Source: a bacterium A37T11
GTDB taxonomy: Bacteria; Bacteroidota; Bacteroidia; Sphingobacteriales; Sphingobacteriaceae
Assembly: GCA_900109895.1 (NCBI GenBank)
Contig: FOBR01000002.1
Location: forward strand, 1 to 64,000
Length of the DNA: 64,000 nucleotides
Direction of reading: 5' to 3'
Shown here: piece by piece, positions 1 through 64,000 of the stretch
Numbering within the stretch: position 1 is the first letter of the stretch
Layout: each line of letters opens with the position of its first letter
The notes under the pieces: model-generated
Seen by the model: only the letters and a program-made list of their open reading frames with translations
Databases searched by the model: none
What the model was told of the DNA's origin: nothing
Position numbers and translations under genes: made by a program

Positions 1-180
1 AACGAACGCAGCGCACCAGGCACTGGGTGTTTTGATTCCAGTATACACGAGGTATTTTCCTACCTCAGCCCCGTCGTTCTTACCCGTCCTTTCCCACACA
101 CCGATCTGGGAGGTGTAAATTTGCTGCAATTTTCTTCTGGCGCCTATCCCTACAGCATGTTTGTTAAATGGTTGTTTATT
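1..180 (-). CDS. CHAP/NlpC-P60-like secreted amidase, 5' part only (runs off left edge)
   Basis: The minus strand is open from a TAG at 181-183 to the left edge and reads 60 codons. The translation contains the motif IYTSQIGVWERTGKNDG followed by YLVYTG and ends in WCAAFV, where the TGC at 13-15 would be the catalytic Cys. This pattern (SQIGVRE-TG-NDG, then PWCAAF) is the N-terminal part of the catalytic domain of Bacteroidota CHAP-like cell-wall amidases. No ATG lies between the upstream stop and the domain; the only usual start is TTG at 127-129, inside the domain, and no signal peptide is readable. Either the gene is 5'-damaged or the signal peptide sits in another frame. The plus strand is also open here but its translation resembles nothing I know. 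Confidence 0.55.
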
Positions 181-602
181 CTAACCATACAAAGATCATA
201 ATATGCTCATGTTTTCATGGCACATACGGTGGGCGTTGTCCGGACAATAGCCGGACAACTGGCTACCCTTCGTTAAAGGTTACAGGCTTTCGGGGGGAAG
301 TATGCAATAACCGGAAGGAAGTTTCTATCGCATTTAAGGAGGTTTACCCTGCCTTTTTCCAGCATTATTTAATGGCCGTGGAGGTATGGAATACAACAAG
401 GCAGCACCGGAAAGCTGCCATAGAAATCTCCCCGAAGTGCTAAGAAGCTTCCCTGGCAATTTATCCGTTTTCCTAGGGTATAAAGTAACCCTGAAGGGTA
501 GCCGTACAGTACGGAAATCCACAACCGGAAGTTTGGCTGGTTTTCCCTGAAACTTGTCAGTATCCGGGTAGACTTCCCCCGTGCTTTTTCTGTTCTCCTT
601 TT
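181..602. other. Stretch with no supported gene
   Basis: Short open frames exist on both strands but none resembles a protein family, and their composition (many Pro, Arg and Trp codons with no domain pattern) is that of chance frames. The stretch contains one clear inverted repeat, listed separately, and several scattered copies of CCGGAA and CCGGAC words. It probably belongs to the decayed region that ends near 2.3 kb. Confidence 0.5.
235..259. repeat. Perfect inverted repeat, 9-bp arms
   Basis: GTTGTCCGG (235-243) and CCGGACAAC (251-259) are exact reverse complements around a 7-nt loop. There is no T tract after either arm, so it is not an obvious terminator. It lies upstream of the partial amidase gene on the minus strand and could be an operator, an RNA hairpin or a remnant of a mobile element end. 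Confidence 0.5.
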
Positions 603-1429
603 ATGGCGGAAAAGTCAGCAATGCTGTTTTGGATAATAGCCTTGCACAAAAAGAAATCTTCCCGACTTCCGGGTATTCTTCCCTGGTATTCAGAACGTAT
701 TCCTTTTCTACCACTTATCCAGCACGCTGCTTACTTTAAAGGGTGGGCCAATATTATCCACTTGATTTATTGGTCACTAGTTTTGATCGTCTATATAAGC
801 AGTTATCAAAGAGTGATCAATTGACCAGTTATGTGGGCTATTGTAATCAAAGACTTTATTTTGGTAACTACGCTCTTTTATTCAACTACGTATGTGATTA
901 AACGCTGGGTTTCTTATTGGCGATCTTTAAAAGGTTTAGTTGTATTGGTGCTATAGTTCATCCTGATCTATTCCGTTTGGGCGGGTTTCAGCGCTCTTAT
1001 TTGTTATTATGTGCCCCGCCATTTTACCATATCTGACAAAAGGGTAGCATTTTTAGCAAACATACTGCTTAGTGGCAATTCATTATCCATTTACCAGTGG
1101 AATAATTTCAGCCTAGTTGCATTACCCGGAACTGCATGCGTTAACTAACATAAAGGTATTAGGAAGTTTTGATTCGCCAATCAAAGGCATGGTTTTGCTT
1201 GAAAAAATGAATGTTCAGCTTGTGGTATCAGACATTCATATGCCCGATATGGAAGGAACTTTCTTTATTAAAACCTTGCTACAACAGCAGCTTTTTTATA
1301 TTTGTGACGGCCGACCCCACACTGGCTTTGGAAAGTTATGAATTAAATGTGTTGGATTACCTGGTAAAACCCTATGAGTTTAACAAATTGGTCCGGGCAG
1401 GGTATGGAAAAATGTCGGTGGTAAAATAA
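603..1429 (+). pseudogene. Decayed LytS-type histidine kinase N-terminus joined to a LytR receiver
   Basis: One frame from about 740 to 1148 reads hydrophobic segments typical of the membrane part of LytS/YehU-type kinases (GWANIIHLIYWSLVLIVYIS; later VIKDFILVTTLFYSTTYVIK) but is broken by TGA at 822-824 and TAG at 954-956. From 1117, in another frame, a receiver domain begins with LHYPELHALTNIKVLGSFDS and carries the phospho-acceptor motif VVSDIHMPDMEG. Near 1290 the frame shifts again, after which FIFVTADPTLALESYELNVL, DYLVKPYEFNKLV is the expected receiver C-terminus (T and K switch residues). The kinase dimerisation and ATPase domains and the LytTR DNA-binding domain are all missing. The kinase start and receiver overlap directly, so an internal deletion removed the rest. 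Not functional as it stands. Confidence 0.75.
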
Positions 1430-1656
1430 TGAGTTTTTATATTAACCCTAAAACGGGTGAAGAATATAGGGATAAATAAAACGAAGGGTGGGTATAAACC
1501 ACCCGCTGATTTAACGGATGGTTTTTATATTTTGGTTTATTACATGTGCAGGTTTATCAATTGTATCCCGGGTTTTGCGGGAAAGCACTCGCCCCACCTT
1601 CCGTACGGTCTATCTGCGTTTGGGAGTTGGGAAGAAAAAAGTGGGGAGTTACTTAA

Positions 1657-1992
1657 GAGGAGAGGCAGATTGCTGCTAGTACATTGTTGTTGGCATTGCA
1701 ACCGATAGGCTTAGAAGAACTAGCAACCATACTTGGCTACCAGAGTAAGGAGCGCTATCGGGATGATTATATAAAGCCGCTCAAGGACAACGGTTTTATT
1801 ACCTATACCAAAGAAAGGCAAAATGATCCCGGCCAGGCATATTCCATAACGGACAGGGGTAAGCCCACGCAAAAGGAGTTATCCTGCTTATATGGACGTA
1901 ATTGGCTTACCGTTCGGCCGGCCTTAGCTTTACGGACATACATCGCATTTGCAGGGACATTATCAAGTATCCGTCAGAAAAAGCCTTTTTAA
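1657..1992 (+). pseudogene. Winged-helix fragment (C-terminal domain type of Fic/AlbA-like proteins)
   Basis: After a TAA at 1654-1656 the frame reads ASTLLLALQPIGLEELATIL, then GYQSKERYRDDYIKPLKDNG and FITYT...YSITDRGK. This is the winged-helix domain found at the C-terminus of Fic-family and RecG/AlbA-like ATP-binding regulatory proteins (helix-turn-helix, then a wing ending in ITxxG). The upstream catalytic part is absent; the preceding 1430-1656 holds no recognisable coding sequence. The residues after about 1863 look like unrelated read-through. I take it as a remnant; expression as an 80-residue free domain is possible but unsupported. Confidence 0.5.
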
Positions 1993-2036
1993 TGATAATT
2001 GATCATATATGATTGGGATAGGGTAGATGCCCCATA

Positions 2037-2279
2037 TTAGAACCCGTCTGCCTCACTGGCAAAACCATTGAACCCCTCCGAGGCAATCCAGTATCCACCG
2101 TTCTGGGTGTTCCATAAGCCGGAAAGCACATCATCCGCCATGCCCAGGCCGCTTGAATTGCAAAACGCATCATTGCCAAGCGGACCCACACTGTCGCCCC
2201 AGATACCTCCGGACATATTGATGCCCCAGCTATAATCATTGTTGCCCTCACCCCCTATTAAGCAACGCTGCGGTACCAT
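2037..2279 (-). other. Unrecognised Gly/Asn/Trp-rich ORF, 80 codons
   Basis: A minus-strand frame of 80 codons reads a Gly-, Asn-, Ser-, Trp-rich protein with segments such as NNDYSWGINMSGGIWGDSVG and LWNTQNGGYWIASEGF. It has no signal peptide, no hydrophobic helix and no family I recognise. CLIGGEG near the N-terminus superficially resembles a double-Gly leader. The composition is more protein-like than most chance frames, so it may be the tail of a decayed secreted protein. It lies between the decayed region and the porin gene on the same strand. Confidence 0.25.
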
Positions 2280-2302
2280 CGCTTGTTGACAATCTACTTT
2301 AC

Positions 2303-3862
2303 CTAAAACTTAGCACCAAATGTCAGGAATACATTATTCCTGGTATTATCGAAACTCGCTGTTGGATTTGCCGCGTCTCTATAATTAAATTTATAAGGGG
2401 CATAGGTGTCTGATAAAGTGAGATTTTGATAGGTTAGATCAAAATATACATTATTAATGCGGTATCCTAGGCCCCCGGATATGGTTTGACTACTAATGTC
2501 ATACGATTTATCTTTGTAAGGAGAGTTGTTAAAATTATAACCTCCTCTAATTAGGAATTCCGGGGCGATGCGGTATTCTACACCGACTTTATAATTTAAG
2601 GTTCCTCTATAACTATCTTTAATTGATGCATTAATAGCGTCCTCGTCTGCCTGATCGTCATCATAAGAATAATGAATGCTTTTATAATTAATATATTCAA
2701 TATCCCCACTAATTAGCCCATCACCAAATACATAAGCAAGACCTCCATTTAAACGGTAAGGGGTGCGAAAGTTATATTCTTGATAAAAAGATCCGTCTAA
2801 ATCTTTTGTATCTAAATGGTCTATCTGAGTTCCTGTGGTGTGATTATTAAAATATGTTTCCCCATAATCCAAAAGATCATTTGTTACATGATACCAGGTT
2901 GGGGTAGTGCCTGAAACACCGATACGAAATGCAGGTGTTGGACGGAAAATCATTCCAATCTTACCGTTAACACCACGGCCACGTGTAATTTGTGAAGTAG
3001 TATACTGTAGTTGATAATCACTTCCTAATAAATTATTCAAATAACTGGAAGGGTCAAGAAATTCCGATTCCGGAGATTCCTTTTGGATTTGTGCTGCATC
3101 TGCCATACCTCCATTTTCCCAAAAATCCCGATCCATATCATAGTTAAATGCTGAAAAGCCTATGGACGCACCTATATAAAATACATTACTGTAGTTACCA
3201 CCAAATGAAAGGTTAGTTTCAGATTGGGTACCTTTTTTCCTCAATTGAGTTTCCTGATTGTTTACATAAGGTCCGCTAGTAGGGAAATGATAGTTATTCG
3301 TGCCAGTTTTGTTATAGTCAATTAAACCCATTTCATATCCCATATCTCCTAAAAAGGAATCACCAAAATCGGCTTCATCTGCTAAAAATTCTGTAATGCT
3401 ACTGGCATCATTATTTCCTGAAAAATTGAGTTTAGTGTTAAAACTTTGTGTCTTGGCATAACCTATTCCTATATTAAAGTTAATCCAGCCAGATTGCAAA
3501 TCCCCTCCGCGCGCTCGATAAGATGGTAAATTGAAAACAACTCCTGCTTGATTTAAGCCTACGCGACCAAAGTTACTGGTGTTTTTGCCATCAAAATAGT
3601 TCGTTTTATTTCGGTCCCCAAAATAATCAAACGAAACACTGATGTCAGATTGGTTAAAAAAACCTAAACCTGCTGGATTTCCAGAAATGGAACTGATATC
3701 TCCACCCAGAGCGGTCTGTGCATTTCCAAGCGCTTTCATACGCGCGGTTGCTCCCTGTTCTGATTGAGAGAACTTTAACAAATCATCAACGATTTGAGCT
3801 TTAGATTGGAAAGAATATGCAAGTAGGCTTAAACATAATATGCCTATTTTCTTACTGTTCAT
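2303..3862 (-). CDS. OmpP1/FadL/TodX-like outer membrane transporter
   Basis: 519 residues. The first ~22 residues form a signal peptide ending SFQSKA-Q. Residues about 40-70 (ARMKALGNAQTALGGDISSI, SGNPAGLGFF) are the N-terminal hatch/first strand region typical of Bacteroidota OmpP1/FadL-family proteins, and the body alternates polar and aromatic residues as in a beta barrel (many Tyr, Asn, Asp), ending with Phe at the C-terminus. The family forms 14-stranded barrels that take up hydrophobic compounds such as fatty acids; some Bacteroidota relatives (PorV) serve type IX secretion, but nothing here places this copy in that system. It is a single gene with a 137-bp spacer to the next minus-strand gene. 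The substrate cannot be told from sequence. Confidence 0.85.
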   Translation of the reverse strand: MNSKKIGILCLSLLAYSFQSKAQIVDDLLKFSQSEQGATARMKALGNAQTALGGDISSISGNPAGLGFFNQSDISVSFDYFGDRNKTNYFDGKNTSNFGRVGLNQAGVVFNLPSYRARGGDLQSGWINFNIGIGYAKTQSFNTKLNFSGNNDASSITEFLADEADFGDSFLGDMGYEMGLIDYNKTGTNNYHFPTSGPYVNNQETQLRKKGTQSETNLSFGGNYSNVFYIGASIGFSAFNYDMDRDFWENGGMADAAQIQKESPESEFLDPSSYLNNLLGSDYQLQYTTSQITRGRGVNGKIGMIFRPTPAFRIGVSGTTPTWYHVTNDLLDYGETYFNNHTTGTQIDHLDTKDLDGSFYQEYNFRTPYRLNGGLAYVFGDGLISGDIEYINYKSIHYSYDDDQADEDAINASIKDSYRGTLNYKVGVEYRIAPEFLIRGGYNFNNSPYKDKSYDISSQTISGGLGYRINNVYFDLTYQNLTLSDTYAPYKFNYRDAANPTASFDNTRNNVFLTFGAKF

Positions 3863-3999
3863 GAATAAAGATAGTTAGTTAAAAAAAGTTAATTTACAAA
3901 ATAGCCAGCTAACTTCATTGCCATCCTTATTTTGCTGTGCAATTAATAGATTTGAATAATTATTAGCTGGCTGATTAAAATAGTTACTTAGTCAATAAA

Positions 4000-5184
4000 T
4001 TATCTGCCGCGGGATGACCTACCGCCGCCTCCACCACCGCCGGATGATCTACCGCCACCGCCATAAGATCTGCCTCCGCCGGAACTTTCACCTGATGACC
4101 TTTGGGGGGGAGGACTATAAGAAGGACGGGAAGACTCGCTTGAAGGACGGCTCACAGTTTCTGGTCTTGAATAAGAAGAGGAATTTGGCCGATTAACTGA
4201 TGAAGGACGGCTCACTCTGTTATCCCCACCATAATTTCTGGATGAAATACCTGATCGTACAGTTCTATCTGAAGGGCCTCTTGATGTGGAAAGTACCCTT
4301 CCATTTTGGTCACGTGTAATGTAAACTGTCTCTCTTTGAACCCGGCCTCTACTAATTCCATCAGTACTATTTATTGGAGAACCAGGACGTAAAACACGTC
4401 CTGATGTACCCGAACGGCTAATATCATTACCATTTAAAGTTCTGGAAGAACGGCCACCAATTCCCATATAACCAGCTGCACCGCCGTAGTTACCTGAAGG
4501 AGATCTTCCGGAGTCTCCACTTCTTGAACTCCTACTATTATAGGCTGTGCGAGTACGTTGTGGGAAGCGGTAATGGTTGTGTCCATAATATCCACCACCA
4601 TAATAACCTCCCCAACCAAAGCCAACATTACTGTAATAAGAATAAGGCCCCCAAAATCCGCGGCCATAGTATGGATAACCATATCCCCAGCCGCCTGCAT
4701 AATATGGGCTGTAAAAACTGCTTCCCCAGCCTAATGAGAATCCGGAGCCCCAACCCCAGCCGCCACCCCAGCCAATACCAAAGGAGAAGCCGGGAGCATA
4801 GCCATACCACGGGTCAAACCATGGGTCATAATAGCTCATACCAGGAGAGCTATAGTAAAATCGATTGATACGATTAGCATATTCGCTGTCACTGTATTCG
4901 TCGTTATAATAACCTCCGTTTGTATTTTGGGCCTGTGAATTCACATCGTTATATACGGTATCATAAACGGTGTCGGCATCGTTACCAACACTGTCCGCAT
5001 ATTGTCCATCGTCCACAGGCTGGTTATCTGCGTAGTAGTCCGGACTGCGATAACTTACGCTCCGAGCCTTACCACCACTTTGATAGACATCGTCTACAAA
5101 GGCAGTTTGCCTGGCGGTAGTACATGCACCGAGTGCCAGTATACCGGCCAAGGCCACGCTGTTTATAATGATTTTATGTTTCAT
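4000..5184 (-). CDS. Gly/Tyr/Trp-rich lipoprotein with Ser/Arg/Gly-rich tail
   Basis: 394 residues. A lipoprotein signal peptide ends in LALGAC with the lipidated Cys at residue 21. Residues about 35-110 are acidic and rich in Asp, Tyr, Asn; residues about 115-215 are dominated by Gly, Trp, Tyr, Phe and Pro (for example FGIGWGGGWGWGSGFSLGWG); residues about 215-394 are low-complexity Ser, Arg, Gly and Pro ending SSGGGGGGGRSSRGR. This three-part layout recurs in Bacteroidota 'prolyl-rich' surface lipoproteins of unknown function. The body is probably disordered and surface-exposed. Opposite-strand frames inside it (for example 4524-4868) are composition shadows. Confidence 0.75.
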   Translation of the reverse strand: MKHKIIINSVALAGILALGACTTARQTAFVDDVYQSGGKARSVSYRSPDYYADNQPVDDGQYADSVGNDADTVYDTVYNDVNSQAQNTNGGYYNDEYSDSEYANRINRFYYSSPGMSYYDPWFDPWYGYAPGFSFGIGWGGGWGWGSGFSLGWGSSFYSPYYAGGWGYGYPYYGRGFWGPYSYYSNVGFGWGGYYGGGYYGHNHYRFPQRTRTAYNSRSSRSGDSGRSPSGNYGGAAGYMGIGGRSSRTLNGNDISRSGTSGRVLRPGSPINSTDGISRGRVQRETVYITRDQNGRVLSTSRGPSDRTVRSGISSRNYGGDNRVSRPSSVNRPNSSSYSRPETVSRPSSESSRPSYSPPPQRSSGESSGGGRSYGGGGRSSGGGGGGGRSSRGR

Positions 5185-5322
5185 TTTTTTATTTCCTTTC
5201 TTTGTTGAAGGCTATAATCTTCTATACTTTTTATTTAACGTATTGACTCGGCTACATGCTACAGGTTTAACCGATGGCAAGTCGTAATGTAAATTTTATC
5301 GCTTTAATTTCATAAATCCGTC

Positions 5323-5330
5323 TAACTTTG
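5323..5330 (+). promoter_or_regulatory. Bacteroidota -7 box upstream of proS
   Basis: TAACTTTG matches the Bacteroidota TAnnTTTG -7 element and lies 61 nt before the proS ATG. No clean TTTG -33 element is visible at the usual distance. Confidence 0.5.
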
Positions 5331-5391
5331 TTGACGCAATTTAGATGTATAAAGTTGCAATAAAGGTACAAATATTATTCCAAGAAAATCA

Positions 5392-6864
5392 ATGAGTAAA
5401 GGCATTACAAGCAGAAATAGCGATTATTCACAGTGGTATAACGAACTTGTTACTAAGGCCGATCTGGCCGAACATTCTGCAGTAAGGGGATGTATGGTAA
5501 TAAAACCTTATGGCTATGCCATTTGGGAGAAAATGCAGGCAACTTTGGATAAAATGTTTAAAGATACCGGGCATAGCAATGCCTATTTTCCTTTATTCAT
5601 CCCCAAGTCATTTTTCTCTAAGGAGGCTTCACATGTGGAGGGTTTTGCCACTGAATGTGCCGTTGTGACACATTATCGGCTTAAAAATGATGGAAATGGC
5701 AACATTGTCGTTGACGAGGAGGCCAAGCTGGAAGAAGAACTGATCGTACGGCCAACTTCTGAAACCATCATTTGGAATACGTATAAAGGATGGGTTCAAT
5801 CCTACCGGGATTTGCCTATTTTGGTTAACCAATGGGCTAATGTAGTGCGCTGGGAAATGCGTACCCGGTTGTTCCTGCGCACGGCCGAGTTTTTATGGCA
5901 GGAAGGTCATACGGCTCATGCTACCCAACAGGAAGCTGTGGAGGAGTCCGAACGAATGATGAATGTGTATGCTGATTTTGTGGAGAACTGGTTGGCTCTT
6001 CCAGTTGTTAAAGGGGTGAAGACGGAAAATGAACGTTTTGCTGGGGCTGTAAACACGTATTGTATTGAAGCGCTTATGCAGGATGGTAAAGCGCTGCAAG
6101 CTGGAACTTCCCACTTTTTAGGTCAGAACTTTGCCAAGGCCTTCGATGTGAAATTCACTTCAAAAGAAGGTAAACTTGATTATGTATGGGCTACATCATG
6201 GGGTGTATCCACTCGTTTAATAGGTGCTCTTATTATGGCGCATTCTGATGATGCCGGTTTGGTTTTACCTCCAAAGTTAGCGCCGATACAGGTTGTAATT
6301 GTCCCCATCTACAAAACAGATGAAGAAAAGGCGAAAATTGACATTTTGGCAGATACGCTTATCGCAGAGTTAAAACAAAAAGGTATTTCGTATAAATATG
6401 ATGATCGTGATACCCAGCGTCCGGGATTTAAATTTGCTGAGTGGGAGCTGAAAGGTGTGCCTGTGCGTATAGCTGTCGGATCTCGGGATATGGAGCAAGG
6501 TACGGTTGAATTGGCCAGGCGCGATACGCAGAACAAAGAGACCGTGTCGCAAGTTGGGCTGGTGGATCGGATAGCCGCGCTTCTGGAAGAAATGCAACAA
6601 AGCATTTATAATAAAGCCCTCGCATTTCGAACTGAAAATACCGTGGAAGTGAATTCTTATGACGAATTTAAGCGTATTTTGGATGAAAAACCGGGCTTTG
6701 TGCTTGCGCATTGGGACGGTACTTCTGAAACAGAAAAACGCGTTAAGGATGAAACGAAAGCAACCATCCGCTGCATTCCGCTGGACAGTAAGGAAGAGCC
6801 TGGAATTTGTATCTTTACAGGGAAGCCTAGCAAACAACGGGTACTGTTTGCGAGAGCTTATTAA
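5392..6864 (+). CDS. proS: Prolyl-tRNA synthetase, archaeal/eukaryote-like (ProS type 3)
   Basis: 490 residues, the usual length of the short ProS type that lacks the bacterial editing insertion. It charges tRNA-Pro with proline. Class II motifs are visible: the catalytic-domain segment RPTSET at 120-125, motif 2 from RWEMRTR to [10 protein letters not shown] at 153-176, and the anticodon-binding domain from about residue 300 ([10 protein letters not shown]). The protein ends in the Tyr (RAY) typical of this type, and the C-terminal zinc-binding-like domain is also present. It begins at ATG after an A-rich leader. Monocistronic: a strong hairpin follows within 50 bp. Confidence 0.95.
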
Positions 6865-6914
6865 TTTTTAACACGGTTTGATAAAAATGGTGTTTACCCG
6901 GCGCCTAACTCAGG

Positions 6915-6955
6915 AAAAAACACTAAGTGAAACCTTGGCTCACTTAGTGTTTTTT
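6915..6955 (+). terminator. Strong rho-independent terminator after proS
   Basis: AAAAAACACTAAGTGA (6915-6930) pairs perfectly with the 16 bases at 6940-6955 around a 9-nt loop; the right arm ends in six T. Because the left arm begins with six A it could also act on the opposite strand, though both neighbours are on the plus strand. Confidence 0.9.
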
Positions 6956-7012
6956 CGTAGCCGCAGAGGTTAAATGGCATTTTATGATTGCTAAAATGAT
7001 GAGTTATTGGTG

Positions 7013-7789
7013 ATGGATGATCGCGTGGCCATTGATTTAAAAATGTTTCTGGACGACAAGGTTAAGCAGTATAACCGACCTGATTTTATTGTCAACGATC
7101 CCGTTTGTATCCCGCACCGGTTTTCCAAAAAGCAAGATGTGGAAATCATGGCCTTCTTTTCGGCAATATTAGCTTGGGGACAGCGAAAAACCATTATTAA
7201 AAAATGCGGAGAGCTTATTGAACGTATGGACAGTGCCCCTTATCAGTTTATAATGCAACATACTGAAAACGACCTCAAAGCCCTTTTAGGCTTTAAACAC
7301 CGCACTTTTAATGAAACAGATCTTTTGTACTTTGTCAGTTTCTTTCGGGAACATTATGCGCGTTACGATTCGTTGGAAGATGCATTCTTGGTATCGGGTT
7401 GCCATTTTACTATGGAACAGTCACTAAATTATTTTAGAAGGTATTTTTTTAGTATTCCGGACTATCCCTTACGTACGCGTAAACATATTAGTTCTCCCTC
7501 TAAAAATTCTTCATGCAAACGGCTTAATATGTTCCTTAGGTGGATGGTGCGAAGGGATGATTGTGGAGTTGATTTTGGGTTGTGGCATAAGTTAAAACCT
7601 GCGCAGCTCATTTCTCCGTGCGATGTGCACGTTGATCGGGTAGCCCGTAGGCTGGGTCTTATTAATCGTAAACAAACTGACTGGCAAACCGCCATCGAAC
7701 TAACTGAAAATCTCAAGATACTGGATCCTTTAGATCCGGTAAAATACGATTTTGCCCTTTTTGGTTTGGGGGTGGAAGGAGAAATGTAG
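7013..7789 (+). CDS. TIGR02757/DUF2400 family protein
   Basis: About 258 residues. The sequence matches the TIGR02757 (DUF2400) family common in Bacteroidota: N-terminal PDFIVNDPVCIPHRFSKKQD, AFFSAILAWGQRKTII, and C-terminal QLISPCDVHVDRVARRLGL and DPLDPVKYDFALFGLGVEG. The CDVHVDRVARRLGL segment resembles the helix-hairpin-helix/catalytic region of HhH-GPD-like DNA glycosylases, but the family's activity is not established and I infer nothing further. I chose ATG at 7013; the TTG at 7007 two codons earlier is weaker. It follows the proS terminator and ends 80 bp before a convergent gene. Confidence 0.85.
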   Translation: MDDRVAIDLKMFLDDKVKQYNRPDFIVNDPVCIPHRFSKKQDVEIMAFFSAILAWGQRKTIIKKCGELIERMDSAPYQFIMQHTENDLKALLGFKHRTFNETDLLYFVSFFREHYARYDSLEDAFLVSGCHFTMEQSLNYFRRYFFSIPDYPLRTRKHISSPSKNSSCKRLNMFLRWMVRRDDCGVDFGLWHKLKPAQLISPCDVHVDRVARRLGLINRKQTDWQTAIELTENLKILDPLDPVKYDFALFGLGVEGEM

Positions 7790-7869
7790 TCGTTTAGGAC
7801 AGTTGTCTAAGCACCGTATCGAACCGGCTTTGTGATTTGTGCCTTGTCCAAAGCTCAGGCCACCGTCAT

Positions 7870-8841
7870 TTACAAAGACGGTGTAATTACGATGCTTTTG
7901 AATTCAATAGGGCCATGGTCTCCCTGAATATAAATTGGCCCAGGTTCGCCTTCGTTACTATCGAGGGCGCCACCGGTAATGCCCGGAATCTCTTGGTTAC
8001 AAATGATCGTTTTTCCATTGGCTACGATGGTCACCATTCTTCCGACCAGCGTGATATCAAAGGTTTGCCATTGTCCCGGACCGATAAGCGCCATTTCACT
8101 GGGTACCAAAAAACCATATACGCCGCCAAAAAGGTGGCTGGATGGATGGTTGGTCTTGGGATTATCAATAATTTGGGTTTCGTAGCGGCCCCGGAGATAA
8201 ACGCCGCTGTTGCTGTTCTGATCATATTTAAACGCCACATGCAATTTAAAATCATTGAAGGTTTTTTCAGAGATCAGATTCGCTCCAGAGTAAGGGCTAG
8301 TGAGGATTCCGTTTTTTACGACCCATTGGTTTTCCTTTCCGATAGCTTTCCAACCCGTCAGGTCCTTACCGTTAAACAAGTTAATGGATTTTCCCCAGGA
8401 AGGTTTTTTGTTTCGTGTGAGATTAGGTGCCCGCACACCCGTAAACGGATGCGTCCGACCATCGCTGGTTTGGATGGTTCCGGTGATCCCGCGGGATGAC
8501 AGCGTACCCTCCAATACCAGGTCCCGGTCTTCTGATTCCCATTGTGGTGGTATAGCAAAAGAAAACTTGTTATTATGGAACGCTACTTTGGATATAGGCC
8601 TGGCGCTTCCGCCAGTTCCTACAAAGCGCCCAACAAGCGTTTTAAATCCGGATAATTCTACTTCCAGCCAAGATGGTGCTTTTTTTCCATTTTCGTCCAT
8701 GTTGAGGTCCCATCGCCCAATAAGGGAAGCACCATCGTCAGCAGCGGCTTGTACTGGCGCCACTTGCGCGTTCATAAAGGTTGAAGATACAAGGCAAAGG
8801 GCTATGCTACCCAGTAAACCTAATATATATTTTTTATCCAT
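7870..8841 (-). CDS. Secreted DUF1080 protein (3-keto-disaccharide hydrolase fold)
   Basis: 323 residues with a signal peptide (first ~25 residues, cleaved near MNA-Q). Residues about 145-323 are a DUF1080 domain: SINLFNGKDLTGWKAIGKEN at its start, then WVVKNGILTS, FKYDQNSNSGVYLRGRYETQ, and GPIEFKSIVI at the end. DUF1080 is a concanavalin-like lectin/glucanase fold and several members hydrolyse 3-keto-glycosides. Residues about 38-140 are an additional beta-rich domain (LIGRWDLNMDENGKKAPSWL to HPFTGVRAP) seen in a subset of the family. Likely periplasmic or outer-membrane-associated. It stands alone on the minus strand; the plus-strand frames opposite it are shadows. Confidence 0.85.
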   Translation of the reverse strand: MDKKYILGLLGSIALCLVSSTFMNAQVAPVQAAADDGASLIGRWDLNMDENGKKAPSWLEVELSGFKTLVGRFVGTGGSARPISKVAFHNNKFSFAIPPQWESEDRDLVLEGTLSSRGITGTIQTSDGRTHPFTGVRAPNLTRNKKPSWGKSINLFNGKDLTGWKAIGKENQWVVKNGILTSPYSGANLISEKTFNDFKLHVAFKYDQNSNSGVYLRGRYETQIIDNPKTNHPSSHLFGGVYGFLVPSEMALIGPGQWQTFDITLVGRMVTIVANGKTIICNQEIPGITGGALDSNEGEPGPIYIQGDHGPIEFKSIVITPSL

Positions 8842-8863
8842 GATATGATTTTAAAGATAAAGG

Positions 8864-8871
8864 CAAATATA
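8864..8871 (-). promoter_or_regulatory. -7 box for the DUF1080 gene
   Basis: Read on the minus strand the bases are TATATTTG, a match to TAnnTTTG, 23 nt before the ATG. The upstream ~100 bp is very A/T rich. Confidence 0.5.
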
Positions 8872-9023
8872 TTTTTTTTAAGTAATTAATTAATAACTTT
8901 TTTAATTTTTTTATAAAAGTTTGTTTATATAAGATAAAATTTAATGAATTACGGCTATCAAACCTCAGTAGTATTCATAATTTATTTGTTACTATATTTG
9001 GTTATTCTTTATTTGATACATAG

Positions 9024-9366
9024 ATGTTAATTTTTACTGCAGAACTATTAAAATATGCCCAAAAAGGGGAAAAGACTGGCTGGAATTATATTGAAGTACC
9101 ATTGGGATTTGCAGAAAAGATAAAACCGGGTAATCGAAAAGGTTTTCGTGTTAGGGGTAGTTTGGATACAATACCAGTGTCTGGGTTGTCATTAGTCCCT
9201 GTAGGAGAAGGTAATTTAATTCTTCCCCTCAGGATTGGTCTATGTAAGCAGCATCAATAGCGCCAAGACTATTGAAACCCGGAGCAAACGTATCGCACAA
9301 ACTGTCGAAGCTATGGACATAGGACTTGATTTTGGGGCTATGATCCGCCGAAGTCGAATAAAATGA
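9024..9366 (+). pseudogene. DUF1905-OmdA (YdeI-like) gene with internal deletion and frameshift
   Basis: The first frame gives a DUF1905 domain: MLIFTAELLKYAQKGEKTGW, EVPLGFAEKIKPGNRKGFRV, then PVGEGNLILPLRIGL, and stops at 9258-9260. About 20 nt before the stop another frame opens and reads SSINSAKTIETRSKRIAQTV, EAMDIGLDFGAMIRR, ending with TGA at 9364-9366. That second segment is the C-terminus of the OmdA (YdeI/OmpD-associated) domain that normally follows DUF1905 in one polypeptide. The middle of the protein, roughly 50-100 residues, is missing and the two ends are out of frame, so the gene is dead by deletion. A TATATTTG box lies at 8993-9000. In intact relatives the function is only loosely linked to stress or bacteriocin protection. 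Confidence 0.75.
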
Positions 9367-9405
9367 TCGTCCAATTAGTGGAGATGGGGACAATCATTTT
9401 TTATG

Positions 9406-9413
9406 TAACTTTG
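9406..9413 (+). promoter_or_regulatory. -7 box directly before mnmE
   Basis: TAACTTTG ends only 4 nt before the mnmE ATG. If this box is used, transcription starts at or next to the start codon, giving a leaderless or near-leaderless mRNA. Confidence 0.5.
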
Positions 9414-9417
9414 TCCC

Positions 9418-10800
9418 ATGGCGATAACCCCACCATTACATACCTACAGCGACACCATTGTAGCATTAGCCACCCCTGCAGGCAGCGGTGCAATTGCAGT
9501 AATCCGCCTTTCCGGTATAGACGCCATTGCAATTTGTAATAACGTTTTTAAGGGTAAAGACCTATCCCTACAGTCCAGTCATACCATCCATTTCGGAATC
9601 ATTCGCGACGGTAGCGAGATCATTGATGAAGTGCTTGTTTCGCTATTTGTAGCCCCAAATTCTTATACAAAAGAAAACAGCGCAGAAATATCTGTGCACG
9701 CCTCTGGATATATCATCGAACGCGTCATGCAGCTACTAGTCAAGCATGGGGCACGCCCCGCCAAGCCCGGTGAGTTTACGCTCCGTGCATTTTTAAATGG
9801 AGCTATGGACCTTTCTCAGGCCGAAGCGGTGGCTGACCTCATTGCTTCCAATTCGGCGGCATCCCACCAGGTAGCTATGCAGCAGCTGCGTGGGGGCTTT
9901 TCAAATAAACTCAAACAGCTGCGGGAGCAACTAATCAACTTTGCCTCACTCATCGAGCTGGAACTTGACTTTTCGGAGGAGGATGTTGAGTTTGCAAACA
10001 GGGATCAGTTAAAAAATCTTGTGCTCCAAATAAACCATGTACTGCATCAGCTCATCAGCTCGTTTGAACAGGGAAATGTGCTAAAAAATGGTGTCCCAGT
10101 AGTAATAGCCGGAAAGCCTAATGTTGGCAAAAGTACATTGCTCAATGCCCTGGTAAATGAGGAACGAGCTATCGTATCTGAAATTGCAGGTACTACCAGA
10201 GATAGTATAGAAGATGTTATAAATATCCAGGGCATCACATTCCGTTTTATAGATACTGCCGGAATCCGGGATACGCAAGACATAATTGAGGCAAAAGGAG
10301 TAGAACGTACCCGGGAGAAGCTTAAGCAGGCCCGCCTTATTCTCTACCTGGCTGATCCTAGCCAGGACAATTCCGATAGTATTCGCGCCCAGTTAGACGA
10401 GATCTCCACCCTACAAATACCCATACTTACAGTGGTTAATAAAAGCGACTTGCTTTCGCCGGACAGCCGCCAATCCTTTGCGAAACTGTCACCAGTTTTT
10501 ATAGCTGCCAAAGACCAAACAGGTGTGGAGGATCTCAAGGAAGAACTAATCCGCAAAGTACAGCTCGACCGCATTTCTACCGACGATGTGATGGTTACCA
10601 ACATCCGTCATGTTGATGCCTTGAAGAAAACAGCGACATCACTGGAGAAAGTGCTATTTGGCATTGACAATTTCATCACTTCCGATTTCCTGGCACTTGA
10701 TATTCGGCAGGCACTTCATCACTTGGGCGAGATTACCGGCAGTGTTTCAACGGAAGATTTGTTAGATAATATTTTCAGTAAATTCTGTATTGGTAAATAA
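9418..10800 (+). CDS. mnmE: tRNA uridine-5-carboxymethylaminomethyl modification GTPase MnmE
   Basis: 460 residues, normal length. With MnmG it modifies U34 of tRNAs reading split codon boxes. The N-terminal formyl-THF-binding domain begins DTIVALATPAGSGAIAVIRL; the G domain has G1 GKPNVGKST at 232-240, the G2 region with EIAGTTRD at 255-262, DTAG at 279-282 and NKSD further on; the protein ends in FCIGK, with the conserved Cys of the C-x-GK tail at residue 457. All functional motifs are intact. A separate promoter-like TACATTTG follows before the next gene, so it may be monocistronic. Confidence 0.97.
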   Translation: MAITPPLHTYSDTIVALATPAGSGAIAVIRLSGIDAIAICNNVFKGKDLSLQSSHTIHFGIIRDGSEIIDEVLVSLFVAPNSYTKENSAEISVHASGYIIERVMQLLVKHGARPAKPGEFTLRAFLNGAMDLSQAEAVADLIASNSAASHQVAMQQLRGGFSNKLKQLREQLINFASLIELELDFSEEDVEFANRDQLKNLVLQINHVLHQLISSFEQGNVLKNGVPVVIAGKPNVGKSTLLNALVNEERAIVSEIAGTTRDSIEDVINIQGITFRFIDTAGIRDTQDIIEAKGVERTREKLKQARLILYLADPSQDNSDSIRAQLDEISTLQIPILTVVNKSDLLSPDSRQSFAKLSPVFIAAKDQTGVEDLKEELIRKVQLDRISTDDVMVTNIRHVDALKKTATSLEKVLFGIDNFITSDFLALDIRQALHHLGEITGSVSTEDLLDNIFSKFCIGK

Positions 10801-10848
10801 ATAAACCGTTAATAATAAAATTTATTACATTTTACTGACATTTTTTTT

Positions 10849-10856
10849 ACATTTGG
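10849..10856 (+). promoter_or_regulatory. -7 box for the PAP2 gene
   Basis: TACATTTG lies after a T-rich run, 14 nt before the ATG at 10871. Confidence 0.45.
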
Positions 10857-10870
10857 GAAATTAAATTAAA

Positions 10871-11557
10871 ATGCAGGAGCCCAATGGGGTTGAAAAAGTT
10901 ATGCATTTCCACCAGAGAACTACTTTGTTACTGGTTTTTTGGATGATCATGTCTGTGCTTTTGGGTACAATTTTTTATAGTTATGATTCTGCCATAGTTA
11001 TTGGTTTGAATAAACAACGCTCTCCGTTTTGGGACGTAATTTGGTTAAACCTCAGTAAAAGTGCTGGCATTATTTCTTACAGCGTTGCCAGCCTTTCGCT
11101 TATTATGATTTTTGTAACTAAATGCAAGGCATATAAATTTCGCTACTTGGCGATCATTGCTACTGCAACTACATCTGCTATTATGGTCACAGCTATTAAA
11201 TATGCCGTTAGAAGGGTTCGACCATTCCACCAATTTGTGGACATCCACAAATTGGGACCTGGTGGTGGATTTTCATATCCATCCGGGCATACGTGCGATG
11301 CTTTCTTCCTGGCTACTATTTTGGCGCTTTTGTTCCCAAGGCGTACCACCTTAATTATGGTTACTTATTGCTGGGCAATACTTGTTAGCGCATCTCGCTT
11401 GTATTTGGGCGTGCATTACCCATCTGATATATTTGCCGGAATTGCTGTAAGCAGTACGATGGCATTTCTCTCTTTCCTCGCTGTGCAAAGGCTGGCTTTA
11501 AAATCTGGTATTCAATTGCCAGAATTGCGGACCCTTAGATCTGTTAAGATTTCATAG
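10871..11557 (+). CDS. PAP2-family membrane phosphatase
   Basis: 228 residues with about six hydrophobic segments. The three PAP2 motifs are complete: K110-x6-R117-P118, P137-S-G-H140, and S175-R176...H182-Y-P-S-D186. These form the vanadate-haloperoxidase-like active site with two His and an Asp. Members dephosphorylate undecaprenyl pyrophosphate, phosphatidylglycerol phosphate or lipid A; the sequence alone does not choose between these. It sits alone between mnmE and a pseudouridine synthase gene, each with its own promoter-like box. Confidence 0.9.
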   Translation: MQEPNGVEKVMHFHQRTTLLLVFWMIMSVLLGTIFYSYDSAIVIGLNKQRSPFWDVIWLNLSKSAGIISYSVASLSLIMIFVTKCKAYKFRYLAIIATATTSAIMVTAIKYAVRRVRPFHQFVDIHKLGPGGGFSYPSGHTCDAFFLATILALLFPRRTTLIMVTYCWAILVSASRLYLGVHYPSDIFAGIAVSSTMAFLSFLAVQRLALKSGIQLPELRTLRSVKIS

Positions 11558-11619
11558 ATCTTATATTCCTGCTACAAGATATTATCGTTCCATCACATTT
11601 TTGTATGTGGTATTATCTC

Positions 11620-11627
11620 TATATTTG
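11620..11627 (+). promoter_or_regulatory. -7 box deciding the start of the first RluA gene
   Basis: TATATTTG, with TTTG 16 nt upstream at 11600-11603. The longest open frame would start at a TTG inside this box, so the ATG at 11657 is the better start. Confidence 0.5.
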
Positions 11628-11656
11628 TGATATTGACTGCAACAAAAAAGGGCCTT

Positions 11657-12346
11657 ATGATACCTATTACTGATGAAGATATAATTTACGAAGATCCCTA
11701 TTTGATCGCTGTAAATAAGCGTGCTGGGGATGTAATAGAAGCCGTTACGGGAGAAGATGAGCCCTTAGAAGTGAAGGTTTCGAAATTCCTGACCGAGAAA
11801 TATCAATTATCCGAGCCAGCATATATTAGCGCCATACACCGACTCGACCGCCGGGTAAGTGGGCTAATCCTGTTTGCAAAAACAGAAACAATTCTGCAAA
11901 GCATGCAATATTTGTTTAAGGCCCGGGCCATCCGTAAAACGTATTGGGCTATTGTTAAAAATCCACCAGATAGACCCAAAGCAAAGCTTATTCACTGGCT
12001 CACCCGTGATCAAAGCCAAAATACCAGTTTCCTGCACGATCACCAAGTGGATGGAGGCCTTAAGGTGCAGTTAAGTTACCAGATATTGGGTGAAATGGAT
12101 GGCTATTACCTGATTCAGGTAAGTCCCTTAACCGGAAGACCACACCAGATCCGTGTACAACTCGCATCACAGGGTAGCCCTATTGTGGGCGATTTTAAGT
12201 ATGGCTTTCCAAGAGACAGGCGTAGCAGGGCCATATACCTGCATGCCAAAAAGCTAAACTTTAGCCATCCTATCAGTAATCATCCGATGGAATTGCAAGC
12301 TGAACTGCCAAACGATCCGTTTTGGCACCCCTTTGCTCAATGGTAA
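11657..12346 (+). CDS. RluA-family rRNA/tRNA pseudouridine synthase
   Basis: About 229 residues. The catalytic motif HRLDRRVSGLILFAKT contains the Asp of the family, and RPHQIRVQLA and HAKKLNFSHP are the usual distal motifs. No N-terminal S4 domain is present, so it resembles the short RluA/RluA-like Bacteroidota enzymes. The target uridine cannot be told. A second, clearly paralogous copy lies at 41253-41948, with the same start pattern (ITD-DI-YED-LIAVNK). The ATG at 11657 is chosen because the upstream TTG falls in the promoter box. Confidence 0.9.
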   Translation: MIPITDEDIIYEDPYLIAVNKRAGDVIEAVTGEDEPLEVKVSKFLTEKYQLSEPAYISAIHRLDRRVSGLILFAKTETILQSMQYLFKARAIRKTYWAIVKNPPDRPKAKLIHWLTRDQSQNTSFLHDHQVDGGLKVQLSYQILGEMDGYYLIQVSPLTGRPHQIRVQLASQGSPIVGDFKYGFPRDRRSRAIYLHAKKLNFSHPISNHPMELQAELPNDPFWHPFAQW

Positions 12347-12639
12347 ATGGTTTAACAGAATTTTTATTGAACAAAATACGTTAAAAGAAAGATTAGCTCT
12401 CTTTGTAGAGAGAAAAAGCAAATATGATTTTAGGGGAGCCGTGAAATGACATTAAAGACTGATGGTTTTTGGCTGAATTATCTAATTGGTATTAAAGACT
12501 GAAATAAAGTAATAGGTTAATAGCAACATAAACTTCTCAGAGCTTTCTCCGGAGAGGGGGCAGCCTTGTTTTTTGTTGGATAATAAAGACCTGTGGAAAT
12601 GCGTTGAGTTAGTAAAATAATATCCTAAACAATACACAA
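12347..12639. repeat. Intergenic stretch with a 12-bp direct repeat
   Basis: ATTAAAGACTGA occurs at 12451-12462 and again at 12491-12502, 40 bp apart. No gene is visible. The repeat could be a paired operator in front of the aldo/keto reductase gene, or chance. Confidence 0.35.
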
Positions 12640-13617
12640 ATGGAATATACACGATTTGGCAATACCGGCTTGACGGTTTCGCGGATATGTCTTGGCACCA
12701 TGACCTACGGAAAAGTAACTGAACGGTGGCTATGGGCGCTAGAAGAAGAACAGAGCCGACCTTTTATTAAAAAAGCCCTGGAATTGGGTGTTAATTTTTT
12801 TGACACAGCTGATATGTATTCGGAAGGTGCCAGTGAGGAAGTGGTAGGCCGGGCGCTGTGGGATTTCGCGAAAAGGGATGAAATTGTCCTGGCCACAAAA
12901 GTTTTTAACCCTATGGGACCGGGTCCTAACGATAAAGGATTATCAAGAAAACACATTCTTAGTGCAATTGACGCCAGCCTGAAACGCCTCGGTACCGACT
13001 ATGTCGATCTATATCAGATCCACCGGTGGGACTATCAAACACCTATCGAAGAAACCATGGAAGCCCTGCATGACGTGGTGAAGGCCGGCAAGGCCCGATA
13101 CATCGGTGCCTCGTCCATGTATAGCTGGCAGTTTGCGAAAGCGCAGTATACGGCCGACCTGCATGGCTGGACCCGTTTCGTGTCAATGCAGCCGCATTAC
13201 AACCTGGTTTACCGCGAAGAAGAACGCGAAATGATCCCATTTTGCCAGGACCAGAAGATCGCGGTGATCCCGTGGTCGCCCCTGGCGCGTGGTCTGTTGA
13301 CGGGAAACCGCAGTAAAGAACGGAACGAGACTGAACGTGCAAAAACCGATAACTTTGGTAAAATATTGTATACTGATGGCGATTTTGCCGTTGTGGACCG
13401 CGTTACTGAAATAGCCGCGGAAAAAGGGGTCTCCAATGCGCAGATCGCGCTCGCCTGGATATTGGGTAAATCAGCTATTACAGCACCCATAATCGGTGCC
13501 AGCAAACAAGGTCACTTAGAAGATGCCGTGGCCGCGCTGGACGTCCGATTAAGTGAAAATGATATAACACGGCTTGAGGAATTGTATAAACCACATCCGG
13601 TATTAGGGTTTAATTGA
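12640..13617 (+). CDS. Aldo/keto reductase
   Basis: 325 residues, complete. The AKR catalytic tetrad is visible: Asp and Tyr in FFDTADMYSEGASEEVVGRA, Lys in EIVLATKVF, and His in YVDLYQIHRWD. NADPH-binding residues near the C-terminus (APIIGASKQGHLEDAV) fit the YghZ/Gsp69-like subgroup. It reduces aldehydes or ketones; the substrate is unknown. The last 15 bp overlap the 3' end of the convergent M48 peptidase gene. The region around 12950-13350 is higher in G+C than its neighbours, without other signs of transfer. Confidence 0.92.
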   Translation: MEYTRFGNTGLTVSRICLGTMTYGKVTERWLWALEEEQSRPFIKKALELGVNFFDTADMYSEGASEEVVGRALWDFAKRDEIVLATKVFNPMGPGPNDKGLSRKHILSAIDASLKRLGTDYVDLYQIHRWDYQTPIEETMEALHDVVKAGKARYIGASSMYSWQFAKAQYTADLHGWTRFVSMQPHYNLVYREEEREMIPFCQDQKIAVIPWSPLARGLLTGNRSKERNETERAKTDNFGKILYTDGDFAVVDRVTEIAAEKGVSNAQIALAWILGKSAITAPIIGASKQGHLEDAVAALDVRLSENDITRLEELYKPHPVLGFN

Positions 13618-14409
13618 TTTTAGGCGGCCCCAAGTCTGTTTGGATAGCAGTTTGCGGTGATTTATGCGGAGGTGCTTACTGCGCTCGCGAAGGTATACCG
13701 CCCGATCCCTTGAATCAGGATGGGTATTGATCCAGGTGGGATAACTGGCCTTCCCGCTAGCTAACTTGGCTAGTCTGTCCAGGAAATTGCCAAAAGGACG
13801 TGGATCGACATTAGCATTGGTCAGATATTTAATCGCTGTCAGATCTGCGTCCTTTTCCAAAACCCTGTCAAAGGCCGTGGCCGAAAGAATTTTACCTGCT
13901 TTTGTTATAGCTTCCGTTCCTTTACTGCCCGCTATGGTTGCCAGTACAGAAATACCAACTTCTTTTATCAGTTTTTTCATAACATGTGATAACTGGATAT
14001 GGGCCAGTTCGTGGCCGATAACCCCATCCAGTTCTTCTTCCTGTTTTACAGCATCAATGAGCCCTGTATATATCACGAGGTGGCCTGCGGGTAAGGCAAA
14101 GGCGTTGACTTCTTTATTATATAACAGGTGGTAGGTGATCTTATTCCGATCCAGTTTGTTTGCCGTGCATATTCCGGTAATAATACTGTCGAGGGCACCC
14201 CTTGCGTTTATATCGGTTACCTCCTCACCCTGTCTTTCAATACTGGATAAAATTAATTCTGATAATTTTTTTTCCGATTTTTCTGACAGCTCCTGTATAT
14301 GTAGTACTTGCATCCAATGTACTTGGCTAACTATTCCCCAAGATGCAAAGAATAGTGCCACCAATAATAAACCTTGAAATAAAATGAGTTTAAAAGAAGG
14401 ATGGATCAT
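13603..14409 (-). CDS. M48-family membrane-anchored metallopeptidase
   Basis: 268 residues. A single hydrophobic segment at about 8-30 anchors the protein; the catalytic domain follows. The zinc motif H133-E-L-A-H137 and the downstream Glu ligand in LEKDADLTAIKYL are intact, as is NAFALPAGHLVIYTGLI, all typical of M48B/C (BepA/LoiP-like) enzymes that degrade damaged membrane or periplasmic proteins. It is the last gene of a four-gene minus-strand operon and its start overlaps the stop of the DUF4870-like gene by 4 bp, implying translational coupling. Confidence 0.9.
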   Translation of the reverse strand: MIHPSFKLILFQGLLLVALFFASWGIVSQVHWMQVLHIQELSEKSEKKLSELILSSIERQGEEVTDINARGALDSIITGICTANKLDRNKITYHLLYNKEVNAFALPAGHLVIYTGLIDAVKQEEELDGVIGHELAHIQLSHVMKKLIKEVGISVLATIAGSKGTEAITKAGKILSATAFDRVLEKDADLTAIKYLTNANVDPRPFGNFLDRLAKLASGKASYPTWINTHPDSRDRAVYLRERSKHLRINHRKLLSKQTWGRLKSIKP

Positions 14410-14837
14410 GGCTTACAGATCAATTGCGTGAGCCCTCCATAAAACCACCAAGCAATGTGAATACCCTTTCGCACCTGCATGGCGGTATAAATCGTTGCAT
14501 ATAGCTCAGCCAGATTAAAAAGGATGATGGTTAGCATATAGGCGATGTAATGATTCGATACTTGCACTGGTCCGAAGAGTATGGACATGGTCCAGTAAAA
14601 ACCGGTGCTGTTAACCAGTAATAACGAAAACTGAGATAATAGTGCCTGCGTGCAATGCCAGCGGACAAAATAGCTGCCCTTTCGGTTGCCTATAAAAAAA
14701 ACGAGTGTAGCTATCAAATTGATGATAGGTAGCGGCAAACCGGCAATGAGAGCCACCAATGACATTAAGTAACTGTTGGAAGCCTGTTCTAATTCATGTT
14801 CACCCGGAATGTAGGAAAAGGGGGGGCGGCCTCTCAT
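14406..14837 (-). CDS. DUF4870-like small membrane protein
   Basis: 143 residues with about three to four hydrophobic helices. The central part (PLPIINLIATLVFFIGNRKG, then YFVRWHCTQALLSQFSLLLV) fits the DUF4870/Tic20-like pattern in which polar loops separate short helices. Function unknown. The fourth to sixth codons contain a run of seven C (14820-14826), so replication slippage would shift the frame right at the N-terminus. It overlaps both neighbours by 4 bp. Confidence 0.7.
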   Translation of the reverse strand: MRGRPPFSYIPGEHELEQASNSYLMSLVALIAGLPLPIINLIATLVFFIGNRKGSYFVRWHCTQALLSQFSLLLVNSTGFYWTMSILFGPVQVSNHYIAYMLTIILFNLAELYATIYTAMQVRKGIHIAWWFYGGLTQLICKP

Positions 14838-15250
14838 AATCCCTTGCTAATATTCCAAACCCAATTAGCCAGTATCAATAAAACCAGCGGAAGCGCCAAT
14901 ACAGGTTTCTTAAGCTGTATTTCCACGCGTCTATATAAATGGTATAATCCACTCTTCCGGGTAATCAGGTCATAGGTCACCCAAATTGGTGCGACCACCA
15001 AAATGAAGGCCACAATTAAACCCAACGGATTGATGAGGATTGCTTGTGTCAGTTTTCCGTGCAGGAGGCATTCAAGGGATCGGGTAGCACCACAGGAAGG
15101 ACAAGGGAGATGGGTAACTTTTTTGAAAAGGCAAATCACTTTATGATGAGTATGATTATTCAGGGTCAAAAAGTTATATAATAACCAGCTGTACCCGACA
15201 GTACAGGCACTTAACAACAAAACATAAAATCCATACCTATTTCGAACCAT
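14834..15250 (-). CDS. DUF2752 membrane protein
   Basis: 138 residues with two to three membrane helices. The DUF2752 signature HLPCPSCGATRSLECLLHGK (CPxCGxTR) is present at about residues 47-66, followed by INPLGLIVAFILVVAPI. DUF2752 proteins are widespread next to TM2 and DUF4870 proteins in Bacteroidota; no function is established. Its ATG overlaps the stop of the TM2 gene by one base. Confidence 0.85.
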   Translation of the reverse strand: MVRNRYGFYVLLLSACTVGYSWLLYNFLTLNNHTHHKVICLFKKVTHLPCPSCGATRSLECLLHGKLTQAILINPLGLIVAFILVVAPIWVTYDLITRKSGLYHLYRRVEIQLKKPVLALPLVLLILANWVWNISKGL

Positions 15251-15588
15251 TACATTACCACCATTTGCAACTTTTGCAAATTTTTCTCACGGGTGGCAGG
15301 CATGATCATAAACCAATCTATGATAGCCCAGATGCCAAGACCGCCACACGTTAATAGCTTGCCAATGCCTAACCCGGTATCACCAATTAAAAAGCGGTCT
15401 ATTCCCAGACTACCACCTAACAAAGATACGATCAGGCTGGTGGTTGGGTCCTTGAATTGCAAGGTCTGTAACATTGACCATTTTGAATCATCAATCTCGA
15501 TAAGGCGATCTCGAATGGCCTGCAAGTGATGACCTTCAAAGAATTTGCTGTTGGTCATAATAAATAAGTCTACTTTCTGAGCTTCCAT
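15250..15588 (-). CDS. TM2-domain membrane protein
   Basis: 112 residues. Residues about 52-95 (VSLLGGSLGIDRFLIGDTGL, GKLLTCGGLGIWAIIDWFMI) form the TM2 domain: two helices joined by a turn with the Gly-x-Asp-Arg-Phe motif. First gene of the TM2-DUF2752-DUF4870-M48 operon. The annotated ATG is created by the end of an (AT)9 repeat; an alternative ATG lies 10 codons inside (15558). The N-terminal 45 residues are cytoplasmic and family-specific. Function unknown. Confidence 0.8.
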   Translation of the reverse strand: MEAQKVDLFIMTNSKFFEGHHLQAIRDRLIEIDDSKWSMLQTLQFKDPTTSLIVSLLGGSLGIDRFLIGDTGLGIGKLLTCGGLGIWAIIDWFMIMPATREKNLQKLQMVVM

Positions 15589-15604
15589 ATATATATATAT
15601 ATAT
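15587..15604. repeat. (AT)9 microsatellite at the TM2 gene start
   Basis: Nine AT units run straight into the TM2 start codon on the minus strand; the last unit plus G makes the ATG. Length changes would alter the untranslated leader next to the start codon. Confidence 0.9.
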
Positions 15605-15685
15605 TTGTATGTATTAAAGTTCCAATAATACTAAAAACCTTTTGTATGATAAAATAAGAATTTAGAAAATAAGGGCCGCTATCGA

Positions 15686-16219
15686 CTAATAAGTTGCCAA
15701 TGTCACCACGTTTTTGGAGAAGGGCTCAATCCGTTTTTTCCCTTCAAGGTAATCCAGGCTGATGAGGAAGGCATATCCGGCGATCCTGGCACCCATCGAT
15801 TGAAAGAGCCGGGTGCAGGCTTCCACGGTACCACCAGTTGCCAACAGGTCATCATGAATCAACACACGTGTACCTGGCACCACAGCATCTTTATGCACTT
15901 CAATGGTAGCAGTACCATATTCCAGGTCATAGGTTTGGCTGATGGTATGGTATGGAAGCCTTCCCTGTTTTCGCACCGGGACGAAAGGGACACGTAATCG
16001 GTATGCCAGCATCATCCCAAACAAGAATCCCCGACTCTCGATACCGGCGACGGCGTCTATATCCAGCTTCAAGTTCTCGAAATACTCCATAAAAGCTCCG
16101 ATCACCTCCTCACAGAGTTGCGGGTCTTTTAATATAGGGGTGATATCTTTGAAAATGATACCAGGTTTGGGAAAATCAGCCACATCACGAATGGCCTTTT
16201 TTAATCTTTCTTCGATCAT
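15686..16219 (-). CDS. apt: Adenine phosphoribosyltransferase
   Basis: 177 residues, usual length. It converts adenine and PRPP to AMP in purine salvage. The family start is ADFPKPGIIFKDITPILKDP; the PRPP-binding motif VLIHDDLLATGGTVEA lies at about 117-132; RGFLFG and RKQGRLPY are also present. It is divergent from mtnN (72-bp gap), whose product releases adenine, so the two neighbours form a salvage pair. A 97-bp gap separates its 3' end from the TM2 operon on the same strand, with no terminator seen. Confidence 0.97.
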   Translation of the reverse strand: MIEERLKKAIRDVADFPKPGIIFKDITPILKDPQLCEEVIGAFMEYFENLKLDIDAVAGIESRGFLFGMMLAYRLRVPFVPVRKQGRLPYHTISQTYDLEYGTATIEVHKDAVVPGTRVLIHDDLLATGGTVEACTRLFQSMGARIAGYAFLISLDYLEGKKRIEPFSKNVVTLATY

Positions 16220-16291
16220 ACGAGCTATAGTGTATCTGCAAGTTTACGGAAAATTGCCGATACTTGTTTCCTGGTGATCGTTTAAACAAAA

Positions 16292-17005
16292 ATGGAAGAA
16301 AGAATCGTTGGTATCATGGGGGCCATGCACGAAGAGATTCATGCAATTGTGGCACTTTTGGAGCAAAAAACCAGTCATGTGTATGGAATGAGAACCTATT
16401 ATACAGGTACGTTGGGAGGTATAAACGTGGTTGTTGTTTTTTCGCGATGGGGAAAAGTGGCTGCGGCTACCACGGTATCAAGCCTGATCCTGAAATTTAA
16501 AATTACCGAACTTTTCTTTATTGGAGTAGCGGGAGGCATTAGCCCATCTTTGAAAATAGGTGATATTGTAATCGCAACCCAGCTGTTGCAGCATGATATG
16601 GACGCACGTCCTCTCATGCCGAGGTACGAGGTGCCGCTGTTGGAGAAGACCTATTTTGAGGGCGCCCCAGGGCTTATCGCCGGAATGGAAAGGGCAGTTG
16701 GCGCGATGATCGCTACATTGGACACGACTCCTGTCATATGGAAGGGTACCATCGCCAGCGGCGATAAATTCTTTGCTCATTTAGCCGACAAAGAATCGTT
16801 CCAAAAAGACTTATCAGACGTGCTCTGTGTGGAAATGGAGGGCGCCGCCGTGGCACAGGTTTGTTATGAATATGCCATTCCGTTTGTTGTGGTCCGGATC
16901 ATTTCGGATGAGGCCAATGACCAGTCGCATACAGATTTTCAGGCATTTATCGAGCACGTCTCCAGCAGGTATGCGGCAGGCATTTTCGAGCAGCTGTTTT
17001 TATGA
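16292..17005 (+). CDS. mtnN: 5'-methylthioadenosine/S-adenosylhomocysteine nucleosidase
   Basis: 237 residues. It cleaves MTA and SAH to adenine plus the thioribose derivative. Visible motifs: GIMGAMHEEIHAIVALLE at the N-terminus, ELFFIGVAGGISPSLKIGDI, the FEGAPG-to-TIASGDKFF region, VEMEGAAVAQVCYEY (Glu pair of the active site) and VVRIISDEAND with the catalytic Asp. Starts the plus-strand group mtnN-SDR-SDR-membrane protein and faces apt divergently. Confidence 0.93.
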   Translation: MEERIVGIMGAMHEEIHAIVALLEQKTSHVYGMRTYYTGTLGGINVVVVFSRWGKVAAATTVSSLILKFKITELFFIGVAGGISPSLKIGDIVIATQLLQHDMDARPLMPRYEVPLLEKTYFEGAPGLIAGMERAVGAMIATLDTTPVIWKGTIASGDKFFAHLADKESFQKDLSDVLCVEMEGAAVAQVCYEYAIPFVVVRIISDEANDQSHTDFQAFIEHVSSRYAAGIFEQLFL

Positions 17006-17045
17006 ACAGCTTGTCCATAAACAGAAGTTTAGTTAAGTTTGTCGC

Positions 17046-17960
17046 ATGAAGATACTGGTCACAGGGAGTAACGGACTATTGGGACAAAAATTAACCGAAT
17101 TATTGCTTTCGCAACAAGATATTTCCCTGATAGCTACCTGCCGTGGAGAGAACCGCTTTCCGAAAACGCAAGGATATCATTATGAAAAGATGGATATTAC
17201 AGACCCGACCGTAGTGGCCAATGTCATCGCGAGTCACCGACCAGATGTAGTGATCAATACGGCTGCCATGACAAATGTCGATATCTGCCATCAGGATCCC
17301 GAAGGCTGTAGCAGACTAAACGTGGTGGCTGTTCAAACCTTGGTTGAAGTTTGCAACTTATATGACGTGCACCTTATCCAACTTTCCACCGATTTTGTGT
17401 TTGACGGGGAGAATGGGCCTTACCGCGAAGAAGACCAAACAAACCCGATAAGTATATACGGACAGAGTAAGTGGGATGCAGAGCAGCTCATCGCGGCCTC
17501 TTCCAGTTCATGGTGCATTATACGCACGATCCTCGTATATGGTGTGGTGCGTGACGGGAGCCGTAGCAACATCGTCCTTTGGGCAAAAGAGTCTTTGGAA
17601 AATGACCGCGTGATTAACGTGGTCAACGACCAATGGCGTATGCCTACCTTGGCTGAAGATCTCGCCATGGCCTGCCTGGCCGCAGCCAAGCACCGTGCAC
17701 AGGGTATTTTCCATGTCTCCGGAGATGAACTGATGAGCATCCGGCAGCTCGTCAGGACCGTGGCCGATTATTGGAAGCTAAACTCGCTAAACATTAATCC
17801 AGTCAGCTCGGATGCTTTAAACCAGCAGGCCCGGCGCCCCATTCGCACCGGTTTTGTCTTGGATAAAGCCAGAGACATACTGGGTTACCAGCCCCGTAGT
17901 TTTGAAGATGGGCTGGCTCTTGTCGATACACAATTGCATGCATTATTAATGCAAAAATAA
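17046..17960 (+). CDS. RmlD-like NAD(P)-dependent SDR (dTDP-4-dehydrorhamnose reductase family)
   Basis: 304 residues. The nucleotide-binding start is KILVTGSNGLLGQKLTELLL (GxxGxxG); VVINTAAMTNVD, STDFVFDGENGPY and the catalytic pair in YGQSKWDAE (YxxxK) follow the RmlD pattern. No other rhamnose pathway genes lie nearby. The same subfamily includes the regulatory subunit of methionine adenosyltransferase (MAT2B); its position 40 bp after mtnN makes a link to SAM metabolism conceivable but this is inference. Followed at 17 bp by a second SDR. Confidence 0.85.
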   Translation: MKILVTGSNGLLGQKLTELLLSQQDISLIATCRGENRFPKTQGYHYEKMDITDPTVVANVIASHRPDVVINTAAMTNVDICHQDPEGCSRLNVVAVQTLVEVCNLYDVHLIQLSTDFVFDGENGPYREEDQTNPISIYGQSKWDAEQLIAASSSSWCIIRTILVYGVVRDGSRSNIVLWAKESLENDRVINVVNDQWRMPTLAEDLAMACLAAAKHRAQGIFHVSGDELMSIRQLVRTVADYWKLNSLNINPVSSDALNQQARRPIRTGFVLDKARDILGYQPRSFEDGLALVDTQLHALLMQK

Positions 17961-17977
17961 AAACTGATGGTCCATCC

Positions 17978-18958
17978 ATGAATATTGCAATCACCGGCGC
18001 TACCGGCCATATTGGGTCGGCATTGGTTCCCCAACTTTTGTCCCAAGGCCACACCTTAAAACTTCTCATTCGTCAAAAAAGCGAACCGAGACCCATGGCA
18101 GGCGTACAATACTTCCATGGCAATTTGGTGGATGAGGAAAGTCTGACGCACTTAGTAACCGGAGCGGATGCCGTTATTCACCTCGCGGCTATCATATCGA
18201 TGGAAGACCGCCCTGATCCAGGAGCATTCTGGGTCAATACCAAAGGAACAAGTAATCTTTTGCAAGCAACTAAATTGGCTGGAGTTAAGCGATTTATCTA
18301 TATCAGTTCTATCAACGCCTTTAACCAGCAACCCTATGACGCCAGGATGGATGAGACCAACGGGCCGTCCAAACCCGCACTTTATACCTATGACCATTCA
18401 AAAGTCCTGTCTCAACAAATGGCGCTTAACCAAAACGGTGATGGCATGGAAGTACTGGTTTTAGCACCTACTGGTGTTGTTGGTCCTTATGACCACAAAC
18501 CGTCCCTCATGGGGCAGGCTATCCTGAAAATATACAAAGGACAAGTCCCGGCGTTATTCCCAGGAGGGGTTGATTTTGTTGATGTGCGAGACGTGGCCAG
18601 CGCCATAGCCAGTTCTCTGATGTCGGGTACCCCGGGCAGCACCTATCTGCTAAGTGGAAAATGGGCCTCATTGGTAGAGATGGGCAGGCAGATCAGCCTG
18701 CAAAAAGGACAAAAAAAGTCACTTCCTTCCGTTCCATTGTGGATGGTTTTTACTTTCCTGCCATTGGTAAAGTTTTGGGCAAAACTCACCGATGGCGCGC
18801 CGATCTATACCCGTCGATCTATCGAAAATTTGATTTACAGCAACCAACAGATTGATCATTCGCTTGCAAGCGCCGAATTAGGGTTTAATCCAAGGCCATT
18901 ATCAGAGACTATCCACGACACCATTGATTGGTTTATACAAGCAGGCTATTTAACATAA
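17978..18958 (+). CDS. NAD-dependent epimerase/dehydratase (HpnA-like SDR)
   Basis: 326 residues. The Rossmann start NIAITGATGHIGSALVPQLL, the NAG-like AAIISM, VKRFIYISSINAF, the YDHSK catalytic motif and LAPTGVVGPYDHKPSLMGQA place it in the extended SDR family, close to hopanoid-associated sugar epimerase/dihydroflavonol reductase-like proteins. Substrate unknown. Downstream gene starts 5 bp after its stop, so they are probably co-translated. Confidence 0.85.
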   Translation: MNIAITGATGHIGSALVPQLLSQGHTLKLLIRQKSEPRPMAGVQYFHGNLVDEESLTHLVTGADAVIHLAAIISMEDRPDPGAFWVNTKGTSNLLQATKLAGVKRFIYISSINAFNQQPYDARMDETNGPSKPALYTYDHSKVLSQQMALNQNGDGMEVLVLAPTGVVGPYDHKPSLMGQAILKIYKGQVPALFPGGVDFVDVRDVASAIASSLMSGTPGSTYLLSGKWASLVEMGRQISLQKGQKKSLPSVPLWMVFTFLPLVKFWAKLTDGAPIYTRRSIENLIYSNQQIDHSLASAELGFNPRPLSETIHDTIDWFIQAGYLT

Positions 18959-18963
18959 ATGAT

Positions 18964-19734
18964 ATGATCCATTCACAAATTTCAACACCCAGTTATAATC
19001 TCTTTATTGGAGTTTGGCTGCTCATCGGCGTTATCGCCTTCATTTACTTACTTTTTAAGGAAGCGCCTTATGGCAGGTTTAGTAATAAAAACTGGGGGCC
19101 AATGGTAAACAATCAGCTTGGTTGGATGATTATGGAAGGTATTGTGATCTTTACTTTCCTGATGTGGATTCCTTTTGATAGTTTTAATTGGCATACCCCT
19201 GCTACGGTGATGATCGGATTGTTCTTGCTTCATTACCTGCACCGCGGCTTTATATTCCCATTTATGACACGTACCAAAGGGAAGAAAATGCCGCTCATCA
19301 TTATGCTTTCTGCCGTCTTGTTTAATACGGTAAATGGTTCCCTGTTGGGAATATGGTTTTCGCAATTCGCCCATTATGCAGACAGCTGGTATAGATCTCC
19401 TGCATTTATCATTGGGCTGTTGCTATTCCTGTCAGGAATGGCAATCAACTGGATGTCCGATTATCAGCTCATCAGGTTGCGCAAACCCGGGGAAACAGGG
19501 TACAAGATTCCATGGAACGGATTTTCCAGGTATGTGTCATCACCCAACTTATTCGGGGAGATCGTTGAATGGGGTGGGTATGCCCTCCTTACATGGAGCT
19601 TGCCAGGTGTTACATTTCTAATATGGACCTGCGCTAATCTTATACCCCGTGCCATATCAGTACATCGCTGGTACCACCAGAAATTCCCGGAATATCCGGC
19701 ATCCCGAAAGATATTATTCCCGTTTATCTGGTGA
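18964..19734 (+). CDS. DUF1295/steroid 5-alpha-reductase-like membrane protein
   Basis: About 256 residues with six or more hydrophobic helices. The C-terminal half follows the 3-oxo-5-alpha-steroid 4-dehydrogenase pattern: YKIPWNGFSRYVSSPNLFGE, EWGGYALLTWSLPG, then RAISVHRWYHQKFPEYPASR and KILFPFIW, with the conserved N and E of the NADPH site. Members reduce enone double bonds of steroids or lipids. I chose ATG 18964; the longer frame begins at a TTG inside the upstream gene. Confidence 0.85.
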   Translation: MIHSQISTPSYNLFIGVWLLIGVIAFIYLLFKEAPYGRFSNKNWGPMVNNQLGWMIMEGIVIFTFLMWIPFDSFNWHTPATVMIGLFLLHYLHRGFIFPFMTRTKGKKMPLIIMLSAVLFNTVNGSLLGIWFSQFAHYADSWYRSPAFIIGLLLFLSGMAINWMSDYQLIRLRKPGETGYKIPWNGFSRYVSSPNLFGEIVEWGGYALLTWSLPGVTFLIWTCANLIPRAISVHRWYHQKFPEYPASRKILFPFIW

Positions 19735-19863
19735 TTAGTGTGCTACAAATGTAGTTTCTGTACTGCCAGTGCCGAACAGTTGCATATCAATAGAAAAGGG
19801 TCCTAATGCAGATAAGGATCCTAATATGAGTATAAGATAAAAAATCCAGTTTTTCAGTCATCA

Positions 19864-20814
19864 TTAAGCCCCCAGGGCTTTTTTGGCGAACTCAAGGCAC
19901 TTTGCCACTTCCTTCACCGCATCAGAGCCAGTCGGGATATTATATTCCAGTTCTATCGTTGCCGGGAACTTGTATTTTTGGCTGGATATAAGGTTCAACG
20001 CTTCTGCAATAGGCGTATCGCCTTCACCCCAGGGAAGATTGGCTCCCCCGTTGGCCTTTGATTTGCGGTCCTTAGTGTGCATGCTCACGATGTGACTATG
20101 TTTGGCTTTAAGAAATGCAATGGGGTCAAACCCTGCTGCTACATAGTGGCCCATATCGAAGTTGGCTGCGTTGTATGGCGATTGTGCAAAGGCACCGTCC
20201 CACATGTCAAAAGTTTGTTGCGTATGACCGTGATAGCCAACATAAACCTTATTGCGGGCTGCAATTGCCCCAAGACGCTGGGTTTGGGCCGGATCTTTAG
20301 GAAACTCTACGTTTGCTTGGTTTGCACCGAGGGCTTTGGCCGCGCGGAAAGCGTAGTCCACCTCGGCATCGGTATTGTTAGCACCCAGCGCACTGGGTTT
20401 AAACCCATAGATTGAAACCCCTGCTTGGTTATACAATTTTCGCAACTTTTCAAATTTAGCCATAGACACTTTTGTGCGCCATTCCGCTAAAGCAGCCGCA
20501 TTGGCACTTTTGTTATCGCCAGGTTGGGGTGCACCAGCAAAAGCTTCTGCAGCATCACCCATCAATTCCACAGCGCTAACACCTGCCTGGAGGCAATATT
20601 GAAGAATTTGCTCAGCGCTTGCGGGCATGCTTCTGAATGAATAGGTGATTACTCCGATCTGTACTCCCTTAAAAACAGAATTAGGTTTTCCTAGATTCTT
20701 GATATATGCAGGCGTACCAAAGAGTGATTTAGAAGCCAAGGCAATCCCGGCAACGGCAATTGCCGATGTACCCAAAAACTGCCGGCGACTTATTCCTTGT
20801 TTGTTCGTATCCAT
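19864..20814 (-). CDS. Tat-exported sugar phosphate isomerase/epimerase-like TIM-barrel protein
   Basis: 316 residues. The N-terminus carries a twin-arginine signal, SRRQFLGTSAIAVAGIALAS. The rest is an AP-endonuclease-2-type (xylose isomerase-like) TIM barrel: GVQIGVITYSFRSMP, GVSAVELMGDA, YHGHTQQTF, NFDMGHYVAAGFDP, VSMHTKDRKSK and TIELEYNI provide the His, Asp and Glu metal ligands. Related proteins occur in periplasmic 3-keto-sugar metabolism together with DUF1080 proteins. Here it is a lone minus-strand gene. Confidence 0.85.
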   Translation of the reverse strand: MDTNKQGISRRQFLGTSAIAVAGIALASKSLFGTPAYIKNLGKPNSVFKGVQIGVITYSFRSMPASAEQILQYCLQAGVSAVELMGDAAEAFAGAPQPGDNKSANAAALAEWRTKVSMAKFEKLRKLYNQAGVSIYGFKPSALGANNTDAEVDYAFRAAKALGANQANVEFPKDPAQTQRLGAIAARNKVYVGYHGHTQQTFDMWDGAFAQSPYNAANFDMGHYVAAGFDPIAFLKAKHSHIVSMHTKDRKSKANGGANLPWGEGDTPIAEALNLISSQKYKFPATIELEYNIPTGSDAVKEVAKCLEFAKKALGA

Positions 20815-20889
20815 GTTTATAATTTAATTAATGATAGACAAAGCTACTTCTTTTATGGTTTTTTGCAAACCTTTACATTAACATTCCAG

Positions 20890-21576
20890 TTACACTAATA
20901 ATTTTTTAAAACTGGATACATAGATCATGCGCCGAATTGAAAACCCAAGTTTTTCATACACACGAATGGCCGATAAGTTGTCTGTTCTTACATGTAGAAA
21001 AGGAATATTTCCCTGTGTAGTGATCAGTTTTACTTGTTCTGTTATTAGGCTGCTCGCATAGCCTTTTCCAGTATGTTCCGGATGGGTACATACAGCACTG
21101 ATTTCCACATAGGGTAGTGGCTGTAATCGTTGTCCAGCCATAGCCACCAGGGCTCCTTTACACTTAAATCCAAGGTAATTGCCAAATCGAAAGGTGTTTT
21201 TCAAAAAAGGCCCGGGTTTGGTAAGCTCAGTGAGTTCCAGCATTGCTGGCACATCGTTTTCGGTTAAACTATGACTTTCTGCATAGAAATTAGCAGGTAT
21301 AGTTACATTATTATAAACCATTTGCCATATTTCCATTTGACCAATTACTTCCCAAGGTTTTGGAACGGACACCTCAGAAACTGAAAATAAAACGAAGTTA
21401 CTGCCGTCTGGTGCCATATTATATAATTGAGCTAATTCATCCGTAGAATTATTTTTTAATCCCACGAAAGGGGCTACATCGGGAGGAAATATCAAGATGC
21501 CCCGAGAATCATTAGAAAAGGATTTATTTCCGGTAGACAGTGCATTATAGATGGGGTTATCCAAGACATGGTTCAT
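20890..21576 (-). CDS. GNAT-family N-acetyltransferase
   Basis: 228 residues. The C-terminal half is a GNAT fold of the FR47-like type: acetyl-CoA motif HPEHTGKGYASSLITEQV at about 165-182, followed by FLHVRTDNLSAIRVYEKLGF. The N-terminal 100 residues match the typical FR47-associated domain. Substrate unknown. Divergent from the DUF4197 operon. Confidence 0.85.
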   Translation of the reverse strand: MNHVLDNPIYNALSTGNKSFSNDSRGILIFPPDVAPFVGLKNNSTDELAQLYNMAPDGSNFVLFSVSEVSVPKPWEVIGQMEIWQMVYNNVTIPANFYAESHSLTENDVPAMLELTELTKPGPFLKNTFRFGNYLGFKCKGALVAMAGQRLQPLPYVEISAVCTHPEHTGKGYASSLITEQVKLITTQGNIPFLHVRTDNLSAIRVYEKLGFSIRRMIYVSSFKKLLV

Positions 21577-21612
21577 GATTCCGTTTTAATAATAGTTAAT
21601 ATAAGTCAACGA

Positions 21613-21645
21613 CAAAGGTATGAGATTTTGTATGAGAACATCAAA
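21613..21645 (-). promoter_or_regulatory. Promoter of the GNAT gene
   Basis: On the minus strand TTTG (21645-21642) is followed after 21 nt by TACCTTTG (21620-21613), a good -33/-7 pair for Bacteroidota sigma factor. Confidence 0.6.
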
Positions 21646-21717
21646 TATGCATTTTAAGAAAAGAATCGTACTTTTACCACGCACTAAAATGTGGGATAAA
21701 TCCCTCAATTAAAAGAT

Positions 21718-22497
21718 ATGAGAAAGTACAGAATCCTCCTTTTCACAGTAATGATAGCAACAGCTTCAGTCAGCCACGCGCAAAGTTTTCTGGATAAATT
21801 AAAAAAAGTCGTTAAAGAAAAAACAGACACCACTACTAAAACTAATACCACAATTACTAATTCTTCTGTTACAGCAGCCGTATCGTCGCTTAGTACAACG
21901 GATGTATCCAGTGCGCTCAAGCAAGCACTCAATACGGGCGTTGAAGACGGGGTTAAAAAATTGGGGGTAGAAAACGGATTTTTTGGCAATTCATTGGTAA
22001 AAATCTTGTTGCCTGAAAAATTACAGAAGATCGAGAAGGCGTTCAGGGCCGTCGGTCTGGGAAGCCTGGCTGACCAAGGAGTAAAACTTCTGAACCGCGC
22101 CGCTGAAGATGCCGTTACCGAGAGTGTACCTATTTTTGCAAATGCTATTACCTCCATGAGTTTTGCCGATGCCAAAAAGATTTTACTGGGCAGCGATACT
22201 GCTGCTACGTCTTATCTACAAAATAAAACGACCAGTCAACTCGTCACCGCTTTTAAGCCTAAAGTTGAACAGTCATTAGGAAAAGTTGGAGCAGATAAAG
22301 TTTGGTCCCAACTGGTCAGTAAATACAATGCCATCTCTCACGATAATATGACCACAGACCTTAATCAGTATGTCACAGAAGGCACCATAAGTGGCGTATT
22401 TAAAATGGTCGCCCAAAAAGAGGAGGGCATCCGCAGCAGCCCTGCACTGCGTACCACTTCCGTGCTGAAAAACGTGTTTGGAGCACTTGACAAATAG
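21718..22497 (+). CDS. DUF4197 exported protein
   Basis: 259 residues with a signal peptide cleaved after VSHA-Q. A Thr/Ser-rich linker (about 40-65) precedes the DUF4197 domain, recognisable by LKQALNTGVEDGVKKLGVEN GF-like text, KILLPEKLQKIEKAF, NRAAEDAVTESVPIFANAIT and YVTEGTISGVFKMVAQKEEG. Periplasmic; function unknown. The ABC ATPase gene begins 14 bp after its stop, so the four genes DUF4197, ATPase, membrane protein and M1 peptidase look like an operon. Confidence 0.85.
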   Translation: MRKYRILLFTVMIATASVSHAQSFLDKLKKVVKEKTDTTTKTNTTITNSSVTAAVSSLSTTDVSSALKQALNTGVEDGVKKLGVENGFFGNSLVKILLPEKLQKIEKAFRAVGLGSLADQGVKLLNRAAEDAVTESVPIFANAITSMSFADAKKILLGSDTAATSYLQNKTTSQLVTAFKPKVEQSLGKVGADKVWSQLVSKYNAISHDNMTTDLNQYVTEGTISGVFKMVAQKEEGIRSSPALRTTSVLKNVFGALDK

Positions 22498-22511
22498 TAA
22501 TCGGCGGCTGA

Positions 22512-23141
22512 ATGTTACGGTTTACCGGTTTTTCAAAAAGCTTCCAAACCCGCACTATCCTAGACTTTGGAGACTTGGAGTTGCCTGGAGGTGTGTCTTG
22601 GTTACTGGGCGAAAATGGAGCCGGAAAGTCTACGCTGATGTATTGCGCAGCAGGCATCCAGCCGTTCAAGGGTGAGATAAGTATCAAGGGGGCCCGTCTC
22701 AAAAAAGAATCAATAGCCTATCGGCTGCACGTAAATATGGCCGAAGCGGAGCCTGTGTTTCCGGCATTTCTAAAGGGTATGGAGTTGATCCGTTTTTTTG
22801 AAGAATCAAAGAAAGCTCCCGCCGGACAGTCTGAAGTACTAATTGAACGCTTTCAAGTGCGGCACTTTATCTACGAACCCGTAGGCACCTATTCTTCCGG
22901 CATGACCAAGAAGCTTTCGCTCATTCTGGCATTCCTCGGAAAGCCAGCACTCATCCTGCTGGATGAGCCCTTGATCACACTGGATGTGCAGGCACAGGAA
23001 ATCCTCCACCACTTGATCCTGGAAACGGCAGCATTATCTGTCAATTTCCTCATCTCTTCACACCAGGAACTGGATCTGGGAAACCAGTTGCCCATCAACC
23101 GCCTGCGTTTAGACCAGGGAAAGTTGTTGATCAATACCTAA
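22512..23141 (+). CDS. ABC transporter ATP-binding protein
   Basis: 209 residues, a single short nucleotide-binding domain. Walker A is GENGAGKST, the signature loop YSSGMTKKLSL is of the ABC-2 exporter type, and Walker B is LILLDEPLITLD; the H-loop is in ISSHQE. The partner is presumably the membrane protein encoded 7 bp downstream. Confidence 0.92.
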   Translation: MLRFTGFSKSFQTRTILDFGDLELPGGVSWLLGENGAGKSTLMYCAAGIQPFKGEISIKGARLKKESIAYRLHVNMAEAEPVFPAFLKGMELIRFFEESKKAPAGQSEVLIERFQVRHFIYEPVGTYSSGMTKKLSLILAFLGKPALILLDEPLITLDVQAQEILHHLILETAALSVNFLISSHQELDLGNQLPINRLRLDQGKLLINT

Positions 23142-23148
23142 ATTCCCT

Positions 23149-24213
23149 ATGACCGCTAAGATCTTTGACCGGCTTTTTGTGCTTGAGTTTTATAAAGCCT
23201 ATGCTGGCCTGTTTCTTTTTGGAGGACTTCTCATCGTAGGAATCTGCCCACCTGGGCAGATCATTTCGGTCAATGTCACCATTGCTCAAGCCCTAAGCAG
23301 TAGTCTTTGGGCCGGCGCGGGTGCTTGCTTGGCTTGGGCTATTTACCTAAGCCTGGTCGCGACCTTCTTGTATAAAAAAATGGCCGAAGTGCCCTATCGT
23401 TTTTTGCAATACAGCGCCACTGCCATTGCACCTTATGAAAGACTTAAAATAGGACTTCGGGTGATAGTAGCAACGGGACTGCCGGTCTACGCCTATGGAC
23501 TTTTCTGTGTGGTATTGGGCTTCCGAGCCGGGAATTTCGGCATGGCAATCCTCATGCTGGTCTTTATGGTGGCCTCAATCCTCTTGCTGGTATCAGGCGT
23601 CAATCGCAGCCTGGAGCCCGCCCGGCAGCCTTTATTCCAGATAAGTTTCAATGGGTTTCGCAAACTGGAAAATAATTATATGCTATTGGGGTTTCGCCAG
23701 TTAATCATCGGGCAAAAAACGAGCCTCGTGGTCAGCAAGATTTTATCATACGTGCTCATCACAGGCATGTTCTTTATATTTTCAGACCTGCACGACCATT
23801 TGGACATGGCAGCGCTAATACTGGTGGCCGTAGTGCTTGCACATAGCTCGCTATTGCGAGGGCAATTTAAATTTGAGCAAGAAGACCTCGCATTTATGCG
23901 CAACCTTCCTATCAACCCGCTCAAACGATTGCTGTCTACTCTGGGAAGAGTCGCTCTGATCTTTCTTCCAGAGATGTTTTGGATCATAGGCCGCTACGGC
24001 CTGTTCAACGCCCTACATTTGCTATTTTTTATGATCGGCTTTGCACTGTTCATCTATCATTTGTCATTTATTATAGGTGATGATGAAGAGTTTTTCCTAA
24101 AAGTCCTGTTCTTTTTGTTTTTTGCCATGGTCATCCTCATCCCATTTGGTATTTCTACCTATTTAGGATTGTTATTTTTTGTGAGTTGCGGGCTTATTTA
24201 TCGGTTTTCCTGA
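23149..24213 (+). CDS. Probable ABC-2-type permease, unrecognised family
   Basis: 354 residues with roughly eight to ten hydrophobic segments and no motif I can assign. The C-terminus is highly hydrophobic (FFLKVLFFLFFAMVILIPFG and beyond). Its role as permease is inferred from the adjacent ATPase gene. Hydrophilic loops are short and no periplasmic domain is visible. The substrate is unknown. Confidence 0.65.
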   Translation: MTAKIFDRLFVLEFYKAYAGLFLFGGLLIVGICPPGQIISVNVTIAQALSSSLWAGAGACLAWAIYLSLVATFLYKKMAEVPYRFLQYSATAIAPYERLKIGLRVIVATGLPVYAYGLFCVVLGFRAGNFGMAILMLVFMVASILLLVSGVNRSLEPARQPLFQISFNGFRKLENNYMLLGFRQLIIGQKTSLVVSKILSYVLITGMFFIFSDLHDHLDMAALILVAVVLAHSSLLRGQFKFEQEDLAFMRNLPINPLKRLLSTLGRVALIFLPEMFWIIGRYGLFNALHLLFFMIGFALFIYHLSFIIGDDEEFFLKVLFFLFFAMVILIPFGISTYLGLLFFVSCGLIYRFS

Positions 24214-24245
24214 AATTACAGTACTAATTTGTACTTTTACCCTCC

Positions 24246-26225
24246 ATGAAGAAACATGTTTTAATAAAAAGTACCTACAGGGGGCTTTTGATAGTGATGC
24301 TTGGCGCCTTTGCGCTCCCTGCCGTGTGCCAATATCACCCAAAAGAAATTTTTAACCCAGATTTTTATCGCCATCCTGGCAGTGAATGGAGGAGCGCCAG
24401 CGGCAAACCTGGAGCTAATTACTGGCAAAACCGAGCGGACTATATCGTCAAAGCCTCCTTTGATACAGCTTCTCAGGCCTTGAAAGGGAATGTAGAAATT
24501 CAATACAGCAACCAAAGCCCGGAAGTCTTAGATGAACTATGGCTTCAGCTAGATCAAAACACCAATAGGTTAGATTCACGAGGGAACCGGCAAACCAACC
24601 CCGATGCCCAACCAGACGACGCATTGGGATATATCATCCGGGAGGTTCGTCTGGAACAAGATGGAAAATGGATTAAGATCCCCTATTCAATAGAAGATAC
24701 CCGGATGCAGATCCGGTTTGCTAAACGTCCTGTCAAAGCAGGTCAGCTGGTTAAGTTATCGATAGATTACGCCTACACTTTACAAAAGAGTGGCGGCGGC
24801 GGGCGTTCTGGCTATATGGATACCAAAAACGGCAAACTCTATGAGTTTTCTTACTGGTATCCGCGGATGTGTGTCTATGATGATTACTATGGGTGGAATA
24901 CCCTACCTTTTATAGGCTCAGGAGAAATGTATCTGGACTATGGTCATATAGATTATTCGGTCACCGTTCCCGCCGGGCTATTGGTAGTCGGTACCGGAAA
25001 GCTGGTCAATGAAAGCGAGGTACTAAATGCCAGGTTACTTGGACGTCTTGTTAATGCCCGTAGTTCTGATGCCACTGTCATGGTCAGGCCAGCCAGGGAA
25101 CTTAACCAACCTGTCACTAAAAAATCTACAGGTCTGGTTACCTGGCATTTTCAGATGGATAGTACGAGAGACGTGGCATGGGCACTATCTAAAGCGTTTA
25201 TCTGGGATGCCGCCAGGATTAATCTTCCCGAGGGGAAAACGGCCCTGGCCCAATCCGTTTACCCGATCGAGTCTACCGCAGGCAGCATAGCGTGGCCCAG
25301 GTCTACCCAGTTTCTTAAAGCCTCTATTGAGCATTATTCTGAAAAATGGTTCCCTTTTCCGTATGACGTAGCGACCAGTGTGGCTGGTCCGGTAGGGGGC
25401 ATGGAATTTCCCGGCCTCGCCTTTAATGGCTGGAAAGCTGATCCGTATATTATGTTTTTGCTGGACTCTCATGAGATTGGCCATACCTGGTTCCCGATGA
25501 TCGTTGGCTCAGACGAACGCAGGTATCCTTTTATGGATGAGGGCTTCAATACTTTTATCAATATTCTTGCCCATGAAACCTTCAATAAAGGGGAGTTTGC
25601 CCCCAAGCGTGATGGAGAGTATGCTCCTGGCAAAGGCTATCCCGCCGATGAAATTGTCGAAGTAATCAAAAGCAGTGGCGAAGACAATACGCTCATGACC
25701 CCACCTGATGCCATGAAACGGGAATATGTCCATCCATTGGCTTATTTTAAATCAGCTTTGGGCCTTACCCTCCTTCGGGATGTAATCCTTGGTCCGGACA
25801 AATTTGACTATGCTTTCAGGCAATATATCCATAACTGGGCCTTTAAGCACCCCCGTCCGGATGATTTTTTCAGGTCGATGGAAAATGGGGCAGGGGAAGA
25901 CCTCAGTTGGTTTTGGCAGGGCTGGTATTATCACAATTGGCAACTAGACCAGGCCGTAGTGGCATTAGATTATGAAAAGGGTGATCCGGCAAAGGGTGCC
26001 ATTATTAAGGTAGAAAATAAACAGCAAATGGTGATGCCCATTATTGTAGCTGTTAAGGAAACCAATGGTCAGGAACACTGTTTTACGGTCCCAGTGGATG
26101 TATGGCAAAAAGGCCCTACTGCTACATTTCATGTCAATAGTACGACCAGAGTCGTATCAGTGATCCTGGATCCTGAACATCAGCTACCAGACATGGACAG
26201 GTCTAATAATGAGTATAAACCGTAA
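24246..26225 (+). CDS. Exported M1-family metallopeptidase (copy 1)
   Basis: 659 residues with a signal peptide (cleaved near AVC-Q). The N-terminal beta domain begins with the block [20 protein letters not shown] shared with the second copy at 48657. The M1 zinc site is complete: H409-E-I-G-H413, then Glu432 exactly 18 residues after the last His; GGMEFPG is the substrate-amine-binding GxME motif. Likely a periplasmic or surface aminopeptidase. Last gene of the DUF4197-ABC operon, 32 bp after the permease. About half of its residues appear shared with copy 2 by eye. Confidence 0.92.
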   Translation: MKKHVLIKSTYRGLLIVMLGAFALPAVCQYHPKEIFNPDFYRHPGSEWRSASGKPGANYWQNRADYIVKASFDTASQALKGNVEIQYSNQSPEVLDELWLQLDQNTNRLDSRGNRQTNPDAQPDDALGYIIREVRLEQDGKWIKIPYSIEDTRMQIRFAKRPVKAGQLVKLSIDYAYTLQKSGGGGRSGYMDTKNGKLYEFSYWYPRMCVYDDYYGWNTLPFIGSGEMYLDYGHIDYSVTVPAGLLVVGTGKLVNESEVLNARLLGRLVNARSSDATVMVRPARELNQPVTKKSTGLVTWHFQMDSTRDVAWALSKAFIWDAARINLPEGKTALAQSVYPIESTAGSIAWPRSTQFLKASIEHYSEKWFPFPYDVATSVAGPVGGMEFPGLAFNGWKADPYIMFLLDSHEIGHTWFPMIVGSDERRYPFMDEGFNTFINILAHETFNKGEFAPKRDGEYAPGKGYPADEIVEVIKSSGEDNTLMTPPDAMKREYVHPLAYFKSALGLTLLRDVILGPDKFDYAFRQYIHNWAFKHPRPDDFFRSMENGAGEDLSWFWQGWYYHNWQLDQAVVALDYEKGDPAKGAIIKVENKQQMVMPIIVAVKETNGQEHCFTVPVDVWQKGPTATFHVNSTTRVVSVILDPEHQLPDMDRSNNEYKP

Positions 26226-26330
26226 AAAAAATCGGGTTATCCTTCCGCATATGGGAACTCTCACTGTGCCCCGATTAGATCGGGGCTCCGTTTCGTTCCC
26301 TAGGCCGCGTCCGGATAACCCAATTTTTTA
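26224..26330. terminator. Large nested hairpin, element A (bidirectional terminator)
   Basis: Outer arms 26226-26242 and 26313-26329 pair with one mismatch and begin with A and end with T runs. Nested inside are GGGAAC (26253-26258) with GTTCCC (26295-26300) and GCCCCGAT (26268-26275) with ATCGGGGC (26279-26286). It lies at the 3' end of the M1 gene and the convergent sugar dehydrogenase gene, and is far larger than an ordinary terminator. Confidence 0.75.
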
Positions 26331-26344
26331 TTGTTCGGATTATA

Positions 26345-26449
26345 AAAAAAATTCCGATTGGCACAGGAGAGGCATGGGAACAATAGGCGGAGTGACCAAG
26401 GCTCGTAGCCGGCTTGTTGCCGCAGCGAGTGGTCAAGCGGAATTTTTTT
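26345..26449. terminator. Large nested hairpin, element B
   Basis: AAAAAAATTCCG (26345-26356) pairs perfectly with 26438-26449. Inside, TGACC (26393-26397) pairs with GGTCA (26431-26435), GCTCG (26401-26405) with CGAGT (26426-26430), and CGGC (26410-26413) with GCCG (26419-26422). Same plan as element A but different sequence; GC-rich core, A/T flanks usable as terminator on either strand. Confidence 0.75.
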
Positions 26450-26458
26450 AAAGAGCCA

Positions 26459-27712
26459 TTATTTTTTAGCGATCTTATACAACTGACCTTCGTCAGTAAC
26501 GGTATACAAAGCACCATCCTTGCCCTGAGTAATAGCCCGGAAACGGTGATGCAAGTCGGTTAGTAAGCGCTCTTCACCCACCACCTTGTCATCCTTTATG
26601 ACCAATCGATCAATATGCATGGTCTTTAAATTAGCGATGAATAAGTTGCCCTTCCATTCCGGAATCACATCGCTATCGTAGAAGGTGATGCCCGATGGTG
26701 CAATGACCGGATCCCAATAATAAATAGGTTGTTCCATGCCACCCTTAACCTGAATTGCATCACCCACCTTTTTACCACTATATTCAATGCCGTAGGTGAT
26801 CACAGGCCAGCCATAATTTTTACCCGGACGGATGATATTGATCTCGTCTCCACCCCGCGGGCCAAATTCAGCCTCCCAGAGCTCACCTGTAGTAGGATTC
26901 CAAGCTAGCCCCTCAGGGCTGCGCAAGCCCAGGGCATATACTTCAGGACGTGCATCCGACGTATGCGCAAAAGGACCGTTGGGCACTGGCTTACCATCTT
27001 TGGTGATATGAACAATCTTGCCAAGTGCAGAGTTCAATTGTTGTGCCTGTATGCGAATCTCGGGGTCAGAACGCTCACCCGTGCTGACAAATAAATTTCC
27101 TTCTTTATCAAAGACAATCCTGGAACCAAACTGTATAGAACCTTTATAAGCAGGGGTTGCCCGGTATATAACTGTCGGATTTTCTATTTTAGTTTCATCA
27201 TCAGATAATTTTCCTTTAGCTACAGCTAAGACCAGTAAACCATCTGCCGTTCTTTCGGAGTAATCCCAAAAAACAACGCGATTGTAGGCAAAATCAGGAT
27301 CGGCAATTACATCCAGCAAACCGCCCTGACCGTCGGCAACCACCGCTGGCAAGCCGGTGATCGTTTTATCTGATTTCCCGTCTGCTGTAACAAGCCTCAG
27401 GGTACCTTCCTCCTTCTGAGAGATCAGGAAACGGCCGTCAGGTAGCAAGGCAATTCCCCAGGGGCGCTTCAGCACACTGTTTACCAAAGTCACTGAAAAA
27501 GGCGTAGTTGTTTTTGCACTGGGACCACGCGTTTGCCCGGCAAAAGCAGGTTTGTAATCACTGTTAGGAGCTTCGGTTTCTACAGGAGCGTTTTTGGTAG
27601 TATCCGAGTCAGCCGGTGCACTGGCAGAAGTGCCGGTACTGTGGTTGCAGGCAGATAGAATAACTATAAAAGTTGTTCCAAAAGCCATTAGGTTTTTTTT
27701 GTAAGTTGCCAT
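26459..27712 (-). CDS. PQQ-dependent sugar dehydrogenase-like lipoprotein (GSDH family)
   Basis: 417 residues. A lipoprotein signal ends ILSAC (Cys about 22). A Thr/Ala/Ser-rich linker follows, then a six-bladed propeller of the soluble glucose/sorbosone dehydrogenase family: RPWGIALLPDGRFLISQKEE, VADGQGGLLDVIADPDF, FVSTGERSDPEIRIQAQQLN, LGLRSPEGLAWNP, EFGPRGGDEINIIRPGKNYG and APSGITFYDSD. Family members oxidise sugars with PQQ. No PQQ synthesis genes are visible nearby. Confidence 0.9.
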   Translation of the reverse strand: MATYKKNLMAFGTTFIVILSACNHSTGTSASAPADSDTTKNAPVETEAPNSDYKPAFAGQTRGPSAKTTTPFSVTLVNSVLKRPWGIALLPDGRFLISQKEEGTLRLVTADGKSDKTITGLPAVVADGQGGLLDVIADPDFAYNRVVFWDYSERTADGLLVLAVAKGKLSDDETKIENPTVIYRATPAYKGSIQFGSRIVFDKEGNLFVSTGERSDPEIRIQAQQLNSALGKIVHITKDGKPVPNGPFAHTSDARPEVYALGLRSPEGLAWNPTTGELWEAEFGPRGGDEINIIRPGKNYGWPVITYGIEYSGKKVGDAIQVKGGMEQPIYYWDPVIAPSGITFYDSDVIPEWKGNLFIANLKTMHIDRLVIKDDKVVGEERLLTDLHHRFRAITQGKDGALYTVTDEGQLYKIAKK

Positions 27713-27888
27713 AGTTTGTTTAGTAAAAATGCATGAAACAAAAATTTAGAAATATAACGCCCTAAACTAGTATTTTTTTTTTAGAACATCGCCACGTATC
27801 CAGACTATTACAATTTACTTTGGACAAAGTTAATCATAAATCAAAAAATAACATTATCCAAACATTTCTTTTCTCACATTTGCAACAA

Positions 27889-29361
27889 ATGGAAAAACGC
27901 GCCCTCACAATCTCTCTAATCGTGGGAGGGGCCATGTTCATGGAAAATCTCGATGCCACCGCCCTTTCCACCGCCCTCCCTCAGATGGCCAAATCATTCG
28001 CTGTATCTCCCGTACACATGAGTGCAGGTATCACTTTTTATGTCGTTATGCTCGCCGTATTCATTCCAGTTAGCGGATGGGTAGCGGATCGATTTGGCAC
28101 ACGAACCGTATTTAGCGGGGCTATAACAGGTTTTTTAGTTTCATCGATAGCATGTGGCATTAGCCAGAATCTTACTCAGTTTGTCATAGCGCGTATCTTT
28201 CAAGGTATTGCCGGCGCCATGATGGTGCCTGTAGGCAGGCTTACTATCCTTAAAAATACCTCCAAAAAAGATCTGGTTACTGCCATCGCCTACATTACCT
28301 GGCCGGGTCTCATTGGCCCAATTGCAGGACCATTAATTGGGGGGTTCTTTACCACCTATTTTACCTGGCACTGGATCTTTTTTATCAATATCCCCTTAGG
28401 ATTGCTCGCCCTTGCCCTCACGCATCGGTATATCCCCAATAGTCCAGCAGAAATAAAAAGACCGCTTGATTGGGTTGGATTTATCCTAAGCGGGCTATCG
28501 CTCAGCGGTATTATGATCGCGGTTGAAATGATTAGTGCAGGCCATCCTGGCAATTATAGTAAAAGTGGCTTACTGCTATTGGTATGCATGTTATTGATGG
28601 CGGCCGCCGTTTATTCCTCCAAAAAGATAAAATATCCGCTTATTGATTATTCAATATTAAAAATACGTACGTTTGCCGTGACTATTTATTCAGGTACCTT
28701 AGCTCGAATGGTCATCAATATGGCACCTTTCTTGCTTCCGCTTATGTTTCAGATAGGTTTTGGGCTCAATCCCTTGCAAGCCGGAGCACTTTTTATGGCT
28801 AGCATGGTGGGCAATTTGGCCATGAAACCTGGAGCCATCTGGGTCACACGCAAATTTGATTTCCGTTCAGTCCTTATTGTCAACGGGCTCATCCTGGTAG
28901 CCATTACCTTTGTGCAGGCCCTATTGGTGCCAGACACGCCCACTTGGCTCGTCGTTATTGTATTGTTTGTTTCAGGATTGTCCAGGTCCATGCAGTTCAG
29001 CAGCCTCAATACGCTGGCCTATGCCGATATTCCCCGCGAAAAAATGAGTAATGCAAACACCTTATACAGTACCGTGCAACAAGTGGGGCTGGGGCTTGGA
29101 GTCGCTTTGGGTGCAGTGGCTCTGCACGTAGCAAGTCTTATTCATCATACTGAAAAACAATACACCATGGCTGATTTTCATTTAGCATTGTATATCGTTG
29201 GCATTATTTGCTTTTTGTCACTGTTGGAATATCTGCGACTTAAGAAAACCGATGGTCTCAACCTCAGGGGCCTGGCGCCAGAAATAGAGTCCTCCCAAAA
29301 AACAAATCAATTACAAGAAAAGAGATTGGTATATGAAACCAGTTCTGAAAGTGGACAATAA
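27889..29361 (+). CDS. MFS multidrug transporter, DHA2 (14-helix) type
   Basis: About 490 residues from the ATG at 27889; the longer frame starts at TTG 27820 and adds a polar stretch unlikely to be translated. Motif A is GWVADRFGTRTVF and motif C-like GPIAGPLIGGFF sits in helix 5. The N-terminal LDATALSTALPQMA and the 14-helix length fit EmrB/QacA-type proton-driven drug exporters. Divergent from the sugar dehydrogenase gene. Confidence 0.9.
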   Translation: MEKRALTISLIVGGAMFMENLDATALSTALPQMAKSFAVSPVHMSAGITFYVVMLAVFIPVSGWVADRFGTRTVFSGAITGFLVSSIACGISQNLTQFVIARIFQGIAGAMMVPVGRLTILKNTSKKDLVTAIAYITWPGLIGPIAGPLIGGFFTTYFTWHWIFFINIPLGLLALALTHRYIPNSPAEIKRPLDWVGFILSGLSLSGIMIAVEMISAGHPGNYSKSGLLLLVCMLLMAAAVYSSKKIKYPLIDYSILKIRTFAVTIYSGTLARMVINMAPFLLPLMFQIGFGLNPLQAGALFMASMVGNLAMKPGAIWVTRKFDFRSVLIVNGLILVAITFVQALLVPDTPTWLVVIVLFVSGLSRSMQFSSLNTLAYADIPREKMSNANTLYSTVQQVGLGLGVALGAVALHVASLIHHTEKQYTMADFHLALYIVGIICFLSLLEYLRLKKTDGLNLRGLAPEIESSQKTNQLQEKRLVYETSSESGQ

Positions 29362-29423
29362 TTTGTACCTATTTAAACATTTGGCTTGTCCTTTGAGGAA
29401 GATTGTCAAAAAAATAAATCATT

Positions 29424-29750
29424 ATGAGCTGGATCGCCCTTTTCATTGCTGGATTATTTGAAGTTGCCTTTGCCTTTAGTCTGGAAAAGGCCAAACAGGC
29501 TCACGGAGCTGAGGTCTTGTGGTGGTATTCTGCCTTCTTTTGTTCTCTGTGCATTAGTATGTGGCTCATGATCATCGCTATCCGCACCCTTCCCATTGGC
29601 ACAGCCTATGCGGTCTGGACAGGTGTCGGGGCCGTAGGAACCGTGCTGGTGGGTATCTTTGTCTTTAAAGACCCTGTGAATTTCTGGCGTATTTTTTTTA
29701 TCTTCACACTAGTTGCCTCTATCATTGGGCTCAAGGCCGTTTCGCCTTAG
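29424..29750 (+). CDS. SMR-family transporter (SugE/Gdx-like)
   Basis: 108 residues, four helices. The essential Glu is in FIAGLFEVAFAF, and IAIRTLPIGTAYAVWTGVGA, VLVGIFVFKDP match SugE/Gdx, which export guanidinium. Gdx versus drug-exporting Emr type cannot be decided with certainty. It starts 62 bp after the MFS gene on the same strand. Its last 20 bp overlap the 3' end of the convergent sbcC. Confidence 0.9.
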   Translation: MSWIALFIAGLFEVAFAFSLEKAKQAHGAEVLWWYSAFFCSLCISMWLMIIAIRTLPIGTAYAVWTGVGAVGTVLVGIFVFKDPVNFWRIFFIFTLVASIIGLKAVSP

Positions 29751-32700
29751 CAAAAGTTTCCGAGTTAGTTAAAATTAGGCTGCCTTGATCAGGATTATTA
29801 AACACGCGAAGATACACATCAATCTCCTGCTGTAGTTCCTCCACATGGGAGATAATACCCACAATTCGATTTTCTTTACGCAGCGATTTTAGTGTGTCAA
29901 AAGCTGTCAGCAGCGATTCCTTATCCAGAGAGCCAAACCCTTCGTCCAGGAAAAAGAAATTCTGGCGAGACCGGACCTGCTGCTGTACACTTTCGGCCAG
30001 AGCCAAGGCCAGCGAGAGAGACGCTTGAAAGGTTTGGCCACCAGAGAGCGTTTTTACGCTGCGCAGCTTGCCGTTGTTCAGAAAATCGCGTATCTGAAAA
30101 TCGTTCTTCTCGTTGATCTCCAGGCGTAATTGCTGGCGCGTCAATTTGAAAAAGCGTTCATTAGCCGTCTGGCAAAGGTTATGAAGGTAGGCTGTCGAAA
30201 TATAGTTAACAAACCCATTGCCTTTAAATAGGTTCTTCAGCGTGCTGAGTTGCTCAGCACGCTGTTCTATGGTTTCCAAGTGCTTGAGCAATGCCTTCTT
30301 TTCCTGCACACGCTTTATCGCCCGGGCATAGGCTGCTTTGTTGGCTATAAATTGCTCCTGGCCTTCCTGCACTGATTGCCGCAAACCCTCCAAGCTGTGC
30401 ATTAGGCGCCCAAAGGCTGGTGCGTCAAACTCGTGACCATCCAGTTTCTGCTGGGTAAGCTCTAGCAGCTGAGCCGCCGAGTGCAGCTGCTGGAGAAATG
30501 CATTAAGCTCCGCACGCACACTGCTTACCTTTAATTCCTGCGCCAATACCTCCTTTACTTGGTCCAGGCTGGTAAATGAAGAAGAAGACAGTGCTTCGTC
30601 CAGTGTCATTCGCAAGGATGCCCCCAGATCCATGAAAACTTCCTGCTGTTCTTTCATCGTATTTTCCTGAGCTACCAGTGTAGACCTGCGGAGCCTGTAC
30701 TCGTCCAGGCTGGTGCGGCTTTCTTCATAACGTTGCTTCACAAGGGATAATTCGCTTTTTAGTTGGCTGATCAGCGCATCTAATGCTGTCACGTCGGTTT
30801 CTTCCAAAAATCCTGCATGCAGCTTTTGTAGCTGCCCGCACAGTGTTTGTTCCCCGGCAGCCAGAGAGGCCTGCTCCAGCGTTAGTTTTTGAAGGATACT
30901 TTCATAGCGTTCCAGTTCTGTACGAGATTTTGTCAATCGTTGTTCAGCTTTTTCTACCGCTTGCTCCAGTTCCTCGACATGTTTTTTATCCAGTGCGACC
31001 TGCTCCACATAACTTTGCAACAATCCCGCGTCCATAGGGTCAAAATCAGGCCATCCGAATGCCTCCTTATGCGCATACATCGTGCGCGTCAACTGGTTCA
31101 TTTCCTGCTGAAGGCGTGTCTCCTGCTCTTCATAACCCCGCAAACGTTCCTTCAGCAATCCGGCTGCCTGTACGCTGGCTTGGTGTGCGTCCAGCTCCCG
31201 CTGGGTCTGCCGCTGTTGCGCTTCCACCAGCAGTAGCTGCTCCTGTACATCAGCCATTTCAAGCAGTTGCGGATGATCGGTCGCCCCGCACAGCGGACAG
31301 GGGAAACCTGGCTGCAAGGCCTGGCTATATTCACCCAACTTTAGTTGAATCTTGATGTGGTGCATCACATCAGATTGTTGTTGCAGGAGTTGCTGTAAGG
31401 CCTCCTTGTCGGTATCTTTGACCTTAGCCTCTTGCAGCTGCTCCCGAGTTTGCCCAACCAGCAGCCTGATTGCATCCCGCTGTTTTTCAAGGGCATCATA
31501 TTGCCGCTGGTAGTTATCTCTGGTGTGGTACCATTGTGTCATCGGTACCACCATGCTGGTATCAGGTATAGAGGCCCGTGCCGCGGCGAGGTTTTGCTTT
31601 TGCTGTTGCCATATTTCTTCTGCAGTAGTTTTAGCTTCACGTGCGCTGGCCACAACCTGTGTGCCTTTTTCCATACGGCCGTTCAGTACCCCAAGCTCCT
31701 GTTTTACTCCATGCAGCTGGCGCAGCGTTTGGTAGTCTTGCAATAACAACGTTTGGTCTTCCAGACGGCTAAAGGCGTCTGCTGCCAGCTGATAGCCTTC
31801 CTGCAATCCATGGAGCCGCTCTTCTACCGCAGTCAGTTGTTGCAGCGTTTTGTCTCGTTGCTGCTGCGATTGCCCCAGCTGATTTTGGTTGTCCTGTAAT
31901 GTGCGGAGGGTTTCCTTAAAATGATCCCGCGCATATTCATAGGCGTTTAGCTGCGTTTCTAAACCTTCATAATATCCTTTGCGCGCTTCCAGCGACTGAA
32001 GTTTTTTCAGTTGAACCACTCGTTCCTCATGTAAGCCTTTCAGGCGATCCAGCAGTTGGAATTTCAACTCCTGCCCGCGTAGCGCCTCTTGCTGTTGCGT
32101 AAGGAGCTTTTCTTCTGCTTTCAGCTGGGCACTCTTACTATCCAGCAACTCCTCGTCTTCCTCTTCGTATCCCGAGAGTTTGCCCTTCAGCTGGTTCAAC
32201 GACTCGTTGTTTTTGCGTTCGAGCGAAGTCGTCTGGTAGAAGAATTCGTATTTGTGCAATTGGAAGATCTCCTTGAGCATATTGCTGCGCTCCTTATCGC
32301 CCAATTGAAGGAATTCCTGAAACTTACCCTGGGGTATGATGATCGTTCGCCTGAAATTTTCGTAGGTCAATCCCAACAGTTCTGTAGCCATGTTGCTCTC
32401 TAATGGTCGCCAAAGACTTTCAACCCAGCGGTAGGCTGTACGTTCGAAGGTATTCACCTTGTCAAAGTCTTTGCCATGGCGCTTGCCTTTTACCAGAAAG
32501 CGGTACACCTGTTCGTCGTGGTTGCGAAACACAAAGTCGATGAGCAACTCGTTGGACTTGAGGTTCATCATATTATAAGCACGGTTGTCGCGATTGTTCA
32601 GCCGCTCAGTCTCGCCATAGAGTGCAAAGCTTATGGCTTCCAGTATGGATGACTTGCCTGAGCCTACAGCCCCAAAAATACCAAAAAGCTGCGCGTCAAT

Positions 32701-32775
32701 TAGCCGGTCAAACTGGATAGTCTGTGGTTGTTGATAGGAGTAAAGTCCTTGGATAGTCAGTGATATCGGGATCAT
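29731..32775 (-). CDS. sbcC: SbcC: SMC-like subunit of the SbcCD nuclease
   Basis: 1014 residues. N-terminal Walker A FGAVGSGKSSILEAISFALY, a long Gln/Leu/Glu-rich coiled coil, the zinc hook C493-P-L-C496 (FPCPLCGATDHP), a second coiled coil, then signature KTLSGGQTFQASLSLALALA and Walker B FFFLDEGFGSLD. With SbcD it cuts hairpins and DNA ends. Plus-strand frames across the coiled coil (30783-31746 and others) are shadows. Its ATG overlaps the end of sbcD by 4 bp. Confidence 0.97.
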   Translation of the reverse strand: MIPISLTIQGLYSYQQPQTIQFDRLIDAQLFGIFGAVGSGKSSILEAISFALYGETERLNNRDNRAYNMMNLKSNELLIDFVFRNHDEQVYRFLVKGKRHGKDFDKVNTFERTAYRWVESLWRPLESNMATELLGLTYENFRRTIIIPQGKFQEFLQLGDKERSNMLKEIFQLHKYEFFYQTTSLERKNNESLNQLKGKLSGYEEEDEELLDSKSAQLKAEEKLLTQQQEALRGQELKFQLLDRLKGLHEERVVQLKKLQSLEARKGYYEGLETQLNAYEYARDHFKETLRTLQDNQNQLGQSQQQRDKTLQQLTAVEERLHGLQEGYQLAADAFSRLEDQTLLLQDYQTLRQLHGVKQELGVLNGRMEKGTQVVASAREAKTTAEEIWQQQKQNLAAARASIPDTSMVVPMTQWYHTRDNYQRQYDALEKQRDAIRLLVGQTREQLQEAKVKDTDKEALQQLLQQQSDVMHHIKIQLKLGEYSQALQPGFPCPLCGATDHPQLLEMADVQEQLLLVEAQQRQTQRELDAHQASVQAAGLLKERLRGYEEQETRLQQEMNQLTRTMYAHKEAFGWPDFDPMDAGLLQSYVEQVALDKKHVEELEQAVEKAEQRLTKSRTELERYESILQKLTLEQASLAAGEQTLCGQLQKLHAGFLEETDVTALDALISQLKSELSLVKQRYEESRTSLDEYRLRRSTLVAQENTMKEQQEVFMDLGASLRMTLDEALSSSSFTSLDQVKEVLAQELKVSSVRAELNAFLQQLHSAAQLLELTQQKLDGHEFDAPAFGRLMHSLEGLRQSVQEGQEQFIANKAAYARAIKRVQEKKALLKHLETIEQRAEQLSTLKNLFKGNGFVNYISTAYLHNLCQTANERFFKLTRQQLRLEINEKNDFQIRDFLNNGKLRSVKTLSGGQTFQASLSLALALAESVQQQVRSRQNFFFLDEGFGSLDKESLLTAFDTLKSLRKENRIVGIISHVEELQQEIDVYLRVFNNPDQGSLILTNSETFAKAKRP

Positions 32776-33995
32776 TCTTCGGTTTGTTCTGCCCTAATTT
32801 CTTTAAATAGGTTGGTGATCGCCTCATCAGGCTGCTGGCCATACCGATGGCTGAAATATTGGGCGAAGAGCTCGTCCATATCTTTTCCCAGGTCTATGTG
32901 TTGGTTTTCCTGTCGCAAGAGCTCCGGGTTGTGCACCTCAGGGATAATGGTCACGATACCCTGGTGGGCCAAAAGCAATTGCCGCCGCAGATCGCTGGCC
33001 AGGTAAGTATCGCTCACGAGTGTCAGTTCTACCAGCGCATTCGGATGATCCAATAACCATTCAAGTGCCAATTCGCTGCTTTCAAAACGCTTACGAAATA
33101 GTGTCCGTCCTGCATTCAGCGGAATGGCTTCATAACTAGCCGGGGTACCTGGCTTCAAATCGACGAGCAGTACCTGCTTCTGTTGTCCGGCCTCTGCAAA
33201 GCTATAAGCTAGTGGACTGCTGCTATACACCACCGGGCAGGGTACTTTGTCAATTCGGTGGTAGCGGTGTAGGTGGCCCAGTGCCACATATTGCATTTGA
33301 GGGGGTATGTTTTCTGAATAAATGGCCTGCGCGCCGCCCACATGCAGAATGGGCTTTTCGTCCTCAGGCTCTTCCGGCGGGACATCCCCTTTTTTCATAA
33401 CATAAAAGTGAGCCAACAGCACATTCACGCCGTTTTCATCACAATATCGATCCGCCAGTCCTTGCCAATGGTTTTGTAGAACGTCCCGTAACTGTGCTTC
33501 TTTTTCCTGTATACCCAAAAAGGTTTGCAAACGGTATTCATTGACATATGGGGCTAGGATTACGCGCAGCGGATAATCAAATCCCGGTAGCCGAAGTTCG
33601 ATAAATCCTGGGGCGCTCTGACTAATGCTTATCCCGCTTTCCAGACTACCAGTTGCCAGCTGGCTGGACGGATAACCAGCGAAGAGAATACCACAAGCTC
33701 TAGCCAACGGGTCAGGTGCCTCAATGCGGTCGGGCGAATCGTGATTACCTGCAATGGCGATTACTGGACGCCGACCATCGTTGGTCAGCCTTTTGAGACT
33801 TTTGTACAATAGCTCAACAGCTTCAGTCGATGGATTAAAAGCATCAAATAAATCACCTGCTACTAGCACTGCATCCACGTTCCGTTCATCAGCAATGCGT
33901 ATGATTTCCTCCAGCACCTCTCGTTGTTCTTCTAACCGGGAGAATTTTTCCAGTCTTTTGCCTAAATGCCAATCGGCGGTGTGTAAAAGGAACAT
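32772..33995 (-). CDS. sbcD: SbcD: nuclease subunit of SbcCD
   Basis: 407 residues. The calcineurin-like phosphoesterase motifs are complete: DWHLGK near the N-terminus, AGDLFDAFNPS, AGNHDSPDR, LLAHFYV and LGHLHRYHR. Forms the exonuclease/endonuclease active site of SbcCD. First gene of the sbcDC pair; a terminator for the upstream minus-strand gene lies before it. A TATTTTTG box on the minus strand (34010-34003) is a possible promoter. Confidence 0.96.
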   Translation of the reverse strand: MFLLHTADWHLGKRLEKFSRLEEQREVLEEIIRIADERNVDAVLVAGDLFDAFNPSTEAVELLYKSLKRLTNDGRRPVIAIAGNHDSPDRIEAPDPLARACGILFAGYPSSQLATGSLESGISISQSAPGFIELRLPGFDYPLRVILAPYVNEYRLQTFLGIQEKEAQLRDVLQNHWQGLADRYCDENGVNVLLAHFYVMKKGDVPPEEPEDEKPILHVGGAQAIYSENIPPQMQYVALGHLHRYHRIDKVPCPVVYSSSPLAYSFAEAGQQKQVLLVDLKPGTPASYEAIPLNAGRTLFRKRFESSELALEWLLDHPNALVELTLVSDTYLASDLRRQLLLAHQGIVTIIPEVHNPELLRQENQHIDLGKDMDELFAQYFSHRYGQQPDEAITNLFKEIRAEQTEE

Positions 33996-34034
33996 AGCAT
34001 AACAAAAATAAAAAAAACATACAAATTTCCCTTA

Positions 34035-34077
34035 AAAAAGATGATCACACCCATTTCTTACACATGGGTGTGATCAT
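34035..34077 (-). terminator. Terminator of the DUF2723 gene
   Basis: ATGATCACACCCAT (34041-34054) and its perfect complement (34064-34077) form a 14-bp stem with a 9-nt loop; on the minus strand a run of six T (34040-34035) follows. It separates the DUF2723 gene from sbcD. Confidence 0.9.
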
Positions 34078-34102
34078 GAATAGTCAATAATATTCTAAAC
34101 TT

Positions 34103-37100
34103 TTATTGGCCCTGCGCCGATCCCATAAAGGCGGTGTTCAGTGAATTCATTGCTTTTTCTACTTTTTTATTGAGTAGGTCTTGTTTGTACTGTTTTGTAA
34201 GTTTGGAAATTTCATTTAAAACAGTGAAGCCAAAGCGTAAGTTCTGTTCTTCAAAATTGGGCTTGGTTTTAGCGATATCCAGATAATAATTTAATTGGTC
34301 AACAATATAATCAACCGTTTTGTTTAACAGCTTATCTGCCTTTTCAGCTTCATGCACTTTATAAAAACCTTCTGCAAGGTAATATAATCGCAAGGTTTCG
34401 TTCACTCCATAAATCCGCTCTGGGATGGCGCTAAGTGATTTGTCTAAAACCTTCCGCGCACTATCAGTCTTACCTTCGGCAAGCAAAGCATCCGATAGGG
34501 AGGTGAAGTTATTAATTACTAAACCTATCAATCCATATGATTCCGGATCCAGGTATTTAGCATTGTGCATATTGCCCCAAACAAACTTATGCATAACGTT
34601 ATTATATAAGGCGTCAGTATTAATTTTTTCTCCATCCGGATCATCCGCAATACTGTCTTTCATAATAGGCATCAACCTGTATGCAAATCCTTCTGAAACC
34701 AGATACTTATCCAGTCCCATATAGTTGCTACTGGGTACGGTCGTTGCAAAATAGATAGGCCGTTTCCAATGATTATGTACCAAAACATCGATCATTGCTA
34801 GTTCTGCTCGTGAAACATAATCATGGTTATAATTCCAAACCATAGAATCTGCAATTCGGTCTTCCCATCCTTTCGGTACTACATGATTTTGCAAAACCTC
34901 CTGTTTATTTACGGACATTTTAAATTTTTGAGTCGGAAGGAAATTTTCTTTTGATCCATCGGGATAAGTGTATTTATCCTCTGGGTTATCCGATAGCATA
35001 ATATCCAGAATGGAAGCGAGTTCTACCGGATTGCCGATCTTATAGTCTTGATAGCGGATAATATCGCGTACACCTTGAACAAACTGGTCATTTTTCATGC
35101 TGATTGGAAGCCCATCAGATTGGTTAAGTTTATTTTTCATCTGGCGCAGATACCAGTCAGCACTTAATAAACTCAAATTAACGATTCGCACGTCCGGGCG
35201 TACTTTCTCGACTTCCTGGACATACCAAAGAGGATAAGTATCGTTGTCTCCATATGTAAAGAGGATGGCATTGGGTGCGCAGGTTTCCAAGTAGTCTTTG
35301 GCAAGGTCTCGCGGAACGTATTTAGTGGAACGGTCATGATCATCCCACCCATCTTTAGCCATTAACACAGGTGCCATAAATAATCCTAAAATGGAAGCTA
35401 ACAATGATGCGGTACGTGGTTTTAAGCGCTTTCCCAATATATCAGCAAGGCCGGCAACTCCTAAGCCTATCCAAATCGCAAAGGCATAGAAAGATCCAGC
35501 ATAAGCATAATCCCGTTCACGTGGTTGAAGCGGCGTTTGATTTAAGTAAAGTACGATGGCTATGCCAGTAAAGAAGAATAAAAGACCCACTATTCCGGCG
35601 TCTTTTTGGCTATGCTTAAAATGCCAATAAGCGCCTATGAGGCCCAATATTAATGGTAGAAAGTAAAATTTATTGTTGGATGGGTCGGTTTCAAGCGACT
35701 TAGGAAGGGCGTCCTGGCCACCTACCAAGGCTTGATCTATAAATTTAATTCCGCTAATCCAATTGCCATTTGTATAACCTCCATGCCCCTGAACGTCATT
35801 CTGGCGGCCTACAAAATTCCACATGAAATACCGGGCATACATATGTCCGATTTGATAGCTGAAGAAAAATTTTAAGTTGTCGCCAGGAGTACTTTGTTGA
35901 TTTTCACCCATATTGAGCCAGCTACGGTAAAATTGAGGGTGGTTATCACGACTACTATGAATTCGAGGAAAGAGTGTGGTACGATCATAAGTATAACTAA
36001 ACTTTTTTCCTGCTTCCTCATATTTTTTCTCGCCTTTGCGGTAAATTGGTGCTCCATATTCTATATTAGTAGGTCGCGAATCAAAATAAGGACCATTGAT
36101 GAGGGGTTCATCTCCATACTGTTCGCGATTAAGATAGCTTAAAAAAGAAAAGGCATCCTTCGGGTCACTGTTATTTAAGCTAGGGTCTGCCTTAGCCCGA
36201 ATAAGCACCATGGCAAAGGAACTGTAGCCAAAGATGATGAATGTAAGGGCAAGCATAATGGTGTTGAGTAGGGCTTTTTGTTTTTGGATGGAGTACCATA
36301 TGCCATAGGTAAGACCTCCAATGAGAAATAAAATAAAGACAACAACACCGGTACCAAAGCCCATGCCGAGGCTATTGACAAAGAATAGGTCAAAGTAAGC
36401 AGCCAATTTAATGAGGTACTGGATAACACCCCACAAAATCAAACCCAGCACAACCACGCTAATGATAAGTGCTTTAAATATGCCTGAACTGGTGGCTTTG
36501 GGCGTACGCCGAAAGTATATGACTAATGAAAGTGCGGGTATGGCCAGTAAATTTAAAAGATGTACGCCAATGGAAAGCCCCATAATATATGCAATGAACA
36601 GTAGCCATCGGTCTGCTTGTGGTTCATTAGCGTGCGCATCCCATTTTAGGATGGCCCAAAAAACAACGGCTGTGCAGAGGGATGACATGGCATAAACTTC
36701 AGACTCTACAGCCGAAAACCAAAAGGTGTCAGAGAAGGTATAGGCTAGCGCGCCTGTTAGGCCCGATCCAATAATGGTGATTAATGCAGTTTTTGAAATT
36801 TCTGTTCCTGATTTTACCAAGGCTTTTTTTGCCAATGCAGTAATGGTCCAGAAAAGAAAAAGAATAGTTGCTCCGCTAGAAACCGCAGAACCTACGTTCA
36901 TCCAATAGGCAATAAGGCCTGGATTGCGCATGGCCAAGTCTGAGAAAATGTTCTGAAGCATGAGGAATAGTGGGGCACCGGGTTGATGCACAATCTGCAT
37001 TTTATAGGCTGCCGCAATAAATTCGCCACAATCCCAGAAACTGGCTGAGGGTTCAAGTGTTAATACATAGGTAGTTGTAGCTATTAAAAAACTCAACCAA

Positions 37101-37132
37101 CCAAATAAATTATTTATTTTATTATAAGTCAT
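34103..37132 (-). CDS. DUF2723 (GT117, TMEM260-like) protein O-mannosyltransferase candidate
   Basis: 1009 residues. The N-terminal half has about twelve helices and the family signature SASFWDCGEFIAAAYKMQIV followed by HQPGAPLFLMLQN, with the Asp-Cys-Gly-Glu that resembles the catalytic site of GT-C glycosyltransferases. The C-terminal ~450 residues are soluble with TPR-like helices at the end (ALLAEGKTDSARKVLDKSLS, YYLAEGFYKVHEAEKADKLL). The eukaryotic relative TMEM260 is an O-mannosyltransferase, and Bacteroidota carry general protein O-glycosylation; a role there is inference. Monocistronic. Confidence 0.85.
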   Translation of the reverse strand: MTYNKINNLFGWLSFLIATTTYVLTLEPSASFWDCGEFIAAAYKMQIVHQPGAPLFLMLQNIFSDLAMRNPGLIAYWMNVGSAVSSGATILFLFWTITALAKKALVKSGTEISKTALITIIGSGLTGALAYTFSDTFWFSAVESEVYAMSSLCTAVVFWAILKWDAHANEPQADRWLLFIAYIMGLSIGVHLLNLLAIPALSLVIYFRRTPKATSSGIFKALIISVVVLGLILWGVIQYLIKLAAYFDLFFVNSLGMGFGTGVVVFILFLIGGLTYGIWYSIQKQKALLNTIMLALTFIIFGYSSFAMVLIRAKADPSLNNSDPKDAFSFLSYLNREQYGDEPLINGPYFDSRPTNIEYGAPIYRKGEKKYEEAGKKFSYTYDRTTLFPRIHSSRDNHPQFYRSWLNMGENQQSTPGDNLKFFFSYQIGHMYARYFMWNFVGRQNDVQGHGGYTNGNWISGIKFIDQALVGGQDALPKSLETDPSNNKFYFLPLILGLIGAYWHFKHSQKDAGIVGLLFFFTGIAIVLYLNQTPLQPRERDYAYAGSFYAFAIWIGLGVAGLADILGKRLKPRTASLLASILGLFMAPVLMAKDGWDDHDRSTKYVPRDLAKDYLETCAPNAILFTYGDNDTYPLWYVQEVEKVRPDVRIVNLSLLSADWYLRQMKNKLNQSDGLPISMKNDQFVQGVRDIIRYQDYKIGNPVELASILDIMLSDNPEDKYTYPDGSKENFLPTQKFKMSVNKQEVLQNHVVPKGWEDRIADSMVWNYNHDYVSRAELAMIDVLVHNHWKRPIYFATTVPSSNYMGLDKYLVSEGFAYRLMPIMKDSIADDPDGEKINTDALYNNVMHKFVWGNMHNAKYLDPESYGLIGLVINNFTSLSDALLAEGKTDSARKVLDKSLSAIPERIYGVNETLRLYYLAEGFYKVHEAEKADKLLNKTVDYIVDQLNYYLDIAKTKPNFEEQNLRFGFTVLNEISKLTKQYKQDLLNKKVEKAMNSLNTAFMGSAQGQ

Positions 37133-37285
37133 TTTAGGATGTTGTAATGATCTTGTTGTAATTACGGCCCGAAAATAAACATTCCTCTTAGAAATGAGGA
37201 ATATTTAACAAACTTAACACAAATTGTCTGGTAAATAAACTCAAAATAGGCAGAAATGCGGTCATTAAAGAAAAATAAAAAAAAA

Positions 37286-37316
37286 TTGCATCCTATACAT
37301 TATCACTCTATATTTG
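37286..37316 (+). promoter_or_regulatory. Promoter of tRNA-Gln and probably prs
   Basis: TTG (37286-37288), 20 nt, then TATATTTG (37309-37316): a good -33/-7 pair. The tRNA begins 36 nt after the -7 box. Confidence 0.65.
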
Positions 37317-37320
37317 CAGA

Positions 37321-37347
37321 CCATTTACAGAAGCGCTTTGTAAATGG
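37321..37347 (+). promoter_or_regulatory. Hairpin between promoter and tRNA-Gln
   Basis: CCATTTACA (37321-37329) pairs with TGTAAATGG (37339-37347) and the interior AAGCGCTT (37331-37338) is itself palindromic. It would form in the tRNA 5' leader or serve as an operator overlapping the transcription start. Confidence 0.6.
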
Positions 37348-37352
37348 GATTT

Positions 37353-37423
37353 TGCCCGATAGTATAATGGTAGTACGACAGATTTTGGTTCTGTTTGTCT
37401 AGGTTCGAATCCTGGTCGGGCAA
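37353..37423 (+). tRNA. tRNA-Gln (anticodon TTG)
   Basis: 71 nt. Acceptor arms TGCCCGA and TCGGGCA pair perfectly with a discriminator A; the weak U1-A72 pair is typical for glutamine tRNA. The anticodon stem ACAGA/TCTGT encloses TTTTGGT with anticodon TTG; the T arm holds GGTTCGAATCC. CCA is not encoded. prs begins 33 nt downstream without its own obvious promoter. Confidence 0.97.
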
Positions 37424-37456
37424 CTTAAAAACAAGAGGATACCCAACACTTCGTCC

Positions 37457-38401
37457 ATGCCCCTTCAATTTAATCCAGTAGAGCTTTTTTCTGGTTCAGG
37501 AAGTACTGAGCTGGCTGCTAAGATCGCCAAAGAATACGGCAAAGAATTAGGAAAGTTAACGGTTTCCCGTTTTAGTGACGGTGAGATACAACCATTCTAC
37601 AATCAGTCTATTAGAGGTAGCGACGTATTTTTAGTCCAATCCACAAATCAGCCTATAGATCATTTATTTGAGCTTTTACTCATGATCGATGCGGCAAAAC
37701 GGGCGTCTGCTCACTATATTACAGCAGTGGTTCCTTATTTTGGCTACGCCAGGCAAGATCGTAAAGACAAGCCCAGGGTGGCTATTGGTGCAAAAATGAT
37801 TGCTAACCTTATTACGGCAGCAGGTGCACACCGGATCATGACCATGGATCTTCATGCTGCGCAGATACAAGGATTTTTTGATATTCCGGTGGATCACCTG
37901 GATGCTTCAGTAATTTTTGTGCCGCATATAAAATCCCTTGATCTTCCTAATCTGACTATTGCATCGCCAGATATGGGGGGGTCTTACCGTGCGCGCACCT
38001 TTGCTAAGTTCTTTAATGCAGAAGTGGTAATTTGCGATAAACAACGTAAACGAGCTAATGAAATTGAGTCCATGTCAATTATTGGGGATGTATCCGATCA
38101 GGATATTGTGTTGATTGATGATATTTGCGATACTGCGGGTACACTTTCTAAAGCAGCACAGTTAATCATGGATAGCGGTGCGAATAGTGTAAGAGCTGTG
38201 TGTACACATCCTGTGTTGTCGGGCAAAGCTTATGAAACCATTGAAAAATCAGCATTAACTGAGCTTATTGTCACAGATACTATTCCGTTGGAACGCGAAA
38301 GTCCTAAAATTAAGGTTTTATCAACGGCAGACTTATTTGCCCGGGCTATCACAAATGTTAATGAACATGGGTCCATCTCAGGATTATTTAAGGTGGATTA
38401 A
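37457..38401 (+). CDS. prs: Ribose-phosphate pyrophosphokinase
   Basis: 314 residues, usual length. It makes PRPP from ribose-5-phosphate and ATP. Visible: SRFSDGEIQPFYNQSIRGSD, VVPYFGYARQDRK, MDLHAAQIQGFFDIPVDHL, and the PRPP-binding loop VLIDDICDTAGTL. Lies 33 nt after tRNA-Gln, so probably cotranscribed with it. Three genes of this window consume PRPP or resemble its users (apt, the PurF-like protein and, in metabolism, prs itself). Confidence 0.97.
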   Translation: MPLQFNPVELFSGSGSTELAAKIAKEYGKELGKLTVSRFSDGEIQPFYNQSIRGSDVFLVQSTNQPIDHLFELLLMIDAAKRASAHYITAVVPYFGYARQDRKDKPRVAIGAKMIANLITAAGAHRIMTMDLHAAQIQGFFDIPVDHLDASVIFVPHIKSLDLPNLTIASPDMGGSYRARTFAKFFNAEVVICDKQRKRANEIESMSIIGDVSDQDIVLIDDICDTAGTLSKAAQLIMDSGANSVRAVCTHPVLSGKAYETIEKSALTELIVTDTIPLERESPKIKVLSTADLFARAITNVNEHGSISGLFKVD

Positions 38402-38460
38402 TAGAAAGGTAAGGTAAAAAATAATGTTTGGGAAAATTCCCTTTTATTCAATTAATTTCC

Positions 38461-38468
38461 TACATTTG
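38461..38468 (+). promoter_or_regulatory. -7 box for rplY
   Basis: TACATTTG, 28 nt before the ATG. Confidence 0.5.
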
Positions 38469-38496
38469 CAACCTTTTGAAATAATAAATAAAATTA

Positions 38497-39087
38497 ATGA
38501 AATCATTTGCTATTAGCGGTTCTCTAAGAGAGAACGTAGGGAAAAGAGATGCCAAAGAGCTGCGATATCAGGGCAAGGTCCCAGCAGTTTTGTATGGTGG
38601 TAAAGAACAATACCACTTTTCAGTATCCGCAGCTGATTTGAAACCTTTGGTGTATACACCGGACGTTCATTTCGTTGAAATTAATTTGGATGGCAGTAAA
38701 TACCAAGCTATCGTACAGGAAACGCAGTTTCACCCTTTGACAGATGTATTACGCCACATTGATTTCTTGTTGTTGGATGACAAGAAACCCGTTAGCGTAA
38801 GCATTCCGATTAAATTGACTGGAACCTCTCCAGGCGTCCGTGAAGGTGGTAAGCTCATTCAGAAGCTTCGAAACTTGCGTGTGAAGGCGCTTCCAAACGA
38901 TTTGCCGCAATATATTGAAGTAAGCTTGGAACCTTTGACTGTTGGAAAATCAGTACGGGTAGATGAAGTAAAGTTAGATAAAGTAACTATTCTGAATAAT
39001 GGCGATGATACCATTGTTTCAGTGATTACCTCTCGGGCACTACGACAGGCAGAACAGGAAGCAGCTAAAACTGGTGGCAAAAAATAA
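38497..39087 (+). CDS. rplY: 50S ribosomal protein L25/general stress protein Ctc
   Basis: 196 residues, the long (TL5/Ctc) form with an N-terminal 5S-rRNA-binding domain (SLRENVGKRDAKELRYQGKV, PAVLYGGKE) and a C-terminal beta domain (KLIQKLRNLRVKALPNDLPQ, VSLEPLTVGKSVRVDEV). Monocistronic, with own -7 box and a strong terminator. Confidence 0.95.
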   Translation: MKSFAISGSLRENVGKRDAKELRYQGKVPAVLYGGKEQYHFSVSAADLKPLVYTPDVHFVEINLDGSKYQAIVQETQFHPLTDVLRHIDFLLLDDKKPVSVSIPIKLTGTSPGVREGGKLIQKLRNLRVKALPNDLPQYIEVSLEPLTVGKSVRVDEVKLDKVTILNNGDDTIVSVITSRALRQAEQEAAKTGGKK

Positions 39088-39110
39088 TATAGGCTTTTAT
39101 GTTTATGTTT

Positions 39111-39146
39111 AAAAAAAGCATCATCAGTTTCTGGTGATGCTTTTTT
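39111..39146 (+). terminator. Terminator after rplY
   Basis: The GCATCATCAG/CTGGTGATGC stem (39118-39127 with 39131-39140) is extended by a run of A on the left and six T on the right. Confidence 0.9.
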
Positions 39147-39210
39147 GCTTTAATCAATCGAAAATCGGAGTTCTTTTATCTTAATCTTAAATCGTAATTC
39201 TTAAATCGGT

Positions 39211-39774
39211 ATGTCAAAATATTTAATTGTCGGTCTTGGGAATATTGGTGCAGAATACGCGGATACCCGGCATAACATTGGATTTATGATTGTAGATGAA
39301 CTTGTCAACAAAGCTGGAGCATCTTTTAGTAATATGAAATATGCCTATTTTACAGAATATTCGTTTAAAGGAAAATCTGTTAACGTGATCAAGCCAACAA
39401 CGTTTATGAACCTCAGCGGAAAGGCGGTGAACTATTGGATGCATACCCTTAAAATCCCATTGGAACATGTGTTGGTAATTGTCGATGACCTAGCACTACC
39501 CTTTGGCAAGATCAGGATGCGGACACAGGGAAGTAGTGCTGGTCACAATGGCTTAAACAATATTGAAGCTCTCTGTGGCGGCAAAACTTATCCGCGTATT
39601 AAATTTGGTATTGATGACAACTTTCCGAAAGGAAAGCAAATAGATTATGTATTGTCGCCTTTTGACAGGGAAGAACAATTGGAGCTTCCGGCACTCATCA
39701 ATTGGACTGTGGACATGGTAAATAGTTTTATGAGTATTGGCGCCGCACTGACAATGAATAGATTTAATAAATAA
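39211..39774 (+). CDS. pth: Peptidyl-tRNA hydrolase
   Basis: 187 residues. Releases tRNA from stalled peptidyl-tRNA. Conserved residues: N11 in GLGNIGAEYADTRHNIGF with catalytic H21, FMNLSGKAVNYW (Asn68-type), VIVDDLALPFGKIRMR (Asp), and GSSAGHNGLNNI. Followed 37 bp later by mgtE on the same strand. Confidence 0.96.
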   Translation: MSKYLIVGLGNIGAEYADTRHNIGFMIVDELVNKAGASFSNMKYAYFTEYSFKGKSVNVIKPTTFMNLSGKAVNYWMHTLKIPLEHVLVIVDDLALPFGKIRMRTQGSSAGHNGLNNIEALCGGKTYPRIKFGIDDNFPKGKQIDYVLSPFDREEQLELPALINWTVDMVNSFMSIGAALTMNRFNK

Positions 39775-39811
39775 AGTAAGCGCATAGCTGTAAGATTTTA
39801 AAACGTTCAGG

Positions 39812-41194
39812 ATGGAAGAGTTGGATATGCTGGTAGCACAGGTGGAGAAATTGATTGCTGAAAGTGATCTGGAACAGTTAAAGGCGTATTTGGATGATCT
39901 CAATATTTCTGACGTTGAGAATTTAATTGATGAACTTCCAGAATTCGGATATCTTTTTATAGAGACCTTAACGCTGAATAGGGCTGTCAATGTGTTTCGG
40001 ATCCTGGATTTTCCAACACAGGAACGGATTGTCAAAAAATTATCAGGCCCTAAGCTGTCTGAGATTATAAATGAACTCCCTCCAGATGACCGTACGGCCT
40101 TGTTTAGTGAGCTTCATGGGGATGTAGTCAAAAAAATGATCATCATGCTTCCGCCAGCTGACAGGAAGGAGGCTTTATCTTTATTAGGTTATCCGGAAGA
40201 TAGTGTGGGACGGCTGATGACTCCCGATTATATTACGGTTAAGCAAAACTGGGATGTTGCCCGCGTGCTTGAGCATATCCGGAAATACGGGAAGAATTCA
40301 GAAACAATTGATGTGTTGTATGTAATTGATAAGGATGGTGTTTTGTTGGATGACATCCGTATCCGTGAAGTTTTGCTGGTAGATCCTTCTACGAAGGTGA
40401 GCGAGTTAATGGATGACCGCCTGATTTCCTTAAATGCTAACGACCCGCAGGAGGAAGCAATAAACGTATTTCGAATGAACAATCGGGTGGCTTTGCCGGT
40501 AGTTGATTCACAAAGTATTATGCTGGGGATTGTGACGGTGGATGATATTCTTTGGATCGCCAACGAGGAATATACTGAAGACATGCAACGGATAGGGGGG
40601 AGTGAAGCATTGGACGAGCCTTATTTGGATACGACAATATTTGATTTGGTTAAAAAAAGGGTAGGTTGGCTGGCCATTCTTATGGTGGGCGAAATGCTCA
40701 CAACAACAGCAATGGGCTTTTATGAGGATCAGATTCAAAAAGCCACTGTCTTGGCTTTATTTATTCCGTTGATTATTTCTTGCGGAGGAAACAGCGGCTC
40801 GCAAGCATCCACGTTGATTATTCAAGCCATGGCTTTGGGCGAAGTTACTGTACGTGATTGGTGGCGGGTGATGCGAAGGGAAATTATCTCTGGCTTTCTG
40901 CTTGGTGCCTGTCTTGGGATGGTTGGATTTATGAGGATTTTATTGTGGCACATTGTAGCGCCAAAAATTTATGGTGATCACTGGTTGCTGATAGCAGGGA
41001 CGATCACTATTTCCTTGGTTTTTGTAGTACTTTGGGGATCGCTGAGCGGTTCCATGCTGCCAATGTTGCTTAAACGCCTGGGGGCTGATCCGGCAACGTC
41101 TTCAGCTCCTTTTGTGGCAACTTTGGTGGATGTGACTGGCCTACTTATCTATTTTACTGTAGCTACCATGTTGTTACGCGGCATACTATTGTAA
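39812..41194 (+). CDS. mgtE: Magnesium transporter MgtE
   Basis: 460 residues. N-terminal superhelical domain with ELPPDDRTALFSEL, two CBS domains (LMTPDYITVKQNWDVARVLE and LPVVDSQSIMLGIVTVDDIL), then five membrane helices containing PLIISCGGNSGSQASTLIIQ, the pore-helix region of the family. Mg2+-gated channel. Possibly cotranscribed with pth. Confidence 0.96.
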   Translation: MEELDMLVAQVEKLIAESDLEQLKAYLDDLNISDVENLIDELPEFGYLFIETLTLNRAVNVFRILDFPTQERIVKKLSGPKLSEIINELPPDDRTALFSELHGDVVKKMIIMLPPADRKEALSLLGYPEDSVGRLMTPDYITVKQNWDVARVLEHIRKYGKNSETIDVLYVIDKDGVLLDDIRIREVLLVDPSTKVSELMDDRLISLNANDPQEEAINVFRMNNRVALPVVDSQSIMLGIVTVDDILWIANEEYTEDMQRIGGSEALDEPYLDTTIFDLVKKRVGWLAILMVGEMLTTTAMGFYEDQIQKATVLALFIPLIISCGGNSGSQASTLIIQAMALGEVTVRDWWRVMRREIISGFLLGACLGMVGFMRILLWHIVAPKIYGDHWLLIAGTITISLVFVVLWGSLSGSMLPMLLKRLGADPATSSAPFVATLVDVTGLLIYFTVATMLLRGILL

Positions 41195-41213
41195 TACCTA
41201 TTGTTAAAATCTG

Positions 41214-41221
41214 TACCTTTG
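41214..41221 (+). promoter_or_regulatory. -7 box for the second RluA gene
   Basis: TACCTTTG, 31 nt before the TTG start. Confidence 0.45.
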
Positions 41222-41252
41222 CAGATATTGTTTAACTTTTAATTGGCTGGCT

Positions 41253-41948
41253 TTGGGAAATTTAGCGATTACTGATAAGGATATCTTATATGAGGATAAT
41301 CACCTTATTGCAGTTAATAAAAAAGCTGGGGATATTGTTCAAAAAGATGAAACCGGCGATGAACCCCTAGATGAAAAGGTAAAGAAATTCTTGGCCTTAA
41401 AATACCATAAACCAAATGGTGCATTTTTGGGGGTGGTTCACCGGCTGGACCGACCGGTAAGTGGGGTCATTTTATTTGCTAAAACGAGCAAGGCGCTTGA
41501 ACGCATTAATGTTATGTTTAAAAGCCGAGAAATGCACAAAACATATTGGGCAGTGGTACGCCAGCATCCAGCTGCAAATAGTGGTAAACTGGTGCATTGG
41601 TTGGTAAAAGACCCTAAAAAAAATGTAACGAAGGCTTATTCTCAGGAAGTGAAAGGTAGCCAGTTTGCTGAATTATCCTATCGTTTGCTGGGAGAGATGA
41701 CAAACTATTATTTATTGGAGGTAAATCCGCGTACGGGCAGGCCCCACCAAATTAGGGTGCAGTTGTCTACTTTGGGTTGTCCTATCGTGGGGGATAATAA
41801 GTATGGGTATCCAAGAGGAAGCTTGAAACGAAGTATTTGCCTACACGCCCGCAAGCTGGAATTTATCCATCCGGTCAAGAAAGAACCGGTTACTATATTT
41901 GCCCCTTTGCCCCAGGACGGGTTCTGGGAGCGTTTTGAACAATTCTGA
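41253..41948 (+). CDS. RluA-family pseudouridine synthase (copy 2)
   Basis: 231 residues starting at TTG, the only start that includes the family's first strand. HRLDRPVSGVILFAKT carries the catalytic Asp; RPHQIRVQLSTLGCPIVGDN and HARKLEFIHP follow. No S4 domain. Paralogue of the enzyme at 11657. Target site not inferable. Confidence 0.9.
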   Translation: MGNLAITDKDILYEDNHLIAVNKKAGDIVQKDETGDEPLDEKVKKFLALKYHKPNGAFLGVVHRLDRPVSGVILFAKTSKALERINVMFKSREMHKTYWAVVRQHPAANSGKLVHWLVKDPKKNVTKAYSQEVKGSQFAELSYRLLGEMTNYYLLEVNPRTGRPHQIRVQLSTLGCPIVGDNKYGYPRGSLKRSICLHARKLEFIHPVKKEPVTIFAPLPQDGFWERFEQF

Positions 41949-41998
41949 TAAAAAATTGTTAGCACGTTAATTTTTTTAACTTTATAATTTAATTGACC

Positions 41999-42457
41999 AT
42001 GGAACGCGTATGGATCTATCAGTCAGACAGACAGCTAACCACCACTGAGGAAGAGCGGATATTAGAAGTTTTGGACGATTTTACGGGTCAATGGAAGGCA
42101 CACGGTAAACGACTGTCCGCCTGGGCCGAGGTTCGCTACGGTTATTTTGTCATCATTACCGTAGATGAGGCTGTAGCAACACCCACCGGATGCTCCATCG
42201 ACAAATCTGTCCACCTGCTCAAAGACCTGGAAGGAGAATTAAAAATCACGCTGTTCGACCGTATGCAGATCGCTTACAAAAAAGAAGGAGGTGAGGTTAT
42301 CGTTGTTTCTCGCACTGTATTTGAACAGCTGCTGGCCGAAGGCGTAATAAGCACCGAGACAATAGTATTTAATAACCTGGTGCAAAACAGGGATGAACTT
42401 GCATCTAATTGGGAGATTCCGCTCAAAAACAGCTGGCATTCCAAAGTTTTTAGATAA
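41999..42457 (+). CDS. Conserved Bacteroidota protein of unknown function
   Basis: About 152 residues. Start ERVWIYQSDRQLTTTEEERI, central TGQWKAHGKRLSAWAEVRYG and TGCSIDKSVHLLKDLE, C-terminal TIVFNNLVQNRDELASNWEI and PLKNSWHSKVF. This family is often labelled 'ABC transporter ATPase' in Bacteroidota genomes, yet no Walker A, signature or Walker B motif is present. No signal peptide or membrane helix; cytosolic. I chose ATG 41999 over TTG 41993. Confidence 0.8.
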   Translation: MERVWIYQSDRQLTTTEEERILEVLDDFTGQWKAHGKRLSAWAEVRYGYFVIITVDEAVATPTGCSIDKSVHLLKDLEGELKITLFDRMQIAYKKEGGEVIVVSRTVFEQLLAEGVISTETIVFNNLVQNRDELASNWEIPLKNSWHSKVFR

Positions 42458-42570
42458 TCTGACGCATAGTCATAAATTTTATTGGGGTTATAATTGCCAC
42501 AGAAACTTAGGCGAAGTAGACCAAGCCTATAAGTCGGTGTTTCTAGACACGAATAATCAAATAAAATTAA

Positions 42571-43272
42571 TTAGGGAATTTTAATATACCTCATGTACCG
42601 GGCTATTAGGGAAGTCTTTCTGCTAATATAGGCCGTAGGATGGGCTGGTGACCACCGCCTCGGGTTAGGCAGCACCGCTACCAGGAGAGCCGCTTGGCGT
42701 TTTGTAAGATTTCTTGCCGATTTTTTATAGTAAGACTGTGCAGCTGCTTCAGCACCATAAATTCCATCTCCTGTTTCAATTACATTTAGGTATACTTCCA
42801 GTATCCGTTTCTTCGTCCAGAATATTTCGATCAGCACGGTGAAATAAGTCTCAAAACCTTTCCGTAACCACGACCTTCCAGGCCAGAGAAAGACATTCTT
42901 GGCAACCTGTTGGCTAATGGTGCTACCACCACGAATAGCCCTGCCGTCTTTATTGCGTTTGTAAGCATTTATGATGGCCTTTGTGTCAAAGCCCCAATGC
43001 GTCATAAATCGGGCATCCTCGCCACTCAATGCTGCCTTTTTGAGATTGTTAGACAAGTCTCCATAATTAAGCCAAATCTTTTGCAACTTCCAATCTTTTC
43101 CATCTGCCATACGTTCAAACCCCCGCTGCAGCATCAGCCAGGTTATAGGAGGATTGATAAAGCGCAGGCTTAGGACCCAGACCCAAGAAATAGCTACAGC
43201 ATATAAGGCAATCCGGCCAACCAATTGAAGGAAGGCTCGCGGTTTCCGCTTTTTATTTCTTTTTATTGCCAC
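42571..43272 (-). CDS. mtgA: Monofunctional biosynthetic peptidoglycan transglycosylase
   Basis: 233 residues starting at GTG. One N-terminal membrane helix (about 20-40), then a GT51 domain: catalytic Glu in AALSGEDARFMTHWGFD, RGGSTISQQVAKNVFLW, KKRILEVYLNVIETGDGIYG with the second Glu, and KRQAALLVAVLPNPRRW. Polymerises lipid II without a transpeptidase domain. Confidence 0.95.
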   Translation of the reverse strand: MAIKRNKKRKPRAFLQLVGRIALYAVAISWVWVLSLRFINPPITWLMLQRGFERMADGKDWKLQKIWLNYGDLSNNLKKAALSGEDARFMTHWGFDTKAIINAYKRNKDGRAIRGGSTISQQVAKNVFLWPGRSWLRKGFETYFTVLIEIFWTKKRILEVYLNVIETGDGIYGAEAAAQSYYKKSARNLTKRQAALLVAVLPNPRRWSPAHPTAYISRKTSLIARYMRYIKIP

Positions 43273-43308
43273 ATCTTGATAGGTATATTAAATGATTTAA
43301 AACGCATT

Positions 43309-43339
43309 AAAAAAGGCGCGTGAACCAAATCACACGCCT
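43309..43339 (-). terminator. Terminator after rplI
   Basis: On the minus strand AGGCGTGTG and CACGCGCCT arms (43339-43331 with 43322-43314, one mismatch) are followed by a T run (43314-43309). Ends the rpsF-rpsR-rplI operon. Confidence 0.75.
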
Positions 43340-43369
43340 ATCTATCACTTAAGTCAATATATGAAAAGC

Positions 43370-43813
43370 TTATTCAGCCACCACCTCAAACGGAACCTGA
43401 ACCTTCACCTCTTTATGTAAGTTCAGGTTAGCCAGGTACTCACCAATAACTTTTGGCTCTGTTTCAAATGTTATGCGGCGACGATCCACATCAAAACCTT
43501 GTTTCTTTAATGCATCCGCTATTTGGATACTGTTTACAGAACCAAAGATCTTGCCTGTTTCACCTGCCTTGGCGCCAATAGTCAGTTTAATGCCGTCCAG
43601 CCTGGAAGCCAGGTCTGTTGCATCCTTCTTGATCTTATCTTGCTTAAACTGCGCCTGCTTGATATTTTCAGCCAATACTTTCTTTGAAGAAGATGTGGCC
43701 AGGATGGCAAAACCCTGAGGTATCAGGTAGTTTCTGCCATAACCGGGTTTTACGGTCACAATATCATCCTTCTCACCCAGTGTCTTGATATCTTGTTTTA
43801 AAATAATTTCCAT
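43370..43813 (-). CDS. rplI: 50S ribosomal protein L9
   Basis: 147 residues. N-terminal MEIILKQDIKTLGEKDDIVT, VKPGYGRNYLIPQGFA is the 23S-binding domain; a long helix connects to the C-terminal domain (GKIFGSVNSIQIADALKKQG). Third gene of the S6-S18-L9 operon; ssb, sometimes found between, is absent. Confidence 0.97.
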   Translation of the reverse strand: MEIILKQDIKTLGEKDDIVTVKPGYGRNYLIPQGFAILATSSSKKVLAENIKQAQFKQDKIKKDATDLASRLDGIKLTIGAKAGETGKIFGSVNSIQIADALKKQGFDVDRRRITFETEPKVIGEYLANLNLHKEVKVQVPFEVVAE

Positions 43814-43827
43814 GTCGTTTTACCTCC

Positions 43828-44091
43828 CTATTTTAATGAATCAGCCACGTAAGGCAATAAACCGATGTGACGGGCACGTTTAACGGCTTGAGCGACTTTA
43901 CGCTGGAATTTTAATGAAGTACCGGTCAAACGCCGCGGAAGAATCTTTCCTTGGTCATTGATGAACTTCAATAAAAAGTTTGCATCTTTATAGTCGATAT
44001 ATTTAATGCCATTTTTCTTAAAGCGGCAATATTTTTTACGCGTGTCCTCTACTTTAGGGGCCGTAACGTACTGAATTTGATCTCTGGCCAT
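43828..44091 (-). CDS. rpsR: 30S ribosomal protein S18
   Basis: 87 residues. [40 protein letters not shown] and [16 protein letters not shown] are diagnostic. The ATG overlaps the rpsF stop by one base. Confidence 0.97.
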
Positions 44092-44459
44092 TATTGAGCT
44101 ACCTCCGCTGCTTTAGGTTCTGGTTTTTTGTTGAAAGCGCCGCTGCGCTTTTTCTCATTATAAGCAATTGCATGCTTATCCAAAGCAGTAGTTAAAAAAC
44201 GCATAATACGCTCATCACGCTTATACTCAATTTCAAGCTTACTGATCAATTCACCCGGAGCCTTAAATTCAGTTAGGTGATAATACCCGGTTGTTTTCTT
44301 TTCAATCGGGTACGCTAATTTTTTCAAACCCCAATTATCCTCATGGATAATTTCGGCTCCGCCTTCGGTCAAGATATTTTTAAATTTGGCAATCACCTCT
44401 TTCGTAACATCTTCTGAAAGCAACGGGGTAAGAATGATAACGGTTTCGTACTGTTGCAT
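44091..44459 (-). CDS. rpsF: 30S ribosomal protein S6
   Basis: 122 residues. [20 protein letters not shown] and [23 protein letters not shown]-type core; Lys/Ala-rich tail. First gene of the operon, divergent from dnaX with an 86-bp to 128-bp shared regulatory gap. Confidence 0.97.
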
Positions 44460-44506
44460 TTTTGTAATTAAATATTAAATTATGTGTCCGTATACTAAAC
44501 GGCTTG

Positions 44507-44538
44507 CAAAGGTAAAAAAACCTTTATAGAAGTGCAAA
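44507..44538 (-). promoter_or_regulatory. Promoter of the rpsF operon
   Basis: On the minus strand TTTG (44538-44535), 20 nt, TACCTTTG (44514-44507): a near-ideal Bacteroidota -33/-7 promoter, 47 nt before the rpsF ATG. Confidence 0.75.
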
Positions 44539-44587
44539 TTTAATATTGAATATTAACCATTTGAAATTTATGCGTAACTTCGTGCCG

Positions 44588-46369
44588 ATGGATAATTTTA
44601 TAGTATCTGCTCGGAAATACCGTCCTGCCACATTTGACACCGTGGTAGGGCAGCAACACATTACTGGTACGCTCAAAAATGCGATCAAAAATAATCAGTT
44701 GGCTCAGGCTTTTCTGTTTTGCGGACCCAGGGGTGTGGGCAAGACTACTTGTGCGCGTATCTTGGCCAAGACCATCAATTGCCAGCAACTGACCGCAGAA
44801 ACCGAAGCCTGCGGTAAGTGTGAAAGCTGCGTTTCCTTTCAACAAGGTGCTTCCTTTAGTATACACGAACTGGATGCTGCCTCCAATAACTCAGTGGAGG
44901 ACATCCGTAGCCTTATTGAGCAGGTGCGAATTCCGCCACAGACCGGCATATATAAGATCTATATCATCGACGAAGTTCATATGCTGTCTCAGGCAGCTTT
45001 CAATGCTTTTTTGAAAACGCTGGAAGAACCTCCTTCCTACGCCATCTTTATTTTGGCGACTACTGAGAAACACAAGATTCTGCCCACTATCCTTTCCCGT
45101 TGCCAGATTTTTGACTTTAACCGCATTCGGGTAGAAGATATGGCCTCCCACCTGGCCAGTATAGCTGATAGGGAAGGGATAGTATTTGATAAGGATGGGC
45201 TGCACCTCATCGCTCAAAAAGCCGATGGTGGACTGCGTGACGCTCTGTCTATGTTTGACCAAATCGTCAGCTTTTCAAACAAGAAGGTAACTTACCAAGC
45301 GGTCATTGACAATCTAAACATTCTGGACTATGACTTTTATTTTAAAGTTACTGACGCCATTCTTGCAGAAGACGCCAGTACCATTTTGCTTACGTTTGAT
45401 GAGATACTCAACCATGGATTTGATGGTAACCACTTCATTAGTGGTCTTTCTGCACATTTTCGCAATCTCTTGGTCGGTAAAGATCTTACCACCCTCAAAC
45501 TACTGGAAGTAAGTGATAATATTAGGCAGCGCTATCTTACCCAAGCAGGGGAATGTAGTGTTGGCTTGTTATTATCAGCTCTTAACCTGGCAAATCAGTG
45601 TGAAGTCACCTACCGAAACAGCAAAAATCAACGATTGCAGGTGGAACTGGCACTTTTAAAAATGTGCCACATCTCATCGGCCATACAGTTGGCCAAGATA
45701 GGAAATGGTGAACGGCAGGAATCGGTAAAAAAAAAACGGGATGATGTACTGAAAGGACCTTCAGGACAGCCACAGCAACACGAATCCGTCGCAAAGCCAA
45801 TTCCGGTAGTGACATCGGCGCCTACAGCTTTAACACTACCATCTGCCGAAAGAGCCCCTGTTGAGCAAAATCCGACGCATGCGGCCAAGAGCAATTGGAA
45901 AAATGTGCAGATAAGTACCTCGCTGCCCAACCTTAGCAATATATTTGATGATAAAGCAGAAGAAGGTAAACAAGAGCCACACTACATCAAGGGCGATGCC
46001 CGTGAACCCTTTACGTATGAAGAGCTCCTGCCGCATTGGCACCGTTTTGCTGACCAGGCAAAATCAGAAACCAAGCTAAGTCTTTTTACGATTATGACAG
46101 CTAATGCACCCCGTTTAGTCGATAACTTCCAGCTGGAGGTGGTGGTTGAAAATGCCGTGCAAGAAAATGTACTCACCGGATCCAAGATAGACTTGCTTAA
46201 CTATATAAGACAAGCCCTTCGCAATTTTGCCATCGACATTATTCCGGTTCAGCAAAAGCAGGACATAAAGCGCAAGCCTTATACCAATCAGGAAAAATAT
46301 CAAGCGCTAGTTGCCAAAAACCCCATATTGGATAAATTGAGGCAGGAGTTCAATCTCCGCTTTGATTAG
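44588..46369 (+). CDS. dnaX: DNA polymerase III subunits gamma and tau
   Basis: 593 residues from the ATG at 44588, which begins the family-typical MDNFIVSARKYRPATFDTVV; upstream in-frame starts (TTG 44546, ATG 44570) add an atypical leader, and a TAACTTCG box lies at 44575-44582. Clamp-loader ATPase: Walker A GPRGVGKT 46-53, zinc Cys at 65, 75, 78 and 81, DEVH 128-131, and ILSRCQIF sensor/arginine finger. Domain III ends near residue 375; residue 380 onward begins with V-K-K-K encoded by a run of ten A. The tail (about 385-480 Pro/Gln-rich, then a C-terminal globular domain) is the tau-specific part binding polymerase. Slippage at the A run would yield a gamma-like 385-387-residue form. The stop overlaps the convergent gene by 4 bp. 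Confidence 0.96.
   Translation: MDNFIVSARKYRPATFDTVVGQQHITGTLKNAIKNNQLAQAFLFCGPRGVGKTTCARILAKTINCQQLTAETEACGKCESCVSFQQGASFSIHELDAASNNSVEDIRSLIEQVRIPPQTGIYKIYIIDEVHMLSQAAFNAFLKTLEEPPSYAIFILATTEKHKILPTILSRCQIFDFNRIRVEDMASHLASIADREGIVFDKDGLHLIAQKADGGLRDALSMFDQIVSFSNKKVTYQAVIDNLNILDYDFYFKVTDAILAEDASTILLTFDEILNHGFDGNHFISGLSAHFRNLLVGKDLTTLKLLEVSDNIRQRYLTQAGECSVGLLLSALNLANQCEVTYRNSKNQRLQVELALLKMCHISSAIQLAKIGNGERQESVKKKRDDVLKGPSGQPQQHESVAKPIPVVTSAPTALTLPSAERAPVEQNPTHAAKSNWKNVQISTSLPNLSNIFDDKAEEGKQEPHYIKGDAREPFTYEELLPHWHRFADQAKSETKLSLFTIMTANAPRLVDNFQLEVVVENAVQENVLTGSKIDLLNYIRQALRNFAIDIIPVQQKQDIKRKPYTNQEKYQALVAKNPILDKLRQEFNLRFD
45727..45736 (+). repeat. A10 slippery tract in dnaX
   Basis: Ten consecutive A at codons 380-383. 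One extra A (or -1 ribosomal shift) reaches TGA at 45742-45744 after two codons; one A fewer (or +1) reaches TGA at 45750-45752. The position, right after domain III, matches the tau/gamma frameshift region of Escherichia coli and Thermus dnaX. Confidence 0.8.
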
Positions 46370-46821
46370 TCTTTGTAGCGTTTAGGATAACCTTCTTCGT
46401 CCAGGTCGTCCCGTTCATCCTCAGGCGTCCGGGACAGTTTCTCATCCAGTTTACTCAAATGCTTAATCCCACTATCAATGTGCATGCTCAAATCATCCAA
46501 GTCTGATTCCAACGATTTTCCCTCGTCATACTCGTCGCCAATCAATGGATTATCTTCATCCCAGTCGCTGTCGTCATCACTTCCTCCGGGTGCTGCGGTG
46601 TCATATGGGTCTCCATGCTGATAATCCGGATCTTCTGAAGCGATATCTAACTCGTAGCTATTCTCCTCTTTATTAAATAATAAATCCTGTTGCTGGGATT
46701 TATCCTTATCATCTTCAATGTTTACTTTGCCATCTGGCGTTAGCAGGTCATCTGCATCCAACTCATCTCCGGGTTCTTTGCGCGGATCTTTGTCGCGCGC
46801 ATCATTCCTATTATTTTCCAT
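46366..46821 (-). CDS. Small highly acidic protein of unknown function
   Basis: 151 residues, rich in Asp, Glu, Ser and Pro with no hydrophobic segment; the middle (GSDDDSDWDEDNPLIGDEYD) is nearly all acidic. The C-terminal part LESDLDDLSMHIDSGIKHLS could form a helix. Likely disordered and cytosolic. Overlaps the dnaX stop by 4 bp; divergent from icd. No family recognised. Confidence 0.65.
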   Translation of the reverse strand: MENNRNDARDKDPRKEPGDELDADDLLTPDGKVNIEDDKDKSQQQDLLFNKEENSYELDIASEDPDYQHGDPYDTAAPGGSDDDSDWDEDNPLIGDEYDEGKSLESDLDDLSMHIDSGIKHLSKLDEKLSRTPEDERDDLDEEGYPKRYKD

Positions 46822-46937
46822 AAAATTTTATCTTTACAAATCTTTAAATATCAAACAAAGGTTTCGCAAATTGGTTTTAATATCGTCATCCTTCCATCAG
46901 AAGCTTATCGTTATTCGATTTTTAAAATCATAAATCT

Positions 46938-46945
46938 TATATTTG
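46938..46945 (+). promoter_or_regulatory. -7 box for icd
   Basis: TATATTTG, 35 nt before the chosen icd ATG. Confidence 0.5.
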
Positions 46946-46980
46946 GCTCCTCTTAAATGTGTAAATCTCAAAAAATAAGT

Positions 46981-48213
46981 ATGTCAATACAAAAAATTCA
47001 AGTTGCCAATCCCGTTGTAGAATTAGACGGTGACGAAATGACCCGTATTATTTGGAAATTCATTAAAGATAAATTGATCTTTCCTTATTTGGAATTGGAT
47101 GTCAAATACTATGATTTAGGAATTGAATATCGCGACCAGACCAACGATCAGGTAACCGTGGATGCCGCGGAAGCCATCAAACAATATGGTGTAGGTATAA
47201 AATGTGCCACCATTACTCCCGATGAGGCTCGCGTGGAAGAATTTGGGCTTAAACAAATGTGGAAATCCCCTAATGGCACCATTCGCAATATTTTGGACGG
47301 AACCGTTTTTCGAGAGCCTATCGTGATCAACAACATCCCCCGTCTGGTTCCGAACTGGACCGCACCTATCTGTATCGGGCGTCATGCCTTTGGAGACCAG
47401 TACCGGGCCACAGACTTTTTGACCAAGGGCAAGGGCAAACTGACCGTTAAGTTTGAAGGTGAAGACGGGACTGTACAGGAATATGAGGTTTTTAACTACA
47501 AAGGCGATGGTGTGGCTCTGACCATGTATAACACCGACGAAAGTATCTACGGTTTTGCCCGTGCCTGTTTTAATCAGGCCCTTAACAAGAAGTGGCCCCT
47601 TTACCTATCTACCAAAAACACCATCCTAAAAAAATACGACGGACGTTTTAAAGACATCTTTGAAGAAGTATATCAAAAAGAATTTAAGGCGCAGTTTGAT
47701 GAAGCCGGAATCACCTATGAGCATCGCCTTATTGACGATATGGTTGCCTCCGCCCTTAAATGGAACGGCAATTTTGTTTGGGCCTGTAAAAACTACGACG
47801 GCGACGTACAGTCAGACACTGTAGCTCAGGGATTTGGTTCGCTTGGACTTATGACTTCCGTGTTGATCACCCCAGATGGCAAGACTATGGAAGCAGAAGC
47901 GGCCCATGGGACAGTGACCCGCCACTTCCGTGATCATCAAAAGGGAAGGCCCACCTCTACCAACCCCATTGCCTCCATATTTGCCTGGACTAGAGGTTTA
48001 GCATTTAGGGGTAAACTAGATGACAATGAGGAATTAATTAATTTTGCAAATACCCTTGAAGAAGTATGTATAGAAACCGTTGAAAGCGGCAAAATGACCA
48101 AGGATCTTGCTGTGTGTATCTATGGAAACAAAGTTACTGCCGATCAATATCTGAATACTGAAGACTTTTTAGGAGCTATTGACGAGAATCTCCAAGCTAA
48201 ACTTGGATATTAA
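46981..48213 (+). CDS. icd: Isocitrate dehydrogenase (NADP+), eukaryote-like subfamily
   Basis: 410 residues from ATG 46981 (an in-frame ATG at 46957 adds eight residues not typical of the family). TCA-cycle oxidation of isocitrate. Visible: [40 protein letters not shown] (isocitrate-binding S-P-N-G-T), the YDG region [34 protein letters not shown], and [20 protein letters not shown] for NADP. Followed at 3 bp by an ArsC/Spx gene. Confidence 0.96.
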
Positions 48214-48216
48214 GGT

Positions 48217-48561
48217 ATGGACATATACGGCATCAAAAATTGTAATACGGTTAAGAAAGCCTTGGACTGGTTTCAAAAAATGGATATTCCTTATGTGTTT
48301 CATGACTTTAAGAAAGAAGGGTTAAGTGAGTCTAAACTAAAGCAGTGGGAGAAGGATAAAAGCTGGGAAGAGCTACTCAATAAGCGGGGAACTACCTGGC
48401 GCCAGCTTCCGGCCATTGTGCAGGCAGGCGTCGTTGACCAATTATCTGCCAACGCACTTATGCTAGCGAAAACTAGCATTGTCAAGCGGCCTGTCATCGA
48501 GACGGCAGATGGAATTATCGTTGGTTTTGATGAAGCCCTGTATGAGTCCAAAATAAAATGA
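48217..48561 (+). CDS. ArsC/Spx-family (YffB-like) thioredoxin-fold protein
   Basis: 114 residues. MDIYGIKNCNTVKKALDWFQ shows a single Cys in the C-N-T-V site rather than CxxC, and WEELLNKRGTTWRQLP plus SIVKRPVI follow the YffB subgroup. Related proteins are arsenate reductase or Spx regulators, but this subgroup has no settled function. Cotranscribed with icd and closed by a terminator. Confidence 0.88.
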   Translation: MDIYGIKNCNTVKKALDWFQKMDIPYVFHDFKKEGLSESKLKQWEKDKSWEELLNKRGTTWRQLPAIVQAGVVDQLSANALMLAKTSIVKRPVIETADGIIVGFDEALYESKIK

Positions 48562-48569
48562 TTGTTACG

Positions 48570-48603
48570 AAACCCCGGAATCAGCTTTCCGGGGTTTATT
48601 TTT
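48570..48603 (+). terminator. Terminator after icd and the ArsC-like gene
   Basis: AAACCCCGGAA (48570-48580) pairs with TTCCGGGGTTT (48587-48597) around a 6-nt loop, followed by ATTTTTT. Confidence 0.93.
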
Positions 48604-48656
48604 TGAATAAATCCTCATGAAATAGTATATTAGCCCTTTATACCATAATTGTTAGC

Positions 48657-50621
48657 ATGAAACAGATTAGCATTTTTATCATTGCCATCCTAGCTTTATT
48701 TTTACACCCCGGAAAATGTTCTGCCCAGAATATCGGTATCGAAAACGAAAGCTATAATTATAGCGAAGCCTTCAAACCCATTTTTTATTCAAAAAACGGC
48801 AATCAATACCGTTCTGCTAGCGGCAAGCCAGGACCTAGTTACTGGCAGAATCGGGCAGATTATCATATAGCCGCACGTCTGGATGACCAGACCCGGGAGA
48901 TAAGCGGCAAAGTGACCATTGAATATACCAATAACAGCCCGGACGATCTGGACTACCTTTGGTTGCAGTTGGATCAGAACTTATTTAAAACAAATGCCCG
49001 CGGCCATGCCATATTGCCCGTAACCCGTAGTCGTTATGGGGAGTCAGGCAGCGATTTTGAAGGTGGCTTTCATATAAAGTCCGTGAAATTTGCCAACGGA
49101 CAGGATGCAGACACCCTGATCAGTGATACTAGAATGCAGGTCTGGTTGCCATCAGTCCTAAAAGGCGGAGGTAATAAAATCAGTCTAACCATTGAGTACA
49201 AATTCTCGGTACCTCAATATGGAGCAGACCGAACCGGGATCTTACCTACTAGTCATGGAGACATTTTTGCCATTGCCCAATGGTATCCGAGGATGGCTGT
49301 TTATGATGATATCCTAGGGTGGAATACGCTACCCTATACCGGACCCGGAGAATTTTACCTGGAATATGGCGATTTTGACGTGGCTATTACCGCACCTGCT
49401 AACCATATTGTAGTGATGGGTGGAGAGCTACTCAACTCCTCAGAAGTTTTTACGCCAAGTCAGGTAAAACTGCTGGACCAGGCAAAATCCAGCGAAAAAA
49501 CAATCACGGTCAGATCGGCTAAAGAAGTAGCTCAAGCTTCTTCGCGTCCTTCAGAAAAAAAAGAATTAACTTGGAAATTCCGACTGTTACATACTCATGA
49601 CGTCGCCTGGGCTTCGTCTTCATCTTTTATTATAGATGCCGCCAAAATCAACCTTCCTTCGGGAAAACCCTGTCTGGCCATTTCGGCATATCCGGAAGAA
49701 AGTACAGGAAATAATGGCTGGGAGCGGTCTACAGAGTATGTGAAAGCTTCGCTTGAATATAATTCAAAAACCTGGTTTGAATATCCTTACCCCGTGGCCG
49801 TGAATGTAGCCAGCAATGTAGCTGGTATGGAATATCCAGGTATTGTATTCTGTGGCAGCAAGGCAAGGGGAAGTGAATTATGGGGGGTCACTGACCATGA
49901 ATTTGGCCACACTTGGTTTCCTATGATTGTAGGAAGCAATGAGCGGCTGTTTGCCTGGATGGATGAAGGATTTAATACATTTATTAATTCCCTTTCGACT
50001 AAAGATTTTAATCAGGGCGTTTTTAGTAAACCCAGGCAAGATGCCCACCAACAAGCTTTTTTACTTACTAATCCCGCATTAGAGCCCATTTTGAGCGCCC
50101 CGGCAGATATGAAAGAGCGGAATATTGGTATCCTGTGTTATTATAAACCCTCCTTTGGGCTTACCTTATTACGCGAGCATATCTTAGGTCCCGAGCGTTT
50201 TGACAGAGCTTTCAAATCGTACATAAATTATTGGGCTTTTAAACATCCTACTCCAGATGATTTTTTCCATACGATCGAAAATGTAGCAGGTGAAAATCTC
50301 AATTGGTTTTGGCGGGGTTGGTTTCAGAATAACTGGCAGCTGGATCAGGGTATCTCCTCTGTGCAGTATGTAGACAACAATGTAGTCAAAGGAGCACTAA
50401 TCACGATAGACAACCTTCAGAAGCTGCCTATGCCCGTTGTAATGGAAATCACCACCATTAGCGGTAAAAAGAGCCGCGTCAAACTTCCGGTAGAAATTTG
50501 GGAACGAAACAGAACATTTGTTTATAAGTATCCAACGACTGAAGAGCTATCCTCCATTGAACTTGACCCCGACAAAGTCTTCCCTGATATAAATTCAGAA
50601 AACAACCGGTGGAGCAAGTAA
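48657..50621 (+). CDS. Exported M1-family metallopeptidase (copy 2)
   Basis: 654 residues with a signal peptide (cleaved near KCSA-Q). The block [20 protein letters not shown] recurs from copy 1. Zinc site H414-E-F-G-H418 and Glu437 exactly 18 residues later; AGMEYPG is the GxME motif. Likely periplasmic aminopeptidase. Followed 46 bp later by a carboxypeptidase-regulatory-like domain protein. Confidence 0.92.
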
Positions 50622-50667
50622 AAAGGAAGATAAAAAACACGACGAAGAATAATTTGTTAATAAAGCT

Positions 50668-51360
50668 ATGAAGAACTGGTTATTAATTTTTGCTTTTATT
50701 AGCAGTACTATTACATTAGCTCAGGGACAACAAGTCCTCAAAGGAGTAGTACTTGAACTTAATGGAAATTCACCTATATCACAAGTAAGCATCAAAAATA
50801 TAGAGACCGGTATATCTTCAAAAAGCATCGATGACGGAACTTTTCAGATTGCTGTCAAGATAAACGACCGGCTTCGGTTTGAGCAGATCGGCTTTAAGGT
50901 TGATACTGTGGTGGTCACTGAGTACGAATATAAGCGCGTATACCTCTCCGAAGTGAGCACGGGGGCAATTGAACTGACCGAAGTACAAGTGCGGGCTATG
51001 ACCGATAACCAACTGCAGCGGGAAATTAACGAAGCTGAAAAGCAAGGAAAGGTTGCCGGCACCGTGTATGGAGGTGGCATTGCCATCTCTCCATCGCGTT
51101 GGTTTGGTAGCAGCGGAAAAGCCGCCCGCTATAAGTATCGCATGCTGAAACGTGAGGAAGAAAACCGGAAGATCGATGCCCGCTTTAACGAAGCTCTGAT
51201 TTCTTCCCTTATCCCTCTCAAAGGGGATGAATTGACAGCCTTTATTGCAGCATATCGCCCAAAGCTGAATTTTATTGAAAAATCAGACGACGAACAGCTC
51301 AAGCTGTATGTGGTAGATTCTTATGCCGACTTCAAGAAAAAACAGGAAAAAGGTAAATAA
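50668..51360 (+). CDS. Exported protein with carboxypeptidase-regulatory-like domain
   Basis: 230 residues with a signal peptide cleaved near AQG-Q. Residues about 22-105 form a CarboxypepD_reg-like beta sandwich: QVLKGVVLELNGNSPISQVS, IKNIETGISSKSIDDGTFQI, RLRFEQIGFKVDTVVVTEYE. The C-terminal 120 residues are helical and charged (RYKYRMLKREEENRKIDARF) and unassigned. No TonB-dependent receptor follows. Probably periplasmic. Confidence 0.75.
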   Translation: MKNWLLIFAFISSTITLAQGQQVLKGVVLELNGNSPISQVSIKNIETGISSKSIDDGTFQIAVKINDRLRFEQIGFKVDTVVVTEYEYKRVYLSEVSTGAIELTEVQVRAMTDNQLQREINEAEKQGKVAGTVYGGGIAISPSRWFGSSGKAARYKYRMLKREEENRKIDARFNEALISSLIPLKGDELTAFIAAYRPKLNFIEKSDDEQLKLYVVDSYADFKKKQEKGK

Positions 51361-51393
51361 GCAAAACCATTTTTATCTTTGAAATAAATTACA

Positions 51394-51420
51394 TACCTTT
51401 GCCGACCTGAAATATTTCAG
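51394..51420 (+). promoter_or_regulatory. str operon promoter and leader palindrome
   Basis: TACCTTTG (51394-51401) is the -7 box; six bases later CTGAAATATTTCAG (51407-51420) is a perfect 14-bp palindrome, at or just after the expected transcription start. Confidence 0.55.
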
Positions 51421-51447
51421 TAGAAAAAAAGCAAGTTAAAAAAATTA

Positions 51448-51873
51448 ATGCCTACTATTCAACAATTAGTTAGAAAAGGTAGAGTAGCTCTGGTTGATAA
51501 GAGTAAATCGCCAGCGTTGGACAGCTGTCCACAGCGAAGAGGTGTGTGTACCCGTGTATACACCACTACCCCTAAGAAACCAAACTCAGCCATGCGTAAG
51601 GTAGCCCGTGTTCGTTTGACTAACGGCAAAGAGGTAAATGCCTACATTCCCGGAGAAGGGCACAATCTTCAGGAGCACTCCATCGTATTGATCCGTGGTG
51701 GTCGTGTGAAAGACCTTCCAGGTGTACGCTATCACATTATACGTGGCGCATTAGATACTTCCGGTGTAGCCGGACGGAATCAACGCCGTTCTAAGTATGG
51801 TACTAAACGTCCAAAACCGGGACAAGCAGCCGCACCGGTTAAAGGCGCCGCTTCAAAAGGTAAAAAGAAATAA
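51448..51873 (+). CDS. rpsL: 30S ribosomal protein S12
   Basis: 141 residues. [42 protein letters not shown]-type core, with the streptomycin-loop Lys42/Lys87-type positions in TPKKPNSA and [10 protein letters not shown]. The Lys/Ala-rich tail extends beyond the usual ~124 residues. Head of the rpsL-rpsG-fusA-rpsJ operon. Confidence 0.98.
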
Positions 51874-51891
51874 ATAGCGGAGGACAACAAA

Positions 51892-52359
51892 ATGAGAAAG
51901 TCAAAACCCAAGAAAAGAATCATTTTACCTGATCCAAAGTTTAACGACGTACAGGTAACGCGCTTTGTAAATAACATGATGTACGATGGCAAGAAATCCA
52001 TCGCCTATTCCATTTTCTATAATGCAGTAGAATTAGTTGAGAAAAAAACCAGCGAAAGCGGTCTTGAAACATGGAAAAAGGCACTTGCTAACGTCATGCC
52101 GGCCGTTGAAGTAAAGTCTCGCCGTGTAGGTGGTGCTAACTTTCAGGTACCAACAGAAGTAAGGCCTGAGCGCAAAATAGCCTTAGGTATGAAATGGCTT
52201 ATTTCCTATGCCCGCAAACGTGGCGAAAAGACCATGTATGAAAAGCTGGCAGGGGAAATTATTTCCGCAGCCAAAGGTGAGGGCGCCGCCGTCAAGAAGA
52301 AAGAAGATACCCATAAAATGGCCGAAGCCAACAAGGCATTTTCACACTTCAGGTTTTAA
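51892..52359 (+). CDS. rpsG: 30S ribosomal protein S7
   Basis: 155 residues. [46 protein letters not shown]-type core and [14 protein letters not shown] at the end. 18 bp after rpsL. Confidence 0.98.
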
Positions 52360-52371
52360 AAATACAAATGG

Positions 52372-52452
52372 CACCGATTACACCTGGATACGCCCCGCAG
52401 CCCATCCGCTATGAGACGTTACGGTATAATCGGTGTTTTGCTATTTTATAGC
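52372..52452 (+). promoter_or_regulatory. Two hairpins in the rpsG-fusA spacer
   Basis: CACCGATTA (52372-52380) pairs with TAATCGGTG (52427-52435) over a 46-nt GC-rich interior, and GCTAT (52440-52444) with ATAGC (52448-52452) over TTT. Together they fill the 112-nt gap before fusA. Confidence 0.7.
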
Positions 52453-52471
52453 ATTAAATTACAAACATACG

Positions 52472-54586
52472 ATGTCAAGAGATCTTAAATACACCAGAAA
52501 CATAGGTATTGCTGCCCACATTGACGCAGGCAAGACCACGACTACCGAGCGTATACTCTATTATGCCGGTGTGAGCCACAAAATTGGCGAGGTGCACGAA
52601 GGCGCCGCTACCATGGACTGGATGGCGCAAGAGCAGGAGCGTGGTATTACCATCACCTCTGCTGCCACTACCGTGAACTGGAAATACCGTGGCCAAAACT
52701 ATCATATCAACATTATAGACACCCCAGGACACGTGGATTTTACCGTTGAGGTAAACCGCTCCCTGCGCGTTTTGGACGGCTTGGTGTTCCTATTTTCTGC
52801 CGTCGACGGTGTGGAACCCCAATCAGAAACCAACTGGCGCCTGGCTAATAATTATAATGTAGCCCGTATCGGTTTTGTCAATAAAATGGATCGTTCAGGA
52901 GCTGACTTCCTGAAAGTTGTTAAGCAGGTTAAAGACATGCTGGGCAGTAATGCAGTTCCGCTGCAATTGCCTATCGGAGCAGAAGATTCCTTTAAAGGTG
53001 TTGTGGACCTTATCAATAACCGCGGTATTGTGTGGAACGAACACGACAAAGGTATGACCTTTACCGAAGTGCCCATTCCAGAGGATATGCTGGAGGAAGT
53101 CGCTGAGTGGCGCGAAAAGTTATTGGAATCGGTGGCTGAATATGACGAATCTCTGATGGAGAAATTCTTTGAAGCTCCAGAAACCATCACCGAGCGCGAA
53201 GTGCTTGATGCCTTGCGTCAGGCCGTACTTGATGCCAAGATCGTGCCAATGGTTTGTGGATCATCTTTCAAAAACAAGGGTGTACAAACCATGCTTGACT
53301 ATGTGATGGAGCTATTGCCTTCACCACTTGATTCAGAAGGTGTGGTTGGTACTAATCCGGATACCGGCGCCGAAGTAATCTTAAAACCATCCGAAAAAGA
53401 ACCCTTTGCCGCATTGGCATTTAAGATCGCTACTGACCCATTTGTAGGCCGTTTATGTTTTATTCGTGTATATTCTGGAAATCTGGATGCCGGTTCATAT
53501 GTATACAATACGCGATCAGATAATAAAGAACGTATTTCACGTATTTTCCAGATGCATGCCAACAAGCAAAACCCGATCCCGAACGTAGGGGCAGGTGATA
53601 TCGCCGCTGTAGTAGGCTTTAAGGATATAAAGACCGGTGACACGCTTTGTGATGAGAAGAATCCTATTGTACTTGAATCCATGAATTTCCCAGAGCCCGT
53701 AATTGGTTTGGCTATCGAACCAAAAACGCAAGCCGATATGGACAAATTGGGTATTGCATTGGGCAAACTGGCAGAAGAAGATCCTACTTTTCGTGTACAG
53801 ACAGACGAAGAAACCGGCCAGACCGTTATTTCCGGAATGGGTGAGCTTCATTTGGACATCCTCATCGATCGGTTGCGGCGTGAATTTAAAGTAGAAGTAA
53901 ACCAAGGCGCTCCACAGGTAGCATACAAAGAAGCAATCACAGGGTCTACTGAGCACCGCGAGGTATATAAGAAGCAAACTGGTGGCCGTGGTAAGTTTGC
54001 CGACATTCAAGTGGTTATATCACCCGTTGATGAAGATTATGATATTTCTAAATCACCGCTTCAGTTTGTCAACGAGATTGTGGGTGGTGCCATCCCACGT
54101 GAATATATCCCATCCGTTCAAAAAGGGTTTGAAGCCTCTATCCCCAATGGTGTATTGGCCGGTTACCCACTTACTAGTATGAAAGTTCGGTTGATTGACG
54201 GATCGTTCCACGCGGTTGACTCTGACTCATTGTCTTTTGAAATCGCTGCCCGTACTGCTTTCCGTGAAGCTTTGCCAAAATGCCGTCCGGTATTAATGGA
54301 ACCCATCATGAAGATCGAAGTATTGACTCCTGAAGAAAACATGGGTGACGTTATGGGCGACTTAAACCGTCGCCGTGGACAACTTCAGGGTATGGACAAC
54401 CGTGCCGGATCGCAGGTGATTAAGGCGTTGGTACCACTCTCCGAAATGTTTGGTTATGTCACGCAATTACGTACTATCACCTCCGGACGAGCAACCTCTA
54501 CAATGGAATTTGACCACTACGAGCCAGCACCTAGAAATGTACAGGACGAAGTTATCGCCAAATCAAAAGGAAAAGTACATGCTTAA
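52472..54586 (+). CDS. fusA: Elongation factor G
   Basis: 704 residues from ATG 52472, the family start [16 protein letters not shown]; the longer frame adds 13 residues across the hairpin. GTPase drives ribosomal translocation. G1 AHIDAGKT 15-22, G2 [12 protein letters not shown]3 DTPGH, G4 NKMD, then domains II-V ([14 protein letters not shown] and [15 protein letters not shown] in IV). Intact. Confidence 0.98.
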
Positions 54587-54610
54587 TAAGCACAAAGCTT
54601 AAAGATAATT

Positions 54611-54642
54611 GCTGCCTGTTATTAATAGCTCTAACAGGCAGC
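54611..54642 (+). promoter_or_regulatory. Hairpin in the fusA-rpsJ spacer
   Basis: GCTGCCTGTTA (54611-54621) pairs perfectly with TAACAGGCAGC (54632-54642), loop 10 nt. No T tract follows, so it is a regulatory or processing hairpin rather than a terminator. Confidence 0.75.
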
Positions 54643-54664
54643 ATTAAATAAACAACTAAAAAAA

Positions 54665-54970
54665 ATGAGCCAACGTATCAGAATTAAATTAAAATCTTAC
54701 GATTACAATCTCGTTGACAAATCAGCGGAGAAGATCGTAAAGACCGTGAAACCTACGGGTGCGGTAGTGAGTGGGCCAATTCCATTGCCTACAGAGAAGA
54801 AGATTTATACCGTTTTGCGTTCACCGCACGTGAACAAAAAAGCGCGTGAACAATTTCAGCTTTGCGCCTACAAACGCTTGTTAGACATTTACAGCTCTAA
54901 CTCCAAAACCGTCGATGCTCTGATGAAACTAGAACTGCCCAGCGGCGTTGAAGTAGAAATCAAAGTGTAA
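54665..54970 (+). CDS. rpsJ: 30S ribosomal protein S10
   Basis: 101 residues. [40 protein letters not shown] and [20 protein letters not shown] are diagnostic. Last gene of this str operon: a terminator follows and rplC does not, so S10 is uncoupled from the S10/spc ribosomal cluster here. Confidence 0.98.
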
Positions 54971-54990
54971 TTTTCACGAAGTTACTGTTA

Positions 54991-55026
54991 CAAAAAAGCC
55001 CTGAATTTATATTTGGGGCTTTTTTG
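54991..55026 (+). terminator. Terminator after rpsJ
   Basis: CAAAAAAGCCC (54991-55001) pairs with GGGCTTTTTTG (55016-55026) around a loop; right arm supplies six T. Confidence 0.92.
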
Positions 55027-55266
55027 TTACTTAATACTGCCTATATACAGTTCGAGATCCAGAATATCTACCCTCCGAATAATGATGATTTTGGCCTTGG
55101 TATTGGGTTTTTGCAACTCTTTTTTAAATCGCGGCAAGTTACCTTTGCCTATTAATCTAGAAATGTAAAGGTATGACGTCATTTTTGTAATCATCGTTGG
55201 GAATTTCCTGAAACGGTACAACTGTACCCCCAATAACGATATGCTTCTATGATAAATAAATGCCAC
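55027..55266 (-). other. Weak unrecognised ORF in the gap after rpsJ
   Basis: The 422-bp gap between rpsJ and the PurF-like gene holds one minus-strand frame of 79 codons. Its C-terminal part (KELQKPNTKAKIIIIRRVDI, LDLELYIG) looks protein-like, but there is no signal, family or promoter, and it ends inside the rpsJ terminator arm. It may be a remnant. The rest of the gap shows only the promoter box at 55367. Confidence 0.25.
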
Positions 55267-55366
55267 ATTTTTGATAACTGGTACTCCCTATTGCGATAAA
55301 CGTGCGCGAATTTTTCCACATATATTTTTTTACAAACAATCTACATGCAAAGCCAAACGCTTTCTG

Positions 55367-55374
55367 TAATTTTG
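55367..55374 (+). promoter_or_regulatory. -7 box for the PurF-like gene
   Basis: TAATTTTG, 18 nt before the ATG. Confidence 0.45.
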
Positions 55375-55392
55375 TAGCTTAGTATTCGAGCT

Positions 55393-57303
55393 ATGAGCGA
55401 GTCAATAAAACACGAGTGCGGTATTGCACTTATCCGATTGTTAAAGCCCCTTTCATTTTATCAGGAGAAGTATGGCACATCTATGTATGGCCTTAATAAG
55501 CTTTATCTCCTTATGGAGAAGCAACATAATAGAGGGCAAGACGGGGCGGGGATCGCTACCATCAAATTTGATGTAAAACCAGGTCATCGTTACATTAGTC
55601 GTTATCGGGCCATGGGAGCCAAGGCTGTCTCAGAAATCTTCGAATATGTGCAAAAGAAATTTGCCGACGCCCAGCAAGATCATCCCCAGGAATTCCAGGA
55701 TAGCCAATGGCTCAAGGAAAATATGAGCTTCACTGGCGAAGTACTCATGGGGCACCTGCGCTACGGCACCCACGGCAAAAACAGCATCGAAAACTGCCAT
55801 CCCTTTTTGCGGCAAAACAATTGGATGAGCCGCAACCTAGTTATCGCCGGTAATTTTAACATGACCAACGTAGACGAATTATTGGAACAACTGTTTGAGT
55901 TGGGCCAGCATCCCAAGGAAGAAGTTGATACGGTCACTGTGCTTGAAAAAATCGGTCACTTTCTAGACGATGAAAATCAGGAACTGTTTGATAAATTTAA
56001 ATTTGAAGGCTACAGCAATGTAGAGATAAGTTCACTAATTGCGAAACACATGGACGTGGCGCGTATACTGCGCCGTTCGGCGAAAACCTGGGACGGAGGA
56101 TATACCATTACAGGCATATTTGGACACGGGGATGCCTTCGTTATGCGTGACCCAGTAGGTATACGCCCAGCATACTATTACCAGGATGATGAAGTCCTTG
56201 TCGTTACCTCTGAGCGTCCCGCCATCCAGACCGCCTTTGACGTTCCGTTTGATAAGATCAGAGAAATCAAGCCCGGATATGCGCTGATTGTCAAAAAAGA
56301 CGGCACCATTACCGAAGAAATGTTTCGCGAGCCTGAAGAACGGCGGTCATGTTCTTTTGAACGCATCTATTTTTCCCGCGGCAGCGACGCCGATATCTAT
56401 AAAGAACGCAAGATGCTGGGCAACCTGCTCTGCAGCCAAGTATTGAAAGCCGTAGACTACGATATTAAAAATACCGTTTTTTCTTTTATCCCCAATACGG
56501 CTGAAGTCGCTTTTTATGGAATGGAAGAAGGGGTTAACAGCTATGTGCGCAAATTTCAGAAGGACACCCTAATGAACCGCTCTGATAAGATATCGGATGT
56601 TGAATTGGAAGATATTTTAAGTATCACCCCCCGGTTTGAAAAACTTGCTATTAAAGACGCTAAGTTGCGTACTTTTATCACCCAGGATGCAGATCGTCAA
56701 GAGATGGTAGCCCACGTTTATGACACTACCTATGGTTTAGTCAAAGACCAACAAGACACCATCGTACTGATAGATGACTCCATTGTGCGTGGAACCACAC
56801 TTAAACAAAGCATCCTCAAAATCCTGGACCGTCTTCATCCCCGACGCATTATAATTGTATCTTCAGCCCCTCAGATCCGTTACCCGGACTGCTACGGTAT
56901 AGATATGTCTCGCATGGGTGAATTTATCGCGTTTGAGGCAGCTGTATCGTTATTACGGCAACGTGGTCTGGATTATGTGGTAGACGATGTTTATAATAAA
57001 TGCTTGTTATCCCAGCATATGCCCAAAGACGAAGTTGAAAACTATGTCAAAGGCATTTATGCTCCTTTCACAAATGAAGAAATATCGGATGAGATTGCCC
57101 GTATAATTACGCCGCCAGACGTTAATGCAGAGGTTAAAGTCATTTATCAGACACTAGATAACCTGCACCTGGCCTGTCCTGATAACAAAGGTGACTGGTA
57201 TTTTTCTGGAGATTATCCTACACCCGGTGGAAATAAGGTCGTCAATAAGGCATACATGAACTGGATGGAAGGCAAGAACGTCAGGGCCTACTATTCGGCT
57301 TAA
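55393..57303 (+). CDS. Amidophosphoribosyltransferase-like protein (long PurF family member)
   Basis: 636 residues, about 130 longer than classical PurF. Class II glutamine amidotransferase with catalytic Cys9 exposed after removal of an eight-residue propeptide (SIKHECGIALIRL), then HNRGQDGAG, GHLRYGTHGKNSIENCHPF. The PRPP-binding loop TIVLIDDSIVRGTTLKQSIL lies at about 455. An insertion with acidic helices lies between the two domains and an extra ~100 residues follow. Bacteroidota often encode this long form beside a standard PurF; whether it makes phosphoribosylamine in purine synthesis is likely but not proven. Stop shares TTAA with the convergent LysE gene. Confidence 0.88.
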   Translation: MSESIKHECGIALIRLLKPLSFYQEKYGTSMYGLNKLYLLMEKQHNRGQDGAGIATIKFDVKPGHRYISRYRAMGAKAVSEIFEYVQKKFADAQQDHPQEFQDSQWLKENMSFTGEVLMGHLRYGTHGKNSIENCHPFLRQNNWMSRNLVIAGNFNMTNVDELLEQLFELGQHPKEEVDTVTVLEKIGHFLDDENQELFDKFKFEGYSNVEISSLIAKHMDVARILRRSAKTWDGGYTITGIFGHGDAFVMRDPVGIRPAYYYQDDEVLVVTSERPAIQTAFDVPFDKIREIKPGYALIVKKDGTITEEMFREPEERRSCSFERIYFSRGSDADIYKERKMLGNLLCSQVLKAVDYDIKNTVFSFIPNTAEVAFYGMEEGVNSYVRKFQKDTLMNRSDKISDVELEDILSITPRFEKLAIKDAKLRTFITQDADRQEMVAHVYDTTYGLVKDQQDTIVLIDDSIVRGTTLKQSILKILDRLHPRRIIIVSSAPQIRYPDCYGIDMSRMGEFIAFEAAVSLLRQRGLDYVVDDVYNKCLLSQHMPKDEVENYVKGIYAPFTNEEISDEIARIITPPDVNAEVKVIYQTLDNLHLACPDNKGDWYFSGDYPTPGGNKVVNKAYMNWMEGKNVRAYYSA

Positions 57304-57935
57304 TGATGGTGCGTAACGGTATCATACATTAGCCTTAAGGCAAATATGATGATCAGTACGCCCGCCAATTTGGTAAACCGGGCGATGTTTTTTTCTTCTA
57401 TGCGATGGCTGAGTTTATTGGCATAATACGCCTTAAGGCAATCAATACAAAACTGGGTTCCGAGAATGCAAGCAAAAAATGGGATGATTTTTCCAATTTT
57501 AACTTCCCCGCCAGTCAAGGACAGGATACCGCCTGTTACACTGATCCAGTAGATCAGTAATGCAGGGTTAAAAATGCACATAAAAAAAGCCTTAAACATA
57601 TAACCAGACTGGTGGTGTGGTTTAAAACAATCATCCTCCTTTTTGCGATTTATCTTTATCTTCATGACCAGATAGTACAAGCCGATTCCCAACAATATGA
57701 GGCTTCCTGCTATACCTATGGGTACTAGATATTTTTGTTCAAGAGCTATATAAGAAGAGCCAAATAAGGCAATACTAACGTATATCAAGTCACTCAGCAA
57801 AATGCCTGTGGCAAAAGCTGCACCAGCGTAAAAGCCTTTTTCAAGACTCGTCTTCAATAAGGCGAAAAATGCAGGCCCGGTTAAAAATGATAATGCTATC
57901 CCTAAACCAATGCCAGAAAATATCGTTTCTATCAT
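57300..57935 (-). CDS. LysE/RhtB-family exporter
   Basis: 211 residues, five to six helices. GIGLGIALSFLTGPAFFALL KTSLEKG-type start is the LysE signature, with PALLIYWISVTGGIL later. Exports amino acids or related small metabolites; the substrate is unknown. Confidence 0.88.
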   Translation of the reverse strand: MIETIFSGIGLGIALSFLTGPAFFALLKTSLEKGFYAGAAFATGILLSDLIYVSIALFGSSYIALEQKYLVPIGIAGSLILLGIGLYYLVMKIKINRKKEDDCFKPHHQSGYMFKAFFMCIFNPALLIYWISVTGGILSLTGGEVKIGKIIPFFACILGTQFCIDCLKAYYANKLSHRIEEKNIARFTKLAGVLIIIFALRLMYDTVTHHH

Positions 57936-58097
57936 GAGTTTCTAAAATTTAGCGGCTGCAAGTATAACGAATTATTTTTTTAATAATTGCTAATCTACCT
58001 TATTTTCTTTCATAGCCATAATGTCAAAATCCCGGTATTAAGTTTGTAATAATCCTAGAAAGATGTATTTTGCGCCCTGTTAAACAAAAAACAATAT

Positions 58098-58949
58098 ATG
58101 ATCATTATTGCGGATGGCGGATCAACCAAGACTAATTGGTGTTTAATTAATGATGCGGGAAAAAAAGTTTATTTTAACACAGAAGGATATAACCCCTTTT
58201 TTGTAAACAGCGATTATGTCATCAGTTCTTTAAAAAAAGGACTTCCAAAAGATTTGCCTTTAAATCGCATCGAAGAGGTCAATTATTATGGAGCTGGAGT
58301 TCATAATGCTGAAAAAGCACTTGTCATTGAAGCTGCTATGAAGACTGTATTTACCAATGCAAATATTTTCGTCGGCCATGACCTTTTGGCTGCGGCAAGA
58401 GCACTTTTAGGCATTGAAGCTGGATTTGCAGCTATTCTAGGTACTGGCACAAATACATGTTTATATGATGGAAGCGGTCTTACATTCCACATCGATTCAG
58501 CAGCATATATATTGGGTGATGAAGGAAGCGGATGTTATATTGGTAAAAAACTGCTGACGGATTATATTAGAGGATATATGCCCCAAGATGTGAGGCAGGT
58601 ATTTTGGGAAACCTACCAACTCACACCAGACGATGTTATGGATAATGTCTATACAAAACCGCTTGCCAACCGTTTTTGTGCTAGTTTTAGCAAATTTGTT
58701 TATGACAACAATGTGAATATTGCTTACTCAAGAGATATTGTGAAGTCATCCTTTATAGATTTTTTTAAATATTTAGTGACGCGTTACCCAAATTACCAAC
58801 AATATAGCTTCAATTGTATCGGATCTGTTGGCTATAATTTTAGGAATGTACTTGAAGAAACGGCAAATGATTATGGAATGCAAGTAGGACGTATTCTTAG
58901 GTCTCCTATTGATGACTTGGTGAAGTTTCATTTAGAAATAGCCAAATAG
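58098..58949 (+). CDS. BadF/BadG-type N-acetylglucosamine kinase-like protein
   Basis: 283 residues, ASKHA (actin-like) ATPase. Phosphate-1 loop IIIADGGSTKTNWCL (D6-G-G-S-T-K-T12), phosphate-2 AAILGTGTNTCLYDG, the connecting YILGDEGSGCYIGKKLL and the adenosine motif FNCIGSVGYNF are all intact. Family members phosphorylate N-acetylglucosamine or related sugars. A paralogue with a broken phosphate-1 loop lies at 60896, on the other side of pfkA. Confidence 0.88.
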   Translation: MIIIADGGSTKTNWCLINDAGKKVYFNTEGYNPFFVNSDYVISSLKKGLPKDLPLNRIEEVNYYGAGVHNAEKALVIEAAMKTVFTNANIFVGHDLLAAARALLGIEAGFAAILGTGTNTCLYDGSGLTFHIDSAAYILGDEGSGCYIGKKLLTDYIRGYMPQDVRQVFWETYQLTPDDVMDNVYTKPLANRFCASFSKFVYDNNVNIAYSRDIVKSSFIDFFKYLVTRYPNYQQYSFNCIGSVGYNFRNVLEETANDYGMQVGRILRSPIDDLVKFHLEIAK

Positions 58950-59020
58950 GACCTATAAGGCATATGAAGTAAAGCAGCAATTAGATTTCATAAGGCTTAG
59001 AGTTTAACGCGTTCAGCCAT

Positions 59021-59713
59021 TCAAGAGAAGTTTAGTTCATTCCCAAATACCTTAGCGTATTTTCTTTTATCAAATCGATAAAATTTTGCTGCACGAAAAG
59101 CAACTCCGCGCTGTTTTTCATCCAATTCTTTCAGGATATTATAATTTAGCATTTTTTTTCTGAAGTTGCGTTTATCTAATTTTTTATCCCATATAGCCTC
59201 GTAAAGCTGTTGTAATTGCGTAAGCGTAAATTTTTCCGGCAATAACTCAAATGCGATTGGACTATAACTAATCTTTTTTCGGATCTTACTGATGCTTTTT
59301 TCTATGATATTATGGTGGTCAAAGGCAAGGTCAGGCAGTTTATTTAGTGGATGCCACACCGCCTGTCTCACATAGTCTGTCCCTGGTTTTAATGAAGTTA
59401 ATCCTTCAAGGCGCAACATTGCATAATAAGCCACGGTAATTACTCTTCCCTGTGGATGACGTTGGAGATCGCCAAAAGTATAGAGCTGCTCCATATAGAT
59501 ATCCCGAAGTCCAGTATGTTCATACAATATCCGTTCTACAGCGTCATCAATGGTCTCGTTATGCTCAACAAAAAATCCGGGTAAACCCCACCAGCCCTTA
59601 AATGGGTATTCATTGCGTTCTATGAGCAATACTTTAAGCTCTCCCTCTTCAAATCCGAAAATTACACAATCAGCAGTAAAAATTGATTGTAAATGTGGTA
59701 AGTTTGCCTGCAA
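59021..59713 (-). CDS. NrtR-like NUDIX-domain transcriptional regulator
   Basis: 230 residues, starting at TTG (no ATG upstream before a stop). Residues about 10-145 are a NUDIX fold (FTADCVIFGFEEGELKVLLI, WWGLPGFFVEHNE), but the catalytic Nudix box is altered: RILYEHTG where REUxEExG is expected, so two metal-binding Glu are missing. Residues about 150-230 are a winged helix (FTLTQLQQLYEAIWDKKLDK RNFRKKM). This domain order is that of NrtR/AraR-type repressors in Bacteroidota. Divergent from pfkA. Confidence 0.85.
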   Translation of the reverse strand: MQANLPHLQSIFTADCVIFGFEEGELKVLLIERNEYPFKGWWGLPGFFVEHNETIDDAVERILYEHTGLRDIYMEQLYTFGDLQRHPQGRVITVAYYAMLRLEGLTSLKPGTDYVRQAVWHPLNKLPDLAFDHHNIIEKSISKIRKKISYSPIAFELLPEKFTLTQLQQLYEAIWDKKLDKRNFRKKMLNYNILKELDEKQRGVAFRAAKFYRFDKRKYAKVFGNELNFS

Positions 59714-59761
59714 GGTATGAATATAGTTAATGGTTACCGGTCATGAACTTTATGTTGATCA

Positions 59762-59797
59762 TTTCCAATTTTTGTTAGTTATCTACAAAAATGGAAA
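59762..59797. promoter_or_regulatory. Candidate operator between the NUDIX regulator and pfkA
   Basis: TTTCCAATTTTTGT (59762-59775) is the reverse complement of 59785-59797 apart from one extra A; spacer 9 nt. It sits in the divergent gap and is the most symmetric element there. Confidence 0.5.
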
Positions 59798-59890
59798 AAA
59801 TATTTAAATAAATGATGTTAGTGTAAAAAATACACCCTATATTCGTATCGCTATTAGAAATCCAATAACAAATCTATTAATAGGTAGTAA

Positions 59891-60871
59891 GTGCAAAAAA
59901 TTAAACATATTGGTCTATTTACTTCTGGAGGTGATGCTCCTGGAATGAACGCCTGTATTCGGGCTGTTGTTCGTACAGCCCTCTATAACGGATTGTTTGT
60001 AACAGGTATTCATGAGGGATATCAGGGAATGCTTGATAATAAATTAGAGCCAATGAACAGCCGGTCGGTCAGCAACATTATACAGTTGGGAGGCACAATT
60101 CTGAAAACTGCCCGCTGTAAAGAATTTAGAACACTTGAAGGTCGTAAAAGAGCTTATGCAAATATAATGGCAGCCGGAATCGATGCATTGGTTGCTATAG
60201 GTGGTGATGGGACATTTACGGGGGCTGAAATCTTTTCACGTGAATTTAATATTCCGGTCATAGGTATTCCAGGGACGATTGACAATGACTTATATGGTAC
60301 TGATTTTACCTTGGGGTTTGATACCGCAGCCAATACCGTGATTGAAGCGATTGATAAAATCAGGGACACCGCCGCAGCACATGACCGTCTTTTTTTTGTA
60401 GAAGTTATGGGCAGAGATTCGGGTTGTATAGCACTCAATGCAGGCATAGCCGGTGGTGCGGAAGCGATCCTTCTTCCTGAACGTAGCACAGCCTTAGAAG
60501 AATTGATTAAACAATTGGAAAATGCCAGCGGGAAAAAGACCTCTACGATTGTCATCGTAGCAGAAGGAGAGGAAAATGGAGGTGCTTACAATGTAGCTAA
60601 GCACGTTAAAGACCATTTTGATTTCTATGATACAAAAGTGACCATATTAGGACATTTACAGCGTGGGGGTGCGCCTAGTAGTTTTGACCGGGTACTGGCC
60701 AGCAGATTAGGTTTTGCCGCCGTTAATCAATTGCTTGAGGGCAATACTCGGATTATGGTAGGATTAAGGGGAAATATGATAAAAACAACCAGCCTGGAAG
60801 AATCCCTAAATAACAAAGAGTTTAAATTGGCCGATGATATGATGACCATGTGCAATATTTTATCCATTTAA
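59891..60871 (+). CDS. pfkA: ATP-dependent 6-phosphofructokinase
   Basis: 326 residues with a forced GTG start (TAA immediately before). GLFTSGGDAPGMNACIRAVV, VAIGGDGTFTGA (Gly after Asp points to ATP rather than PPi) and PGTIDNDLYGTDFTLGFDTA (Gly rather than Lys before Thr, again the ATP type) are present, as are EVMGRDSG and LGHLQRGGAPSSFDRVLASR. Commits fructose-6-phosphate to glycolysis. Forms a run with the BadF-like gene and gap (24 bp and 6 bp gaps). Confidence 0.97.
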   Translation: MQKIKHIGLFTSGGDAPGMNACIRAVVRTALYNGLFVTGIHEGYQGMLDNKLEPMNSRSVSNIIQLGGTILKTARCKEFRTLEGRKRAYANIMAAGIDALVAIGGDGTFTGAEIFSREFNIPVIGIPGTIDNDLYGTDFTLGFDTAANTVIEAIDKIRDTAAAHDRLFFVEVMGRDSGCIALNAGIAGGAEAILLPERSTALEELIKQLENASGKKTSTIVIVAEGEENGGAYNVAKHVKDHFDFYDTKVTILGHLQRGGAPSSFDRVLASRLGFAAVNQLLEGNTRIMVGLRGNMIKTTSLEESLNNKEFKLADDMMTMCNILSI

Positions 60872-60895
60872 ACGAACTATTAAGTAAACTTCTAG

Positions 60896-61744
60896 ATGAT
60901 AGCCGTGGTTTATAGTGGTTCAAGATTTGCAGATTGGCGTTTAGCTGACAAAGGCCGCGTCGTGACTGGATTTAAGACCATGGGTATTAATCCTCATCAT
61001 AACGATGAAAGGTTTATTGTCCAATTACTTAATAAAACCAACAGTCTAGTTAATTACGCGGAGCAAATCAAACGCATTTATTTTTTTGGAGCCGGTTCGT
61101 CATCTAAAGAACATAAAGATCGCGTGGCAAATGCTTTTCGAACTTTTTTTCGTTTTGGAAAAGTATTTGTTGAACATGATATGCAGGCAGCGGCTTTGGC
61201 TACATGTGGTGATAGCGAAGGATTGGTGGGTGTGTTAGGCAGTGGATCCAATGTCGGCTATTTTAATGGAAAAAAAGTGGAACCAAATAATTACGGATTA
61301 GGATATATCCTGGCTGATGAGGGCTCGGCTAATTGGATAGGTAGGATCTTACTCAGAAGTTACCTGACAGAAACGATGCCACACGACTTAAGAGATAAAT
61401 TCTTATCCCGCTATCCGTTGGATCGTCGTCAAATACTGGATAAGATCTATCATCAATCCAATACTGCTTTATTCTTAACTTCCTTTACCGATTTTGTATT
61501 GGAGCACCGGCACCATAAATTTATTCATCGCATGATCCATGATGGGTTTCACTTAATGTTTGAAACTTATTTATTACGGTTTAAAAGGGAATATCCAGGC
61601 CTTGCCCTTAATTTTGTGGGCAGTGTTGCCGCCAATTATGAAGATTGGCTTCGTCAAGTAGCGTTTCAATATGGCATTGAGGTGGGTGTTGTTATCAGAG
61701 AACCTATACATAATCTTTTGAAATATTATTTAAATAAAAATTAG
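60896..61744 (+). CDS. BadF-type ASKHA protein with degenerate phosphate-1 loop
   Basis: 282 residues, collinear with the protein at 58098. Phosphate-2 (VGVLGSGSNVGYFNG), connect (YILADEGSANWIGRILL) and adenosine (LNFVGSVAANY) motifs remain, but the phosphate-1 loop reads VVYSGSRFADW: D6 is Tyr, G7 Ser, T10 Arg, K11 Phe and T12 Ala. This loop normally binds ATP phosphates and Mg. Either a pseudokinase/regulatory protein or a kinase with altered nucleotide use. Between pfkA and gap, so likely cotranscribed with them. Confidence 0.85.
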   Translation: MIAVVYSGSRFADWRLADKGRVVTGFKTMGINPHHNDERFIVQLLNKTNSLVNYAEQIKRIYFFGAGSSSKEHKDRVANAFRTFFRFGKVFVEHDMQAAALATCGDSEGLVGVLGSGSNVGYFNGKKVEPNNYGLGYILADEGSANWIGRILLRSYLTETMPHDLRDKFLSRYPLDRRQILDKIYHQSNTALFLTSFTDFVLEHRHHKFIHRMIHDGFHLMFETYLLRFKREYPGLALNFVGSVAANYEDWLRQVAFQYGIEVGVVIREPIHNLLKYYLNKN

Positions 61745-61747
61745 TAA

Positions 61748-62746
<999 letters not shown>

Positions 62747-62779
62747 GATTGATCTTTTAAAGATCCATTATTAACGTAA

Positions 62780-62813
62780 AAAATAGGTAGTGCTAAAACT
62801 CACTACCTATTTT
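62780..62813. terminator. Bidirectional terminator between gap and cutC
   Basis: AAAATAGGTAGTG (62780-62792) and CACTACCTATTTT (62801-62813) pair perfectly around 8 nt; T-rich sequence follows on the plus strand. Confidence 0.9.
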
Positions 62814-63546
62814 AATTTTTTATTTTTTTTATCCTTTCCATTACGGCCCTGATTTGGCCCACTAGGCTTTCCTGTACGGCCCCCATATTTTTGAGGTCGG
62901 GGTTTTGATAGGTCATATGACTGGGCACTGCACCCTTGGCAGAGGTATGAAATTCGCTAGCACCTGTGTAAGCGGCCAGCGTAGCGATGTTATCCGCATT
63001 AACGCCTGATCCCACCATAATCCGGATCCGGCCGGCCGATTTTTCTACCAATTGCTTTATTAATTTCTTTCCCTCTTCAGCTGTATTTTTCTGCCCACTA
63101 GTCAAAATCCGCTCACAACCACAGGTGATAATATCTTCCAATGCCTCAAGCGGATCGCGGGTAGTATCAAAAGCCCGGTGAAAAGTGACCTTCATCGGCT
63201 CAGCCAACTCTACCAATTCCCGTGTCCGTGGCAAATCAACCCGTCCGTTGGGAAGTAATAAGCCGATCACCACCCCGTCACATGCCAAGTCTCTGCACAA
63301 CAGAATGTCTTCTTTCATGATCTCAAATTCATCTGTTGAATAACAGAAATCACCAGCACGTGGACGGATTAATACATAAACCGCAATATTGGGTAGCTCA
63401 ACGGTCTTAGCAATTTGTCCATAGGAAGGAGTAGTACCCCCTTCTTGTAGGTTGGTACACAGTTCTACCCGATTCGCTCCGGCCAGCTGTGCCGCTTTAG
63501 CCGAGACATAGCTGGCAGCACATATTTCTAAAAACTTCTCAGGCAT
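62812..63546 (-). CDS. cutC: CutC-family protein (copper homeostasis)
   Basis: About 244 residues from ATG 63546 (the longer frame begins at GTG 63564). TIM barrel: LEICAASYVSAKAAQLAGAN RVELCTNLQEGGTTPSYG-type start, VLIRPRAGDFCYSTDEFEIM, DGVVIGLLLPNGRVD, VTFHRAFD and ILTSGQKNTAEEGKKLIKQL. The copper role named in older work is disputed; the fold suggests an enzyme. 24 bp downstream of the asparaginase gene on the same strand. Confidence 0.9.
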   Translation of the reverse strand: MPEKFLEICAASYVSAKAAQLAGANRVELCTNLQEGGTTPSYGQIAKTVELPNIAVYVLIRPRAGDFCYSTDEFEIMKEDILLCRDLACDGVVIGLLLPNGRVDLPRTRELVELAEPMKVTFHRAFDTTRDPLEALEDIITCGCERILTSGQKNTAEEGKKLIKQLVEKSAGRIRIMVGSGVNADNIATLAAYTGASEFHTSAKGAVPSHMTYQNPDLKNMGAVQESLVGQIRAVMERIKKIKN

Positions 63547-63570
63547 TGTCTTTAAATCTACCACTGTTTC

Positions 63571-64000
63571 TCAGTAAACGCATTTTCCATTAATCAGTAG
63601 GTCTTGTTTTTCAGTGTTGCATACGGCATAAGAGAACCCCTTTTGCAATGCATAAGCCCCGTATTCTCCTTTTTTGTTCAAAGCCAGGAAGCCTACTTGG
63701 ATATCTTTAGCCGTTTCCGGTTTCTTATGGATAATGCGTTCTACCGCTTCCCGGCAGGCCTCTTCCGGGCTGCGGCCCTGCCGCATGAGCTCCACCACCA
63801 GAAAGCTGCCCACATTGCGTATAACTTCTTCACCTACGCCGGTAGCTGTAGCCCCCCCCACTTCATTATCTATATACAGACCGGCGCCTATGATGGGGCT
63901 ATCACCCACACGACCGCGCATTTTAAAGGCCATGCCGCTTGTAGTACACGCCCCCCCCAGGTTGCCATGGGCATCCAATGCCAGCATGCCAATGGTATCG
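63571..64000 (-). CDS. Glycosylasparaginase/isoaspartyl peptidase, C-terminal beta-subunit part (runs off right edge)
   Basis: The right-edge frame reads DTIGMLALDAHGNLGGACTT, placing the autocleavage Thr (DT-IGM) at the very edge, so the whole beta subunit is in the window and the alpha subunit is outside. AFKMRGRVGDSPIIGAGLYI, GGATATGVGEEVIR and the C-terminus follow the Ntn-hydrolase family. It removes Asn-linked GlcNAc or isoaspartyl residues; exported relatives are common in Bacteroidota. Two runs of eight G (minus strand) at 63852-63859 and 63951-63958 lie in Gly-Gly codons. Followed by cutC. Confidence 0.9.
   Translation of the reverse strand, partial: DTIGMLALDAHGNLGGACTTSGMAFKMRGRVGDSPIIGAGLYIDNEVGGATATGVGEEVIRNVGSFLVVELMRQGRSPEEACREAVERIIHKKPETAKDIQVGFLALNKKGEYGAYALQKGFSYAVCNTEKQDLLINGKCVY

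Follow-up and report, generated by a model that had tools for sequence, protein, structure and literature searches.

An inverted pair of nested hairpins from a dispersed, probably REPIN/BIME-like repeat family in a Sphingobacteriaceae genome

Introduction

REP, BIME and REPIN sequences are described as dispersed intergenic palindromes that often form inverted doublets and lie mostly between tandem or convergent genes (PMC3733652, PMC3116915), and bacterial MITEs as non-coding elements of 70-300 bp with inverted arms (PMC3733652). Judged from the listings returned by a literature search, there is no account of the nested-hairpin family reported here. Word searches of two further papers returned no palindrome, hairpin or inverted repeat (PMC5350276) and no result (PMC2267715).

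The locus in question lies in the window (the whole stretch of DNA analysed, 64,000 nt of a draft genome of bacterium A37T11), where two adjacent hairpins, elements A and B, separate two convergent genes (Table 1). The family to which they belong resembles REP, BIME and REPIN sequences in consisting of dispersed intergenic palindromes, with inverted A(-)B(+) doublets at the window and on contigs C15 and C24, but each hairpin measures about 100 bp and has four nested stems, compared with 20-40 bp for REP, and is accompanied by neither a GTAG or CGTC tag nor a Y1/RAYT gene. As with the bacterial MITEs RUP and NEMIS, the family is non-coding, falls in the 70-300 bp range and has inverted arms; unlike in MITEs, variation is greatest at the ends and conservation greatest in the centre, and the outer arms are not common to the copies. 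The A-run/T-run hairpin between convergent genes recalls an intrinsic bidirectional terminator, from which the present elements differ in being much larger, in being multi-copy with homologous cores, and in occurring also in operon-like gaps. It is probable that A and B represent an inverted pair from a dispersed, non-coding, REPIN/BIME-like family of about 50 nested-hairpin repeats that has spread as DNA.

Table 1. Features of the window, with strand and the evidence for each.
Feature	Position	Strand	Evidence
Element A, nested hairpin	26226..26329	-	Arms, DNA fold, partial C14 copy, R2 match
Core of A	26246..26309	-	R2 alignment; inner hairpin of GCCCCGAT...ATCGGGGC type
Element B, nested hairpin	26345..26449	+	Arms, DNA fold
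Core of B, 60 nt, multi-copy	26368..26427	+	DNA matches, models R1 and R2
Third, decayed family member	about 6881..6985	+	R2 16.2 bits, E 0.084; arms by eye
Peptidase_M1-domain gene (context only)	24246..26225	+	ORF and Pfam
GSDH gene, glucose/sorbosone dehydrogenase family (context only)	26459..27712	-	ORF and Pfam

Results

Two nested hairpins between convergent genes

The original prediction of two adjacent nested hairpins between convergent genes is borne out by the arms, the gene calls and the folds. Each hairpin spans about 104 nt, with outer arms of 17 nt in A (26226-26242 and 26313-26329; 94% complementary, 70 nt apart) and of 16 nt in B (26345-26360 and 26434-26449; 94% complementary, 73 nt apart). 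When the 271 nt from 26200 to 26470 are folded as RNA, the z-score is -4.2 on the plus strand and -5.1 on the minus strand, and folding of the single elements as DNA gives -5.5 for A and -4.4 for B; in each of these cases none of 200 shuffled sequences folded as well.

The two hairpins had been thought to share a plan but not a sequence, and this holds as long as one strand only is compared; on the minus strand, A appears as a divergent relative of B. Element A matches R2, a broader covariance model of the family (see below), weakly and on the minus strand (17.1 bits, E 0.049), and its relative on contig C14, which was absent from the training set, matches R2 on the minus strand with 41.7 bits. 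On the strength of these two alignments, the best reading of A is that of a diverged relative of B in inverted orientation.

Copies in the genome

At the level of DNA matches within its own genome, B is found at seven places, itself included, and A at its own site and as one partial copy on C14. The 60-nt core has a mean column identity of 92% across the seven B copies, and a covariance model of this core (R1) finds 31 matches in the genome at E<=1. The R2 model, trained on 32 R1 matches of which two are A-type, finds 50 matches at E<=0.1; these copy numbers are to be read in the light of a 60-contig draft assembly (97.5% complete) and of rough model E-values. A simple inverted-repeat finder and two fold-based scans failed to tell the family from the background; one fold-based scan, which yielded one additional member at C12:196 kb, returned 206 hairpins where shuffled intergenic sequence gave 194.

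The third member in the window (Table 1) folds with a z-score of -4.3 and sits between two plus-strand ORFs. Its inner hairpin, AAAAAACACTAAGTG...CACTTAGTGTTTTTT, is unusually strong.

Anatomy and covariation

The plan common to the copies comprises, from the outside inwards, a variable outer stem, a GCGGC stem, a GGGAAAA/TTTTCCC stem, a short GCG stem and an inner hairpin. The last of these comes in several forms distinguished by eye, namely the GTGAGACCGAGGCTCAC type, the long GGAGACCCCGG...GGCTCC type and the GCCCCGAT...ATCGGGGC type, or is deleted; window B carries a short form of the first, and window A carries the third, which recurs at C17:204095 and C14:60610. Conservation is highest at the centre of the element and lowest at the ends, which are not sharply defined.

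The covariance analysis that the original prediction had in mind reveals matched change both in the core and in the outer arms. Among 29 distinct core sequences, 93.1% of the cells pair and 14 of 18 pairs have changed on both sides, in an alignment that, being model-fitted, leans towards structure; with the partner slid by 1-3 columns as a control, 32-52% of the cells pair and only 1-3 pairs have changed on both sides. For the outer arms, 19 representatives hand-picked from 35 copies have a mean pairing energy of -25.5 kcal/mol with their own partner, compared with -10.2 kcal/mol when arms are swapped between copies. The own partner is the best in 15 of the 19, the exceptions (L037, L039, L054 and C24A) each having one other copy whose arm pairs better, and in all eight copies of a subset with dissimilar arms. 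Permutation of the arms reaches the observed sum in 0 of 20,000 trials, in the 19-copy set and in the eight-copy subset alike. The outer arms thus vary between copies and stay matched within each. A chance origin of the hairpins is rejected on the strength of the fold shuffles, the slid controls of the core and the arm permutations.

Genomic context and strand

Of the 50 copies, 42 could be assigned to a gap flanked by ORFs of 100 aa or more (genes other than those named from Pfam being plain ORFs), of which 24 lie between tandem, 12 between convergent and 6 between divergent genes; the other eight comprise five with a short flank, one with an open side, one in a far gap and one that overlaps the start of a predicted ORF. 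Compared with 308 background gaps of 100-1200 nt (179 tandem, 43 convergent and 86 divergent), convergent sites are over-represented among the copies (12/42 versus 43/308) and divergent sites under-represented (6/42 versus 86/308). Two copies occupy operon-like gaps. One (C14:60.6 kb) separates trpA from the preceding PALP-family gene, named trpB on account of that position, with flanks of 60 and 38 nt; the other separates an AcrB-type pump gene from that of its outer-membrane partner, with flanks of 36 and 60 nt.

These facts bear on the reading of the hairpins as structured 3' RNAs or bidirectional terminators, kept because the RNA ends or protects the neighbouring transcripts. The position of A and B between convergent genes, their T runs of 8 and 7 nt, the enrichment of copies between convergent genes and the strong covariation are all as such a role would have it, but only a minority of the 35 copies measured have a T run of at least 5 nt, the core is far above the size that a terminator requires, and there is no Rfam match. 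Moreover, the copies in tandem gaps (n=24) show no strand preference, 12 being oriented with the genes and 12 against them, and this neutrality, together with the copies in the trpB-trpA and pump/outer-membrane partner gaps, indicates that the elements are no general terminators. The structured 3' RNA that had been suggested thus finds no support as a general role, and as an explanation of the family this alternative is unlikely. Locally, A and B could act as terminators, to judge by their T runs. Taken together, the genomic context favours a DNA repeat whose presence at gene ends is tolerated over a general terminator or a strand-specific RNA.

A known RNA was likewise rejected, as the Rfam 15 covariance models give no match at E<=1 in 26000-26700 and only a tRNA reaches its gathering score across the whole window.

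Composite A-B pairs

The arrangement of A on the minus strand followed by B on the plus strand is found in the window, where the cores are separated by 58 nt, and with nearly equal spacing at two further sites, C15:130.9 kb (54 nt) and C24:131.6 kb (60 nt). The site at C42:31.9 kb differs in that its A-like core, 54 nt ahead of B, is in plus orientation. By eye, B is preceded by outer-arm remnants only at C17:159 kb and C17:152 kb, and the remaining three B-type copies (two on C20, one on C52) have no A within the preceding 190 nt. Further close pairs on C47, C27 and C11 are in direct orientation, as is that on C42, and many copies are single. The C42 pair (C42:31864-32037; L044) looks as if its A-like core, which is on the minus strand in the window, C15 and C24 pairs, had been flipped between the arms.

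The family is thus multi-copy, intergenic, covarying, often paired and strand-neutral. Of the roles originally offered, that of repeated palindromic elements or remnants of small mobile elements is the one supported, by 31 to 50 dispersed copies, covarying stems and a recurring composite pair, and a single-copy sequence devoid of covariation is not what was found.

Distribution among relatives

Of the two places in which the original prediction would have copies sought, the same genome yielded them in number (31 matches with R1, 50 with R2), and the relatives gave no R1 match at E<=0.001 in 40 genomes and only weak or coding-sequence matches with R2. In 38 relatives, the latter comprise two single weak matches (G007 and G033; E 0.03 and 0.06); in 300 genomes of the bacterial family, a set that overlaps the other sets of relatives and in which 18 candidates were scored per genome, there is a single match (G060; E 0.0034), which by eye lies in ABC-transporter coding sequence. 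The repeat family is not convincingly found in the relatives searched. As the searched sets contain no second genome of its own genus, restriction to the species and restriction to the genus are indistinguishable. Exact scans with two core patterns returned nothing from genome_contigs or viral_contigs, collections that may not include the genome under study or its closest neighbours, and in which diverged families would escape such patterns.

The locus itself was compared across 30 loci with orthologues of the M1 gene, the downstream DNA being viewed for seven of them, including its own, and the rest as reading frames. In G078 and G015, whose M1 genes are the closest orthologues (70% identity each), other sequence follows, so that the locus offers no comparable empty site. 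In one relative (G014; L160), an unrelated palindrome, GTAGGGGCGCAAAATTTTGCGCCCCTAC, which looks GTAG-tagged and REP-like, directly follows the related M1 gene.

Association with nuclease genes

Several copies lie beside Rpn-family (PF12784, PF04754) or AAA-ATPase_like (PF09820, some with PDDEXK_9) genes. A match to PF12784, PF04754 or PF09820 is found within 2 kb of 14 of the 50 elements (0.98 expected) and 9 of 39 clusters (1.24 expected), where the expected values assume uniform placement, ignoring that the elements sit in gaps, and the association had been noticed before it was tested. For PF09820 alone, the count of clusters is 4 of 39 compared with 0.83 expected within 2 kb, and 2 compared with 0.62 within 1 kb (p 0.13). 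The Rpn cases belong to one subfamily, that with CTCAGCC arms, for which an Rpn-like gene is found within 2 kb of 10 of the 12 copies (the neighbouring ORF being called Rpn-like by eye only in two of the 10), compared with 5 of 308 random tiles. In this subfamily (L067:8270-10450, L069:7680-9230 and L083:6838-7020), the similarity extends past the hairpin into the flank of the Rpn-type gene. An AAA-ATPase_like case is found at L071:6694-8058 (C19:106.7-108.1 kb), where a truncated gene is bracketed by a hairpin copy on each side, 43 nt from one end and 35 nt from the other; the two copies are near-identical and in direct orientation, and the whole resembles a cassette.

These numbers and the bracketed gene would agree with PD-(D/E)XK nucleases (Rpn, or AAA-ATPase_like with PDDEXK_9) moving or rearranging the hairpins, which would be ends or targets of these enzymes. 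On the other side, the association was first seen and then tested, the similarity running into the Rpn flank may reflect hitch-hiking on gene duplication, and only one of nine B-type copies lies near such a gene. In addition, PMC10327210 argues against rpn genes being transposons, states that no terminal inverted repeats can be identified for them and considers a transposase function unlikely. We therefore regard this reading as very improbable, and hardly less so the related proposal that the family consists of mobile repeats moved by these PD-(D/E)XK nucleases, rather than by Y1, through recognition of the single-stranded or cruciform hairpin.

Two arrangements near Rpn genes were observed besides. 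At L081, two copies of a different hairpin (TTCTGTCCGGGCTGG...CCAGCCCGGACAGAA; 8366-8443 and 9075-9152) flank a partly duplicated Rpn gene, and at L086:11459-11523 a hairpin copy and tandem fragments of Rpn genes have as their neighbour a perfect palindrome, AT-rich and with arms of 30 nt.

Discussion

Dispersal of the family as DNA, and hence its mobility, is what we infer from these observations. In the explanation that we favour, that of a REPIN/BIME-like repeat, the unit recognised would be the folded single strand or a cruciform, and what moves may often be the A-B pair, in line with proposals for REPINs and BIMEs. A Y1 transposase as mover was sought and not found, the Y1/RAYT domain (PF01797) having no match in the genome (a 97.5% complete draft) by a search that detects it in 5 of 14 controls, and among the families searched (PF01797, PF04754, PF12784 and PF09820, other transposase families lying outside the search) no parent transposon of the MITE kind was found. 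Copies would persist at gene ends, where harm is small, and the long T runs of A and B may have been co-opted as a two-way terminator for the convergent genes.

A REP proper was rejected, as the genome has no PF01797 gene and neither GTAG nor CGTC exceeds its shuffled count in the 60 nt either side of 51 cores; the lifestyle of the family nevertheless looks REP-like.

Repeated insertion of a small core into the loops of pre-existing terminator hairpins, the outer arms being host sequence, would suit the conserved cores, the widely different arms and the one adjacent hairpin with A-type arms that lacks a core (C17:159 kb), but is very improbable given that several subfamilies have common arm motifs (a TTAAAAATC...TG-CC pattern, by eye), that similar arms at unrelated sites point to common descent with matched changes, and that core-less hairpins are equally explicable as deletions, of which examples affecting the inner hairpin are seen.

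As a REPIN/BIME-like family, the repeats would be REPIN-like elements in a genome that yielded no RAYT, each a stack of nested stems with outermost arms that vary and yet remain matched. Such matching calls for selection acting on the folded strand, or else for a mode of copying that corrects one arm from the other. Were the nuclease proposal true, the 'recombination-promoting' nucleases would gain a natural DNA substrate; and should the association with Rpn and AAA-ATPase_like genes extend to other genomes, it would provide these proteins, whose mobility and targets lack an explanation, with a DNA substrate open to testing.
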